Notes under the pieces: generated by a model
What the model was told of the DNA's origin: nothing
Database searches by the model: none
What the model saw: the letters and a program-made list of their open reading frames with translations, nothing else
Assembly (NCBI GenBank): GCA_026987075.1
Contig: JALSNI010000034.1
Coordinates: 1 to 43,971, forward strand
DNA length: 43,971 nt
DNA from: Persephonella sp.
GTDB taxonomy: Bacteria; Aquificota; Aquificia; Aquificales; Hydrogenothermaceae
Direction of reading: 5' to 3'
Program-made: the position numbers and the translations under genes
In this document: piece after piece, positions 1 through 43,971 of the stretch
Position numbering within the stretch: the stretch's first letter is position 1
Layout: every line of letters begins with the position of its first letter

Positions 1-532
1 CTTTTGCAAACTCAAAATCCAGTGCAGGAGAAACTACAGGGTAGAACAGTCTTGCAGGAAGCTCTCTTGAGTAGTTAACAATATCACAGTCGTGGAGGGC
101 TATTGCGTATGCTTTAACGTCAGACAGGATGTATCCAAGGGACATCCATACAGAGCGTCCCTTTCCCGGAATGCTGACGTTAAATCCAGCATCTGCAAGG
201 AGTTTATATAACTCCTGCATCCTGGGGCCATCGTGCCATATAACGTCAACCTTTGTGGGGATTTCTGACATAATTTTTTTAACTTTTCTAAACTGTTCTT
301 CTGTTGCCCTGTCAAGGGAAAGAACAATTTTATACAGATATCTGATTTTTTTTAGCTCTTCAACGATTTTAGGCATTGCAGGTCCTTCAAATTCTGAATA
401 AAGGGAAGGGAGAAGAAGAACCATATTTCTTCTCTGTGCAAAAAGCTCAAGCTCATACTCTAACTCATCTAAAGACCTGCTTCCAAGTTTCTGAAGTGTT
501 GTTATGACCCCATTTTGGAAAAAGTCAGCCAT
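1..532 (-). CDS. gpgS: Glucosyl-3-phosphoglycerate synthase, N-terminal 177 residues (gene cut by left edge)
   Basis: The open frame starts at ATG 532 and runs off the left edge without a stop. GpgS enzymes (GT81) transfer glucose from an NDP-glucose to 3-phosphoglycerate, giving glucosyl-3-phosphoglycerate, the first step of the two-step glucosylglycerate pathway in the cytoplasm. The translation contains the family's nucleotide-sugar elements: an LLLPSLYSEFEG stretch (about residues 39-50), IWHDGPRMQEL (98-108), a GKGRSVW loop (123-129) and the metal-binding HDCDIV (147-152). A GGAGGG ribosome site lies just upstream, inside the end of the preceding gene, and its TAA directly abuts this ATG. 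It is therefore the last visible gene of the gpgP-kinase-ggs-gpgS cluster. Substrate specificity (glucosyl versus mannosyl) is inferred from the family and the context. Confidence 0.82.
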   Translation of the reverse strand, partial: MADFFQNGVITTLQKLGSRSLDELEYELELFAQRRNMVLLLPSLYSEFEGPAMPKIVEELKKIRYLYKIVLSLDRATEEQFRKVKKIMSEIPTKVDVIWHDGPRMQELYKLLADAGFNVSIPGKGRSVWMSLGYILSDVKAYAIALHDCDIVNYSRELPARLFYPVVSPALDFEFAK

Positions 533-1792
533 TTAACCCTCCTGATTCCATATTTTTATAAGGTAATCTTTCATCTTTTCAAATATCTCTGCCTGTTTGT
601 TGTAGTACTCTTCTGCCTCTTCGTTATTTTTGTCTTTCAGTTCATTAACTAACGATGCCACTCTTCCGTTATATAAAGGTATCATTGTGTCAAGGATTTT
701 GAACTTCTGCCTTGGTGTTCTGTGAAAGTAATCTGCATAACGGTAAACGATTCTGACCCATGTTTCAATAGGCATAATAAATTTTTCCACATCTTCTTCC
801 ATAAACAGCTTTTCTATTATTTTAAAGTCTTCATCTTCTAATATGGAACGCCATACTCCTGCAAAGTTGTTGTATCCTATTTTGAAATACTCTATTAATG
901 ACACCTGGTCTATCTCAAAGGGTTCAGGTTCTTCACCGATTATCTCCCCCACAACAGGAATATCTTTTGAGCCTTTTACATTTTTCCAGTAGTCTTCGTA
1001 CTGTTCCATCAGCTTAAATATAGTTCCAACAACCTCCCGATACATATGGGAGAGGTCTTTTCCCGGGTCCTTTTCCTGATGGATTTTTGCTCCTAATCTT
1101 GCCTGACATATGCTGTAACCATCTACAATAGCTGTTGTTGTCATCCATATGTCTATACCGAATTTTGCAACATCTGTTTCCCATACATCTTTGTCTAAAT
1201 AATCCTTTATTAGCTTACCAGACATTCCAAAATCTCCCCCGATAGGCTGTCTTATTCTGTATCCGTACAATGCCCTTGTAAGATTATAGGCTATTGTGTT
1301 TGTTATTGTTCCGTCAAACTTGTATCTTCTGTAGTATGGACAGACATAGTCATACCCGTCGTAAATAGGCTGGATAATATTTTTCACCCATTCTGGTGTT
1401 ATAGATTTAAGGTCTGAATCAAATGTGGCTACTGCTTCAGCTCTCAAAAACTCTGCAGCTTCAAATACAGCCCTTAAGGCAGAGCCTTTTCCCGGTATTC
1501 CTCTGTATATTGTAACGATTTTCTCAATGTTGTAGCGGGATATGTCAACCTCTTCAGCAACCTCCCTCGTGTCGTCTGTAGAACCGCCGTCAGAAACAAA
1601 TATGAGACATTTTTTATCGCTGAAGTATTTATCAAGACCAGATGCTACCTGCTGTATAACATGTGATATGGTAGACTGGCTGTAATAGGCAGGTATTCCC
1701 ACAACAATGTCTGCATATCCTAATCTCTCTATTTTTTTTCTTGCATCTTCCCTTAGAGCTGTTGAAAACCTTGTTTTTGGCAAAACTATCAT
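533..1792 (-). CDS. ggs: GT2/GT81-type glycosyltransferase, probable glucosylglycerate synthase
   Basis: This 419-residue GT-A fold enzyme probably joins glucose from a nucleotide sugar directly to D-glycerate, making glucosylglycerate in one step. Visible motifs are VGIPAYYSQ near residue 31, SDGGSTDDT (67-75), the GIPGKGSA loop (98-105), the metal-binding DSD (125-127), QPIGGDFGMSG in the middle, and a helical C-terminal third. It differs clearly from the neighbouring GpgS-like gene, so the two are not recent duplicates. It sits 1 bp after the glycerate kinase stop and its own TAA abuts gpgS. From memory, unverified, a single-step Ggs of this type has been reported from Persephonella marina. 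Mannosylglucosylglycerate-type or other GT81 activity is the main alternative. The Ggs name comes from family plus context, not from a diagnostic residue. Confidence 0.78.
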   Translation of the reverse strand: MIVLPKTRFSTALREDARKKIERLGYADIVVGIPAYYSQSTISHVIQQVASGLDKYFSDKKCLIFVSDGGSTDDTREVAEEVDISRYNIEKIVTIYRGIPGKGSALRAVFEAAEFLRAEAVATFDSDLKSITPEWVKNIIQPIYDGYDYVCPYYRRYKFDGTITNTIAYNLTRALYGYRIRQPIGGDFGMSGKLIKDYLDKDVWETDVAKFGIDIWMTTTAIVDGYSICQARLGAKIHQEKDPGKDLSHMYREVVGTIFKLMEQYEDYWKNVKGSKDIPVVGEIIGEEPEPFEIDQVSLIEYFKIGYNNFAGVWRSILEDEDFKIIEKLFMEEDVEKFIMPIETWVRIVYRYADYFHRTPRQKFKILDTMIPLYNGRVASLVNELKDKNNEEAEEYYNKQAEIFEKMKDYLIKIWNQEG

Positions 1793-1793
1793 C

Positions 1794-3089
1794 TTATCCC
1801 TCCACCATTATGATTGTTATGTCCATAACGTTTGTTCCTGTATAACCTGTTTTTATAAGACTGTCTGTTTTGCTGAAAAATGAGTAAGAGTCGTTGTTGC
1901 TGAGGTACTGGTTTATATCAAGGTTTAGCTCCTGTGCCCTCATAAATGTATCCCTGTCAATCACTGCTCCTGCTGCATCAGAATTTCCGTCAATCCCGTC
2001 TGTTCCTCCAGAAAGAACTGTTATTCCTTCTATATTTTTTATCTCCTCCAGTGCAGACAGACACAGTTCCTGATTTCTTCCTCCTTTACCATTTCCCCTG
2101 ACTGTTACTGTTGTCTCTCCTCCAAATAACAGTAAAGCAGGGGGGGTGAAAGGATTACCTGACTTTTTTATCTCTTTTGCGATGGATATTAATACCTTTG
2201 TTACTTCCTTTGCCTCACCCTTCATCTGAGATGTCATAATAACAGCAGGGAAATTTTTTTCTGCTTCTTGTTTTATCTTCTTGAGGGCTGTGAGATTGTT
2301 TCCTATTATGTAATGTTTTATGTTTTGGTTTTCTTTCTTTGGAGTTTCTGGTATTTTTCCGGAAATTCCTTCCTCAATGACTTTTTTTACAGAAGTAGGA
2401 ATATCATCCCACAGGTTGTATTTTATTAGAATGTCTCTTGCCTGCTGGTATGTAGACAGGTCGTAGTATAGAGGGGCTGAACCTATTGTAAAAAGGTCAT
2501 CTCCAACAACATCTGATATTACTAACACTATTCCTTTAGCTTTTGTAGCCCTTCCCAGTCTTCCTCCTTTTATCATGGACAGATGTTTCCTGACGATGTT
2601 TATCTCTTCTATAGGAACAGAATTTTCAAGGAGTAGCTGTGTTGTTCGTTTCAGGTCTTTCAGTGTTACTGGGGGAATGGGTTTTTCTATAAGGGCTGAG
2701 CTTCCTCCAGAGAGAAGATATATAAAAAAGTCATCTTCTTTTAGTGATGAGAGCTTTTGAAGGAGTATTTCTGCTCCTTTTATACTGTTTTCGTCAGGGA
2801 CTGGATGTGAACCTTTTATAACCTCTGTTTTTTTCAGCTTTTCTGTGTAGTTGCATACAACAACACCTTCCCTTATGTAATCCCCTAGTAAATTCTCAAC
2901 AGCCTTAGCCATCTGGATAGAAGCTTTTCCACTGCCAAAAAGATATACCTCTTTTTTTAGTGGATAAAAATCCTGTGATACTTTGAGTGTGTTGTCTGAA
3001 ATAGACAGATGTTCAGGTATAAGATTTTCTGGTTTTACTGCTTCTATTCCTGTTAGAAATAGCTCAGTGAGGAAGGCTTTCGTATTCAT
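1794..3089 (-). CDS. Glycerate 2-kinase, MOFRL family
   Basis: A 431-residue cytoplasmic kinase that phosphorylates D-glycerate, in this family usually to 2-phosphoglycerate. Features are LFGSGKASIQMAKAVE (about residues 50-65), LSGGSSALIEKP, the KHLSMIKGGRL segment, and the C-terminal MOFRL domain signature LLFGGETTVTVRGNGKGGRNQE with GGTDGIDGN following. Length is normal for the GckA/TtuD type. The ATG at 3089 has a GGAG ribosome site 8 bases upstream and overlaps the end of the phosphatase gene by 26 bases. Next to two glucosylglycerate synthases it most likely controls the glycerate pool used by Ggs: it could return spare glycerate to glycolysis or recycle glycerate from solute breakdown. 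That role is inference. The enzyme family is clear. Confidence 0.88.
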   Translation of the reverse strand: MNTKAFLTELFLTGIEAVKPENLIPEHLSISDNTLKVSQDFYPLKKEVYLFGSGKASIQMAKAVENLLGDYIREGVVVCNYTEKLKKTEVIKGSHPVPDENSIKGAEILLQKLSSLKEDDFFIYLLSGGSSALIEKPIPPVTLKDLKRTTQLLLENSVPIEEINIVRKHLSMIKGGRLGRATKAKGIVLVISDVVGDDLFTIGSAPLYYDLSTYQQARDILIKYNLWDDIPTSVKKVIEEGISGKIPETPKKENQNIKHYIIGNNLTALKKIKQEAEKNFPAVIMTSQMKGEAKEVTKVLISIAKEIKKSGNPFTPPALLLFGGETTVTVRGNGKGGRNQELCLSALEEIKNIEGITVLSGGTDGIDGNSDAAGAVIDRDTFMRAQELNLDINQYLSNNDSYSFFSKTDSLIKTGYTGTNVMDITIIMVEG

Positions 3090-3876
3090 TTAAAATTCTC
3101 CACACAACCTGGTTCCATCCTTTACTCCCGGGATAATCTGCTTTTATCAGACCGGGCAGATTTATCTCTTCATACTGTTTATTAATTTTTGGAATGAGGA
3201 CTGGAATGTCAACAACTCTGAGCATTGGAATGTCATTCTTACTATCTCCAATACCAACAGTTTTTATATTTTTCAGATATTTTCTAAATATATTTGCAGT
3301 GATTTTTACAGCTTTCCCTTTATCCTGCCCTTTTCCTATCAGGTGGTAAAATCTACCTCCTTTTGTGATTTTTAGATTGTGCTTTTCAGCTTCCTTTTCT
3401 AACTGGGGAAGCAGCTGGGGATTTTCTATTATAAAGGGCTCTGTAAACTCTCTGATTTTTGCTAATCTTGCCTTCTCTAACGGAAGGTCTGTAAAATAGG
3501 CAACTTCCTCTGCTGTCATGTCTCCAAATCCTTTTATCCTGAATCTGTCTTTTACCTTTTCAATAAACTTTCTGATGTGGTCATAACTTTCTCCTAAGAT
3601 TATCACTCTATATCCATTAATCTTTGGATAATCTAAGGAGAAGTTTCTGTACCCTTCTGGAAAGAATACAGCAGCTCCATTTTCTACTATGAAAGGTTCT
3701 TTTATCCCTATCTCTTTCTGCAGAGGTTCTATCTCTGCTCTTGTTTTGCTTGTGGTAAAAATGAGGGGTATTTTTAGTTTTTTTATTCTTTCTAAAGAAG
3801 GCAGAGCATCTGCATATGAATAATCATCATGGTTCAAAAGTGAGCCATCTAAGTCAGTGAATATTACAAGCATCAT
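3064..3876 (-). CDS. gpgP: HAD-family glucosyl(mannosyl)-3-phosphoglycerate phosphatase
   Basis: A 270-residue HAD phosphatase of the MpgP/GpgP (Cof-like, type IIB cap) family, which removes phosphate from glucosyl-3-phosphoglycerate to release glucosylglycerate and Pi. Visible motifs are DLDGSLL (residues 8-14, nucleophile and acid Asp), TTSKTRAEI near 40-48 (motif II region), FIVENGAAVFFP, GGRFYHLIGKGQDKGKA (cap and Lys motif III) and GIGDSKNDIPML (motif IV, metal Asp pair). The phoR stop and this ATG share the four bases ATGA, so the gene is very probably translated from the pst-pho message. It works with gpgS at the left edge of the window. Mannosyl-3-phosphoglycerate is a possible alternative substrate. 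The neighbouring GpgS and Ggs make the glucosyl compound likelier. Confidence 0.85.
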   Translation of the reverse strand: MMLVIFTDLDGSLLNHDDYSYADALPSLERIKKLKIPLIFTTSKTRAEIEPLQKEIGIKEPFIVENGAAVFFPEGYRNFSLDYPKINGYRVIILGESYDHIRKFIEKVKDRFRIKGFGDMTAEEVAYFTDLPLEKARLAKIREFTEPFIIENPQLLPQLEKEAEKHNLKITKGGRFYHLIGKGQDKGKAVKITANIFRKYLKNIKTVGIGDSKNDIPMLRVVDIPVLIPKINKQYEEINLPGLIKADYPGSKGWNQVVWRILNEYESLPH

Positions 3877-4868
3877 TCACCTGATGGGAGAACTACTGTA
3901 AATTTAGAGCCTTCTCCTAATTTGCTTTCTACCTGAACCTTACCGTTGTGAGCTTCAGCTATATGCTTGACTATAGAAAGACCCAGTCCTGTCCCACCGA
4001 CATTTCTGCTTCTGGATTTATCTACTCTGTAAAATCTCTCAAAAATCAGGGGAAGTGACTCTTTTGGTATGCCTATACCTGTGTCTATAACAGATATGTA
4101 GGTTTTATTATTTTTTAATGCAGATTCCACTGTGACAGTTCCCCCTTTTTTGTTATACTTTATTGCATTTTCTATCAGATTTTTCATCAGTATCACAAAC
4201 TTTTTCTCATCAACAGAAGCAGTGAAATCTGGGAAAACCTTGTTAATTAGTTTAACTTCTTTTTCTTCTGCTATGTCTTTAAGGTCTTCAAATATACTGT
4301 TTATTATTCCTTTTAGTTTAACCTTTTTTTTCTGTATTTTTTCTTCTTTTGATTCTAACTTTGCCAGTATTAGAAGGTCATTTATAAGGCTGTCCATCTG
4401 CTGAATGCGGTTTTTTGCTTTTTTCAGGAAGGTTTTTATAACTTCAGGGTCTTTCTCGTTTTCTAATGTTTCAATAACTCCTTTTAGCACTGTTATAGGA
4501 GTTTTTAGCTCGTGGGATACGTTGGATACAAAATCTTTTTTTGCCTGTTTGTATATCTCAAATGGGGTTATGTCCTGAAAATGTATCAGCTTCATACCGT
4601 TTATGTTCAGAACCCTTGCAAGAAATATGTCGTCGTCTATAACAATCTCTTCTTTTAGCTCCTTTTTAATGTCTGCACTGATGAGAGAGTAGAGATAGTT
4701 ATTTTTTACAACCTCTGAAAACAGTTTTCCCTCGGGATTTTTTATACCAAGAAGATTTTTTGCATAACTGTTCATATACTGTATATTTTTATTGCTGTCA
4801 ATAACAATCAGACCTTCCTTTAAATAATCTAAAAAGGAAACAAGAATGTTCTCTAAATGGTTTTTCAT
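3873..4868 (-). CDS. phoR: PhoR-like sensor histidine kinase, soluble form
   Basis: A 331-residue sensor kinase: an N-terminal PAS domain (about residues 8-105), then HisKA and HATPase. Visible are the H-box NVSHELKTP with His119, the N-box LIENAIKYN, G1 DTGIGIP, the F-box FERFYRVDKS, and G2 GGTGLGLSIV. It follows phoU with a 4-base ATGA overlap, so it should be the phosphate-starvation kinase that receives the Pst/PhoU signal and phosphorylates a PhoB/PhoP-type regulator. No hydrophobic membrane segment is visible before the PAS domain, unlike the classical membrane-anchored PhoR. No response regulator gene adjoins it in the window, so the partner must be encoded elsewhere. The kinase assignment is certain. 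PhoR function follows from position. Confidence 0.88.
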   Translation of the reverse strand: MKNHLENILVSFLDYLKEGLIVIDSNKNIQYMNSYAKNLLGIKNPEGKLFSEVVKNNYLYSLISADIKKELKEEIVIDDDIFLARVLNINGMKLIHFQDITPFEIYKQAKKDFVSNVSHELKTPITVLKGVIETLENEKDPEVIKTFLKKAKNRIQQMDSLINDLLILAKLESKEEKIQKKKVKLKGIINSIFEDLKDIAEEKEVKLINKVFPDFTASVDEKKFVILMKNLIENAIKYNKKGGTVTVESALKNNKTYISVIDTGIGIPKESLPLIFERFYRVDKSRSRNVGGTGLGLSIVKHIAEAHNGKVQVESKLGEGSKFTVVLPSGE

Positions 4869-5524
4869 TCCTCACCTAAGTTCTGGTGTCTGAGCATCTT
4901 ACCTTCTTTCATGTATATTACTTCCTCTGCAAGGTTTGTTGCTATATCTGCCACCCTCTCAAGATTGGAGGAGACAGTTATCAGTCTTATTCCCACTTTT
5001 ATGTTCTTTGGGTCCTCCACCATGTATGTGTAAATCTCCCTTATTATCTGTTCATGAAGAGCATCAACTTTGTCGTCTCTTGATATAACATCTCTTGCCA
5101 GTTCAGTGTCTAATGTCTCTAATGCTTTCACAGCATCTTTTACCATTCCTATAACAATGTCTGTCATAACAGGCAGGTCTACATACTCTTTTAGTTTTGG
5201 TTTTGTCAGTATCCTTTCTGCCTGCTCTTTTATATTTTCTGCGTGGTCTCCTATTCTCTCAAGGTCTCTGTTTACAAATAAATCCATAACAAGAATTCTT
5301 AGGTATTTTGCTTCTGGCTGAAATCTGGCAATAGTTGTTATAATCAGTGTCTCGTTTTCTATCTCCATCTGGTCTACTTGAGGCTCAAGTTCGTCGACAA
5401 TTTTAAGATACTCTGGGTTGTGCTCTATGATTGCTTTTATTGCGTTTTCTATCATCAGGTCTGCAAGCTCTGCCATCTTTATAAGTCTGTCTCTGATTTC
5501 TTCAAGCCTTGGTTTTAAAAGCAT
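4865..5524 (-). CDS. phoU: Phosphate uptake regulator PhoU
   Basis: A 219-residue helical protein made of two PhoU repeats. It links the Pst transporter to the PhoR kinase and restrains Pho signalling when phosphate is plentiful. Acidic metal-binding repeat motifs are visible as VNRDLERIGDHAENIKE in repeat one and SSNLERVADIATNLAEE in repeat two, the usual E/DxxxD arrangement. Length is typical. A GGGGGA ribosome site precedes ATG 5524, 11 bases after the pstB stop, and its own stop overlaps phoR by four bases. Gene order pstB-phoU-phoR is the expected functional set. Confidence 0.96.
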   Translation of the reverse strand: MLLKPRLEEIRDRLIKMAELADLMIENAIKAIIEHNPEYLKIVDELEPQVDQMEIENETLIITTIARFQPEAKYLRILVMDLFVNRDLERIGDHAENIKEQAERILTKPKLKEYVDLPVMTDIVIGMVKDAVKALETLDTELARDVISRDDKVDALHEQIIREIYTYMVEDPKNIKVGIRLITVSSNLERVADIATNLAEEVIYMKEGKMLRHQNLGEE

Positions 5525-5535
5525 ATCTTCCCCCT

Positions 5536-6303
5536 TTATCCAAATCTTCCACTGACGTAATCTTCTGTCAGTTTTTTCTTAGGAGATGTAAATATAATAT
5601 CAGTTTTGTCAAATTCAATAAGCTCTCCTAAATACATAAAGGCAGTATAGTCTGAAACCCTTGCTGCCTGCTGCATGTTGTGGGTCACGATAATTATCGT
5701 AACGGTGTCCTTCAGACTTACCACTAACTCTTCTATTTTGCTTGTTGATATAGGGTCAAGAGCTGACGTTGGCTCATCAAACAGAAGCACTTCTGGTTCC
5801 ACTGCAAGGGCTCTTGCTATAACCAATCTCTGCTGCTGTCCCCCTGACAGACCACTGGCTGAATCTTTCAGTCTGTCTTTTACCTCATCCCACAGGGCAG
5901 CCTGCTTTAATGCTTTTTCTACCCTTCCTTCTAATTCTGACTTATCTTTTATTCCCCTCAGTCTCAACCCGTAAGCTACATTGTCAAATATGGACATTGG
6001 AAATGGCGTTGGTTTCTGGAAAACCATTCCCACCCTTGATCTGAGGTCAATAAGGTCTATATCGTCAGACAGTATGTTCTGCCCGTCAAGGAGTATCTCC
6101 CCTTCATATCTGTTTCCGTGATACAGGTCGTGCATACGATTAAATGAGCGAAGCAGTGTGGTTTTGCCACATCCGGAAGGTCCAATCAGTGCAGTTACTC
6201 TGTTTTCGTATACTGGAAGGTTTATATTTTTCAGTGCAGGTTTGTCAGCTCCTGCATAGTAAAAAGAGAAGTTATTCACCTGAATTTTTACTTTTTCTTC
6301 CAT
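5536..6303 (-). CDS. pstB: Phosphate ABC transporter ATP-binding protein PstB
   Basis: The 255-residue ATPase that powers high-affinity phosphate import by the PstSCAB complex at the inner face of the cytoplasmic membrane. Walker [12 protein letters not shown] (about residues 41-51), Q-loop region [18 protein letters not shown] signature LSGGQQQRL, Walker [14 protein letters not shown] and the switch His in [14 protein letters not shown] are all present and intact. The Q-loop KPTPFPMSI stretch is characteristic of PstB rather than other importers. The ATG at 6303 directly follows the pstA stop codon, so the two are translationally coupled. Confidence 0.98.
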
Positions 6304-7146
6304 TTAGGTTTTATACCTCCAGTGAATGATAGACCTGGTTATGATTGTTACCAAAAGTATTACCACAGTTATAATGAACGCAGCAGCCCATGCTTTTTCG
6401 TGCCAGTCCTCATAAGGACCCATAGCATAATTAAAGATAGTTACAGTTAAAGACGCAATAGGCTCGTTCATGTTCAGTGTGAAGTAGGAGTTGTTAAAGG
6501 AAGTAAACAGCAGAGGAGCTGTTTCACCGGCAACCCGTGCTATTGCTAATATAATTCCTGTCAGTATCCCTGTTGCTGCTGCTCTGTAAACAACGTCTTT
6601 TATTACTCTGAAGTATGAAGCTCCAAGAGCAAAGGCTGCTTCTCTCAATGTCCATGGAACCAGCTTCAGCATGTCTTCTGTTGTTCTCAGAACAACCGGT
6701 ATCATAATAAATGCAAGAGCTGCAGCTCCAGCCCATCCACTAAAGTGGCCAAAGGGCTTAACCATTATGGCGTATATAAATGTTCCCACAACAATGGAAG
6801 GAACGCTTACCATAATGTCAGACAGGATGCTGATAAGCTGTGCAAACCTTGTTCCCCTTGCATACTCTGCTATGAATGTTCCCCCTAAAACTCCCAATGG
6901 AACGCCTATAAGGGTTGCAACAGATGTTATAAGAAGCTGTCCTACAAATGCATTCCTCAGTCCCCCTTCTGGTATTCCGGGAGGTGCAGGGTCTTCTAAA
7001 AACAGTTCTAAGTTTAGAGCTGTTATTCCGTGCCTTAGAACATCAAAGATGATAAACACAAGCCAGAACAGTCCCATAAAAGCAGCAAATGTTGAGAGGA
7101 TAAGTGCGATACTGCCTTTCAGCTTTCTTTTTGTTTTTATATCCAT
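6304..7146 (-). CDS. pstA: Phosphate ABC transporter permease PstA
   Basis: A 280-residue membrane subunit that forms the phosphate channel with PstC. About six hydrophobic segments are visible. The cytoplasmic coupling loop AFALGASYFRVIKDVVYRAAATGI carries the EAA-type motif that contacts PstB, followed by IARVAGETAPLLFTS, a signature of PstA. The N-terminus is short and positively charged (MDIKTKRKLKGS). It starts 4 bases after pstC and ends directly against pstB. Confidence 0.97.
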   Translation of the reverse strand: MDIKTKRKLKGSIALILSTFAAFMGLFWLVFIIFDVLRHGITALNLELFLEDPAPPGIPEGGLRNAFVGQLLITSVATLIGVPLGVLGGTFIAEYARGTRFAQLISILSDIMVSVPSIVVGTFIYAIMVKPFGHFSGWAGAAALAFIMIPVVLRTTEDMLKLVPWTLREAAFALGASYFRVIKDVVYRAAATGILTGIILAIARVAGETAPLLFTSFNNSYFTLNMNEPIASLTVTIFNYAMGPYEDWHEKAWAAAFIITVVILLVTIITRSIIHWRYKT

Positions 7147-7150
7147 GCTG

Positions 7151-8092
7151 TTACCTTCTGTAATGTTTTTCTGCCTTTAGCAGGAAGAATTTCGCAATCG
7201 CAAGTATAGTAAAGCTCATCAAAAACAGGATAAGGGCAAGGTAGAACAGAGAGGACAGATATATGTCTGAATCTGCTTCTGTAAACTCGTTTGCAAGGGT
7301 GACGGTTATTGTTGCAGCTGCATCTAAAAGGGAAGGAGTTATCTGGTGTTTATTGCCAAGGACAAATGCAACAGCCATTGTCTCACCTAAAGCTCTACCA
7401 AGAGCTAAAACTATTCCACCGTAAACTCCAAGTTTAGAGTATGGTATCACTATGTCTTTTATCACTTCCCATTTTGTTGCTCCAAGGGCATATGCTGACT
7501 CCTTTACAATGTCAGGTGTCAGGTTAAATGCATCCCTTGATATGCTGGCTATGAAGGGAGTTATCATTATGCTCAGGATTATACTTGCAGTCAGAAGGTC
7601 AACACCCATGGGGGTTCCTTCAAACAGTTTGTTTATAACGGGGATATTACCAAACATTTTTTGCAGAGCAGGTTCCACATATTCAGCCATTATAGGTGCA
7701 AGGGTAAACAGACCCCACATACCGTAGATAATACTTGGAATAGCTGCAAGCATCTCTATGGCTATGCCTATCGGTGTTCTCAGGATGTGGGGAGATATCT
7801 CTGTGAGGAATATGGCTATTCCTATGGAAACAGGTATAGCTATCATGAGGGCAAGGATTGTTGTTATAAGTGTTCCATAAAGGCTTGCAGCTGCACCAAA
7901 CACTTCCCTTACTGGGTCCCAGTCCACTGTAAATATAAAGTTTAAAAGACCAAACCTGTGGATTGCTAAAGATGATTCGTTGTATAGGACAACTATTGTT
8001 GAAAGTATCAGTGTAAGAATTGTAAATGCTGCAGAAAATGAGATGATACCGAAAATTAAATCTGCTAAAGGCAGTTTTGACAGTTTTTTCAT
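7151..8092 (-). CDS. pstC: Phosphate ABC transporter permease PstC
   Basis: A 313-residue membrane subunit, partner of PstA. It shows roughly six transmembrane segments, an EAA-type coupling loop ESAYALGATKWEVIKDIVIPY, and GRALGETMAVAFVLGN, typical of PstC. Compared with PstA it has a larger periplasmic loop (MAEYVEPALQKMFGNI and following). It is separated from pstS by about 89 bases containing a hairpin with a T-run, so its expression may depend on read-through from the porin-pstS message. No separate promoter was evident. Confidence 0.97.
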   Translation of the reverse strand: MKKLSKLPLADLIFGIISFSAAFTILTLILSTIVVLYNESSLAIHRFGLLNFIFTVDWDPVREVFGAAASLYGTLITTILALMIAIPVSIGIAIFLTEISPHILRTPIGIAIEMLAAIPSIIYGMWGLFTLAPIMAEYVEPALQKMFGNIPVINKLFEGTPMGVDLLTASIILSIMITPFIASISRDAFNLTPDIVKESAYALGATKWEVIKDIVIPYSKLGVYGGIVLALGRALGETMAVAFVLGNKHQITPSLLDAAATITVTLANEFTEADSDIYLSSLFYLALILFLMSFTILAIAKFFLLKAEKHYRR

Positions 8093-8146
8093 TATCTGCT
8101 GCTAAGACCCCGCCTTACTCTTTTTGAATAAAATTATAACAGAAAT

Positions 8147-8174
8147 AAAAAAAGGGAGCCTGGCAGCAGCCCCC
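8147..8174 (-). terminator. Hairpin plus T-run between pstS and pstC (partial terminator / attenuator)
   Basis: Read on the minus strand, GGGGGCT pairs with GGCTCCC (7 bp including two G-T wobbles) around a GCTGCCA loop and is followed at once by seven T. It begins 8 bases past the pstS stop and lies well upstream of pstC. This is the shape of an intrinsic terminator. Because the pst operon continues on the same strand with no clear new promoter, it probably lets only part of the transcription pass, giving more PstS and porin than transporter subunits. Confidence 0.72.
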
Positions 8175-8181
8175 GTGTGCT

Positions 8182-9186
8182 TTATGGATTGATTCCATAC
8201 TTTTCCCAGTATCTGTAAATCTTTTCTTTTAGTTCTTTAGGCAGTGGGACGTAATCTAACTTGATAGCTATCTCATCTCCGTGTTCAAATGCCCACTTGA
8301 AAAATCTGTTTACTTTCTTATTTACCTCGACTTTTTCCCTTGCCTCTAATATGAACGAAGCTCCTGCGATAGGCCATGCATTTTTACCGGGAGCATTTAC
8401 CATCCACAGATAAAAATGTTTTTTAGGGTCAAAGTTTGCTGTAGCCCCTGCAGACTTAAATGTTTCTATGCTTGGAGCTACAAAGTTCCCTGCCTGATTT
8501 TTAAGAAGTGTGTATTTCAGTCTGTTCTGTTTTGCGTAAGCAAACTCTACATAGCCGATAGAGTATTTCAGTCTTTTTACGTAGTTTGCAACACCTTCGT
8601 TTCCTTTTCCACCAATACCAACTGGCCATTTTACAGCCTTGCCTGCTCCAACCTTTTCCTTCCAGTCTGGACAGACCTGAGATAGATATGTTGTAAATAT
8701 TGCGGTAGTTCCAGAGCCGTCAGACCTGTGAACAACTTTTATGTCTTTGTGTGGCAGGTTTATCTCAGGGTTGAGTTTCTTTATCTTTTCGTTATCCCAG
8801 TATTTGATATCCCCAAGGAATATGTGGCACAGTGTATCACTGTCTAACCTGAGTTTTCCAGCCTTTACCCCCGGAATATTTACGACAGGAACAACCCCGC
8901 CTATTATTGCTGGAAACTGATAAAGCTTGTATTCGTCTAACTTTTCAGGGTTTAAAGGAGCATCAGAAGCCCCGAAATCTACTGTTCTGTTTTTTATCTG
9001 TCTTATTCCCCCACCTGAACCGATAGACTGGTAGTTCAGCTTAATTCCTGTTTCTTTGTAGTATTTGTATGCCCATGCTGCATATACAGGATATGGAAAT
9101 GTTGCTCCTGCCCCGTTTATTGTATCCCCTGCAAAAGATGTTGATACAACACCTGCCACAACAAATCCTGCTAATATCTTTTTCAT
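8182..9186 (-). CDS. pstS: Periplasmic phosphate-binding protein PstS
   Basis: A 334-residue secreted binding protein that captures phosphate and hands it to PstC/PstA. A short signal peptide (residues 1-19) ends at a likely STSFA cleavage site. The mature protein begins with the hallmark INGAGATFPYPVY, then YQSIGSGGGIRQI, VDFGASDAPL, and the phosphate-contacting HRSDGSGTTAIFTTYL. Length is typical. There is no lipobox cysteine, so it should be free in the periplasm. An AGGAGG ribosome site sits in the 16-base gap after the porin gene, suggesting co-transcription and high expression. Confidence 0.97.
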   Translation of the reverse strand: MKKILAGFVVAGVVSTSFAGDTINGAGATFPYPVYAAWAYKYYKETGIKLNYQSIGSGGGIRQIKNRTVDFGASDAPLNPEKLDEYKLYQFPAIIGGVVPVVNIPGVKAGKLRLDSDTLCHIFLGDIKYWDNEKIKKLNPEINLPHKDIKVVHRSDGSGTTAIFTTYLSQVCPDWKEKVGAGKAVKWPVGIGGKGNEGVANYVKRLKYSIGYVEFAYAKQNRLKYTLLKNQAGNFVAPSIETFKSAGATANFDPKKHFYLWMVNAPGKNAWPIAGASFILEAREKVEVNKKVNRFFKWAFEHGDEIAIKLDYVPLPKELKEKIYRYWEKYGINP

Positions 9187-9202
9187 CTTTTAAACCTCCT
9201 TA

Positions 9203-10363
9203 TTAGTAGTGAACTTCTGCTGTTATCATGTATTTAGTGTAATCCTTTGAGCTGCCTTTGTCATAATCTACAGTGATTCCGTTAACTATCCATGTTATGT
9301 ATTTGTTCATGTGCCATGCAACACCGTATATGTACTGGTCTCTGTCCTTTGTGTTGTCGTCAGAGTTCCAGTGGTCGTATCTACCTAAGATAGAAATTTT
9401 ATGGTCTAATATAGGTCTTATCTCAAAGTTAAATGAGTATCCATCTCCAGAGTTTTCTGAGTTTGTGTACCAGTCTGACTTTATGTACTGTCCTGCTATA
9501 AGGAAAAGAGGCTGGTTGTAAACAGCATGTATCTGGTAAACAGTAAGGTCGTCATTAGAGCCTCTGTGATTGTAGCTGTTTAAAGCATGGAGTGATATGT
9601 TTGCATAAGTCTGGGAAAGAGGTTTAGGCTTTTTCTTTCCTCCACCTAAAACGTGCCATGTTGCTCTACCCTCAATCATTGGTTTGTTTCCTTTAGTTCC
9701 CTTGTCCTTTCTTCCTATATGGTCGTAACCTTCCCCATCAAATATTCCGTATTCAGCTGAGAAGTATTCAGTTTTTGTTTTAAAGTCAATTCCTGCGTCA
9801 GCAGAAGGAAGTAGGTGAGCTCCGTCCTTAGATTCGTAAAATGTTTTAGATATTGACCTGAACCACCATCCAGAGTGCTCTTCGTAATCAAGCCATGGTG
9901 TATGGGCAATACCAAGCTCAAAACCAGTGTAAGGAATGATAGATGAGATATCTTTGTATAGGTAGAGATGCTTAACCTTCAAGCTGATTTCTTTACCTTC
10001 ACTGCGATTTTCTTTGTGATACTGCCAAGAAACATCAAATGTAAATCTGAAGTGGTCTTTTTTGTTAAAGTAATACTTCGTTACAAAGTAACCTCTCCTT
10101 ACCTCAAAGCCACCTTCATCTGTTCCGTTCTTCTTATCCGTGAATGTGTAGCCTATGTATGCCTTTCCACCGAATTTCAGTTTCTTTGATTTTGTTAATA
10201 CAGGTCTGTCTTTTTTTGTTATTTCTTTTTCAAGCTGGGTAGCTTCTTCCTTTGTGAGTATTCCCTTTTCGTAGAGTTTTTTGATGATAGGATTTTTAAG
10301 CTCTCCAGCAAAAGAAGAACCTACAGCACCGATAAGAGCCATAGTAACAAGAGTTTTCTTCAT
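9203..10363 (-). CDS. Phosphate-selective porin (OprP/OprO-like)
   Basis: A 386-residue outer-membrane beta-barrel protein. A signal peptide ends near SSFAG (residue 20). The mature N-terminus is a short helical segment (KLYEKGILTKEEATQLEKEI), then many alternating beta strands rich in Y, W, G and charged residues. The chain ends in tyrosine (TAEVHY), the usual outer-membrane insertion signature. It has the general look of the O/P porin family. Placement directly before pstS and behind the candidate Pho-box promoter suggests it brings phosphate or polyphosphate across the outer membrane during starvation. Anion selectivity itself cannot be read from the sequence. Confidence 0.83.
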   Translation of the reverse strand: MKKTLVTMALIGAVGSSFAGELKNPIIKKLYEKGILTKEEATQLEKEITKKDRPVLTKSKKLKFGGKAYIGYTFTDKKNGTDEGGFEVRRGYFVTKYYFNKKDHFRFTFDVSWQYHKENRSEGKEISLKVKHLYLYKDISSIIPYTGFELGIAHTPWLDYEEHSGWWFRSISKTFYESKDGAHLLPSADAGIDFKTKTEYFSAEYGIFDGEGYDHIGRKDKGTKGNKPMIEGRATWHVLGGGKKKPKPLSQTYANISLHALNSYNHRGSNDDLTVYQIHAVYNQPLFLIAGQYIKSDWYTNSENSGDGYSFNFEIRPILDHKISILGRYDHWNSDDNTKDRDQYIYGVAWHMNKYITWIVNGITVDYDKGSSKDYTKYMITAEVHY

Positions 10364-10397
10364 ATTAACCTCCTCTTAATTTAATCTTTTGAAAGAG

Positions 10398-10452
10398 ATT
10401 TTAAACATCTATTTTTAAGGTAGTATTAATTTTCTGTTAAAATTTTTTAACA
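10398..10452 (-). promoter_or_regulatory. Candidate Pho-box promoter in front of porin-pst operon
   Basis: On the minus strand there are TTAAAA (10450-10445), TTAACA (10440-10435), TTAATA (10429-10424) and TTAAAA (10418-10413). The last three are spaced exactly 11 bp apart and the first is 10 bp away. Downstream lies TAAAAT (10403-10398), a plausible -10 box, so the repeats would sit about 20 to 60 bp before the start of transcription. That layout matches tandem PhoP-type boxes (TTnACA repeats with about 5-bp gaps) known from Bacillus. The same stretch contains an 18-bp near-palindrome TGTTAAAA-TT-TTTTAACA (10435-10452) that could instead be a dimeric operator. Assignment is inferred from spacing and context. 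Confidence 0.5.
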
Positions 10453-10453
10453 A

Positions 10454-10481
10454 TTGAAAAAGTGCTGAAACACTGTATATT
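10454..10481 (+). promoter_or_regulatory. Probable sigma-70 type promoter for the ribBA operon
   Basis: TTGAAA (10454-10459) and TATATT (10476-10481) are separated by 16 bp and lie about 30 bases before the ribBA ATG. The spacer contains AGTG-CTGAAA-CACT, a small inverted repeat, and the segment GAAAAAGTG occurs twice (10456 and 10486). I see no FMN-riboswitch-like structure in the roughly 30-base leader. Confidence 0.45.
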
Positions 10482-10510
10482 TTTAGAAAAAGTGTTAAAG
10501 GTGGTGGGCG

Positions 10511-11773
10511 ATGGAGTTTAAGTTCAACACGATAGAAGAGGCAATAGAAGACATAAAGCAGGGGAAAATGGTTATTGTTGTTGACGACCCTGATAGGGAA
10601 AATGAAGGTGACCTTGTTATGGCAGCAGAAAAGGTCACACCAGAAGCTATAAACTTTATGGCAAAAGAGGGAAGGGGTCTGATATGCCTCTCCTTAACGA
10701 GAGAAAGGCTGAAAGAGTTAGACATTCCTTTGATGACCAACAACAATACAGACCCTAAAGGGACAGCTTTCTGTCTTTCTATAGATGCCCACCCGAAGTT
10801 TGGAACAACAACAGGGATATCTGCATATGACAGAGCTGTAACAATAAAACTTGCAGTCAGCCCTGATGCACAGCCTTCAGACTTTGTCAGACCGGGACAT
10901 GTTTTTCCACTTATGGCAAGACCGGGAGGTGTGTTGGAAAGAACAGGTCATACGGAGGCTTCTGTTGATCTTGCAAAACTTGCTGGACTTTATCCTGCCG
11001 GGGTTATATGTGAGATTATGAAAGAAGACGGCACAATGGCAAGACTGCCAGACCTTATGAAGTTTGCCAAAAAGCACAATCTTAAAATAATAACCATAGC
11101 AGACCTTGTTCAGTACAGACTGAAAAGTGAAAAACTTGTCCAGAGAGAAGCAGAGGCATACCTGCCTACAAAGTATGGAACATTCAAGATTTACGGATAC
11201 AGGAACACTGTTGACGGTTCAGAGCATGTGGCTCTGGTTATGGGGGATATAAAACCAGATGAGCCTGTTTTAGTAAGGGTGCATTCTGAGTGTCTCACAG
11301 GAGATATATTTGGCTCCCTCAGGTGTGACTGCCAGTCACAGCTCCACTCAGCTTTGAAAACAATAGCCAGTGAAGGTAAAGGTGTTCTGGTTTATATGAG
11401 GGGTCATGAAGGAAGGGGAATAGGGATTATAAACAAGATAAAGGCTTACAAGCTACAGGATGAAGGGTATGATACTGTAGAGGCAAACCACAAACTTGGT
11501 TTTCAGGCAGACTTGAGAGATTTTGGAACAGGGGCTCAGATACTTTTAGACATTGGCGTCAGAAAGATGAGACTGATGACAAACAATCCTCGTAAGATAG
11601 TAGCATTGGAAGGTTTTGGTTTAGAGGTTGTAGAAAGGGTTCCAATTATCATAGAGACAAATCCTTACAACAGAAACTACCTGAAAACAAAAAAGGTAAG
11701 ATTAGGACATCTGATAGAGGAGCTTAAAGGAGAAAGCTGTCAGCTTGATTATGAAGAAAATAAGGATAACTGA
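10511..11773 (+). CDS. ribBA: Bifunctional riboflavin biosynthesis protein RibBA
   Basis: A 420-residue fusion of 3,4-dihydroxy-2-butanone-4-phosphate synthase (about residues 1-200) and GTP cyclohydrolase II (about 205-400), supplying both precursors of riboflavin. The RibB part shows [18 protein letters not shown] (substrate and Mg), [10 protein letters not shown] and [13 protein letters not shown]. The RibA part shows [20 protein letters not shown], with the three zinc cysteines, and [13 protein letters not shown]. Both sets of active residues appear intact. AGGTGGT precedes the ATG. It heads a run of overlapping plus-strand genes. Confidence 0.97.
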
Positions 11774-12188
11774 TTTTTCCCCTGAGCATCTGCCTGAAGT
11801 AAAGGAGATTCTCTCCCAGAATTTTTACAGTCCATGGACAGACCATCATATACTCTCAAAAAATCCTTTTACAGTTAAAAAGGTTGTTGTTTTTGAAGAT
11901 ATGGTCATAGGTTTTTTTGCAGGTGAGGTTATATTTGGAGAGGCTTCCATAACGATGATAGCAGTCAAGAAAGATTTTCAGGGAAAAGGTATCGGCTCAA
12001 AGGTCTTAAACTGGTTTAAAAATTATGCAGGAGAAAAAGGAGCAAAGAACATATGGTTAGAGGTGTCTGTAAATAACAAAAAGGCAGTTAGATTTTATGA
12101 GAAACACGGATTTTTTACACAAGACATACGAAAAAATTACTACTCAGACGGCAGTGATGCCCTTGTTATGAAGTGTTCCCTTTTGTGA
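11751..12188 (+). CDS. GNAT N-acetyltransferase, RimI-like
   Basis: About 145 residues with the GNAT acetyl-CoA fold: [18 protein letters not shown] carries the Q/R-x-x-G-x-G/A pyrophosphate loop (QGKGIG), followed by [19 protein letters not shown], typical of RimI-type protein N-acetyltransferases that modify ribosomal protein S18 or other N-termini. It overlaps the ribBA end by 23 bases. A TTG six bases earlier (11745) has better spacing from AAAGGAG at 11726-11732, so the true start may be 11745. The substrate cannot be deduced. RimI is the nearest family name. Confidence 0.8.
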
Positions 12189-12219
12189 TAGAATTTTTAA
12201 AAAATGTGGGGATAGAAGG

Positions 12220-12750
12220 TTGGAGATAAAAGGTAAAAAAGCCCATATCCTGATAACAGAGCAGGAGATAAAAGAAAAAGTCCGCCAGCTTGGAAAACAG
12301 ATAACTGAAGATTACAAAGACAAAGAGATATTAGTTGTTGGAATACTGAAAGGCTCATTCATATTTATGGCTGACCTTGTAAGAGAGATAGAAGGAAAGG
12401 TTTATATAGATTTTATGCAGGTTTCTTCCTATCATACAAACATGGAAAGCAGTGGAGAGGTTATATTTGTAAAAGACCTGTCTGGAGACATCAAAGGGAA
12501 AGATGTTCTTATTGTTGACGACATAATTGATACAGGAAGGACTTTAGAAGCTTTAGTGGAAGCTCTAAAGCAGAGGGAACCAGCATCTATAAAAACCTGT
12601 GTTCTTTTAGATAAAAAGGAGAGAAGGGAAGTCAATTACGATGCTGACTATGTGGGATTTGTCATACCTGACAGATTTGTTGTAGGTTATGGTTTAGACT
12701 GGGCAGAAGAGGGAAGAACCCTCAAAGATATATACGCAGTGGAGGATTAA
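12220..12750 (+). CDS. hpt: Hypoxanthine phosphoribosyltransferase
   Basis: A 176-residue type I phosphoribosyltransferase for purine salvage, converting hypoxanthine or guanine plus PRPP to IMP or GMP. Motifs are [16 protein letters not shown] at the N-terminus, [14 protein letters not shown] (PPi loop), the flexible-loop region [14 protein letters not shown], the PRPP signature [17 protein letters not shown], and the base-binding [19 protein letters not shown]. It starts at TTG 12220: the only nearby upstream ATG (12204) runs straight into a stop, and purine-rich GGGGATAGAAGG precedes the TTG. Length and N-terminal motif position fit this start. Confidence 0.93.
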
Positions 12751-12751
12751 G

Positions 12752-13672
12752 ATGGGATTTAAACCTGTTGATGTTTCAGGAAAGTTTGAGACCATAAGAA
12801 CAGCAAAAGCAGAGGGGAAGATATACCTGTCTCCAGAATCGGTAAAGATGATAAAGGAAGGAAAGGTTCCTAAAGGGGACGTTCTCCTTGCATCTCAGAT
12901 GGCAGGTCTTTTAGGAACAAAGAGAACTGCTGACATTCTACCTTTCTGCCACAACATAATGATAGACCATGTTGTTGTTGATACACAGCTGCAGGAAGAT
13001 GGTGTATATGTGACAGCGGAGGTTAAGTGTGTAGGCCGGACAGGAGTTGAGATGGAAGCTCTGACGGCTGTTTCTGCAGCACTTCTTAATGTTTACGACA
13101 TGCTGAAAGCCTTTGATAAAAATATGGTTATATCTGATATAAAACTCCTTTCAAAAAGGGGAGGGAAGTCTGACTGGGCAGAAGACCTTGAAGGTTTAAA
13201 ATGTGCTGTGATAACCCTCAGTGACACCTGCTACAGGGGAGAGGCAGAAGACAGAAGCGGAAAAACTGCTATAGACATAATCCAGAATGAGTTTGGAGGA
13301 GAGGTTGTCCATTACAAAGTCCTCCCAGACGATAAAGATATGATTGTTCAGGAGCTGAAAAATCTGACAGATAAGGTAGATGTTATATTTACCACAGGTG
13401 GAACAGGTTTTAGCAAGAGAGATGTAACACCAGAGGCAACAAAAGAGGTAATCAGAAAAGAGATGATAGGCTTTTCTGAGGCAATGAGAATTGTTGGTAT
13501 AAAGTTTACACCAAAATCTCTCCTTTCCAGAGGCGTGTGCGGTATTCTTGGAGATGCTACTGTGGTTGTTAATCTTCCCGGTTCAACAGGAGGAGTGAAG
13601 GACAACATAAGGCTTGTTGCACCACTTTTGAAGCATGCAATAAGAATGGCAAAAGGTGAGAAAAAACACTGA
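12752..13672 (+). CDS. moaCB: Fused molybdenum cofactor protein MoaC-MoaB
   Basis: A 306-residue fusion. Residues 1-150 are MoaC, cyclic pyranopterin monophosphate synthase, with LASQMAGLLGTKRTADILPFCH, VKCVGRTGVEMEALTAVS and the conserved KxxxD/LSKRGGKSDW end. Residues 152-306 are a MoaB/MogA-type molybdopterin adenylyltransferase with VITLSDTC, FTTGGTGFSKRDVTPEAT and NLPGSTGGVKDN. It acts in molybdopterin cofactor assembly with moeA, located 16 kb away on the same strand. Its ATG is 1 base after the hpt stop. Similar MoaC-MoaB fusions are known in other bacteria. It overlaps the DUF4416 gene by 17 bases. Confidence 0.95.
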   Translation: MGFKPVDVSGKFETIRTAKAEGKIYLSPESVKMIKEGKVPKGDVLLASQMAGLLGTKRTADILPFCHNIMIDHVVVDTQLQEDGVYVTAEVKCVGRTGVEMEALTAVSAALLNVYDMLKAFDKNMVISDIKLLSKRGGKSDWAEDLEGLKCAVITLSDTCYRGEAEDRSGKTAIDIIQNEFGGEVVHYKVLPDDKDMIVQELKNLTDKVDVIFTTGGTGFSKRDVTPEATKEVIRKEMIGFSEAMRIVGIKFTPKSLLSRGVCGILGDATVVVNLPGSTGGVKDNIRLVAPLLKHAIRMAKGEKKH

Positions 13673-14156
13673 TAGGGCATTTTTAGGATTTGCTCTGATG
13701 TGGAGGGAGGAGGAGTTTCTCCTTAAGGCTAAAGAAAATCTGCTGTCTGAATACGGCAGTATTTTAAGCCAGTCAGAGATTTTTAATCCTCCTGTTTCTA
13801 AATACTATCAGAGAGAGATGGGATTTCCTCTGCTTAAAAGATTCATCATAACAGACAGAGTGATAGATAAATCAGAAATTAAAGGTATAAAAAAGCTGTG
13901 TATGGAGATAGAAGACAGTTTCAGGATAAACGGAAGCAGAACAGTGAACATAGACCCCTTTTACATAGACCCAGACCAGCTTGTTGTGTCAACTAAAAAA
14001 TACAGGGGGAACAGGATATATTTAGGAGATGGTGTTTATGCTGAGCTGGAGCTGTTTTATCATCACGGCTCTTTTCAGCCGTTTATCTGGACATACTTAG
14101 ATTATAAACAGCAGATACCTTTTTTCAACAGCGTCAGGAACTTTTTAAAGCTGTGA
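13656..14156 (+). CDS. DUF4416 family protein, function unknown
   Basis: A 166-residue protein matching my memory of DUF4416 (sometimes labelled GTP-binding, without clear support here). Visible family features are LGFALMW near the start, EMGFPLLKRFI, a central TVNIDPFYIDPDQLVVSTKK, and the end RIYLGDGVYAELELFYHHG with WTYLDYK. No P-loop is evident, so a GTPase role is doubtful. GTG 13656 is the only start that keeps the conserved N-terminus, and AAAGG lies just before it. The 3' end overlaps the convergent mnmD gene by 23 bases. Function is unknown. Confidence 0.78.
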   Translation: MRKNTDRAFLGFALMWREEEFLLKAKENLLSEYGSILSQSEIFNPPVSKYYQREMGFPLLKRFIITDRVIDKSEIKGIKKLCMEIEDSFRINGSRTVNIDPFYIDPDQLVVSTKKYRGNRIYLGDGVYAELELFYHHGSFQPFIWTYLDYKQQIPFFNSVRNFLKL

Positions 14157-14970
14157 GGTTTTTCTCCACCTCTTTTTCAAAATTTGCTTTTATTATCTCT
14201 GGTGGAAGTGTCATATCCTCGTTATCCCAGTAAGGAACGGCATAGGGGGAGTTTTTCAGTCTGTTTTTTTCCTTTTCTGTCAGAGGTGGAATCTCTCCCT
14301 TTATGGTGGCAACAGTGGAGTGGCTTTTCCTGCCTACAGGCTCAACGAGACCAATCTTAAAACCAGCCTCTATGAGACCTTTCCTCACAGCAAGAGATGC
14401 ACTGTAGGTGGCAAGGACAGCTTCTTCTTTCATCAGATTTTTTACTGTTTTGAACATGTTTACTGTCCACATCTCTGTGTTTACCTTTGGGGAGAATGGG
14501 TCATAAAATACTGCATCAAATCTGCCTGTTATCTTTTTCAGCAGTTTCCTTGCGTCTCCAAAAAAAACTGTCAGGTGGAAATTTTTCCCCTTTGCTGTGT
14601 ATCTATTTTCTTCAAACTTTCCTGATAGAATTTCTGTGTATATACCCTTTAAATTTTCAGGAAGATTCAGCTGTTTTATCCTGTCAAAAACTTTTTTATC
14701 TTTTTCCACAGAGAGTATTTTTAGGAAAATATCAGGATTATTTTTTACAGCTGTTTCTACAGCAACGGCAATGTTATATCCAAGACCAAATCCTACATCT
14801 AATATATAAATACTGTCATTTTCTCTTGATAGCCTGTCAATCTGGCAGGGAAGGACAAACTTATGGAGGCTTTCTGTGTATGCTCCTGCCTTTGTGCTGT
14901 GGTATGCTTCGTTATACTCTGGATTTAAAAAGGTTTCCGTTCCGTCTGCTGTTTTTATTCTGCTGTCCAT
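14134..14970 (-). CDS. mnmD: MnmC-like tRNA methyltransferase domain protein (MnmD)
   Basis: A 278-residue SAM-dependent methyltransferase of the DUF752/MnmC2 family, which completes 5-methylaminomethyl-(2-thio)uridine at the tRNA wobble position. It shows the SAM-binding ILDVGFGLGYNIAVA (about residues 54-68), an acidic LSVEKDKKVF at the end of strand two, and the family signature FYDPFSPKVNTEMWT, followed by LATYSASLAVRKGLIEAGF. The FAD oxidoreductase half of bifunctional MnmC is absent, so it is the stand-alone form. It overlaps the FAH gene by 16 bases upstream and the convergent DUF4416 gene downstream. Confidence 0.85.
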   Translation of the reverse strand: MDSRIKTADGTETFLNPEYNEAYHSTKAGAYTESLHKFVLPCQIDRLSRENDSIYILDVGFGLGYNIAVAVETAVKNNPDIFLKILSVEKDKKVFDRIKQLNLPENLKGIYTEILSGKFEENRYTAKGKNFHLTVFFGDARKLLKKITGRFDAVFYDPFSPKVNTEMWTVNMFKTVKNLMKEEAVLATYSASLAVRKGLIEAGFKIGLVEPVGRKSHSTVATIKGEIPPLTEKEKNRLKNSPYAVPYWDNEDMTLPPEIIKANFEKEVEKNLTALKSS

Positions 14971-15566
14971 CTTTTCTCAATCAAAATCCTGTTATGTAAG
15001 ATTATCCTTCCTGTAAATATATCCCCTTTTTCAAACTGACCAACGCCTTCAGGAGTTCCGCACATCAGTATGTCATAATCATAGATACTGAAGTAATTTT
15101 TAACTTCCTGAAGGATTTCTTCTGGAGAATAAATCATCTCTTTCACAGAGCCTTTTTGAATCAGTTCTCCGTTGATGTAAAGCTCCATCTTTAGATTTGG
15201 AACATCTTCTACAGTTATCTGTGTAAAATCTGAGAAAACAGCAGAGCTGTCAAATGCCTTTGCTTTTTCCCACGGCAGACCCTTTGATTTCAGTCTGTTT
15301 TGTTCATCTATCAGCGTCAGGTCTATACCAAAACCTACTCCACATATGTTTCCATCTTTCAGTAAAAATGATATCTCTCCTTCGTATCTACACCTTTTAT
15401 CAGGTTTTATTAGCTGAGTTGTTACACTGCTGTTAGGTTTTATAAACAGGACAATCTCTTCAGGATTTTTGTTATTCAGCTCTTTGATATGTCTGTGGTA
15501 GTTTCTTCCTACACATATCACTTTTGATGGATATACCCTTCTTCCTTCAAATCTGACCCAGTTCAT
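14955..15566 (-). CDS. Fumarylacetoacetate hydrolase (FAH) family protein
   Basis: A 203-residue protein with the FAH C-terminal fold: KVICVGRNYHRHIKELNN, FIKPNSSV, the metal-site YEGEISFLL (usually EAE; here EGE), GFGIDLTLIDEQNRLKSKGLPWEKAKAFD, and the end LMCGTPEGVGQFEKGD. These enzymes hydrolyse acylpyruvates or decarboxylate oxaloacetate-type substrates. Glu and Asp metal ligands are present, so it is probably active. The substrate is unknown. It is sandwiched by 16- and 20-base overlaps between mnmD and mqnA, so it belongs to the same operon, but no functional tie is obvious. Confidence 0.85.
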   Translation of the reverse strand: MNWVRFEGRRVYPSKVICVGRNYHRHIKELNNKNPEEIVLFIKPNSSVTTQLIKPDKRCRYEGEISFLLKDGNICGVGFGIDLTLIDEQNRLKSKGLPWEKAKAFDSSAVFSDFTQITVEDVPNLKMELYINGELIQKGSVKEMIYSPEEILQEVKNYFSIYDYDILMCGTPEGVGQFEKGDIFTGRIILHNRILIEKRWTAE

Positions 15567-16335
15567 CTTTCACCTCTACAAAATGAAACTGTGGCTCTTC
15601 CTTTAAAATGCCCAGTTCCTTCAGATAACTGCCAAAAAGCTTCAGGCTTTCAATATGCTCCTGTGTAAGACAGTAATCAAGATTTTTCAGATACTCTATT
15701 TTTCTGCTGTCAGTGAGGAATCTATCAATTTCTTTGAAAAATATTTCCTTTGAGTCCTTAAGGGCTTTCCACAGTTTTACTGTTTCTGAGATATGTCTTT
15801 CATAGTAATCCCTGTGGACGCACCAGAGGGCAAAAACAAAGGGGAGCCCGGTTTTTTCAGCCCATATCTGGGAAAGGTCGTAGCGATATTTTTTGGCATC
15901 TGCATATTTTATTGCACTGTCTCCTATGAGGAGGACTGCCTTTTTTTCTTCTATACTGCCGTTTAGCTCTCTGTAATCTGGAACTTTGCCAAAAAATTTC
16001 TCAAATATAACCTTTGTAAGATAGCGGGATGTTTTTGATTCTCCTGTCAGGTATATGGTATCTATCTCTTTTAGCGGACTGTCAGACAGAATAATAACAG
16101 ACTTAACTTTGTTGTAGGAAGATATAGAAAGCTCTGGAAATATGAGATACTGATTAAAATTTTCCATGTAGTGGGCAGAAGATATAAATCCAATGTCAAC
16201 TTTTTTTTGTGAAAAGAGAGTATTTATCTGTGAAGGGACACCTTTGATTAGTGTGTAATTAATATCAGGTTTTACACCTGTCAGCTCAAAGTCAAAGGGC
16301 ATCGTATTAAGATAATCAATCCACCCTATTTTCAA
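15547..16335 (-). CDS. mqnA: Chorismate dehydratase MqnA (futalosine menaquinone pathway)
   Basis: A 262-residue protein of the MqnA/MqnD periplasmic-binding-protein-like fold, which dehydrates chorismate to 3-enolpyruvylbenzoate, the first step of the futalosine route to menaquinone. Diagnostic stretches are IGWIDYLNTMPFDF at the start, VDIGFISSAHYMEN, SVIILSDSPLKEIDTIYLTGES, SRYLTKVIFEKFFG, and AEKTGLPFVFALWCVHRDYY. Aquificota respire with menaquinone-type quinones, which fits. It overlaps the permease end by 20 bases and the FAH gene by 20 bases. MqnD, its paralogue, is the alternative, but the NTMPF and GLPFVFALW elements favour MqnA. Confidence 0.9.
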   Translation of the reverse strand: MKIGWIDYLNTMPFDFELTGVKPDINYTLIKGVPSQINTLFSQKKVDIGFISSAHYMENFNQYLIFPELSISSYNKVKSVIILSDSPLKEIDTIYLTGESKTSRYLTKVIFEKFFGKVPDYRELNGSIEEKKAVLLIGDSAIKYADAKKYRYDLSQIWAEKTGLPFVFALWCVHRDYYERHISETVKLWKALKDSKEIFFKEIDRFLTDSRKIEYLKNLDYCLTQEHIESLKLFGSYLKELGILKEEPQFHFVEVKDELGQI

Positions 16336-17380
16336 GTTTTTTCTCTCTCCTTTTTTCTATAAATATCTCAACTCTCAGTTTTATTCTGTGTGCAATCATA
16401 CTTATTATAGTCCCTGCAATTAAACTTACAATAATTACAGATATGGAGTATATCTGGGGATGATTGAAGGCAAAATCTGAAATAAAGTTGTGAACCTGTT
16501 TTATCCCTTCTTTTGCTTTCTCTTTTTCAAAGAACAGCTGATAAAAGCTGAGAACTGATACAGTAGATACAAGGGAAGCCATTATCAGCTTTGTTATGTT
16601 TTTGTTTATTCTCTGACCTACTGCAGAGCCAAAAACAGCCCCAAAAGAAGAACCAGCCATAAGAATGAGGGCGAGGATAACATCAACCCCGTGATTTACA
16701 GTCCCGTGGAAGTATGTCAAAAATGCTGTTATAAAAATCATCTGAAATAGACTCATACCAACAGCTCTATTAACAGGAAGCCCTGCTAAATACATAAGGG
16801 CAGGGATTACCACAAATCCACCCCCTACACCCATAACAGCTGCTAAAAATCCAGATATCAGCCCAATAAAAACAGGTATTAAGACAGAAAAATGTCCAAA
16901 ATCAAATCTATACTTGAATGGGAGCAAATCTATAAACTGTTTAAATCTGCTTTTTTCTTTTTCTGGTTTTTCTTTTTTAATCAGGTCTATAAACATTGTA
17001 ATTCCTGTAAAGGCAAGATAAAAAGCATAAAAAGAGAGAACGAATGTTCTGAAATGACCAGCCTCTTCTAATATTTTTGTCAGGAAAACCCCAAAAGCTC
17101 CACCAACAAATCCAGAAATTATAAGAACAGCTCCAAGTTTTAAATCAATATTTTTGAGTCTCAGATGGGCTAAAAATCCTGATACTGTTGCACCTACCAT
17201 CTGGGCAACAGATGTTCCTACTGTAACTATTGGAGGAATACCTAACTTTATCAAAGTGGGATTGAGAATAATACCTCCACCTATTCCAAGCATACCGGAG
17301 AAAAATCCTACAACAAGACCAAGGGTTATTAAAACAAATACATTAACAGAAACGTCTGCAACTGGCAGGTATATCTCCAA
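16316..17380 (-). CDS. TauE/SafE-type sulfite/anion exporter family permease
   Basis: A membrane permease of about 354 residues, with two homologous halves each starting with a G-rich motif: GFFSGMLGIGGGIILNP and GFLAAVMGVGGGFVVIP. It has roughly 8 to 9 transmembrane segments and a C-terminal cytoplasmic, arginine-rich tail. Family members move sulfite, organosulfonates or other small anions, or have unknown cargo. I place the start at TTG 17380: a perfect GGAGG lies 7 bases upstream and the resulting EIYLPVADVSVN N-terminus is typical of this family. The longer frame (to 17446) would add 22 uncharacteristic residues. In a sulfur-oxidising bacterium, sulfite export is plausible but unproven. 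Confidence 0.86.
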   Translation of the reverse strand: MEIYLPVADVSVNVFVLITLGLVVGFFSGMLGIGGGIILNPTLIKLGIPPIVTVGTSVAQMVGATVSGFLAHLRLKNIDLKLGAVLIISGFVGGAFGVFLTKILEEAGHFRTFVLSFYAFYLAFTGITMFIDLIKKEKPEKEKSRFKQFIDLLPFKYRFDFGHFSVLIPVFIGLISGFLAAVMGVGGGFVVIPALMYLAGLPVNRAVGMSLFQMIFITAFLTYFHGTVNHGVDVILALILMAGSSFGAVFGSAVGQRINKNITKLIMASLVSTVSVLSFYQLFFEKEKAKEGIKQVHNFISDFAFNHPQIYSISVIIVSLIAGTIISMIAHRIKLRVEIFIEKRREKKLENRVD

Positions 17381-17420
17381 ACCATAACCTCCAAACTGAG
17401 CATTGCTGAAGACAAATATA

Positions 17421-17434
17421 TTAGAATATTCTAA
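17421..17434. promoter_or_regulatory. Perfect 14-bp palindrome between divergent operons
   Basis: TTAGAATATTCTAA reads the same on both strands. It lies in the 79-base gap between the permease-mqnA unit (minus, start 17380) and the GT39 unit (plus, start 17460), where both promoters must be. On the plus strand TAGAAT overlaps the palindrome and could serve as a -10 box. A dimeric repressor or activator site is the simple reading. The binding protein is unknown. Confidence 0.4.
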
Positions 17435-17459
17435 CCAACATTTCATCTAAAGGGAGATT

Positions 17460-19091
17460 ATGGAAAAAAGCAGATTTGATAAACTTGTTGAAGACAGATG
17501 GTTTTTATCTCTTATGCTTTTTTTCACAGTTTTTGTTTATTTCTGGAACATATGGCTTAACGATATATGGATACCAAACGAGGCTTTTTACGCTGAAGCT
17601 GCGAGGGAGATGCTCCAGAATGGAAACTTCCTTGATATTTATTACAACTATGAGCCAAGATTTAACAAACCTCCTATGACATACTGGCTTGTTGCATTTT
17701 CTTATCTGATTTTCGGTGTTAATGAGTTTGCAACAAGGCTGCCTATTGTTCTGACAGCTTTAGGTTCTAATCTGCTGGTATATCTAATAGGGAAAGAGCT
17801 TTACGGCAGAAAGGTAGCATTAGTATCAGCTGCTGTGATGGCTTTCAGCTTTCAGTTTGTTATAAATTCCCGTTATGCTTCTCCTGAGGTTCCCCTCACG
17901 TTCTTTTTTACATTGACTCTATATTTTTTTATTGTAGGATACAGGAGAAAGAATTTTGTGTATATTCTCCTGTCGTATTTATCTTTAGGGCTTACTGTTT
18001 TGACAAAGGGCTTTCCGTATATAGCAGTAATCGGTGGAATAGTGATTTTTTATGTTTTGATTGAAAACAGGTTCAGATGGCCTCAGGTATGGAAAGACAT
18101 CAGGTTTTTAAGGTTGGAGATTGGACTGCCTTTAGTGGTTGTTGTCGGTTTCAGCTGGTATCTGTATATGTATCTGAAGTTTGGCAGCTCATTTATTGAA
18201 ACGACGCTGGAAGAGACAGTAAAAAGAGCAGTAGGAAAAAAGTCTCAGGGACTATCTGACCTTTTTTTCTATCCTGTTGTTATCCTGTGGGGATTTTTGC
18301 CCTATGCACTGTTTTTTTACTATGCTGCCGTTAGGGGGATTATAGACAGGAAAAAGGAGCTTCTATTCCCTGCTGTATGGTTTGGTGTGATGCTGATTAT
18401 CTTTACCATAGCAAAGGGAAAGATTCCTGTTTACATTATTCAGGCACATGGAGCAATGTCGCTGATTGTTGCTTACTACCTTGTTAATCTTTCACCGAAA
18501 AAGCTGATAGACAGGATTTTTTATTATAGCTCTCTTTTCGTGCCTGTGCTTGTCTCTTCTTTTGTTGTGGGAGGAATGGTGTATCTGTTTAAACTTGATT
18601 ATCTATACTACATAGCTGCTGTTTTTCCTTTTGCATTTTTGCTCCGTTATAGAGAGCTGAAGATACTCCCCTTTATAGCAATGTTAGTGCTGTTTTTTGT
18701 GTTTACTGTTTCTGTTCTTCCAGTTGTGGAGAGGTTCCGCCCTTATGACAGAATTGGAATAGCAATAAACGATAACGTTCCAGAGAAAAATATACCATTA
18801 ATAATAGAAAGCTGGTTCTGGCACAACATGCCCTTTTACGCTCAGAGGAAGGTTTTTAGAGATGTTCCGGCAAAAGAAATCGTTAAGATTTCTCAGAAAA
18901 AGCCAGTTTTAGCCCTTACTACAGAAAAAACTTACAGGCAGATAGACGGTGCACAGGTTCTGTGGGAAGGATATCTTTATAAAAGGGGCAGTGAATCACG
19001 ATTTGCCATTTTACTGAAGTATGTATACAGGGCTATTCACGGAGATTACTCAGGTTTTGAAAAAAGATATTTAATATACAAGGGGTGGTAA
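17460..19091 (+). CDS. GT39 (ArnT/PMT-like) membrane glycosyltransferase
   Basis: A 543-residue integral membrane protein with about 11 to 13 hydrophobic segments and a soluble C-terminal portion, in the GT-C class that moves a sugar or aminoarabinose from a polyprenyl phosphate onto a protein or lipid A in the periplasm. The first external loop reads WIPNEAFYAEAAREML, then FNKPPMTYWLVAFSYLIFGVNEFATRLP, both classic for ArnT-like proteins. The usual Asp-Glu pair of this loop is Asn40-Glu41 here. ATG 17460 follows an AGGGAG ribosome site. It heads a plus-strand run through the phosphatase at 24839. Donor and acceptor cannot be inferred. Confidence 0.85.
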   Translation: MEKSRFDKLVEDRWFLSLMLFFTVFVYFWNIWLNDIWIPNEAFYAEAAREMLQNGNFLDIYYNYEPRFNKPPMTYWLVAFSYLIFGVNEFATRLPIVLTALGSNLLVYLIGKELYGRKVALVSAAVMAFSFQFVINSRYASPEVPLTFFFTLTLYFFIVGYRRKNFVYILLSYLSLGLTVLTKGFPYIAVIGGIVIFYVLIENRFRWPQVWKDIRFLRLEIGLPLVVVVGFSWYLYMYLKFGSSFIETTLEETVKRAVGKKSQGLSDLFFYPVVILWGFLPYALFFYYAAVRGIIDRKKELLFPAVWFGVMLIIFTIAKGKIPVYIIQAHGAMSLIVAYYLVNLSPKKLIDRIFYYSSLFVPVLVSSFVVGGMVYLFKLDYLYYIAAVFPFAFLLRYRELKILPFIAMLVLFFVFTVSVLPVVERFRPYDRIGIAINDNVPEKNIPLIIESWFWHNMPFYAQRKVFRDVPAKEIVKISQKKPVLALTTEKTYRQIDGAQVLWEGYLYKRGSESRFAILLKYVYRAIHGDYSGFEKRYLIYKGW

Positions 19092-19093
19092 AA

Positions 19094-19855
19094 ATGAGAG
19101 AAATAATAACAATTAATGGGGAAAGGTTTGAAGGTAAACAGTTTTTAAGGACACTGATGTATGGGGAAGGTGTATTTGAAACGTTCCGTTTTAATGGAAA
19201 GCTTCCAGATAGAATAGAGAAACATTATGAGAGATTAAACAGGGGAGCAAAACTTTTAAACATTCCCCAGATTTCAAAAGAAGATTTCCTATACTACATT
19301 GAAAAAACTGTTTCCCAGTGTGAAAGCACAGACCTTTATGTAAAAACTATTTTGGTTTCTGAGGGTAATTTTGATTTTCCCTTAATCCCTTATAAAAGCA
19401 ATCTTATTACTGTCGTTAGGCCATTCAAAGAAAGAAAAAACAGAAAAATAAGCCTGACAGTTGCTCCTTTTAGGGTTCACAGCAGTAATCCACTGCTAAA
19501 AGTAAAAACGACAAACTTTGCAGAGAAGCTTATAGCAAACAGGTATGCAAAAGAAAGGGGTTATGACGATGCCCTGTTTCTTAACGAAAATGGAGAGATT
19601 ACAGAGACAACAACAGCAAACATATTCTGGGTGAAAGGAAGGTTTATGTATACTCCTTCTGTTGACTGTGGTTTGCTTCCGGGAATAACAAGAGAAGCTG
19701 TTTTGCAAGAGGCAAGGAAAGAAGGATTCACTGTTGTTGAGGGAAGATTTTATCTAAAAGATATAAAAAATGCAGACCTGATTTTTGTTACAAATGCCCT
19801 AAATGGTATAATTAGAGTTGGAAAAATTGATTTTTTTAATCAGGAGGAAGATTAA
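19094..19855 (+). CDS. pabC: Class IV aminotransferase, probably aminodeoxychorismate lyase
   Basis: A 253-residue PLP enzyme of fold type IV. Motifs are LMYGEGVFETFRF near the start, RLNRGAKLL, the catalytic-lysine region VKTTNFAEKLIANRYAKERGYDDALFLN, ETTTANIFWV, and CGLLPGITREAVLQEA. Size and the short GEGVFETFR start favour 4-amino-4-deoxychorismate lyase (folate pathway). A branched-chain or D-amino acid aminotransferase is the alternative. I use ATG 19094, with GGGGTGG five bases before it, rather than the GTG three codons earlier, which overlaps the preceding gene. Its stop is immediately followed by the lysC start. Confidence 0.8.
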   Translation: MREIITINGERFEGKQFLRTLMYGEGVFETFRFNGKLPDRIEKHYERLNRGAKLLNIPQISKEDFLYYIEKTVSQCESTDLYVKTILVSEGNFDFPLIPYKSNLITVVRPFKERKNRKISLTVAPFRVHSSNPLLKVKTTNFAEKLIANRYAKERGYDDALFLNENGEITETTTANIFWVKGRFMYTPSVDCGLLPGITREAVLQEARKEGFTVVEGRFYLKDIKNADLIFVTNALNGIIRVGKIDFFNQEED

Positions 19856-21088
19856 TTGCCCCTTGTAGTGCAGAAATTTGGTGGAACGTCTGTAGGAACA
19901 GTAGAAAGAATTAAAAATGTGGCAAAAAAGGTAAAAAAGGCAGTTGAAGAAGGAAATAAAGTTGTTGTTGTTTCCTCTGCAATGGCAGGAGAAACAGACA
20001 GACTGTTAGGTCTGACAAGAGAGATATCCTCCAGACCAGACCCCCGGGAACAGGATATGGTTGTTTCAACAGGAGAGCAGGTTGCCATTGGTCTGCTGGC
20101 ACTTGCACTGAAAGAGATAGGGATAGATGCAGTAAGTCTGACAGGATGGCAGGTTCCCATATATACAGACACAGCCTATACGAAAGCAAGGATAAAGAGG
20201 ATAGATACCCACAGAATAATGTCAGAGCTTGAAAGGGGAAAGGTTGTTATTGTTGCAGGATTTCAGGGGGTAAACGATTACGGCGATATAACCACACTGG
20301 GAAGAGGAGGCTCTGATACCACAGCAGTTGCACTTGCTGCAGCACTGAAAGCTGACGTGTGTGAGATATATACAGACGTTACAGGGGTGTTTACAGCAGA
20401 CCCCCGTATAGTTGAGAATGCCCGCAAGATACCTGTCATCTCCTATGAAGAGATGATGGAGATGGCATCATTAGGTTCTAAAGTGATGCAGATAAGGTCT
20501 GTAGAGTTTGCAGCCAAATACGGCGTAAAAATACATGTAAAGTCCTCATTTATTGATGAGGATGGAACATGGATAGTGGAGGAAAATGAAGAGATGGAAA
20601 GGGTAGCAGTAAGAGGAATAAGCCACGAGCTTAAAGAGTCTAAAATAACAGTAGTAAAAGTTCCAGACAAACCGGGAATAGCAGCAAAACTGTTTAAAGC
20701 ATTAGGGGATAACAACATTGTTGTTGATATGATTGTTCAGAATGTCTCTCACGAAGGATACACAGACATATCCTTTACAGTGAATAAAGTTGATGCTGAC
20801 TTTGCAGAAGAGATAGCCAGAGAAGTAGCTCAGGAAGTGGGAGCATCAGGTGTTGAGAGAAACGACAGAATAGCAAAAATATCTGTTGTTGGACTTGGAA
20901 TGAAAACCCATGCAGGAACAGCCGGGAAAATGTTTGAGGTTCTATACAGGGAAGGAATAAACATATATGCTATATCCACCTCAGAGATAAAAATATCCTG
21001 CCTGATAGATGAGAAATACGCAGAGCTTGCAGTAAGGGCACTGCACGAGGCGTTTATAGAAAATCAGGAAACCATTGTTGTTGATTAG
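19856..21088 (+). CDS. lysC: Aspartate kinase
   Basis: A 410-residue monofunctional aspartokinase, first step of lysine, threonine, methionine and diaminopimelate synthesis. Catalytic domain motifs are [58 protein letters not shown] and [17 protein letters not shown]. Two ACT regulatory domains follow from about residue 265, with [15 protein letters not shown] and [20 protein letters not shown], so feedback inhibition is expected. The start is TTG directly after the pabC stop, with AGGAGG 8 bases upstream, inside pabC. Length is standard. Confidence 0.96.
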
Positions 21089-21098
21089 GAGAACAGTT

Positions 21099-22532
21099 AT
21101 GAGAAAGAAGAAAATCAAAAAGGTTCTCGTTGCAAACAGAGGAGAAGTTGCAACCCGTATAATAAGAGCCTGTAAAGAGCTTGGAATAAGAACAGTTGCC
21201 ATATACTCAGAGGCAGACCACAACGGAATATGGGTAAAAAAAGCCGACGAAGCCTATATGATATCTGGAGACCCAATAAAAGCATATCTTAACTTTTACA
21301 AAATTGTTGACCTTGCAAGACAGACAAAGTGTGATGCGATTCATCCCGGTTATGGATTTTTGTCAGAGAATGCAGACTTTGCAAGATACTGTGAAAAAAG
21401 GGGAATTATATTTATTGGACCAAAACCTGACCATATAGAGCTGTTTGGAGACAAGATAAAATCTAAGGTTGCAATGAGAGAGGTGGGAGTTCCTGTCCTG
21501 CCCGGGACGGATGAACCTATTACTGATATAAATGAAGCAAAAAAAGTAGCAAAAGATATAGGCTTTCCAGTGATAATAAAAGCTGCATATGGCGGTGGTG
21601 GAAGGGGGATGAGAATTGTTGAAAAAGAGTCTGATTTTGAAGAGCTGTTCAGGTCTGCCACCAGCGAAGCAGAGAAATTTTTTGGCAGGGGAGACGTGTT
21701 TATTGAAAAATATGTAAAAAATCCCCGTCATATAGAGATACAGATAATGGCAGATAAATACGGAAATGTTATACATCTTGGAGAGAGAGACTGTTCTATA
21801 CAGAGAAGACACCAGAAAGTTATAGAGATAGCTCCTTCTCCAAGACTTAATGAAGAGGTAAGAAGGGAGCTTTACAGGGTTGCAGTAAAATCTATGTTTA
21901 AGCTTGGATATGAGAATGTTGGAACACTTGAGTTTTTGGTAGACGAAGATGATAACTTTTACTTTATAGAGATGAACACAAGACTTCAGGTTGAACACAC
22001 TGTAACAGAAACAGTTACAGGTGTTGATATTGTTCAGAGAATGATACAGATTGCAGAAGGAGAAAAACTTCCATTTCTGCAGGAGGACATAAAGTTCAGA
22101 GGCTATGCTATAGAGTTTAGAATCAATGCAGAAGACCCTAAGAAAGGATTTGCACCTTCTCCCGGAAGGATAACTTCTTATTACTCTCCCGGCGGTCCCG
22201 GAGTAAGAATAGACGCAGCAGTTTATAAAGATTACATAATTCCACCTTATTACGACTCTATGATTGCAAAACTTACCGTATGGGCATTAACATGGGAACA
22301 GACAGTAAACAGGGCAAAAAGAGCACTTGAAGAGTTTCAGGTAAGAGGTGTTCCGACAAACCTCCCACTTTTGAGACAGATTGTTAGAGATAAAGACTTT
22401 ATGTCAGGCAAATTTGATACAGGTTACATAGATAAAAAACTGCCTAAATTCAGACTAAAACCTGAAGGGGGAGACCCTGAAGATTTAGCGACTGTTATTG
22501 CAGCAGCTATAGCAGCATATCACAGATTATAA
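21099..22532 (+). CDS. Biotin carboxylase subunit (AccC / PycA / CfiB family)
   Basis: A 477-residue ATP-grasp enzyme that carboxylates protein-bound biotin. It shows VLVANRGEVATRIIRACKEL, HPGYGFLSENADFA, the glycine-rich ATP loop AAYGGGGRGMRIV, the catalytic FIEMNTRLQVEHTVTE, and FRINAEDPKKGFAPSPG. ATG 21099 follows AGGAGA by 6 bases. The longer frame from 21075 lies inside lysC. No biotin carrier or carboxyltransferase gene adjoins, so the partner is elsewhere. It could be acetyl-CoA carboxylase AccC, pyruvate carboxylase subunit A, or the small subunit of the 2-oxoglutarate carboxylase known from Hydrogenobacter. The sequence alone does not decide among these for me. Confidence 0.9.
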   Translation: MRKKKIKKVLVANRGEVATRIIRACKELGIRTVAIYSEADHNGIWVKKADEAYMISGDPIKAYLNFYKIVDLARQTKCDAIHPGYGFLSENADFARYCEKRGIIFIGPKPDHIELFGDKIKSKVAMREVGVPVLPGTDEPITDINEAKKVAKDIGFPVIIKAAYGGGGRGMRIVEKESDFEELFRSATSEAEKFFGRGDVFIEKYVKNPRHIEIQIMADKYGNVIHLGERDCSIQRRHQKVIEIAPSPRLNEEVRRELYRVAVKSMFKLGYENVGTLEFLVDEDDNFYFIEMNTRLQVEHTVTETVTGVDIVQRMIQIAEGEKLPFLQEDIKFRGYAIEFRINAEDPKKGFAPSPGRITSYYSPGGPGVRIDAAVYKDYIIPPYYDSMIAKLTVWALTWEQTVNRAKRALEEFQVRGVPTNLPLLRQIVRDKDFMSGKFDTGYIDKKLPKFRLKPEGGDPEDLATVIAAAIAAYHRL

Positions 22533-22547
22533 AAGGAGGTTGTCTGA

Positions 22548-24204
<1,657 letters not shown>

Positions 24205-24852
24205 AAAATAAAGATACTTTTCTATTTGACCTTGATGGAACGTTGATTGATTCCTCTAAAGATATTGCTGTAGCGGTAAACTATGCTCTGACAGAGCTTG
24301 GTTTTTCAACCCTTCCAGAAGAAGACATTATAAAACATGTGGGATATGGTGGAAAAAAGTTAATAGAAGGTGTTTTGAAGACAAATGATAAAGAGCTAAT
24401 AGAAAAAGGGGTAAAACTATTTAGAGAACATTATTTTTCTAATCCAGTTGTTCATACAACCCTTTATCCATATGTTTATGAAACATTGCAATCTCTAAAA
24501 GAAGAAGGTAAAAAGTTAGCAATTGTAACAAATAAGTATCAGGATATTTCTAAACTGATTATCCAAAAAACAGGTATAGCTCATCTAATTGACGCTATTG
24601 TAGGTGGAGATACTACAGGCTCAAAAAAACCAGATAAAGAACCTGTTTTGTTTGCTTTAAAACAGCTTGATTCATCACCTCAAAAAGCAGTAATGATTGG
24701 AGATAGCGAGGTGGACATACAAGCTGCCAAAGATGCTGGGGTAAAAGCTGTTTTAGTAACTTATGGTTTTGGTAAAGTAGAAAAAGCTTTATCCTTTAAT
24801 CCAGATTTTGTCATCAATAGTTTAAAAGAAATTTTGTAGTATAAGTTATGAA

Positions 24853-24882
24853 TTGATTATTATCAATATTTGATTATGATTA
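24853..24882 (+). promoter_or_regulatory. AT-rich repeat cluster upstream of cytochrome c gene
   Basis: TTGATTAT occurs at 24853-24860 and again at 24870-24877, 17 bp apart. The first copy is also half of the inverted repeat TTGAT-TATT-ATCAA (24853-24866). The second is followed by GATTA, so ATTATC/GATTAT-type hexamers are stacked in a way that recalls Fur-family boxes. It lies 67 to 96 bases before the cytochrome c ATG in the only sizable gap in this part of the window. The bound regulator is unknown. Confidence 0.4.
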
Positions 24883-24948
24883 GTGCATAACTATCCCTCT
24901 ATTTTTAAATTTAAAATGGAACAAATTTTAATGGAGGGGTAGTCAGTT

Positions 24949-25347
24949 ATGAGAAAACTATTTTTAGGTCTTTTAGGAGCGGCCTTACTATTTTCTATTT
25001 CAGCACCGGCAGGTCAGAGCCAGAAGGAAATAGAAAAGCAGATAATAAAAATTGCAAAGAAATATGGCTGTTTAACCTGTCACGACATTGACAAACCTAA
25101 AAACTCAATTCCTTACAGGATAATTGCAAAGGAATATCAGGGAAAACCTGATGCCGTTAAACAACTTGTCCAGAGCATAAAAGGGGCAAGTTTCGCAAAA
25201 TGGCAGAAGATAGGACCAGAAAAGTATGGTGTGAAACCAAAAGCTATATATATGCCAAGACAGAGGTCTATTCCTGTTGAAGAAGCAGAAAAAATAGTAA
25301 AACTTATACTTTCTTTAGATACAAGCAATGTAAAGGTTAAAAAATAA
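24949..25347 (+). CDS. Periplasmic class I cytochrome c
   Basis: A 132-residue secreted monohaem cytochrome. A signal peptide (about residues 1-21, ending SAPA) precedes a haem-binding CLTCH motif at residues 41-45 and a likely axial methionine at Met102 (YMPRQ). The C-terminal helix VEEAEKIVKLILSL is typical of class I small cytochromes. It would carry electrons in the periplasm, for example between a sulfur or hydrogen oxidising system and a terminal oxidase. It has its own upstream region with repeats, a GGAGGGG ribosome site, and no operon partner. The exact electron donor is unknown. Confidence 0.9.
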   Translation: MRKLFLGLLGAALLFSISAPAGQSQKEIEKQIIKIAKKYGCLTCHDIDKPKNSIPYRIIAKEYQGKPDAVKQLVQSIKGASFAKWQKIGPEKYGVKPKAIYMPRQRSIPVEEAEKIVKLILSLDTSNVKVKK

Positions 25348-25374
25348 GGGCCGGTGCTTTTTCAGGAGAGGGGG

Positions 25375-27123
25375 TTACTTTTTTATGTAAACGTATTCGC
25401 TTTTATACCATCCCCATACGGTAGGGAAAACATTTTTGAGATAATTTTTAACAGCTAAAAGCTCTTCAGGAGCAGCTATAAAAATCATAGGTTGCTGTTC
25501 TCCTATTATTTTGAATGCTTTTTTGTATAAGTTATCCCTTTTTTTCTGATTTAGCTCCACTGCTGCCTGCTGGAACAGACTGTCAACTTCAGCTTCCCAC
25601 TGGGTAGATGGTTTTTTCTGGTTTGGATACCACATGTGCAGATGTCCAGATGAAAGCCAGACGTTCTGTCCAAAGTATGGGTCCATACTTCCAGTAAGTC
25701 CAATTATCACTGCTTCCCAGTCATAATTTGACATCAGTCTTGTTACTAAATTATTAAAGTCTATTGACTGGAAGTTAACCTCTATGCCTATTTTCCTCAG
25801 GTCGTCTTTCAGTATGTTTCCTATTGTCTCCCTTTCCTTGTTTCCAGAGTTTGTTATCAGTGTAAACTGAAGTTTGTGTCCTTCCCTGTCATAAAGATAT
25901 CCATCTTCCCCTTCCTTAAAACCTATCTCAAGGAGGAGCTGTTTTGCCTTTTTTAGATTAAATGGATATTTAGGGTAGTAATCCTCATCAAAAAGTCTTC
26001 TGTTTGCAGGGGTTACTGCTGTGTATATTGGATAGGCAAGACCATTGTAAGCTATGTTTATTATTCCTTTTCTGTCAACGGCATATGATATTGCCTGTCT
26101 GAACTTTTTGTTTCTAAACCATTTTAGCTTGTATTTTGGAATTGGGGCTTTTGGATTTTGATTGAACACAACAAACAGTGTAGAAGGGGTTGCTCCAAGG
26201 TTGTAGATAGTAAAATCTTTTTCCTTTGCCTTTGGAAGCAGTTCTGGAAGGTCTGTTGGTCTGACCCCGTAGTAATCAATCTCTCCAGATATAAACTTTA
26301 TCAGTCTAACATCAGGGTCGCCAATAATCTGGGCTTTTACTTTCGTTATGTAAGGAATTTTCTGTCCCTTACTGTCTTTTTCCCAGTAGTATGGGTTTCT
26401 CTCATATTCAGCATACTGTCCAACAACATACTTTACAAGTCTGTAAGGTCCTGTTCCAATAAGTTTTTCTGGGGGGGTATTTATTCCCCATGCTGACGGA
26501 AATGTTTTATTTTTAACATACGGCTCTAAGATGTGCCTGGGGAGTATCGGCTGACCAACAGCCTGTATAAAGGGTGCAAAAGGCTTGGGAATTTTAAACT
26601 CTACAGTGTATCTGTCTATCTTTTTTACAATAAATTTCTTACCTTCTATAAAAAGCATGTCCTTCACAGAAGAAGGTATGTCAGGATTGTAGTATATCTC
26701 GTTGTAAGTGAAAACAACGTCATCAGCAGTAACAGGTTTTCCATCAAACCATTTTGCATCTTTTCTCAGGTGAAATATCCATACGGTTCCTGTTTTGTCT
26801 CTCTCCCATCTCTCAGCAAGGTCTGGCTCTGGGAGTAATGTTTTTGGATTTGTTTTTGTCAGACCGTTAAACAGCGCTCCTATCACAGCTGTTGATGTTG
26901 TTTCCTGAGCCATTACAGGATTGAAAGTTTTGGCGTCCCCTGCCAAGGCTCTTTTTAGCACGCCCCCTTCCACTCCTATTTCAGGTCTAAACTCTTCAGG
27001 GTTTACTTTTACGATAACTCCAGTTTTATCGCTGGTAGTCTGTGGTGATATGAGATATACAGGGAGAAATAATATGATTATTACTGCTACAGCTTTAAGA
27101 AAGGTGCTAATCTTTTCTTTCAT
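25375..27123 (-). CDS. ABC transporter solute-binding protein, family 5 (peptide/nickel type)
   Basis: A 582-residue extracytoplasmic binding protein of the SBP_bac_5 (DppA/OppA) family. One N-terminal hydrophobic segment (AVAVIIILFLPVYLIS, about 12-27) without a lipobox cysteine could be a signal peptide or membrane anchor. Family features are GVLKRALAGDAKTFNPV, LFNGLTKTNPKTLLPEPDLAERWE, DGKPVTADDVVFTYN, a GTGPYRLVKY segment, and FRQAISYAVDRKGI. No permease or ATPase genes lie nearby, so it is an orphan in this window. Cargo is probably peptides, though nickel or other ligands are possible. It overlaps the upstream UPF0434 gene by 17 bases. Confidence 0.9.
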   Translation of the reverse strand: MKEKISTFLKAVAVIIILFLPVYLISPQTTSDKTGVIVKVNPEEFRPEIGVEGGVLKRALAGDAKTFNPVMAQETTSTAVIGALFNGLTKTNPKTLLPEPDLAERWERDKTGTVWIFHLRKDAKWFDGKPVTADDVVFTYNEIYYNPDIPSSVKDMLFIEGKKFIVKKIDRYTVEFKIPKPFAPFIQAVGQPILPRHILEPYVKNKTFPSAWGINTPPEKLIGTGPYRLVKYVVGQYAEYERNPYYWEKDSKGQKIPYITKVKAQIIGDPDVRLIKFISGEIDYYGVRPTDLPELLPKAKEKDFTIYNLGATPSTLFVVFNQNPKAPIPKYKLKWFRNKKFRQAISYAVDRKGIINIAYNGLAYPIYTAVTPANRRLFDEDYYPKYPFNLKKAKQLLLEIGFKEGEDGYLYDREGHKLQFTLITNSGNKERETIGNILKDDLRKIGIEVNFQSIDFNNLVTRLMSNYDWEAVIIGLTGSMDPYFGQNVWLSSGHLHMWYPNQKKPSTQWEAEVDSLFQQAAVELNQKKRDNLYKKAFKIIGEQQPMIFIAAPEELLAVKNYLKNVFPTVWGWYKSEYVYIKK

Positions 27124-27307
27124 TTTTCAGTTTTTTTATCTGCTCCTGTGTTATTTTTTCTGCATCATCAATCAGAAAGTCTGGTATATCATCAATAATG
27201 TTAAACTTCAGCATGCAGTGTTCACACACGAAACAGTCCTTAAGATAAAGCAGTTCACCTCTGCATTTGGGACAGGCAAGTATTTTGAGCAGCTCTTCAG
27301 GTATCAT
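27107..27307 (-). CDS. UPF0434/Trm112-like zinc-ribbon protein
   Basis: A 66-residue protein with LLKILACPKCRGEL (CPKC) and FVCEHCMLKFNIIDDIPDFLIDDA (CEHC), the two Cys-x-x-Cys knuckles of the Trm112/YcaR family. Members include small activators of methyltransferases in eukaryotes and archaea. The bacterial role is poorly known. It is the first gene of a two-gene unit with the solute-binding protein, and TATAAT lies upstream on the minus strand (27341-27336). Complete and of normal length. Confidence 0.88.
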   Translation of the reverse strand: MIPEELLKILACPKCRGELLYLKDCFVCEHCMLKFNIIDDIPDFLIDDAEKITQEQIKKLKNERKD

Positions 27308-27366
27308 AGATTTACCCCAATCTTTATTTTAAAATATTATATCAGCATATTTACAGGAGGTTTTCT

Positions 27367-27468
27367 ATGGATCCCGGTTTCTGGTTTCCTGTAATAATAA
27401 TAGGTATGGTTATCCTTGCTGCTGTAGCTTTTGGTTTAATCCTTTATCTTGATAAAGGTGGGGAATGA
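27367..27468 (+). CDS. 33-residue single-span membrane microprotein
   Basis: ATG 27367 has a strong ribosome site (ACAGGAGG, 6-base gap). The frame encodes MDPGFWF, then a hydrophobic helix of about 22 residues rich in I, V, A, L and G, ending YLDKGGE and TGA. The stop overlaps the thiE start as ATGA (27465-27468), so the two are translationally coupled. Tiny one-helix proteins of this kind often are accessory subunits of membrane oxidases or transporters, but I do not recognise this one. Upstream, TTACCC and TATTAT 17 bp apart (27312-27340) could be the promoter. It was found by reading the gap and is easily missed by gene callers. Confidence 0.72.
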   Translation: MDPGFWFPVIIIGMVILAAVAFGLILYLDKGGE

Positions 27469-28025
27469 AACAGTTTCTGAAAAAGTATTATGCCATCACA
27501 GATAGAAAGCAGTTCAAACATCCATTTGAGATTCAGATTAAAAAGATGCTCGACAGAGGCATCAGAATGTTCCAGCTGAGGGAGAAAGACCTCACTCCTG
27601 ACCAGCTGTTCAGGTTGGCCACTGAGCTAAAAGATTTATTAACAGGTTATGATGCTTCTTTTTTTATAAATGACCGGGTTGATGTTGCAGTAATTGTAGG
27701 AGCAAACGGTGTTCATCTGCCTTCAAAAAGTATTCCAGTGGAGGCTGTAAAACACAAATTCCCTGAGCTTATTGTGGGAAAATCCTGCCACAGCATAGAG
27801 GAAGCCTTAAAGGCAGAAAAAGAGGGGGCAGACTACATAACGTTTTCCCCAATATTTGAAACGCCTGAGAAAGGAAAGCCTGTTGGTCTTGAAGCTCTTT
27901 CACAGGTAGTGGAGAAAGTCAGTATTCCTGTCTATGCCCTTGGAGGTATAACAGAGGAGAAGATACCTGATGTTCTGAAAACAGGCGTATACGGTATTGC
28001 TGGTATAAGACTATTTATCAGTTAG
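27465..28025 (+). CDS. thiE: Thiamine-phosphate synthase (ThiE/TenI family)
   Basis: A 186-residue TIM-barrel protein that couples hydroxymethylpyrimidine diphosphate and thiazole phosphate to thiamine phosphate. Motifs are YYAITDR at the start, FQLREKDLTPDQL, FINDRVDVAVIVGANGVHLP, VGKSCHSIEEALKAEKEGADYITFSPIFET, and ALGGITEEKI. It is shorter than the usual 210 residues, and the TenI branch (thiazole tautomerase) has similar motifs, so the exact role is open. AGGTGGGG precedes the ATG, which overlaps the stop of the microprotein. Confidence 0.85.
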   Translation: MKQFLKKYYAITDRKQFKHPFEIQIKKMLDRGIRMFQLREKDLTPDQLFRLATELKDLLTGYDASFFINDRVDVAVIVGANGVHLPSKSIPVEAVKHKFPELIVGKSCHSIEEALKAEKEGADYITFSPIFETPEKGKPVGLEALSQVVEKVSIPVYALGGITEEKIPDVLKTGVYGIAGIRLFIS

Positions 28026-28033
28026 GAGGCAGT

Positions 28034-29620
28034 ATGAAAAAAGGAAAAATTATTATTTTAGGTAGTGGTCCAAACAGAATAGGACAGGGTATAGAGTTTG
28101 ATTATGCCTGTGTTCACTGTGTGTGGGCACTGAAGGAAGAAGGATATGAGGCAGTTATGGTTAACTGTAATCCAGAAACTGTATCAACAGATTACGACAC
28201 ATCAGATAAGCTGTTTTTTGAGCCAATAGTTTATGAAGATGTGCTGAACATAATAGAGAGTGAAAAACCTGATGGTGTTGTTGTTCAGTTTGGTGGTCAA
28301 ACACCGCTAAAGCTTGCTGTTCCTCTTCAAAATGCAGGGGTCAAAATACTGGGAACTTCTCCAGAAAGTATAGATATTGCAGAAGACAGGGAAAGATTCA
28401 GGGAGCTTATAATAAGACTTGGTCTGAAGCAACCAGAGAGCGGAATAGCCCGTTCAAAAGAGGAAGCTGTTCTGATGGCAGAAAAGATAGGATATCCTGT
28501 TTTGGTCAGACCCTCTTATGTGTTAGGTGGTCGGGCAATGAGACTTGTTTACGACACAGCAGAGCTTTTACAGTATATAGAAGAGGCTGTTTTGGTTACA
28601 GAAGACAAACCTCTTCTTATTGATAGATTTTTAGAGGATGCTATAGAGCTTGATGTTGATGCTGTGAGTGATGGGGAAGATGTTCTGGTTGGAGCTGTGA
28701 TGGAGCATATTGAAGAAGCAGGAATACACTCAGGGGACAGTGCTACATGTATTCCTCCTTACACACTCAGTGATGAGATAATGTATGAAGTAAAGAGGCA
28801 AACAAGAGAGCTTGCAAAGGCACTTAATGTTAAAGGACTGATGAACGTCCAGTATGCAGTAAAAGATAATCAGATTTATGTAATAGAGGTTAATCCCAGA
28901 GCCTCAAGGACAGTGCCTTTTGTCAGTAAAGCTGTAGGATATCCCCTTGCAAAGATAGCCTCTAAAGTAATTGTAGGCAGAAAACTGAGAGATATAGTCC
29001 CAGAAGTATTTTCTATAAAAGAAGCCCACCCAGCAACAGACTTCAGGGATAGGTCATTCAGCAGATACTCAATAAAAGAAGTTGTGTTCCCGTGGAACAG
29101 ATTTCCTGAAGTTGACCCACTGCTGGGACCTGAAATGAAGTCAACAGGAGAAGTTATGGGTATAGATGAAGACTTTGGAATGGCATTTTATAAATCTCAG
29201 GCTGCAGCAGGCTCTGTTCTTCCAGAAAAGGGAAATGTTTTTATATCTGTGGCTGATAGGGATAAACCTTCAGTGCTGACTGTTGCTAAAAAACTTGTAG
29301 AACTTGGATTTACCATATATGCAACCTCAGGAACCCACAGATTTTTTGAAAACAGCGACGTGCCTTCTGTAAGGGTAAGTAAACTGTCTGAGGAAAGACC
29401 TAACGTTGTTGACAGAATAAGAAATGGAGAGATACATATGGTTATAAACACTCCATCTGGAAAGAGGGAGCGTTCAGATGCATACTTTATAAGGAGAGCT
29501 GCTGTGGAGCATAAGATACCATATTTTACAACAGTAAGGGCAGCACAGGCGGCAGTGGAAGCAATAAACTCCTTTAAAAATAGACAGCTTTCTGTCAAGC
29601 CACTACAGGAAATGATTTAA
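28034..29620 (+). CDS. carB2: Carbamoyl-phosphate synthase large subunit, C-terminal half
   Basis: A 528-residue protein equal to the second half of CarB. It begins at KKGKIIILGSGPNRIGQGIEFDYA, has the ATP-grasp elements VLVRPSYVLGGRAMRLVY, FLEDAIELDVDAVSDG, GVMEHIEEAGIHSGDS (Val-Met context) and EVNPRASRTVPFVSKA, and ends with the MGS-like allosteric domain VAKKLVELGFTIYATSGTHRFF. It carries the carbamate kinase-like active site. The N-terminal half must be a separate gene elsewhere. Split carB is a known arrangement in Aquifex and some archaea, so this is not a truncation. GGAGG precedes the ATG. Confidence 0.95.
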   Translation: MKKGKIIILGSGPNRIGQGIEFDYACVHCVWALKEEGYEAVMVNCNPETVSTDYDTSDKLFFEPIVYEDVLNIIESEKPDGVVVQFGGQTPLKLAVPLQNAGVKILGTSPESIDIAEDRERFRELIIRLGLKQPESGIARSKEEAVLMAEKIGYPVLVRPSYVLGGRAMRLVYDTAELLQYIEEAVLVTEDKPLLIDRFLEDAIELDVDAVSDGEDVLVGAVMEHIEEAGIHSGDSATCIPPYTLSDEIMYEVKRQTRELAKALNVKGLMNVQYAVKDNQIYVIEVNPRASRTVPFVSKAVGYPLAKIASKVIVGRKLRDIVPEVFSIKEAHPATDFRDRSFSRYSIKEVVFPWNRFPEVDPLLGPEMKSTGEVMGIDEDFGMAFYKSQAAAGSVLPEKGNVFISVADRDKPSVLTVAKKLVELGFTIYATSGTHRFFENSDVPSVRVSKLSEERPNVVDRIRNGEIHMVINTPSGKRERSDAYFIRRAAVEHKIPYFTTVRAAQAAVEAINSFKNRQLSVKPLQEMI

Positions 29621-29632
29621 AGGAGAAAAGGA

Positions 29633-30883
29633 ATGATTGAGTACAGCAAAGCAGTTGAAATAATATTAAACAGCACAAAAACTTTAGGTTTGGAGAAGGT
29701 TTTTTTAGATAGAGCTTTAGGAAGAGTTCTTGCAGAAGATATACACGCAGACAGGGACAATCCACCGGCTGACAACAGCGGAATGGACGGATTTGCTGTC
29801 AGATATGAGGATATAAAAGGGGCTTCTGAAGAAAATCCTGCCATACTGGAGATAATAGCAGAGTCTAAAGCAGGCGGGGAGCTTGTTAAGGTTGAACCAA
29901 AAACTGCAGCATACATATACACAGGAGGTCTTATACCAGAAGGGGCAGACACAGTTGTCCAGAAAGAACTTACAAAGGTTGAGGATAACAAAGTCTTCAT
30001 ATTTCAGGAACTTCCAAAAGGTTCAAACATCAGACCTCAGGGAGGAGATTACAGGAAAGGAGACCTTCTGATAAAAAAGGGAAAGAAACTCAGACCAGCA
30101 GAGATAGGAATACTCTCTTCTGTTAATAAACCTACTGTGTATGTTTATCAAAAGCCGAGGGTGGCAATTTTAACAACAGGGGACGAAATTTTAGATGTTG
30201 GAGAGCCTGTTGAAAAACTCTCCCAGATAAGAACGTCAAACACATACTCCCTGTATTCACAGGTTTTAGAAGCAGGAGGAGAACCAGTTGTTATAGGTTT
30301 TGCAAAGGATAACCCAGAAGATATACAAAAAAAGTTAGAGTATGCAAAAAGCTGTGATATCCTCCTCACAACAGGAGGAGTGTCTGTAGGAGAGTATGAC
30401 CTTGTAAAAGATTTTGTGGTAAAAGTTTTGGGGGTTGAGATACTGTTCTGGAAGGTAAAGCAAAAGCCGGGAAAACCAGTTGCTTTTGGCGTCTGGGGTA
30501 GAGAGAAGGAGAAACTGTTTTTTGGAATTCCTGGCAATCCTGTTGCTGCAATGGTTGTTTTTGAAAATATGGTAAAGCCAGCAATCAGAAAGATGTCTGG
30601 AGAAGAAAAGGTGTTTAATCCGGTTATAAATGCAAAGCTGAAAGGGGGATATAAAAGGAAAAAAGGTGAAAGGGTTGAATTTATAAGGGTTTCCCTATCT
30701 CTCACAGATGACGGCTTTGTGGCTCAGCCTTTTGGAAAACAGGGTTCAAACATACTGACAGGTATGGTTTATGCCCACGGATTTGGTATTGTGGATGTTG
30801 GAGTCACTGAGATTAAAGATGGAGAAACGATAAAGGTATCAGTATTTGATAAATCATTTATGGACGGCAGATATGGAGATTAA
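29633..30883 (+). CDS. moeA: Molybdopterin molybdenumtransferase MoeA
   Basis: A 416-residue enzyme that inserts molybdate (or tungstate) into adenylylated molybdopterin. Domains in order are an N-terminal MoeA segment with DRDNPPADNSGMDGFAV, YIYTGGLIPEGADTVV and PKGSNIRPQGGDYRKGD, a MoCF-binding domain with VAILTTGDEI, TTGGVSVGEYD and FGIPGNPVAAMVVFENM, and a C-terminal beta domain. It presumably works with the MoaC-MoaB fusion at 12752. AGGAGAAAAGG lies before the ATG, 12 bases after carB2, and it overlaps hisC by 11 bases. Confidence 0.96.
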   Translation: MIEYSKAVEIILNSTKTLGLEKVFLDRALGRVLAEDIHADRDNPPADNSGMDGFAVRYEDIKGASEENPAILEIIAESKAGGELVKVEPKTAAYIYTGGLIPEGADTVVQKELTKVEDNKVFIFQELPKGSNIRPQGGDYRKGDLLIKKGKKLRPAEIGILSSVNKPTVYVYQKPRVAILTTGDEILDVGEPVEKLSQIRTSNTYSLYSQVLEAGGEPVVIGFAKDNPEDIQKKLEYAKSCDILLTTGGVSVGEYDLVKDFVVKVLGVEILFWKVKQKPGKPVAFGVWGREKEKLFFGIPGNPVAAMVVFENMVKPAIRKMSGEEKVFNPVINAKLKGGYKRKKGERVEFIRVSLSLTDDGFVAQPFGKQGSNILTGMVYAHGFGIVDVGVTEIKDGETIKVSVFDKSFMDGRYGD

Positions 30884-31982
30884 ATATCCTGAATATTTAA
30901 AAAAAGTTCAGACTTATCAGCCGGGAAAACCAGTTTCTGAGCTCCAGAGGGAGCTTGGGCTAAAGGAAGTTATAAAACTTGCCTCAAACGAAAATCCATT
31001 TGGATGCTCCCTTTCTGTAAAGAAAGCTGTAGAAAGATACGCAACCCAGATAAACAGATACCCTGATGGTGGAGCTTACTACCTGAGGCAGGCTCTGTCC
31101 CAGTTTTTAGAGGTTTCCCCTGACCAGATTATTTTTGGAAACGGCTCTAACGAAATAATAGATATGATTGGCAGGGTTTTTCTGTCTGATGGCTCTGAAG
31201 CACTTTTTTTTGAGGGAAGTTTCGTCGTTTACAGGCTGATTGCCCAGATATCTGGAGGAAGATACAGAGAAATTCCCCTTGAGTGTGACTTTTCAAGAAG
31301 TCTTGAAAAGATGCTTGACAGCATATCGGAAAGAACAAAAGTGATATTCATTGATAATCCCTGTAATCCTACAGGTTTTGCTAACAAAAGGGAAGAAATG
31401 AACGAGTTTATAAAAAACGTGCCAGATAATGTGATAGTAGTTTTAGACGAGGCATACTTTGAGTATGCAAAGCCCCATGGAATCCCAGACGGTATAGATT
31501 ACATAAGAAGGGTTAATCCAGATATTCCTGAAAAAAATGTTATAGTCCTCAGAACATACTCAAAGGCATACGGTCTTGCAGGACTGAGAATAGGTTATGG
31601 GGTTGCCAGAAAGGAGATAATTCAGATTTTAGAGAAAGTAAGACAGCCATTTAATACCAATGCCCTTGCCCAGATTGCTGCTTTGGAAGCTCTGAAAGAT
31701 CAGCAGTTTGTTCAGTTTTCTGTTGAGGAGAACGAAAAGGGAAAACAGTTTTTTTATGAGGAATTTGAAAAAAGAAATATCAGATTTGTTCCCACCTTTG
31801 CAAACTTCATAATGTTTCATGCCCACACTGCACAAGAGCTGTATCAAAAACTTCTTCATCAGGGAGTTATAGTAAGACCAGCCTTTGGTTTCAAAGATTA
31901 TCTGAGAGTTTCCATAGGGACAGAGGAGGAGAACATCAGATTTTTTGAGGCGTTAGACAAAGCAGGATATTCCTGCAGGTAA
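30873..31982 (+). CDS. hisC: Histidinol-phosphate aminotransferase
   Basis: A 369-residue fold-type-I PLP enzyme of histidine synthesis. Visible are KLASNENPFGCS near the start, NRYPDGGAYYLRQAL, IIFGNGSNEIIDMI, IDNPCNPTGFANKREEM, VVLDEAYFEYA and the PLP-lysine region RTYSKAYGLAGLRIGYG. I use ATG 30873, which overlaps moeA by 11 bases and gives a normal N-terminus (EIKYPEYLKKVQTYQPG). An upstream TTG (30846) would add nine odd residues. Some HisC proteins also serve aromatic amino acid synthesis. Confidence 0.93.
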   Translation: MEIKYPEYLKKVQTYQPGKPVSELQRELGLKEVIKLASNENPFGCSLSVKKAVERYATQINRYPDGGAYYLRQALSQFLEVSPDQIIFGNGSNEIIDMIGRVFLSDGSEALFFEGSFVVYRLIAQISGGRYREIPLECDFSRSLEKMLDSISERTKVIFIDNPCNPTGFANKREEMNEFIKNVPDNVIVVLDEAYFEYAKPHGIPDGIDYIRRVNPDIPEKNVIVLRTYSKAYGLAGLRIGYGVARKEIIQILEKVRQPFNTNALAQIAALEALKDQQFVQFSVEENEKGKQFFYEEFEKRNIRFVPTFANFIMFHAHTAQELYQKLLHQGVIVRPAFGFKDYLRVSIGTEEENIRFFEALDKAGYSCR

Positions 31983-32049
31983 GTTTTAAAAAAATAACTT
32001 CTTGCCATTCCAGTCAGAAATCTTTAACTTTAAAACAAAAAGGGTTTTT

Positions 32050-33024
32050 ATGATGGGTAAATCAATTGTTGAAAGGGCTTACTATCTTATGAAGTTAGGG
32101 AGGGTTTTTGAGGAAAGGGCAAAAGAGGAATATATGAAAGGTAACATCTCTGGATTTCTCCATCTGGCAATAGGTGAAGAGGCTGTTCATGTTGGAGCAA
32201 CGCTGGCTTTTGGTAAAGGAGATATCTTTGTACACTACAGAGAACATGTCTGGGCACTTGCAAGGGGAATAAGTCCAAAAAGTCTGATGGCTGAGCTTTT
32301 TGGCAAAAAAACAGGTGTTTCAAAGGGTAAAGGAGGTTCAATGCACCTTTATGAACCTCTTCTAAACTTTTACGGTGGAAATGCAATAGTTGGAGCACAG
32401 ATACCCCATGCTGTAGGTGCTGCTTACGCAAGGAAGTATTTAGGACATACAGAAGGGGTTCTTGTTGCATTTGGAGATGGGGCAACAAATGCAGGAAATT
32501 ACTATGAATCACTCAATATGGCAGCGCTGTGGGAACTGCCAGTCCTGTTTGTTAACGAAAATAATCTGTATGCAATAGGAACGAGAATTGACAGAGCTTC
32601 AGCAGTGAAAGAGCTTTACAAAAAGGCAAAAGAGTTTATGCCTGCCGAAAGGGTTGATGGTATGGATTTTTTTCAGGTTTATGATGCTGTTTCAAGGGCT
32701 AAAGAGTATATTGAAAGGGAAGGAAAGCCTTATTACATTGAGTTTCTCACATACAGATACGAACCCCACTCAATGTCAGACCCGGGAGATTACAGGTCTC
32801 CAAGGGAGCTGAAGGTTTTTCACGATAAAGACCCAGTAGAGTTTTTAAAAAGAGAAGGCATTAAAAGGGGACTGTTTGATGAGAATTTTGTAAAAGAGAT
32901 AGATGAGAGGGTTGAGGAAGAGATAGAAGAAGCTGTTAAATTTGCCCTTGAATCTCCTGAGCCTGAAGATTCAGAGCTGTTTACAGATATCTTCTGTGAG
33001 GTATGTACAGATGTTGTACCGTGA
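32050..33024 (+). CDS. 2-oxoacid (pyruvate-type) dehydrogenase E1 component, alpha subunit
   Basis: A 324-residue thiamine-diphosphate subunit that decarboxylates the oxoacid together with E1-beta. It shows HLAIGEEAVHVGA, HYREHVWALARGIS, GKGGSMHLYEP, the ThDP signature VAFGDGATNAGNYYESLNMAALWELPVLFVNENN and TYRYEPHSMSDPGDYRSP. I use ATG 32050 after AAAAAGGG. A longer TTG frame from 32002 adds a non-family leader. It overlaps E1-beta by 14 bases. Pyruvate is the default guess. Acetoin or branched-chain oxoacids cannot be excluded by eye. Confidence 0.88.
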   Translation: MMGKSIVERAYYLMKLGRVFEERAKEEYMKGNISGFLHLAIGEEAVHVGATLAFGKGDIFVHYREHVWALARGISPKSLMAELFGKKTGVSKGKGGSMHLYEPLLNFYGGNAIVGAQIPHAVGAAYARKYLGHTEGVLVAFGDGATNAGNYYESLNMAALWELPVLFVNENNLYAIGTRIDRASAVKELYKKAKEFMPAERVDGMDFFQVYDAVSRAKEYIEREGKPYYIEFLTYRYEPHSMSDPGDYRSPRELKVFHDKDPVEFLKREGIKRGLFDENFVKEIDERVEEEIEEAVKFALESPEPEDSELFTDIFCEVCTDVVP

Positions 33025-33988
33025 AGCACTGAACAGAGCATTAGACGAGATGATGGAAAAGGATGAAACAGTCGTTGTTTTAGGGGAAGATGTTGGTTTT
33101 TATGGAGGAAACTACAGGGTAACAGAAGGGCTTTATGCAAAATATGGAGAAAAAAGGGTTATAGACACACCTATCGCCGAAAACTCAATTGTTGGTAATG
33201 CTATAGGTATGGCTTTAGGAGGACTCAGACCTGTTGCTGAGATTATGACAGTAAACTTTATACTGATTGCTATGGACCAGATAGTAAATCAGATGGCAAA
33301 GCTTAGATATATGAGCGGTGGAAAAATTGAGCTTCCTATGGTTGTCAGAACTCCTCAGGGTGTCTCAAAACAGCTTGCAGCCCAGCATTCTCAAAGCTTG
33401 GAAAGATTTTTCACTTCTGTTCCTGGCCTGATAACGATGGTTGCTTCTGATGCAACAGCTGCATATTACGGCCTTAAAAAGGCCATAGAGTTAGATGACC
33501 CGGTTATATTTCTGGAGCATGAGCTTCTCTACCCAATGAAGATGGAAATTAAAAAGAGGGAAAACTTTGACCCGTTTAGAGCAGACATTGTTAAAGAAGG
33601 GAAAGACATTACTGTTGTTTCTTATCTGAAGATGCTACACGATACATTGAAAGCTGTTCCTGTTTTTGAAAAAGAGCTTAATGTGTCTGTAGAAGTTATA
33701 AATCTTCATTCACTGAATCCATTAGATATGGAGACGATAGCAAATTCTGTTAAAAAAACAAAAAGATTTGTTGTTGTTACAGAAGAACCTAAAACAGGTA
33801 GTTTTGCAGCTGAAGTTGTTTCAAAAGTATCAGAGGAGCTATTTTACCATTTAGATGCTCCACCTCTGAGGATATGTGGGGAAGATGTGCCAACACCATA
33901 CAACAGAAAGTTAGAGCTTCTGTCTATACCAACACCTGAGAAGATAGCTCAGCAAATTGTTTACTGGGGAAGGGAACATGGAATATAA
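33011..33988 (+). CDS. 2-oxoacid (pyruvate-type) dehydrogenase E1 component, beta subunit
   Basis: A 325-residue partner of E1-alpha. Characteristic stretches are YREALNRALDEMMEKDETV, LGEDVGFYGGNYRVTEGL, DTPIAENSIVGNAIGMALGG, ELPMVVRTPQG, AAQHSQSLERFF, VEVINLHSLNPLD and EVVSKVSEELF. ATG 33011 fits the family N-terminus and has a GAGGT site upstream, with a 14-base overlap into E1-alpha. It ends 11 bases inside the E2 gene, so all three components are translated together. Confidence 0.92.
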   Translation: MLYREALNRALDEMMEKDETVVVLGEDVGFYGGNYRVTEGLYAKYGEKRVIDTPIAENSIVGNAIGMALGGLRPVAEIMTVNFILIAMDQIVNQMAKLRYMSGGKIELPMVVRTPQGVSKQLAAQHSQSLERFFTSVPGLITMVASDATAAYYGLKKAIELDDPVIFLEHELLYPMKMEIKKRENFDPFRADIVKEGKDITVVSYLKMLHDTLKAVPVFEKELNVSVEVINLHSLNPLDMETIANSVKKTKRFVVVTEEPKTGSFAAEVVSKVSEELFYHLDAPPLRICGEDVPTPYNRKLELLSIPTPEKIAQQIVYWGREHGI

Positions 33989-35198
33989 GGTTGTGATGCC
34001 ACAGCTGACAGATACTATGGAAGAAGGAAAGATTGTCCGCTGGTTGAAAAAAGAGGGAGAGATAGTTAAAAAGGACGAGCCTCTGGTGGAGATAGAGTCT
34101 GACAAGGCTGTGATGGAAGTTCCTTCAATGAAGGAAGGTGTGCTGGTAAAAATATTAGCAGAGGAAGGAGAAGAACTACCTGTAGGAGCTCCCATTGCTG
34201 TGATAGAAACAGAGGTGGAAAAAGCCCAGATAACAGCAAAAAAAGTAGAGGAAAAGCCGGCCGAAAAGGAAGAAAAAAAAGAAGAGATAAAAATACCTCA
34301 GAAAAAGCCTGAGAAAAAGGAAGCTCTTCCTGAAGGAACAGCGTCTCCATCAGCAAAAAAAACTGCTGCACAGCTTGGAGTAAACATTAAAAAACTTCAG
34401 GAAGAAGGAAAACTACCTGTCCCAGCACACGAAAAAGATATTAAAAGTTATTTTTACAGCAGATTTTTCACAAAGTCTGCATTGGAGCTGCTCCAGAGGT
34501 ATGGTCTATCGCCAGAAGAGGTTTATCAATCTGTTAAAAAAGAGAGAATAGATAAAAAAGCTGTTGAAAAGTATATAAAAGAGAAAAATATCCCTGAAAT
34601 ATCTGCACCCTCTGACATTCAGCGAATACTGATTAAAAATCTGTCAAAAAGCACCCAGATACCTGTTTATCACATAACACATCCCTTTGATGTTAAATAC
34701 CTGCTTGAAAAAAAAGATTATACCCTCACAACGTATCTGATAAAGGTATTTGGGGATGTTATGTATAATTATCCAGAGTTAAGAACTATTTATAAGGAGG
34801 ACAGTTTTTATACCTATCCAACATCAAACATATCTGTAGCCATTGCAGTAGATAATGAGCTGTTCAACCCGACAATAAAAAATGTTGAAGATAAAACCCT
34901 AAAAGAGATATACGAAAAACTTCAGGAGATAAAAGAAAAAGCAAAAAACAGAAATCTCTCTGTGGAGGACATACAGGGAGCAACATTCTCCATATCTAAT
35001 TTAGGTATGTTTGGAATAAAACAGTTTGATGCTGTTATTCCACCGTTTCATAGTGGTATTGCTGCGGTAGGAACAGCTGTTGAAGGAGTAATAACAATTA
35101 CCTTTACATTTGACCACAGAGTTATAAATGGGGCACAGGCTGCTCAATTTGTCATTGATGTTGAGAAAAAAATTCAAGCTATGCGGTCACTCAAATAG
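33978..35198 (+). CDS. Dihydrolipoamide acyltransferase (E2) with divergent catalytic motif
   Basis: A 406-residue E2. An N-terminal lipoyl domain (about 1-80) carries the lipoylated lysine in EIESDKAVMEVPS (Lys44). A Lys/Glu/Pro-rich linker follows, then two weak peripheral-subunit-binding-like helices (TASPSAKKTAAQLGVNIKKL and FTKSALELLQRYGLSPEEV), and a shortened acyltransferase domain with FSISNLGMFGIKQFDAVIPP and the active-site motif DHRVINGA. The family norm is HxxxDG. Here the catalytic His380 is kept but Asp is replaced by Asn384. No E3 gene is in the window. The end overlaps the convergent GGDEF-EAL gene by 12 bases. Confidence 0.88.
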   Translation: MEYKVVMPQLTDTMEEGKIVRWLKKEGEIVKKDEPLVEIESDKAVMEVPSMKEGVLVKILAEEGEELPVGAPIAVIETEVEKAQITAKKVEEKPAEKEEKKEEIKIPQKKPEKKEALPEGTASPSAKKTAAQLGVNIKKLQEEGKLPVPAHEKDIKSYFYSRFFTKSALELLQRYGLSPEEVYQSVKKERIDKKAVEKYIKEKNIPEISAPSDIQRILIKNLSKSTQIPVYHITHPFDVKYLLEKKDYTLTTYLIKVFGDVMYNYPELRTIYKEDSFYTYPTSNISVAIAVDNELFNPTIKNVEDKTLKEIYEKLQEIKEKAKNRNLSVEDIQGATFSISNLGMFGIKQFDAVIPPFHSGIAAVGTAVEGVITITFTFDHRVINGAQAAQFVIDVEKKIQAMRSLK

Positions 35199-37112
35199 TT
35201 GCTCAAAAGGTTTTGGCTTTCCAAGGAAATAGCCTTGAGAATAATCTATACTAAGACTCTTTACTGTTTCATAAACATCTTCGTTGTGAACGAACTCTGC
35301 TATTGTCTGGATACCAAGCTTCTGGGCGAAACCCACAATAGTTTCAACAATAATCTGGGAGTAAATGTCTGAATCTATATTTTTTATCAGTGAAGAATCA
35401 ATCTTTATGTAATCAACATCTAATTTTAGAATGTATTCAAAGTTTGAGTATCCAGAGCCAAAATCGTCTATAGAAATCTTTCCACCTAAGTTTTTAACTT
35501 CCTTTATAAACCCAGATACTTCTTGAAAGTTTTCTATACCTTCTGATTCTAATATTTCAAAAACAACATTCCGGTTGTAGTTTTTGTTGGAGAGATACTC
35601 AAATATCAGCTCGGTAATCTCTCTGTTCTGTATGTCTTTTACAGACAGATTAATAGAAAAACCTTTATCTACATTCTTAAAATTTTCAAAGGATGTTTTT
35701 ATGACCCTTTTTGCTATTTCAGAGTATAATCTTGCCTTCTTGGATATCTCAAGGAATTCTGAAGGGGGTATAACTGTTCCATCTATATCAATCATTCTTA
35801 CTAATGATTCATATCTTTCAATTTCTCCTGTTGTATTATTAAAAATAGGCTGATAATAAACAACAATCTTGTTATTTTTTAATGCGTCCTTTATCTTTCT
35901 TGTTGTTAGGATATTTGTTTCATAAAGCTCTTTTATTTGAAGTTCTTCCCGATAATGAGCCACAGTTTTTTTATTTTCTTTTGCATATTTTAGAGCCATA
36001 TCTGCTTTGTTCAGTATATTGTGGTTTTCTAACGATATACCTGCTGTCAAACTTATGTGTATCTCGTTGTCCCTGTATATAACTGGATGTTCATTTATGT
36101 AATATATTATGCTGTTGATAATTCTTTCAAACTCCGGAGATTGTATAAATCTCAGAGATAATATACCAAACTCATCACCAGACAGCCTGTAAAGTCTAAA
36201 ACCTTTCTCTGGAAGGAGATTTTTTATTGTTTCTCCTAATGTTTTTAAGACAAAATCTCCAACCTGATAACCATAAAAATCGTTAATCTCTTTAAAGTCA
36301 TCTATGTTCAGTATTGCAAGTTTTGGGGATACAACATTTTTTATATCTTCTATCAATTTTATTCTGTTTGGAAGATTTGTAAGAGGGTCTGTATATAACC
36401 TTTTTTCTAATTCCTGGTTTAATTTTTTAAGTTCTTTTTCTCTTTTTATCAGGTCTGTTATGTCTCTTTTTATCCCTACGTAGTATTTGTCGTTACCTGA
36501 TGAGTCCTTTACAGCAAGGGCAACAATATCAAAGAACTTTTCTTCTCCTTTTTTGTCAATACTGCTTCCTAAAAATCTAATCCTTCCTTGTTTTGTGAGT
36601 TTTTCCCATACTTCTTCAGGGTTTTTTATTTTTAAAAATTCAGAAAAATGTTTACCTTTGATTTCTTCTATAGTATACCCTAACAGTTCTTCATTAGATT
36701 TGTTCTGGGCAACATATCTACCTTCCGAATCTACAATACCAATTGCGTCTAACGTGTTTTCAAAGATTGTTTTGTAAAGTCTTAAACTTTCTTCTTTTTG
36801 TTTTTGTTCTGATATATTTCTCAAAATAAGTAAGTATCCCTGTTTGCCTTCATCTAAGTCTACTATAGATACAAAAATGTGGTAATAAGTTTTTTGTCCA
36901 TTAAATAAAACGGCTGTTCTACCATTTAGGTGTTCAGGTTTTTCTTTTTTTAAAGAATCATAGATGTTTATTTTTTCTTCTGATGATGGTTCTATATGTA
37001 TTTTTTTTAATAGTTTATGGTTGTTGGAAAACAATACTTTTCCTTTATTGTCTAAGACAGCAATTATGTCAGGAATATTCATTAGAACATTTTTGAAAAT
37101 GCTGTTTTTCAT
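35187..37112 (-). CDS. PAS-PAS-GGDEF-EAL cyclic-di-GMP signalling protein
   Basis: A 641-residue protein with no clear membrane segment. An N-terminal PAS-like region (about 5-105) and a second PAS plus PAC (115-220) are followed by a linker helix, GGDEF (240-390) with SGDEF at 311-315, and EAL (405-640). The EAL signature reads ESL (435-437), but ILESEGIENF, IDDFGSGYSNFEYI, YIKIDSSLIKNI, AEFVHNEDVYE and SQGYFLGKP are preserved, so phosphodiesterase activity is likely. The SGDEF half may be an active or a GTP-sensing cyclase. Its ATG overlaps the upstream 76-residue gene by 4 bases. Confidence 0.93.
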   Translation of the reverse strand: MKNSIFKNVLMNIPDIIAVLDNKGKVLFSNNHKLLKKIHIEPSSEEKINIYDSLKKEKPEHLNGRTAVLFNGQKTYYHIFVSIVDLDEGKQGYLLILRNISEQKQKEESLRLYKTIFENTLDAIGIVDSEGRYVAQNKSNEELLGYTIEEIKGKHFSEFLKIKNPEEVWEKLTKQGRIRFLGSSIDKKGEEKFFDIVALAVKDSSGNDKYYVGIKRDITDLIKREKELKKLNQELEKRLYTDPLTNLPNRIKLIEDIKNVVSPKLAILNIDDFKEINDFYGYQVGDFVLKTLGETIKNLLPEKGFRLYRLSGDEFGILSLRFIQSPEFERIINSIIYYINEHPVIYRDNEIHISLTAGISLENHNILNKADMALKYAKENKKTVAHYREELQIKELYETNILTTRKIKDALKNNKIVVYYQPIFNNTTGEIERYESLVRMIDIDGTVIPPSEFLEISKKARLYSEIAKRVIKTSFENFKNVDKGFSINLSVKDIQNREITELIFEYLSNKNYNRNVVFEILESEGIENFQEVSGFIKEVKNLGGKISIDDFGSGYSNFEYILKLDVDYIKIDSSLIKNIDSDIYSQIIVETIVGFAQKLGIQTIAEFVHNEDVYETVKSLSIDYSQGYFLGKPKPFEQLFE

Positions 37113-37339
37113 AATTGATTTTTTTTGCTGATAGAGTATCTAATACTGTCAAACCAGTGAACTGCATCTTCTATGCTGTCAAACATCTTTCCGTAAAAAA
37201 CTGATTTTTCTCCAGGGGAGTCAGTAAAAAAAACCCACTGATAAGTTTCTCCATAAGGTTCTGAACTAACAGTTATTAACTCAACAGCAACAATTTTGTC
37301 TGGATTAAGATAGAGATTATCTTCAATCTCTATAAACAT
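37109..37339 (-). CDS. Unknown 76-residue protein
   Basis: A small soluble acidic and aromatic protein: IEIEDNLYLNPDKIVAVELI at the start, WVFFTDSPGEKSVFYGKMF in the middle, and a helical end DSIEDAVHWFDSIRYSI. The alternating beta strands plus one helix suggest a compact single domain resembling small regulatory or toxin-antitoxin-sized proteins, but I do not recognise a family. It has an AGGAG site, lies 9 bases after the upstream membrane gene and overlaps the GGDEF-EAL start by 4 bases, so it may act with that protein. Confidence 0.7.
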   Translation of the reverse strand: MFIEIEDNLYLNPDKIVAVELITVSSEPYGETYQWVFFTDSPGEKSVFYGKMFDSIEDAVHWFDSIRYSISKKNQL

Positions 37340-37348
37340 TATAAACTC

Positions 37349-37576
37349 CTATGCTAACTCTTCTTTTTCTTTTAACTCTTTTTTCTTTTTAATAAACCAC
37401 CTTATAGATGAATATAATAAAATTACTCCAACAATCAATCCTGAAAACAGTTTTGCCGTGAATGTGTCTACATTCCAGATTCTTACAGCTGAAAACCACA
37501 GGAAAACGTATATAAGATAAGAACCGTATAACATAAGAGCAACAGAAAAAGCTTCCCACAGAATTTTTGTAATCAT
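37349..37576 (-). CDS. Unknown 75-residue membrane protein
   Basis: Two hydrophobic segments, about residues 8-30 (FSVALMLYGSYLIYVFLWFSAV) and 43-60 (LFSGLIVGVILLYSSIRW), precede a strongly basic then acidic tail (KKKKELKEKEELA). A GAGG site sits 8 bases before the ATG. It is the first gene of a minus-strand unit that ends with the GGDEF-EAL protein. No family recognised. A small inner-membrane anchor or sensor component is a possible reading but unsupported. Confidence 0.7.
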   Translation of the reverse strand: MITKILWEAFSVALMLYGSYLIYVFLWFSAVRIWNVDTFTAKLFSGLIVGVILLYSSIRWFIKKKKELKEKEELA

Positions 37577-37603
37577 ACAGAAAACCTCATAAATTGTTAT
37601 TGT

Positions 37604-37619
37604 TATAATCTATTATAAT
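37604..37619. promoter_or_regulatory. Tandem TATAAT boxes between divergent units
   Basis: TATAAT occurs at 37604-37609 and at 37614-37619 on the plus strand, each preceded by T or AT and followed by C. On the minus strand the same bases read ATTATA, and TATAAT and TATAAC boxes are also present there. The 62-base gap separates the panC unit (plus) from the small membrane gene unit (minus). Good -10 boxes are visible but clear -35 boxes are not. From the second box, panC mRNA would have a very short leader. Confidence 0.4.
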
Positions 37620-37638
37620 CCATAGAAGGAGGTAAGTA

Positions 37639-38478
37639 TTGCTGATAAAAAAAATAAAAGATATGAAAAATATATCAAAAAAAGTAAAAGAAGAAGGAAA
37701 AACTATAGGTTTTGTTCCTACAATGGGTTACCTTCACGAAGGTCATCTATCTTTGATAAGATGCTCAAAAGAGGAAAATGACATAACAGTTGTGAGCATA
37801 TTTGTGAACCCTATACAGTTTGGAAAAAACGAAGATTTAGACAGATATCCCAGAGATTTAGAAAGGGATTTAAAGCTTTGCAAAAGAGAAGGGGTTGATT
37901 ACCTGTTTTGTCCCTCTGTAGAAGAGATGTATCCTGGGGGATTTTCAACGTATGTTGAAGTAGAAGGATTAACAGAAGGGCTTTGCGGAAGATACAGACC
38001 GAGACATTTTAGAGGCGTAACAACTGTTGTTATGAAGTTATTTAACATTGTGAAACCAGATAGAGCTTATTTTGGAAAAAAAGATTTTCAACAGCTAAAG
38101 GTTATTCAACGAATGGTTCAGGATATGAATATGGATATTGAGGTGATAGGATGTCCTATTGTTCGGGAAAAAGATGGATTAGCTCTTTCTTCCAGAAATA
38201 AATACCTCTCACAAGAAGAAAGAAAGTCAGCTGTAGCTTTATATAAAGCATTAATGAAGGGTAAAGAGCTGTTTAATAAAGGAGAAACAGACCCAAATAA
38301 AATAAAAAAAGAAATGGAAAAGATACTACTTTCTTATCCAGAGGTTAGAAAGGTGCAGTATATAGAGATAGTAAATTCAGAAACCTTAAAGCCTGTTGAA
38401 CATGTTAAAAAAGGAGATACTATTGCTGTTGCAGTTTTTGTTGGGGACACAAGATTGATAGACAACATACAGCTATGA
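37639..38478 (+). CDS. panC: Pantothenate synthetase
   Basis: A 279-residue enzyme that condenses D-pantoate with beta-alanine using ATP, the last step of pantothenate (vitamin B5) synthesis. It shows [18 protein letters not shown] with the HxGH site, [21 protein letters not shown], the lid [16 protein letters not shown], and [11 protein letters not shown]. The start is TTG 37639, with AAGGAGG about 6 bases upstream. No nearer ATG preserves the N-terminus. It is followed 8 bases later by moxR, with which it probably shares a transcript. Confidence 0.97.
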
Positions 38479-38486
38479 GGTGAATA

Positions 38487-39416
38487 ATGAAAGTTAGAAA
38501 CGAGAAAATAATCCATATATTGGATATATTATCCAAATTCCTTCAGGGGAAAGAGGAAGCTTTAAGACTGTCATTGATAACATTCTTTTCCAAAGGTCAT
38601 CTACTTATAGAAGATCTTCCCGGATTAGGTAAGACCACACTGGCTGTAGGTATCTCTAAAATAACAGGGCTTTCTTTTGGAAGAATACAGGCAACCAGTG
38701 ATTTACTTCCAACAGACATCACAGGTGTTTCTGTTTACAACAAGCAGACAGAAAAGTTTGAGTTCCATCCAGGACCAATTTTTAACAATGTAGTGCTTGT
38801 AGATGAGATTAACAGGGCTACGCCAAAAACCCAGAGTGCTCTTCTTGAAGCTATGGGAGAAAAACAGGTTACTGTAGATGGAGAAACCTATAAACTACCA
38901 AAGCCTTTTTTTGTTATAGCTACACAGAACCCTGTGGAGCAGTACGGAACCTTTCCCCTTCCTGAATCTCAGATGGACAGATTTATGATGAAGATTAGCA
39001 TCGGCTATCCGTCAAGAGAAGCAGAAAGAGAAATTATAAAGGGAGGTAGTAAAAGAGAAGAGCTATACGGTCTACAACCTGAAATGGACAAATCAGAAGT
39101 GGAAAAGATACAGGACGAGATAGAGCAGGTATACCTGTCTGATAAGATAATTGATTATGTATTGGATATAGCCCAGATAACCAGAAAGTCTAAATATTTT
39201 TCAGCAGGTCTTTCTATACGGGGAACATTAACGATTGTCAGGACGGCAAAAACAAATGCATACTTTAAGGGAAGAGATTTTGTTATACCTGAAGACATAA
39301 AAGAACTTTTGCCTTATACTGTTCCTCACAGAGTAATACTACATGAAACTTACGAAAACTCAAACGGCAAGGAGTTAGTGTTATCGGTTTTAAAAGAAAT
39401 ACCCGTTCCAGCTTAA
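38487..39416 (+). CDS. MoxR-family AAA+ ATPase
   Basis: A 309-residue AAA+ protein of the MoxR class, cytoplasmic chaperone-like ATPases that work with VWA or DUF58 proteins. Walker A EDLPGLGKTTL (GLGKT at 46-50), Walker B VVLVDEINRATPKTQSALLEAMGE, sensor 1 FVIATQNPVEQYGTFPLPESQMDRF and a C-terminal lid (SIRGTLTIVRTAK, VPHRVILHE) are intact. It ends in the usual LKEIPVPA. A DUF58 protein and a transglutaminase follow, the standard MoxR-DUF58-TGase trio of unclear function. Its last 28 bases overlap the DUF58 reading frame and contain a slippery heptamer. Confidence 0.93.
   Translation: MKVRNEKIIHILDILSKFLQGKEEALRLSLITFFSKGHLLIEDLPGLGKTTLAVGISKITGLSFGRIQATSDLLPTDITGVSVYNKQTEKFEFHPGPIFNNVVLVDEINRATPKTQSALLEAMGEKQVTVDGETYKLPKPFFVIATQNPVEQYGTFPLPESQMDRFMMKISIGYPSREAEREIIKGGSKREELYGLQPEMDKSEVEKIQDEIEQVYLSDKIIDYVLDIAQITRKSKYFSAGLSIRGTLTIVRTAKTNAYFKGRDFVIPEDIKELLPYTVPHRVILHETYENSNGKELVLSVLKEIPVPA
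39369..39395 (+). promoter_or_regulatory. Candidate -1 frameshift site (Shine-Dalgarno plus slippery heptamer) at end of moxR
   Basis: AAGGAG (39369-39374) is followed 14 bases later by T TTA AAA (39389-39395), set exactly in the moxR frame as T|TTA|AAA. A slip of one base back puts ribosomes in the DUF58 frame, which is open from 39347 and has no ATG, GTG or TTG before 39464. Bacterial -1 frameshift sites, such as dnaX, use the same combination of internal Shine-Dalgarno and heptamer. No strong downstream stem is obvious. The alternative is initiation at ATC 39383, 8 bases after AAGGAG. Confidence 0.45.
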
Positions 39417-40273
39417 TAAAAATTACAAAGGCAGGGTGGATTTTTATAGCTCTTACAGTTTTTTTGGGAATTGCTGCTGTCAATACAGGGAATAATCTCG
39501 TCTATCTTATAGAAGCTGCAATGCTCAGTTTTATGATTATATCAGGGATAATTGGGAAAAAGAATCTTGACAGATTAGAAATTAAAGTGAGATTTCCTGA
39601 TGAAATATTTGCAAACGTTGATTTTCCCATAGAATACAAAGTGAAAAATAATAAAAGGCTATTACCTTCTTTCCTGCTTATTTTAAATTTTGAAGGGAAA
39701 AAAATATTAATTCCTTTTATTGAAGCAGGAAAGGAGTATGCTGTTACTACACATTACAGGTTTACAAAAAGAGGCATGCTTGAAATTAAAAATCTCAGTA
39801 TATGCTCTGTTTTTCCTTTTGACTTTTTCGTCAGATGTGTAGTCTATACAGAATCTATTCCTGTAACAGTTTATCCTTATCCTAAAAGATGTAACATACT
39901 ACAGGAAAGTGTGGAAATTAAGAAAGGAAAATCATTAGAAGATGGTAAGAGAGTTGGTCTTTATGGAGAACTGATCTCTGTGAGAGATTATGCGAAGGGA
40001 GATTCTATTAAATGGATTCACTGGAAAGCTTCGGCAAAAACAGGGAAACTCAAAACAAAGGAATTTTCAGACCTTGGTGGTGAACCTGTTGTTGTAAATT
40101 TAGACCAGATTAAAGGTAGTTTAGAAGAAAGAATATCCTGTGCCACATATCTGATACTTGAACTTTATAAAAGAAATATACCATTTGGTCTGAAATACGA
40201 AAAAAAACTTATTAAACCTGAACACTCAAAAAAACAAAAAGTAAGAATATTGAGGATGCTTGCTCAGATATGA
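39383..40273 (+). CDS. DUF58 family protein with no canonical start codon
   Basis: The DUF58 fold is clear: KITKAGWIFIALTVFLGIAAVNTGNNLVYLI gives two N-terminal membrane segments (shown here only in part), and the signature VRDYAKGDSIKWIHWKASAKTGKL lies in the soluble vWA-like part. It is assumed to work with MoxR at the inner membrane. The conserved N-terminus lies before the first standard start (TTG 39464), yet the upstream open frame has no ATG, GTG or TTG. I list ATC 39383 (296 residues, AAGGAG 8 bases before), but -1 frameshifting from moxR would give a fusion of about 595 residues. The stop overlaps the next gene as ATGA. Confidence 0.8.
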   Translation: MGFKRNTRSSLIKITKAGWIFIALTVFLGIAAVNTGNNLVYLIEAAMLSFMIISGIIGKKNLDRLEIKVRFPDEIFANVDFPIEYKVKNNKRLLPSFLLILNFEGKKILIPFIEAGKEYAVTTHYRFTKRGMLEIKNLSICSVFPFDFFVRCVVYTESIPVTVYPYPKRCNILQESVEIKKGKSLEDGKRVGLYGELISVRDYAKGDSIKWIHWKASAKTGKLKTKEFSDLGGEPVVVNLDQIKGSLEERISCATYLILELYKRNIPFGLKYEKKLIKPEHSKKQKVRILRMLAQI

Positions 40274-42141
40274 TAAAAGTTAAAAAAGTCGTTTTTTTTA
40301 TCAGCTACATCATAGGACTTGTTGGATTTATTTCTGTTGCAAAGTATGTAAATCCCGTGTTTTCTCTTTCTTTCCTTGTTATGCTTTTAGTAGGGGGAAT
40401 ATCAGATTTCAAAAAAGGAAGATATTTACCAAGATTAATGCTTAACATTTTTTCTCTAATTGTTGTTCTGTTCTTAGCTGTGAGAGTTAGTTTAGAGAAT
40501 ATGGTTATCCCTGTGGTTGAAACCCTTCTTCTCCTTTTAGGAATAAAGTTTTTGGAGAAAAAAGAGTTTAGAGACTTTATGCAAATATATGTTATATCTA
40601 TATTTCTACTTGCAGGCTCTGCTCTTCTCAGTATAAACATAACTTTTATGCTCTACTTTTTTGTAATATTTTTTGGGGTTGTTATCTCTGTCATATTACT
40701 TACTTATTATTCTCAGGATAAAAATATATCCTTTGACAGGGAGACTTTCCGAAAGCTCATTTTGAATATATCCCTGATCCCTATTGCAGCAATTCCTGTT
40801 ACTGCTTTAATCTTTACTGTTTTACCAAGAACAGAGTATCCAGTGTTTAATTTTCTTAACACTTCAGGAAAGGGAAAAACAGGGTTTTCTGACACTGTTC
40901 AGTTAGGTGATGTTTCAGAAATTCAGGAAGATAGTGCAGTGGCTTTACGGATAAAAACTGATAAAAAGTTGGATTTAGAGAATACATATATAAGAGGTAT
41001 CACTCTTAACTTTTTTGACGGTAAAAGATGGTATAGAAGAAATCTGTATGAGACTTCTTTCGTCAAAGGAGGTGAAACTGTAGAGCAGGAAATTATTGTT
41101 GAGCCTACAGGAAACAGGTTTTTATTTGCGGTTGACGTTCCTGTAAAGATTTTCCGTAAAGATGTCAAGTTAGAAGGGGATAGAGTTTTTGTAAGTTATA
41201 GAAGGATTTTTTCCCGTGTAAAATACAGAGCTATTTCAAAATATGGAGGTTATATCGTTTCGTCTGATTTAAACATAAACGACTACTTACAGCTCCCTTC
41301 CCATTTAGATAAAAATATTGTGGAACTGGCAAGAAGATTAAAAGGGAAAAATGCAATTGAAACTGTTGTAAATGTGGTTAAATATTTAAAAAGAAACTAC
41401 CATTATACTCTTAAAAATTTAAGTGTTTCTAATAATCCCCTTTCCAGTTTTCTTTTTGAAAAGAAGGCAGGGAATTGTGAATTCTTTGCTTCTGCAGGAG
41501 CTGTTTTACTCAGGATAAATAAAATACCTACCCGTCTGGTGGCAGGATATAGAGGTGTAAGGTATAACGAGGTTGGAGATTATTATATTGTGCCTAACAG
41601 ATATGCCCACACATGGATAGAAGTTTACATTGATGGAAAATGGGTTAGATACGACCCAACCCCTTCTGTTCCTGTATCTAAAAATGATGGTAAAAATCCA
41701 ATTATAGATAGGATAAAAAAGATATTAGATGCTGTTGAATATGCTTACATAAATAGTATTGTTGACTTTAACGTGAAAAAACAGATAGCAACGTTCCAAT
41801 ACATTGGAAATATGTTTTATCATATAAAAAGTTTGTTTATTTATGGGATATATTTAGGCATTACAATTGTTATTTTATTCTTACTGTTTAAAGCATTACG
41901 CCAGTTTAGACTTCCCTATGAGAAAAAAGTTTTAAACATGTTTTTAAAGAAAATGGAGCAGTATGGTTATACGAAAAAAGAAAATGAAGGATTAGAAGAG
42001 TTTGTTGATAGAATAGATGAAAATAGGTTAAGGGAAAAAGCTCTCCAGTTTGTGGTGGCTTTTGAAAATGTTTATTACAGGGATAAAAAGATAGATAAAA
42101 ATGATTACAAAAGGTTAATTTCTATCATTAGAGATATCTGA
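40270..42141 (+). CDS. Membrane transglutaminase-like protein (DUF3488 + TGase core)
   Basis: A 623-residue protein. Residues 1-185 hold about six membrane segments (DUF3488/TgpA-like), followed by an extracytoplasmic part with a papain-fold transglutaminase core. The catalytic triad is visible: Cys403 in KKAGNCEFFASAG, His447 in NRYAHTWIEV and Asp462 in VRYDPTPS. A last membrane helix (about 536-557) precedes a cytoplasmic helical tail. Family members act as transglutaminases or proteases. The substrate here is unknown. Third member of the MoxR-DUF58-TGase set, coupled to DUF58 by an ATGA overlap. It ends with a 27-base convergent overlap. Confidence 0.92.
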   Translation: MIKVKKVVFFISYIIGLVGFISVAKYVNPVFSLSFLVMLLVGGISDFKKGRYLPRLMLNIFSLIVVLFLAVRVSLENMVIPVVETLLLLLGIKFLEKKEFRDFMQIYVISIFLLAGSALLSINITFMLYFFVIFFGVVISVILLTYYSQDKNISFDRETFRKLILNISLIPIAAIPVTALIFTVLPRTEYPVFNFLNTSGKGKTGFSDTVQLGDVSEIQEDSAVALRIKTDKKLDLENTYIRGITLNFFDGKRWYRRNLYETSFVKGGETVEQEIIVEPTGNRFLFAVDVPVKIFRKDVKLEGDRVFVSYRRIFSRVKYRAISKYGGYIVSSDLNINDYLQLPSHLDKNIVELARRLKGKNAIETVVNVVKYLKRNYHYTLKNLSVSNNPLSSFLFEKKAGNCEFFASAGAVLLRINKIPTRLVAGYRGVRYNEVGDYYIVPNRYAHTWIEVYIDGKWVRYDPTPSVPVSKNDGKNPIIDRIKKILDAVEYAYINSIVDFNVKKQIATFQYIGNMFYHIKSLFIYGIYLGITIVILFLLFKALRQFRLPYEKKVLNMFLKKMEQYGYTKKENEGLEEFVDRIDENRLREKALQFVVAFENVYYRDKKIDKNDYKRLISIIRDI

Positions 42142-43971
42142 ATAAAATGTGTATCTATTTTTACCGGTAAATTTAGAATGATACATAGCAAAGTCTGCAT
42201 GTTTAAGGAAGGTTTCAATGTCCCTGGCATCATCAGGAAGTATAGATATTCCAACACTTGCACTTATAGTTATCTTTTTGCCGTTAATGTTATATGGTTC
42301 ACTTATGCTGTTTATAATTTTTTCAGATATTTTCTTTAATATCTCTGCCTCTGGCACATCTTCAATCAAAATAACAAACTCATCACCTGCAAGTCTTGCA
42401 ACAAAGTCACCTTTTCTCACAGATGTTTTAAGCCTCTGTGCAACAAAAACAAGTAGTTTATCTCCATACTCGTGCCCATATGTGTCATTTACCTTTTTGA
42501 ATCCATCAAGGTCTACAAAAAATAGAGCAATTTTTATGCCTTTCTCATATGCCTTTGTTACAGAGCTTTTTAGTTTTGAAAAGAAATAGGTTCTGTTGGG
42601 TAGTTTTGTAAGGTTGTCGTAATATGCAAGGTTTTTAAGCCTTATTTCTCTGTGTTTTCTCTCTGTAATGTCTGAAATCATTATAATGTAGTTTATTATG
42701 TCGTTTTTATTTCTCACCTGGATTATAGAAATCAATGCTGGGAACAGCTCTCCATCTCTTTTTACACAGACTATTTCTCCTTGCCACTTTCCCTCTTTTT
42801 TTGCATTCTTCCAGGTTATCCAGAAATCATCTTTTGATTTAAATATAGGTAGCTCTGTTATATGCCAGTTAATAAGTTCCCGTTTTTCAAACCCAGTAAT
42901 CTGAGACAATCCTCTATTTACTCTGAGAACATTTCCCATGTTATCTGTGATTATTATTCCTTCTAAAGCATTATCAAAAACAATTGATGCAAGCTGTAGT
43001 TCTTTTTCTGTCAGTTTCCTCTCTGTTATGTCTCTTATTATAAACTGTATGTATTTACTTTCCTTTATCTCAAAAATACTTGCAGATATCTCTGCAGGGA
43101 AAGTTGATTTGTCACTTTTAGTAATTTCTGTTTCAAATCGGATAAACCGGTTTATGTATATTCTTTTGAGCCACTGGGGATACGCATTTGAAAACCTTTC
43201 ACCAAAAATATCTTTAACATTTAAAAACAGTAAATCTGTTTTGGTATAGCCTGTTTTATAAATAGCCCTTTGATTTACGTCTAATATTTTGCCGTCAAGG
43301 GTTGCGATAATTATTGCGTCGTTGGAGTATTCAAATAGATTTCTATACCTTTCTTCATTCTCTAATATTTTCTGATACATGTTATGTATGTTTGTGATAT
43401 CTTGAACCATTCCTAACAAAAATTTATTTCCTTTATGGTCTTCTATTATTTTTACTTTTTCTTTTATTATTTTTATCTCTTTGCCTGTATTGATAGTGTA
43501 TTCTGCTTCGTATGGAATTAAGTTTTCTACAGCTGCTTTCCTTTTTAAGGTTATCTCTTTCTGGTATTCAGGGGTAATAATCTGGTTAAAATCTTCTAAG
43601 TTTTTTATGCATTCTTTTTTATCGCCGCATATGATTTTTAGTGCTTCTTCAGATACATGAAACTTCATGTCTGAAAAGCTAAGTTCCCAGTAACCTACGT
43701 TTGCTAACTTCTGGGTTTCATACAGTTTTTCCTTTAACTCTTCTAAACGTTCTTTAATTTTGATTAGCTCATTTTCTTTTTTAAATGCTATCGTAACATC
43801 TCGAAGTATACACAAAAGAGCTGGTTTTTCTTCAAAACTGATTAGAGAAGGAATAATTTCAAAGATTTTCTTTTCTCCAGTTTTTGAGGGAATATTTATG
43901 TGCAAAGATTTGCGAGAGTTTTTTTGAACGATATCACTAACTAAATTTGTTAATGTTTTCTGGGGTATGAG
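42115..43971 (-). CDS. Multi-PAS GGDEF diguanylate cyclase (5' end outside window)
   Basis: The frame is open from the right edge and has no ATG there, so the gene begins outside the window and codon 1 is not visible. The 618 visible residues hold a partial PAS, then three more PAS/PAC units (for example EKVKIIEDHKGNKFLLGMVQDIT and FIIRDITERKLTEKEL), then a GGDEF domain with LTKLPNRTYF, FFVDLDGFKKVNDTYGHEYGD, and RKGDFVARLAGDEF. That last stretch gives an I-site RxxD five residues before AGDEF. It should make cyclic-di-GMP with product inhibition and sense signals through PAS. No membrane segment is seen. The stop overlaps the transglutaminase end by 27 bases on the opposite strand. Confidence 0.92.
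   Translation of the reverse strand, partial: LIPQKTLTNLVSDIVQKNSRKSLHINIPSKTGEKKIFEIIPSLISFEEKPALLCILRDVTIAFKKENELIKIKERLEELKEKLYETQKLANVGYWELSFSDMKFHVSEEALKIICGDKKECIKNLEDFNQIITPEYQKEITLKRKAAVENLIPYEAEYTINTGKEIKIIKEKVKIIEDHKGNKFLLGMVQDITNIHNMYQKILENEERYRNLFEYSNDAIIIATLDGKILDVNQRAIYKTGYTKTDLLFLNVKDIFGERFSNAYPQWLKRIYINRFIRFETEITKSDKSTFPAEISASIFEIKESKYIQFIIRDITERKLTEKELQLASIVFDNALEGIIITDNMGNVLRVNRGLSQITGFEKRELINWHITELPIFKSKDDFWITWKNAKKEGKWQGEIVCVKRDGELFPALISIIQVRNKNDIINYIIMISDITERKHREIRLKNLAYYDNLTKLPNRTYFFSKLKSSVTKAYEKGIKIALFFVDLDGFKKVNDTYGHEYGDKLLVFVAQRLKTSVRKGDFVARLAGDEFVILIEDVPEAEILKKISEKIINSISEPYNINGKKITISASVGISILPDDARDIETFLKHADFAMYHSKFTGKNRYTFYSDISNDRN

Follow-up and report, generated by a model that had tools for sequence, protein, structure and literature searches.

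A glucosylglycerate gene cassette behind pst-phoU-phoR in one branch of the Hydrogenothermaceae: conserved linkage and a two-unit model of its transcription

Introduction

Two routes to glucosylglycerate have been described in Persephonella marina, a two-step route through GpgS and GpgP (Costa et al. 2007) and a one-step route through Ggs (Fernandes et al. 2007), both as referenced in PMC3899277. In marine cyanobacteria the synthesis of this compound is tied to nitrogen, and the GpgS protein rises under nitrogen stress (Klahn et al. 2010, cited by PMC11020310). On the side of phosphate, known Pho boxes are 11-nt direct repeats (PMC4415409), and other bacteria have been found to carry a hairpin in the pstS-pstC gap; in S. 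lividans pstSCAB is transcribed whole and extra pstS is transcribed in addition (PMC2605767).

The DNA analysed here, a stretch of 43,971 nucleotides from Persephonella sp. (hereafter the window), carries glucosylglycerate genes joined to phosphate genes. Costa and colleagues and Fernandes and colleagues reportedly treated the gpg genes as operon-like without remark on their joining to pst-phoU-phoR, the latter group being said to have described gpgS, gpgP and ggs in this way. PstCAB, PhoU and PhoR form a sensor complex, which is needed also when phosphate is ample.

Gene order and gene identities

The cluster lies on the minus strand and runs in the order porin, pstS, pstC, pstA, pstB, phoU, phoR, gpgP, glycerate kinase, ggs and gpgS (Table 1). 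Its distal joints are tight: phoU and phoR overlap by 4 nt, as do phoR and gpgP (ATGA, with a second ATG immediately after), gpgP and the kinase gene overlap by 26 nt, and the gaps from kinase to ggs and from ggs to gpgS are 1 and 0 nt. The ORF coordinates bear out the preliminary description of this DNA, which had reported the phoU-phoR and phoR-gpgP overlaps and the gapless succession of gpg genes, and NCBIfam and Pfam support the identities. The cluster reaches further upstream than had been described, to porin and pstS, which were missed, as were the separation of pstS from pstC by a terminator and a promoter element and the restriction of the arrangement to one branch of the family. The first gene has no Pfam or NCBIfam matches and is called a porin on our own reading; its orthologues head pst operons across the family. 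A search of the window against Rfam returned no matches.

Table 1. Genes and predicted signals of the cluster in the window.
Feature	Position (nt)	Strand	Basis
Pho-box-like array (P1)	10413..10456	-	TTAA elements, 10-11 nt spacing (TGTTAA..TTAACA..TTAATA..TTAAAA)
Porin-like outer-membrane protein gene (putative)	9203..10363	-	ORF; first gene of cluster
pstS	8182..9186	-	NCBIfam TIGR00975, 384.8 bits
Intrinsic terminator after pstS (predicted)	8154..8174	-	GGGGGCTGCTGCCAGGCTCCC + T7; hairpin -10.6 kcal/mol
Extended -10 promoter element P2 before pstC (predicted)	8133..8141	-	TGTTATAAT; 12 bases past terminator
pstC	7151..8092	-	TIGR02138, 298.9 bits
pstA	6304..7146	-	ORF and gene order in relatives
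pstB	5536..6303	-	TIGR00972, 397.6 bits
phoU	4865..5524	-	TIGR02135, 174.7 bits
phoR-like sensor kinase	3873..4868	-	TIGR02966, 296 bits (below cut-off of 334)
gpgP, glucosyl-3-phosphoglycerate phosphatase (HAD family)	3064..3876	-	TIGR01486, 252 bits (above cut-off of 164.75)
Glycerate 2-kinase (DUF4147 + MOFRL)	1794..3089	-	NF041176, 310 bits (below cut-off of 550); both Pfam domains above cut-off
ggs, glucosylglycerate synthase (GT2 fold)	533..1792	-	Pfam Glycos_transf_2 and MGS_GT
gpgS, glucosyl-3-phosphoglycerate synthase, N-terminal 177 aa	1..532	-	NF040724; remainder lost at contig end

GpgP carries the expected HAD motifs, with D8, D10, G210-D211 and N214-D215 invariant in 13 homologues, and is 66% identical to the single P. 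marina orthologue. The latter should be the characterised GpgP; a preference for glucosyl- over mannosyl-3-phosphoglycerate as substrate is putative. Ggs has the GT2 fold and is 78% identical to P. marina Ggs, which occupies the same position. GpgS is cut at the contig end; its 177-aa part shares 85% identity with the P. marina counterpart, and a copy in G017 that is 99% identical to the window's scores 350 bits against NF040724 (cut-off 700). The PhoR-like kinase has a maximum 19-residue hydropathy of 1.2 and no predicted membrane helix, and the PhoR copies checked from P. marina and from genera g9 and g10 likewise have none, so that phosphate sensing would go via a soluble kinase. A PhoB-like regulator is encoded at a distance from phoR, on contig C14 (G000, 16710-17396; TIGR02154, 246.7 bits, below the cut-off of 296).

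Conservation of the phoR-gpgP linkage

The comparison set comprised 41 genomes of the family. gpgP lies directly 3' of phoR in 12 of the 12 genomes with a visible joint: 11 of the window's genus (g1), which are all those in which gpgP was found (one, G027, being split over two contigs inside gpgP), and P. marina EX-H1 (G016, whose 53,682-base contig is identical to plasmid NC_012439.1 over the 6,000 bases tested). Among these 12 genomes the phoR-gpgP junction ranges from -8 to +3 nt and its sequence varies. With order and tight joints recurring throughout the 11 genomes and P. marina, the arrangement is not a product of chance.

Related genomes had been proposed as a check on the linkage, and they place the joint in this branch and not in sister genera. 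The gpg genes of g2, g3, g4 and g5 are located away from phoR: in G001 (g2) they follow an RND efflux gene, and in g4 a 2-hydroxyacid dehydrogenase gene that overlaps gpgP by 4 nt. After phoR stands an unrelated gene in g2 (no NCBIfam match; an NAD-dependent epimerase by our reading), and the run ends with phoR in g6, g9 and g10. As the gpg genes sit in different operons in different genera and other genes follow phoR elsewhere, the placement is labile; the phoR-gpgP linkage is a shared trait of one branch, P. marina together with the window's genus. The dehydrogenase that overlaps gpgP in the g4 genome G012 (L039, 10472-11500) has glyoxylate reductase as its best NCBIfam match and might supply the pathway with glycerate.

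In the congener G022 phoR and cysM are separated by two small ORFs, and its assembly, ~70% complete, yielded no gpgP and no ggs. The ORF directly behind phoR, in gpgP's place, encodes 167 aa (L081, 9162-9665), has no NCBIfam match and is followed by the second small ORF. The G021 contig (L080) stops inside phoR.

Unrelated flanks, namely ribBA and the genes next to it, cysM and a ruvA-like gene, are also conserved within the genus and, in part, by P. marina, so that conservation alone is no proof of a regulatory purpose. On the ribBA side of the P. marina cluster, the gene order of the window is lost beyond ~5 genes, within the next 37 kb. The gpg tree broadly matches the pst tree, which indicates a long presence of the cassette in the family, with a change of place; horizontal gain in this branch was rejected on the same ground. 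In a search for such linkage beyond the family, one of the best 80 of 553 gpgP-like loci adjoins pst-phoU, and that one (L145) is itself Persephonella; other 'pstB' and 'phoR' matches near gpgP-like loci, 25-36% identical, were regarded as ABC ATPases or kinases of a general kind.

Two assemblies call for separate mention. G004 was set aside as a g2 example of a gpg cluster since it shares identical gpg proteins with the g4 genome G012, and its gpg contig is probable bin contamination from g4. Contig C87 of G023 (L112) carries a second phoU-phoR with a g2-type downstream gene and, in the pst tree, groups with G005 of g2; this too is probable bin contamination.

Predicted transcription signals

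At the head of the cluster stands the Pho-box-like array, P1, the TTAACA of which is 77 nt upstream of the porin start codon. The array is kept in all 11 genomes of g1 and P. marina in which the porin upstream region is present, and arrays of this type recur before porin or pstS in sister genera, mostly with lower scores. Under a matrix built without the window, with a training set that included the near relative G022, the P1 site scores 47.3 against 9.1 for the next best site in the window, and the strict array pattern has a single perfect match genome-wide, which is the P1 site. The PhoB-like regulator of contig C14 would be the candidate to bind these repeats. The matrix scan found the array before porin only, with no Pho-box-like site in the pstS-pstC gap or before gpgP; across the genus no site in that gap scored >12, and the gpg clusters of sister genera had none. 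A Pho box at the promoter directly serving the gpg genes, as a target of the Pho regulon would have, was thus not found. In G033, a genome of g9, a strong Pho-box-like site (score 27.4) lies directly behind phoR (L096, 6167-6124, minus strand), with several hundred bases beyond it that hold no large gene; a small gene or RNA may be its target.

The pstS-pstC gap is read here as a predicted terminator followed by a predicted extended -10 promoter, P2, the two together interrupting what would otherwise be one operon from porin to gpgS. Hairpin and T-tract are present in most relatives despite quite different stem sequences, as is expected for a functional terminator. TGNTATAAT usually follows them by 3-14 bases; it is exact in 13 of the 14 pstS-pstC gaps of g1 and P. 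marina (G022 has GTGTATAAT). Among the sister genera, g2, g5 and g10 have the exact motif, and g6 and g9 have close variants of it. A shuffled gap contains this motif in ~0.4-1.3% of cases. Genome-wide it occurs 132 times and its reversed control pattern 58 times (2.3 times as common). Over the whole region, terminator-like matches number 16 against 7.1 in shuffles, an excess of no more than about twofold, though the terminator after pstS is conserved. A clear hairpin was not found in the gap of G025, nor in that of the sister genomes G021 (L080) and G022 (L081), the last of which is also without the gpg cassette. The composite of terminator and extended -10, with the T-tract almost abutting the latter, is kept across most genera of the family and may be a general device for restarting transcription inside an operon.

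Beyond P2 the coding strand of the operon contains no TGNTATAAT. Sigma-70-like matches number 27 against 26 in shuffles. In the 3' part of phoR, synonymous sites are conserved at the background level (0.46-0.67, mean 0.55), which gives no sign of a promoter for gpgP only. At the 3' end of pstB (5536-5640, minus strand), the last ~30 codons reach a synonymous conservation of 0.69-0.80 against a gene mean of 0.53 in nine genomes, and GAATTTGAYAAAACTGATATTATATTTAC in this stretch recurs, slightly altered, in other genera; a hidden signal or a further promoter before phoU might lie there.

A two-unit model and its alternatives

The pst-gpg linkage is real, lineage-specific and undescribed in the literature searched. 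From the gene order, overlaps, conservation, repeats and the terminator and -10 sequences we infer promoter activity, co-transcription, a level of read-through and a phosphate response that fit two transcription units, and a probability of about 0.6 is given to the reading that the cassette is expressed from P2 with the sensor genes and that Pho-dependent read-through comes as an addition only. In the branch of P. marina and the window's genus, the cassette of gpgP, glycerate kinase, ggs and gpgS would have joined an ancestral porin-pstSCAB-phoU-phoR cluster as its 3' end. P1, formed by the array and a -10, would drive porin and pstS as far as the intrinsic terminator; P2, an extended -10 with no Pho box, would drive pstCAB-phoU-phoR and the four gpg genes, with a start expected ~7 nt behind TGATATAAT, before pstC. 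The overlapping gpg joints are probably translation-coupled, and the cassette would receive a steady, housekeeping-type expression alongside the Pst-PhoU-PhoR sensor complex. A Pho-independent promoter would make sense at this place in the present organism, as the complex is needed at ample phosphate. Transcripts from P1 that pass the terminator may contribute a modest rise that depends on phosphate; the read-through in S. lividans leads one to expect some here, and with leaky pst terminators the contribution of P1 to gpg expression may be larger than assumed.

The preliminary description had proposed that the gpg genes are co-transcribed with phoU-phoR and come under phosphate-starvation control. 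Co-transcription is well supported by the sequence, given the tight joints in 12 genomes and a 3' part of phoR that carries no conserved signal. The second part is not supported, since the sole Pho-box-like array lies before porin, the predicted terminator and P2 intervene, and the gpg clusters of sister genera have no Pho-box-like site. Phosphate control of the solute is a possibility and not the default, an idea that partial read-through would keep alive.

It is unlikely, in this light, that a single Pho-controlled polycistron runs from P1 to gpgS and that phosphate starvation induces glucosylglycerate synthesis, although the array heads the cluster, the genes are contiguous on one strand and pst terminators elsewhere are only partial (PMC2605767). 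The logic of such control would possibly be that a phosphate-free anionic solute replaces solutes of the di-myo-inositol phosphate type and that GpgP returns Pi from 3-phosphoglycerate. In P. marina, where an inositol-phosphate synthase gene adjoins one that resembles di-myo-inositol-phosphate synthase (NF041135, 321.6 bits, below cut-off), this swap is possible, but the genome of the window holds short PF01066 frames only, with no comparable 400-aa frame, and the swap was rejected as a general reason. Against the polycistron there is also the silence of the literature: a search that paired glucosylglycerate or mannosylglycerate with the Pho regulon and with limitation or starvation for phosphate returned no described Pho control, in agreement with the preliminary description, which knew of none. 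We consider it doubtful, and still less to be expected, that read-through from P1 raises GpgP, Ggs and GpgS as an output of the Pho response and that the phosphate-free solute replaces di-myo-inositol phosphate in Persephonella; if true, the swap would be a counterpart of the replacement of phospholipids by glycolipids.

It is improbable that gpgP, the kinase gene, ggs and gpgS are served by a promoter of their own within phoR or phoU that responds to osmotic stress or heat. Weak minus-strand sigma-70-like matches do occur in phoR at 4381 and 4136, and gpg clusters elsewhere must use other promoters, but the number of such matches equals that in shuffles, the 3' part of phoR shows no raised synonymous conservation, and TGNTATAAT does not recur after P2. 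A stronger case, at somewhat less than even odds, can be made that the cassette landed behind phoR, was kept there by general synteny and uses the local promoter without regulatory meaning. The likelihood of this reading overlaps that of the two-unit model, since it fits the P2 architecture and addresses why that architecture exists. The retention of ribBA, cysM and the ruvA-like gene makes the linkage partly ordinary synteny, the host operons differ between sister genera, and G022 has no cassette at that spot; against it, overlapping or near-zero joints persist while the junction sequences change, and in P. marina the block outlasts its surroundings on the ribBA side.

If the solute genes track phosphate supply, this would be, to our knowledge, the first case in which glucosylglycerate is linked to the Pho system, and it would occur in a cultivated species with characterised enzymes. 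If they do not, the conserved terminator-promoter module shows how the family can run PstS and porin apart from the Pst-PhoU-PhoR sensor complex, and why adjacency by itself is poor ground for inferring Pho control.

Comparison with known systems

The cyanobacterial link to nitrogen resembles the phosphate link considered here in that the same product is tied to nutrient state; it differs in that the nutrient is nitrogen and not phosphate and that no pst linkage is described for it. The glucosylglycerate genes of P. marina are identical to those of the window in gene set and order. With the pst clusters of known Pho regulons the window shares the order of pstSCAB, phoU and phoR and the 11-nt direct repeats before the first gene (PMC4415409), and with those of other bacteria the hairpin between pstS and pstC (PMC2605767). 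It is set apart from the Pho-regulon clusters by an extended -10 right after the hairpin, a soluble PhoR, a phoB-like gene located elsewhere and the presence of solute genes at the 3' end.
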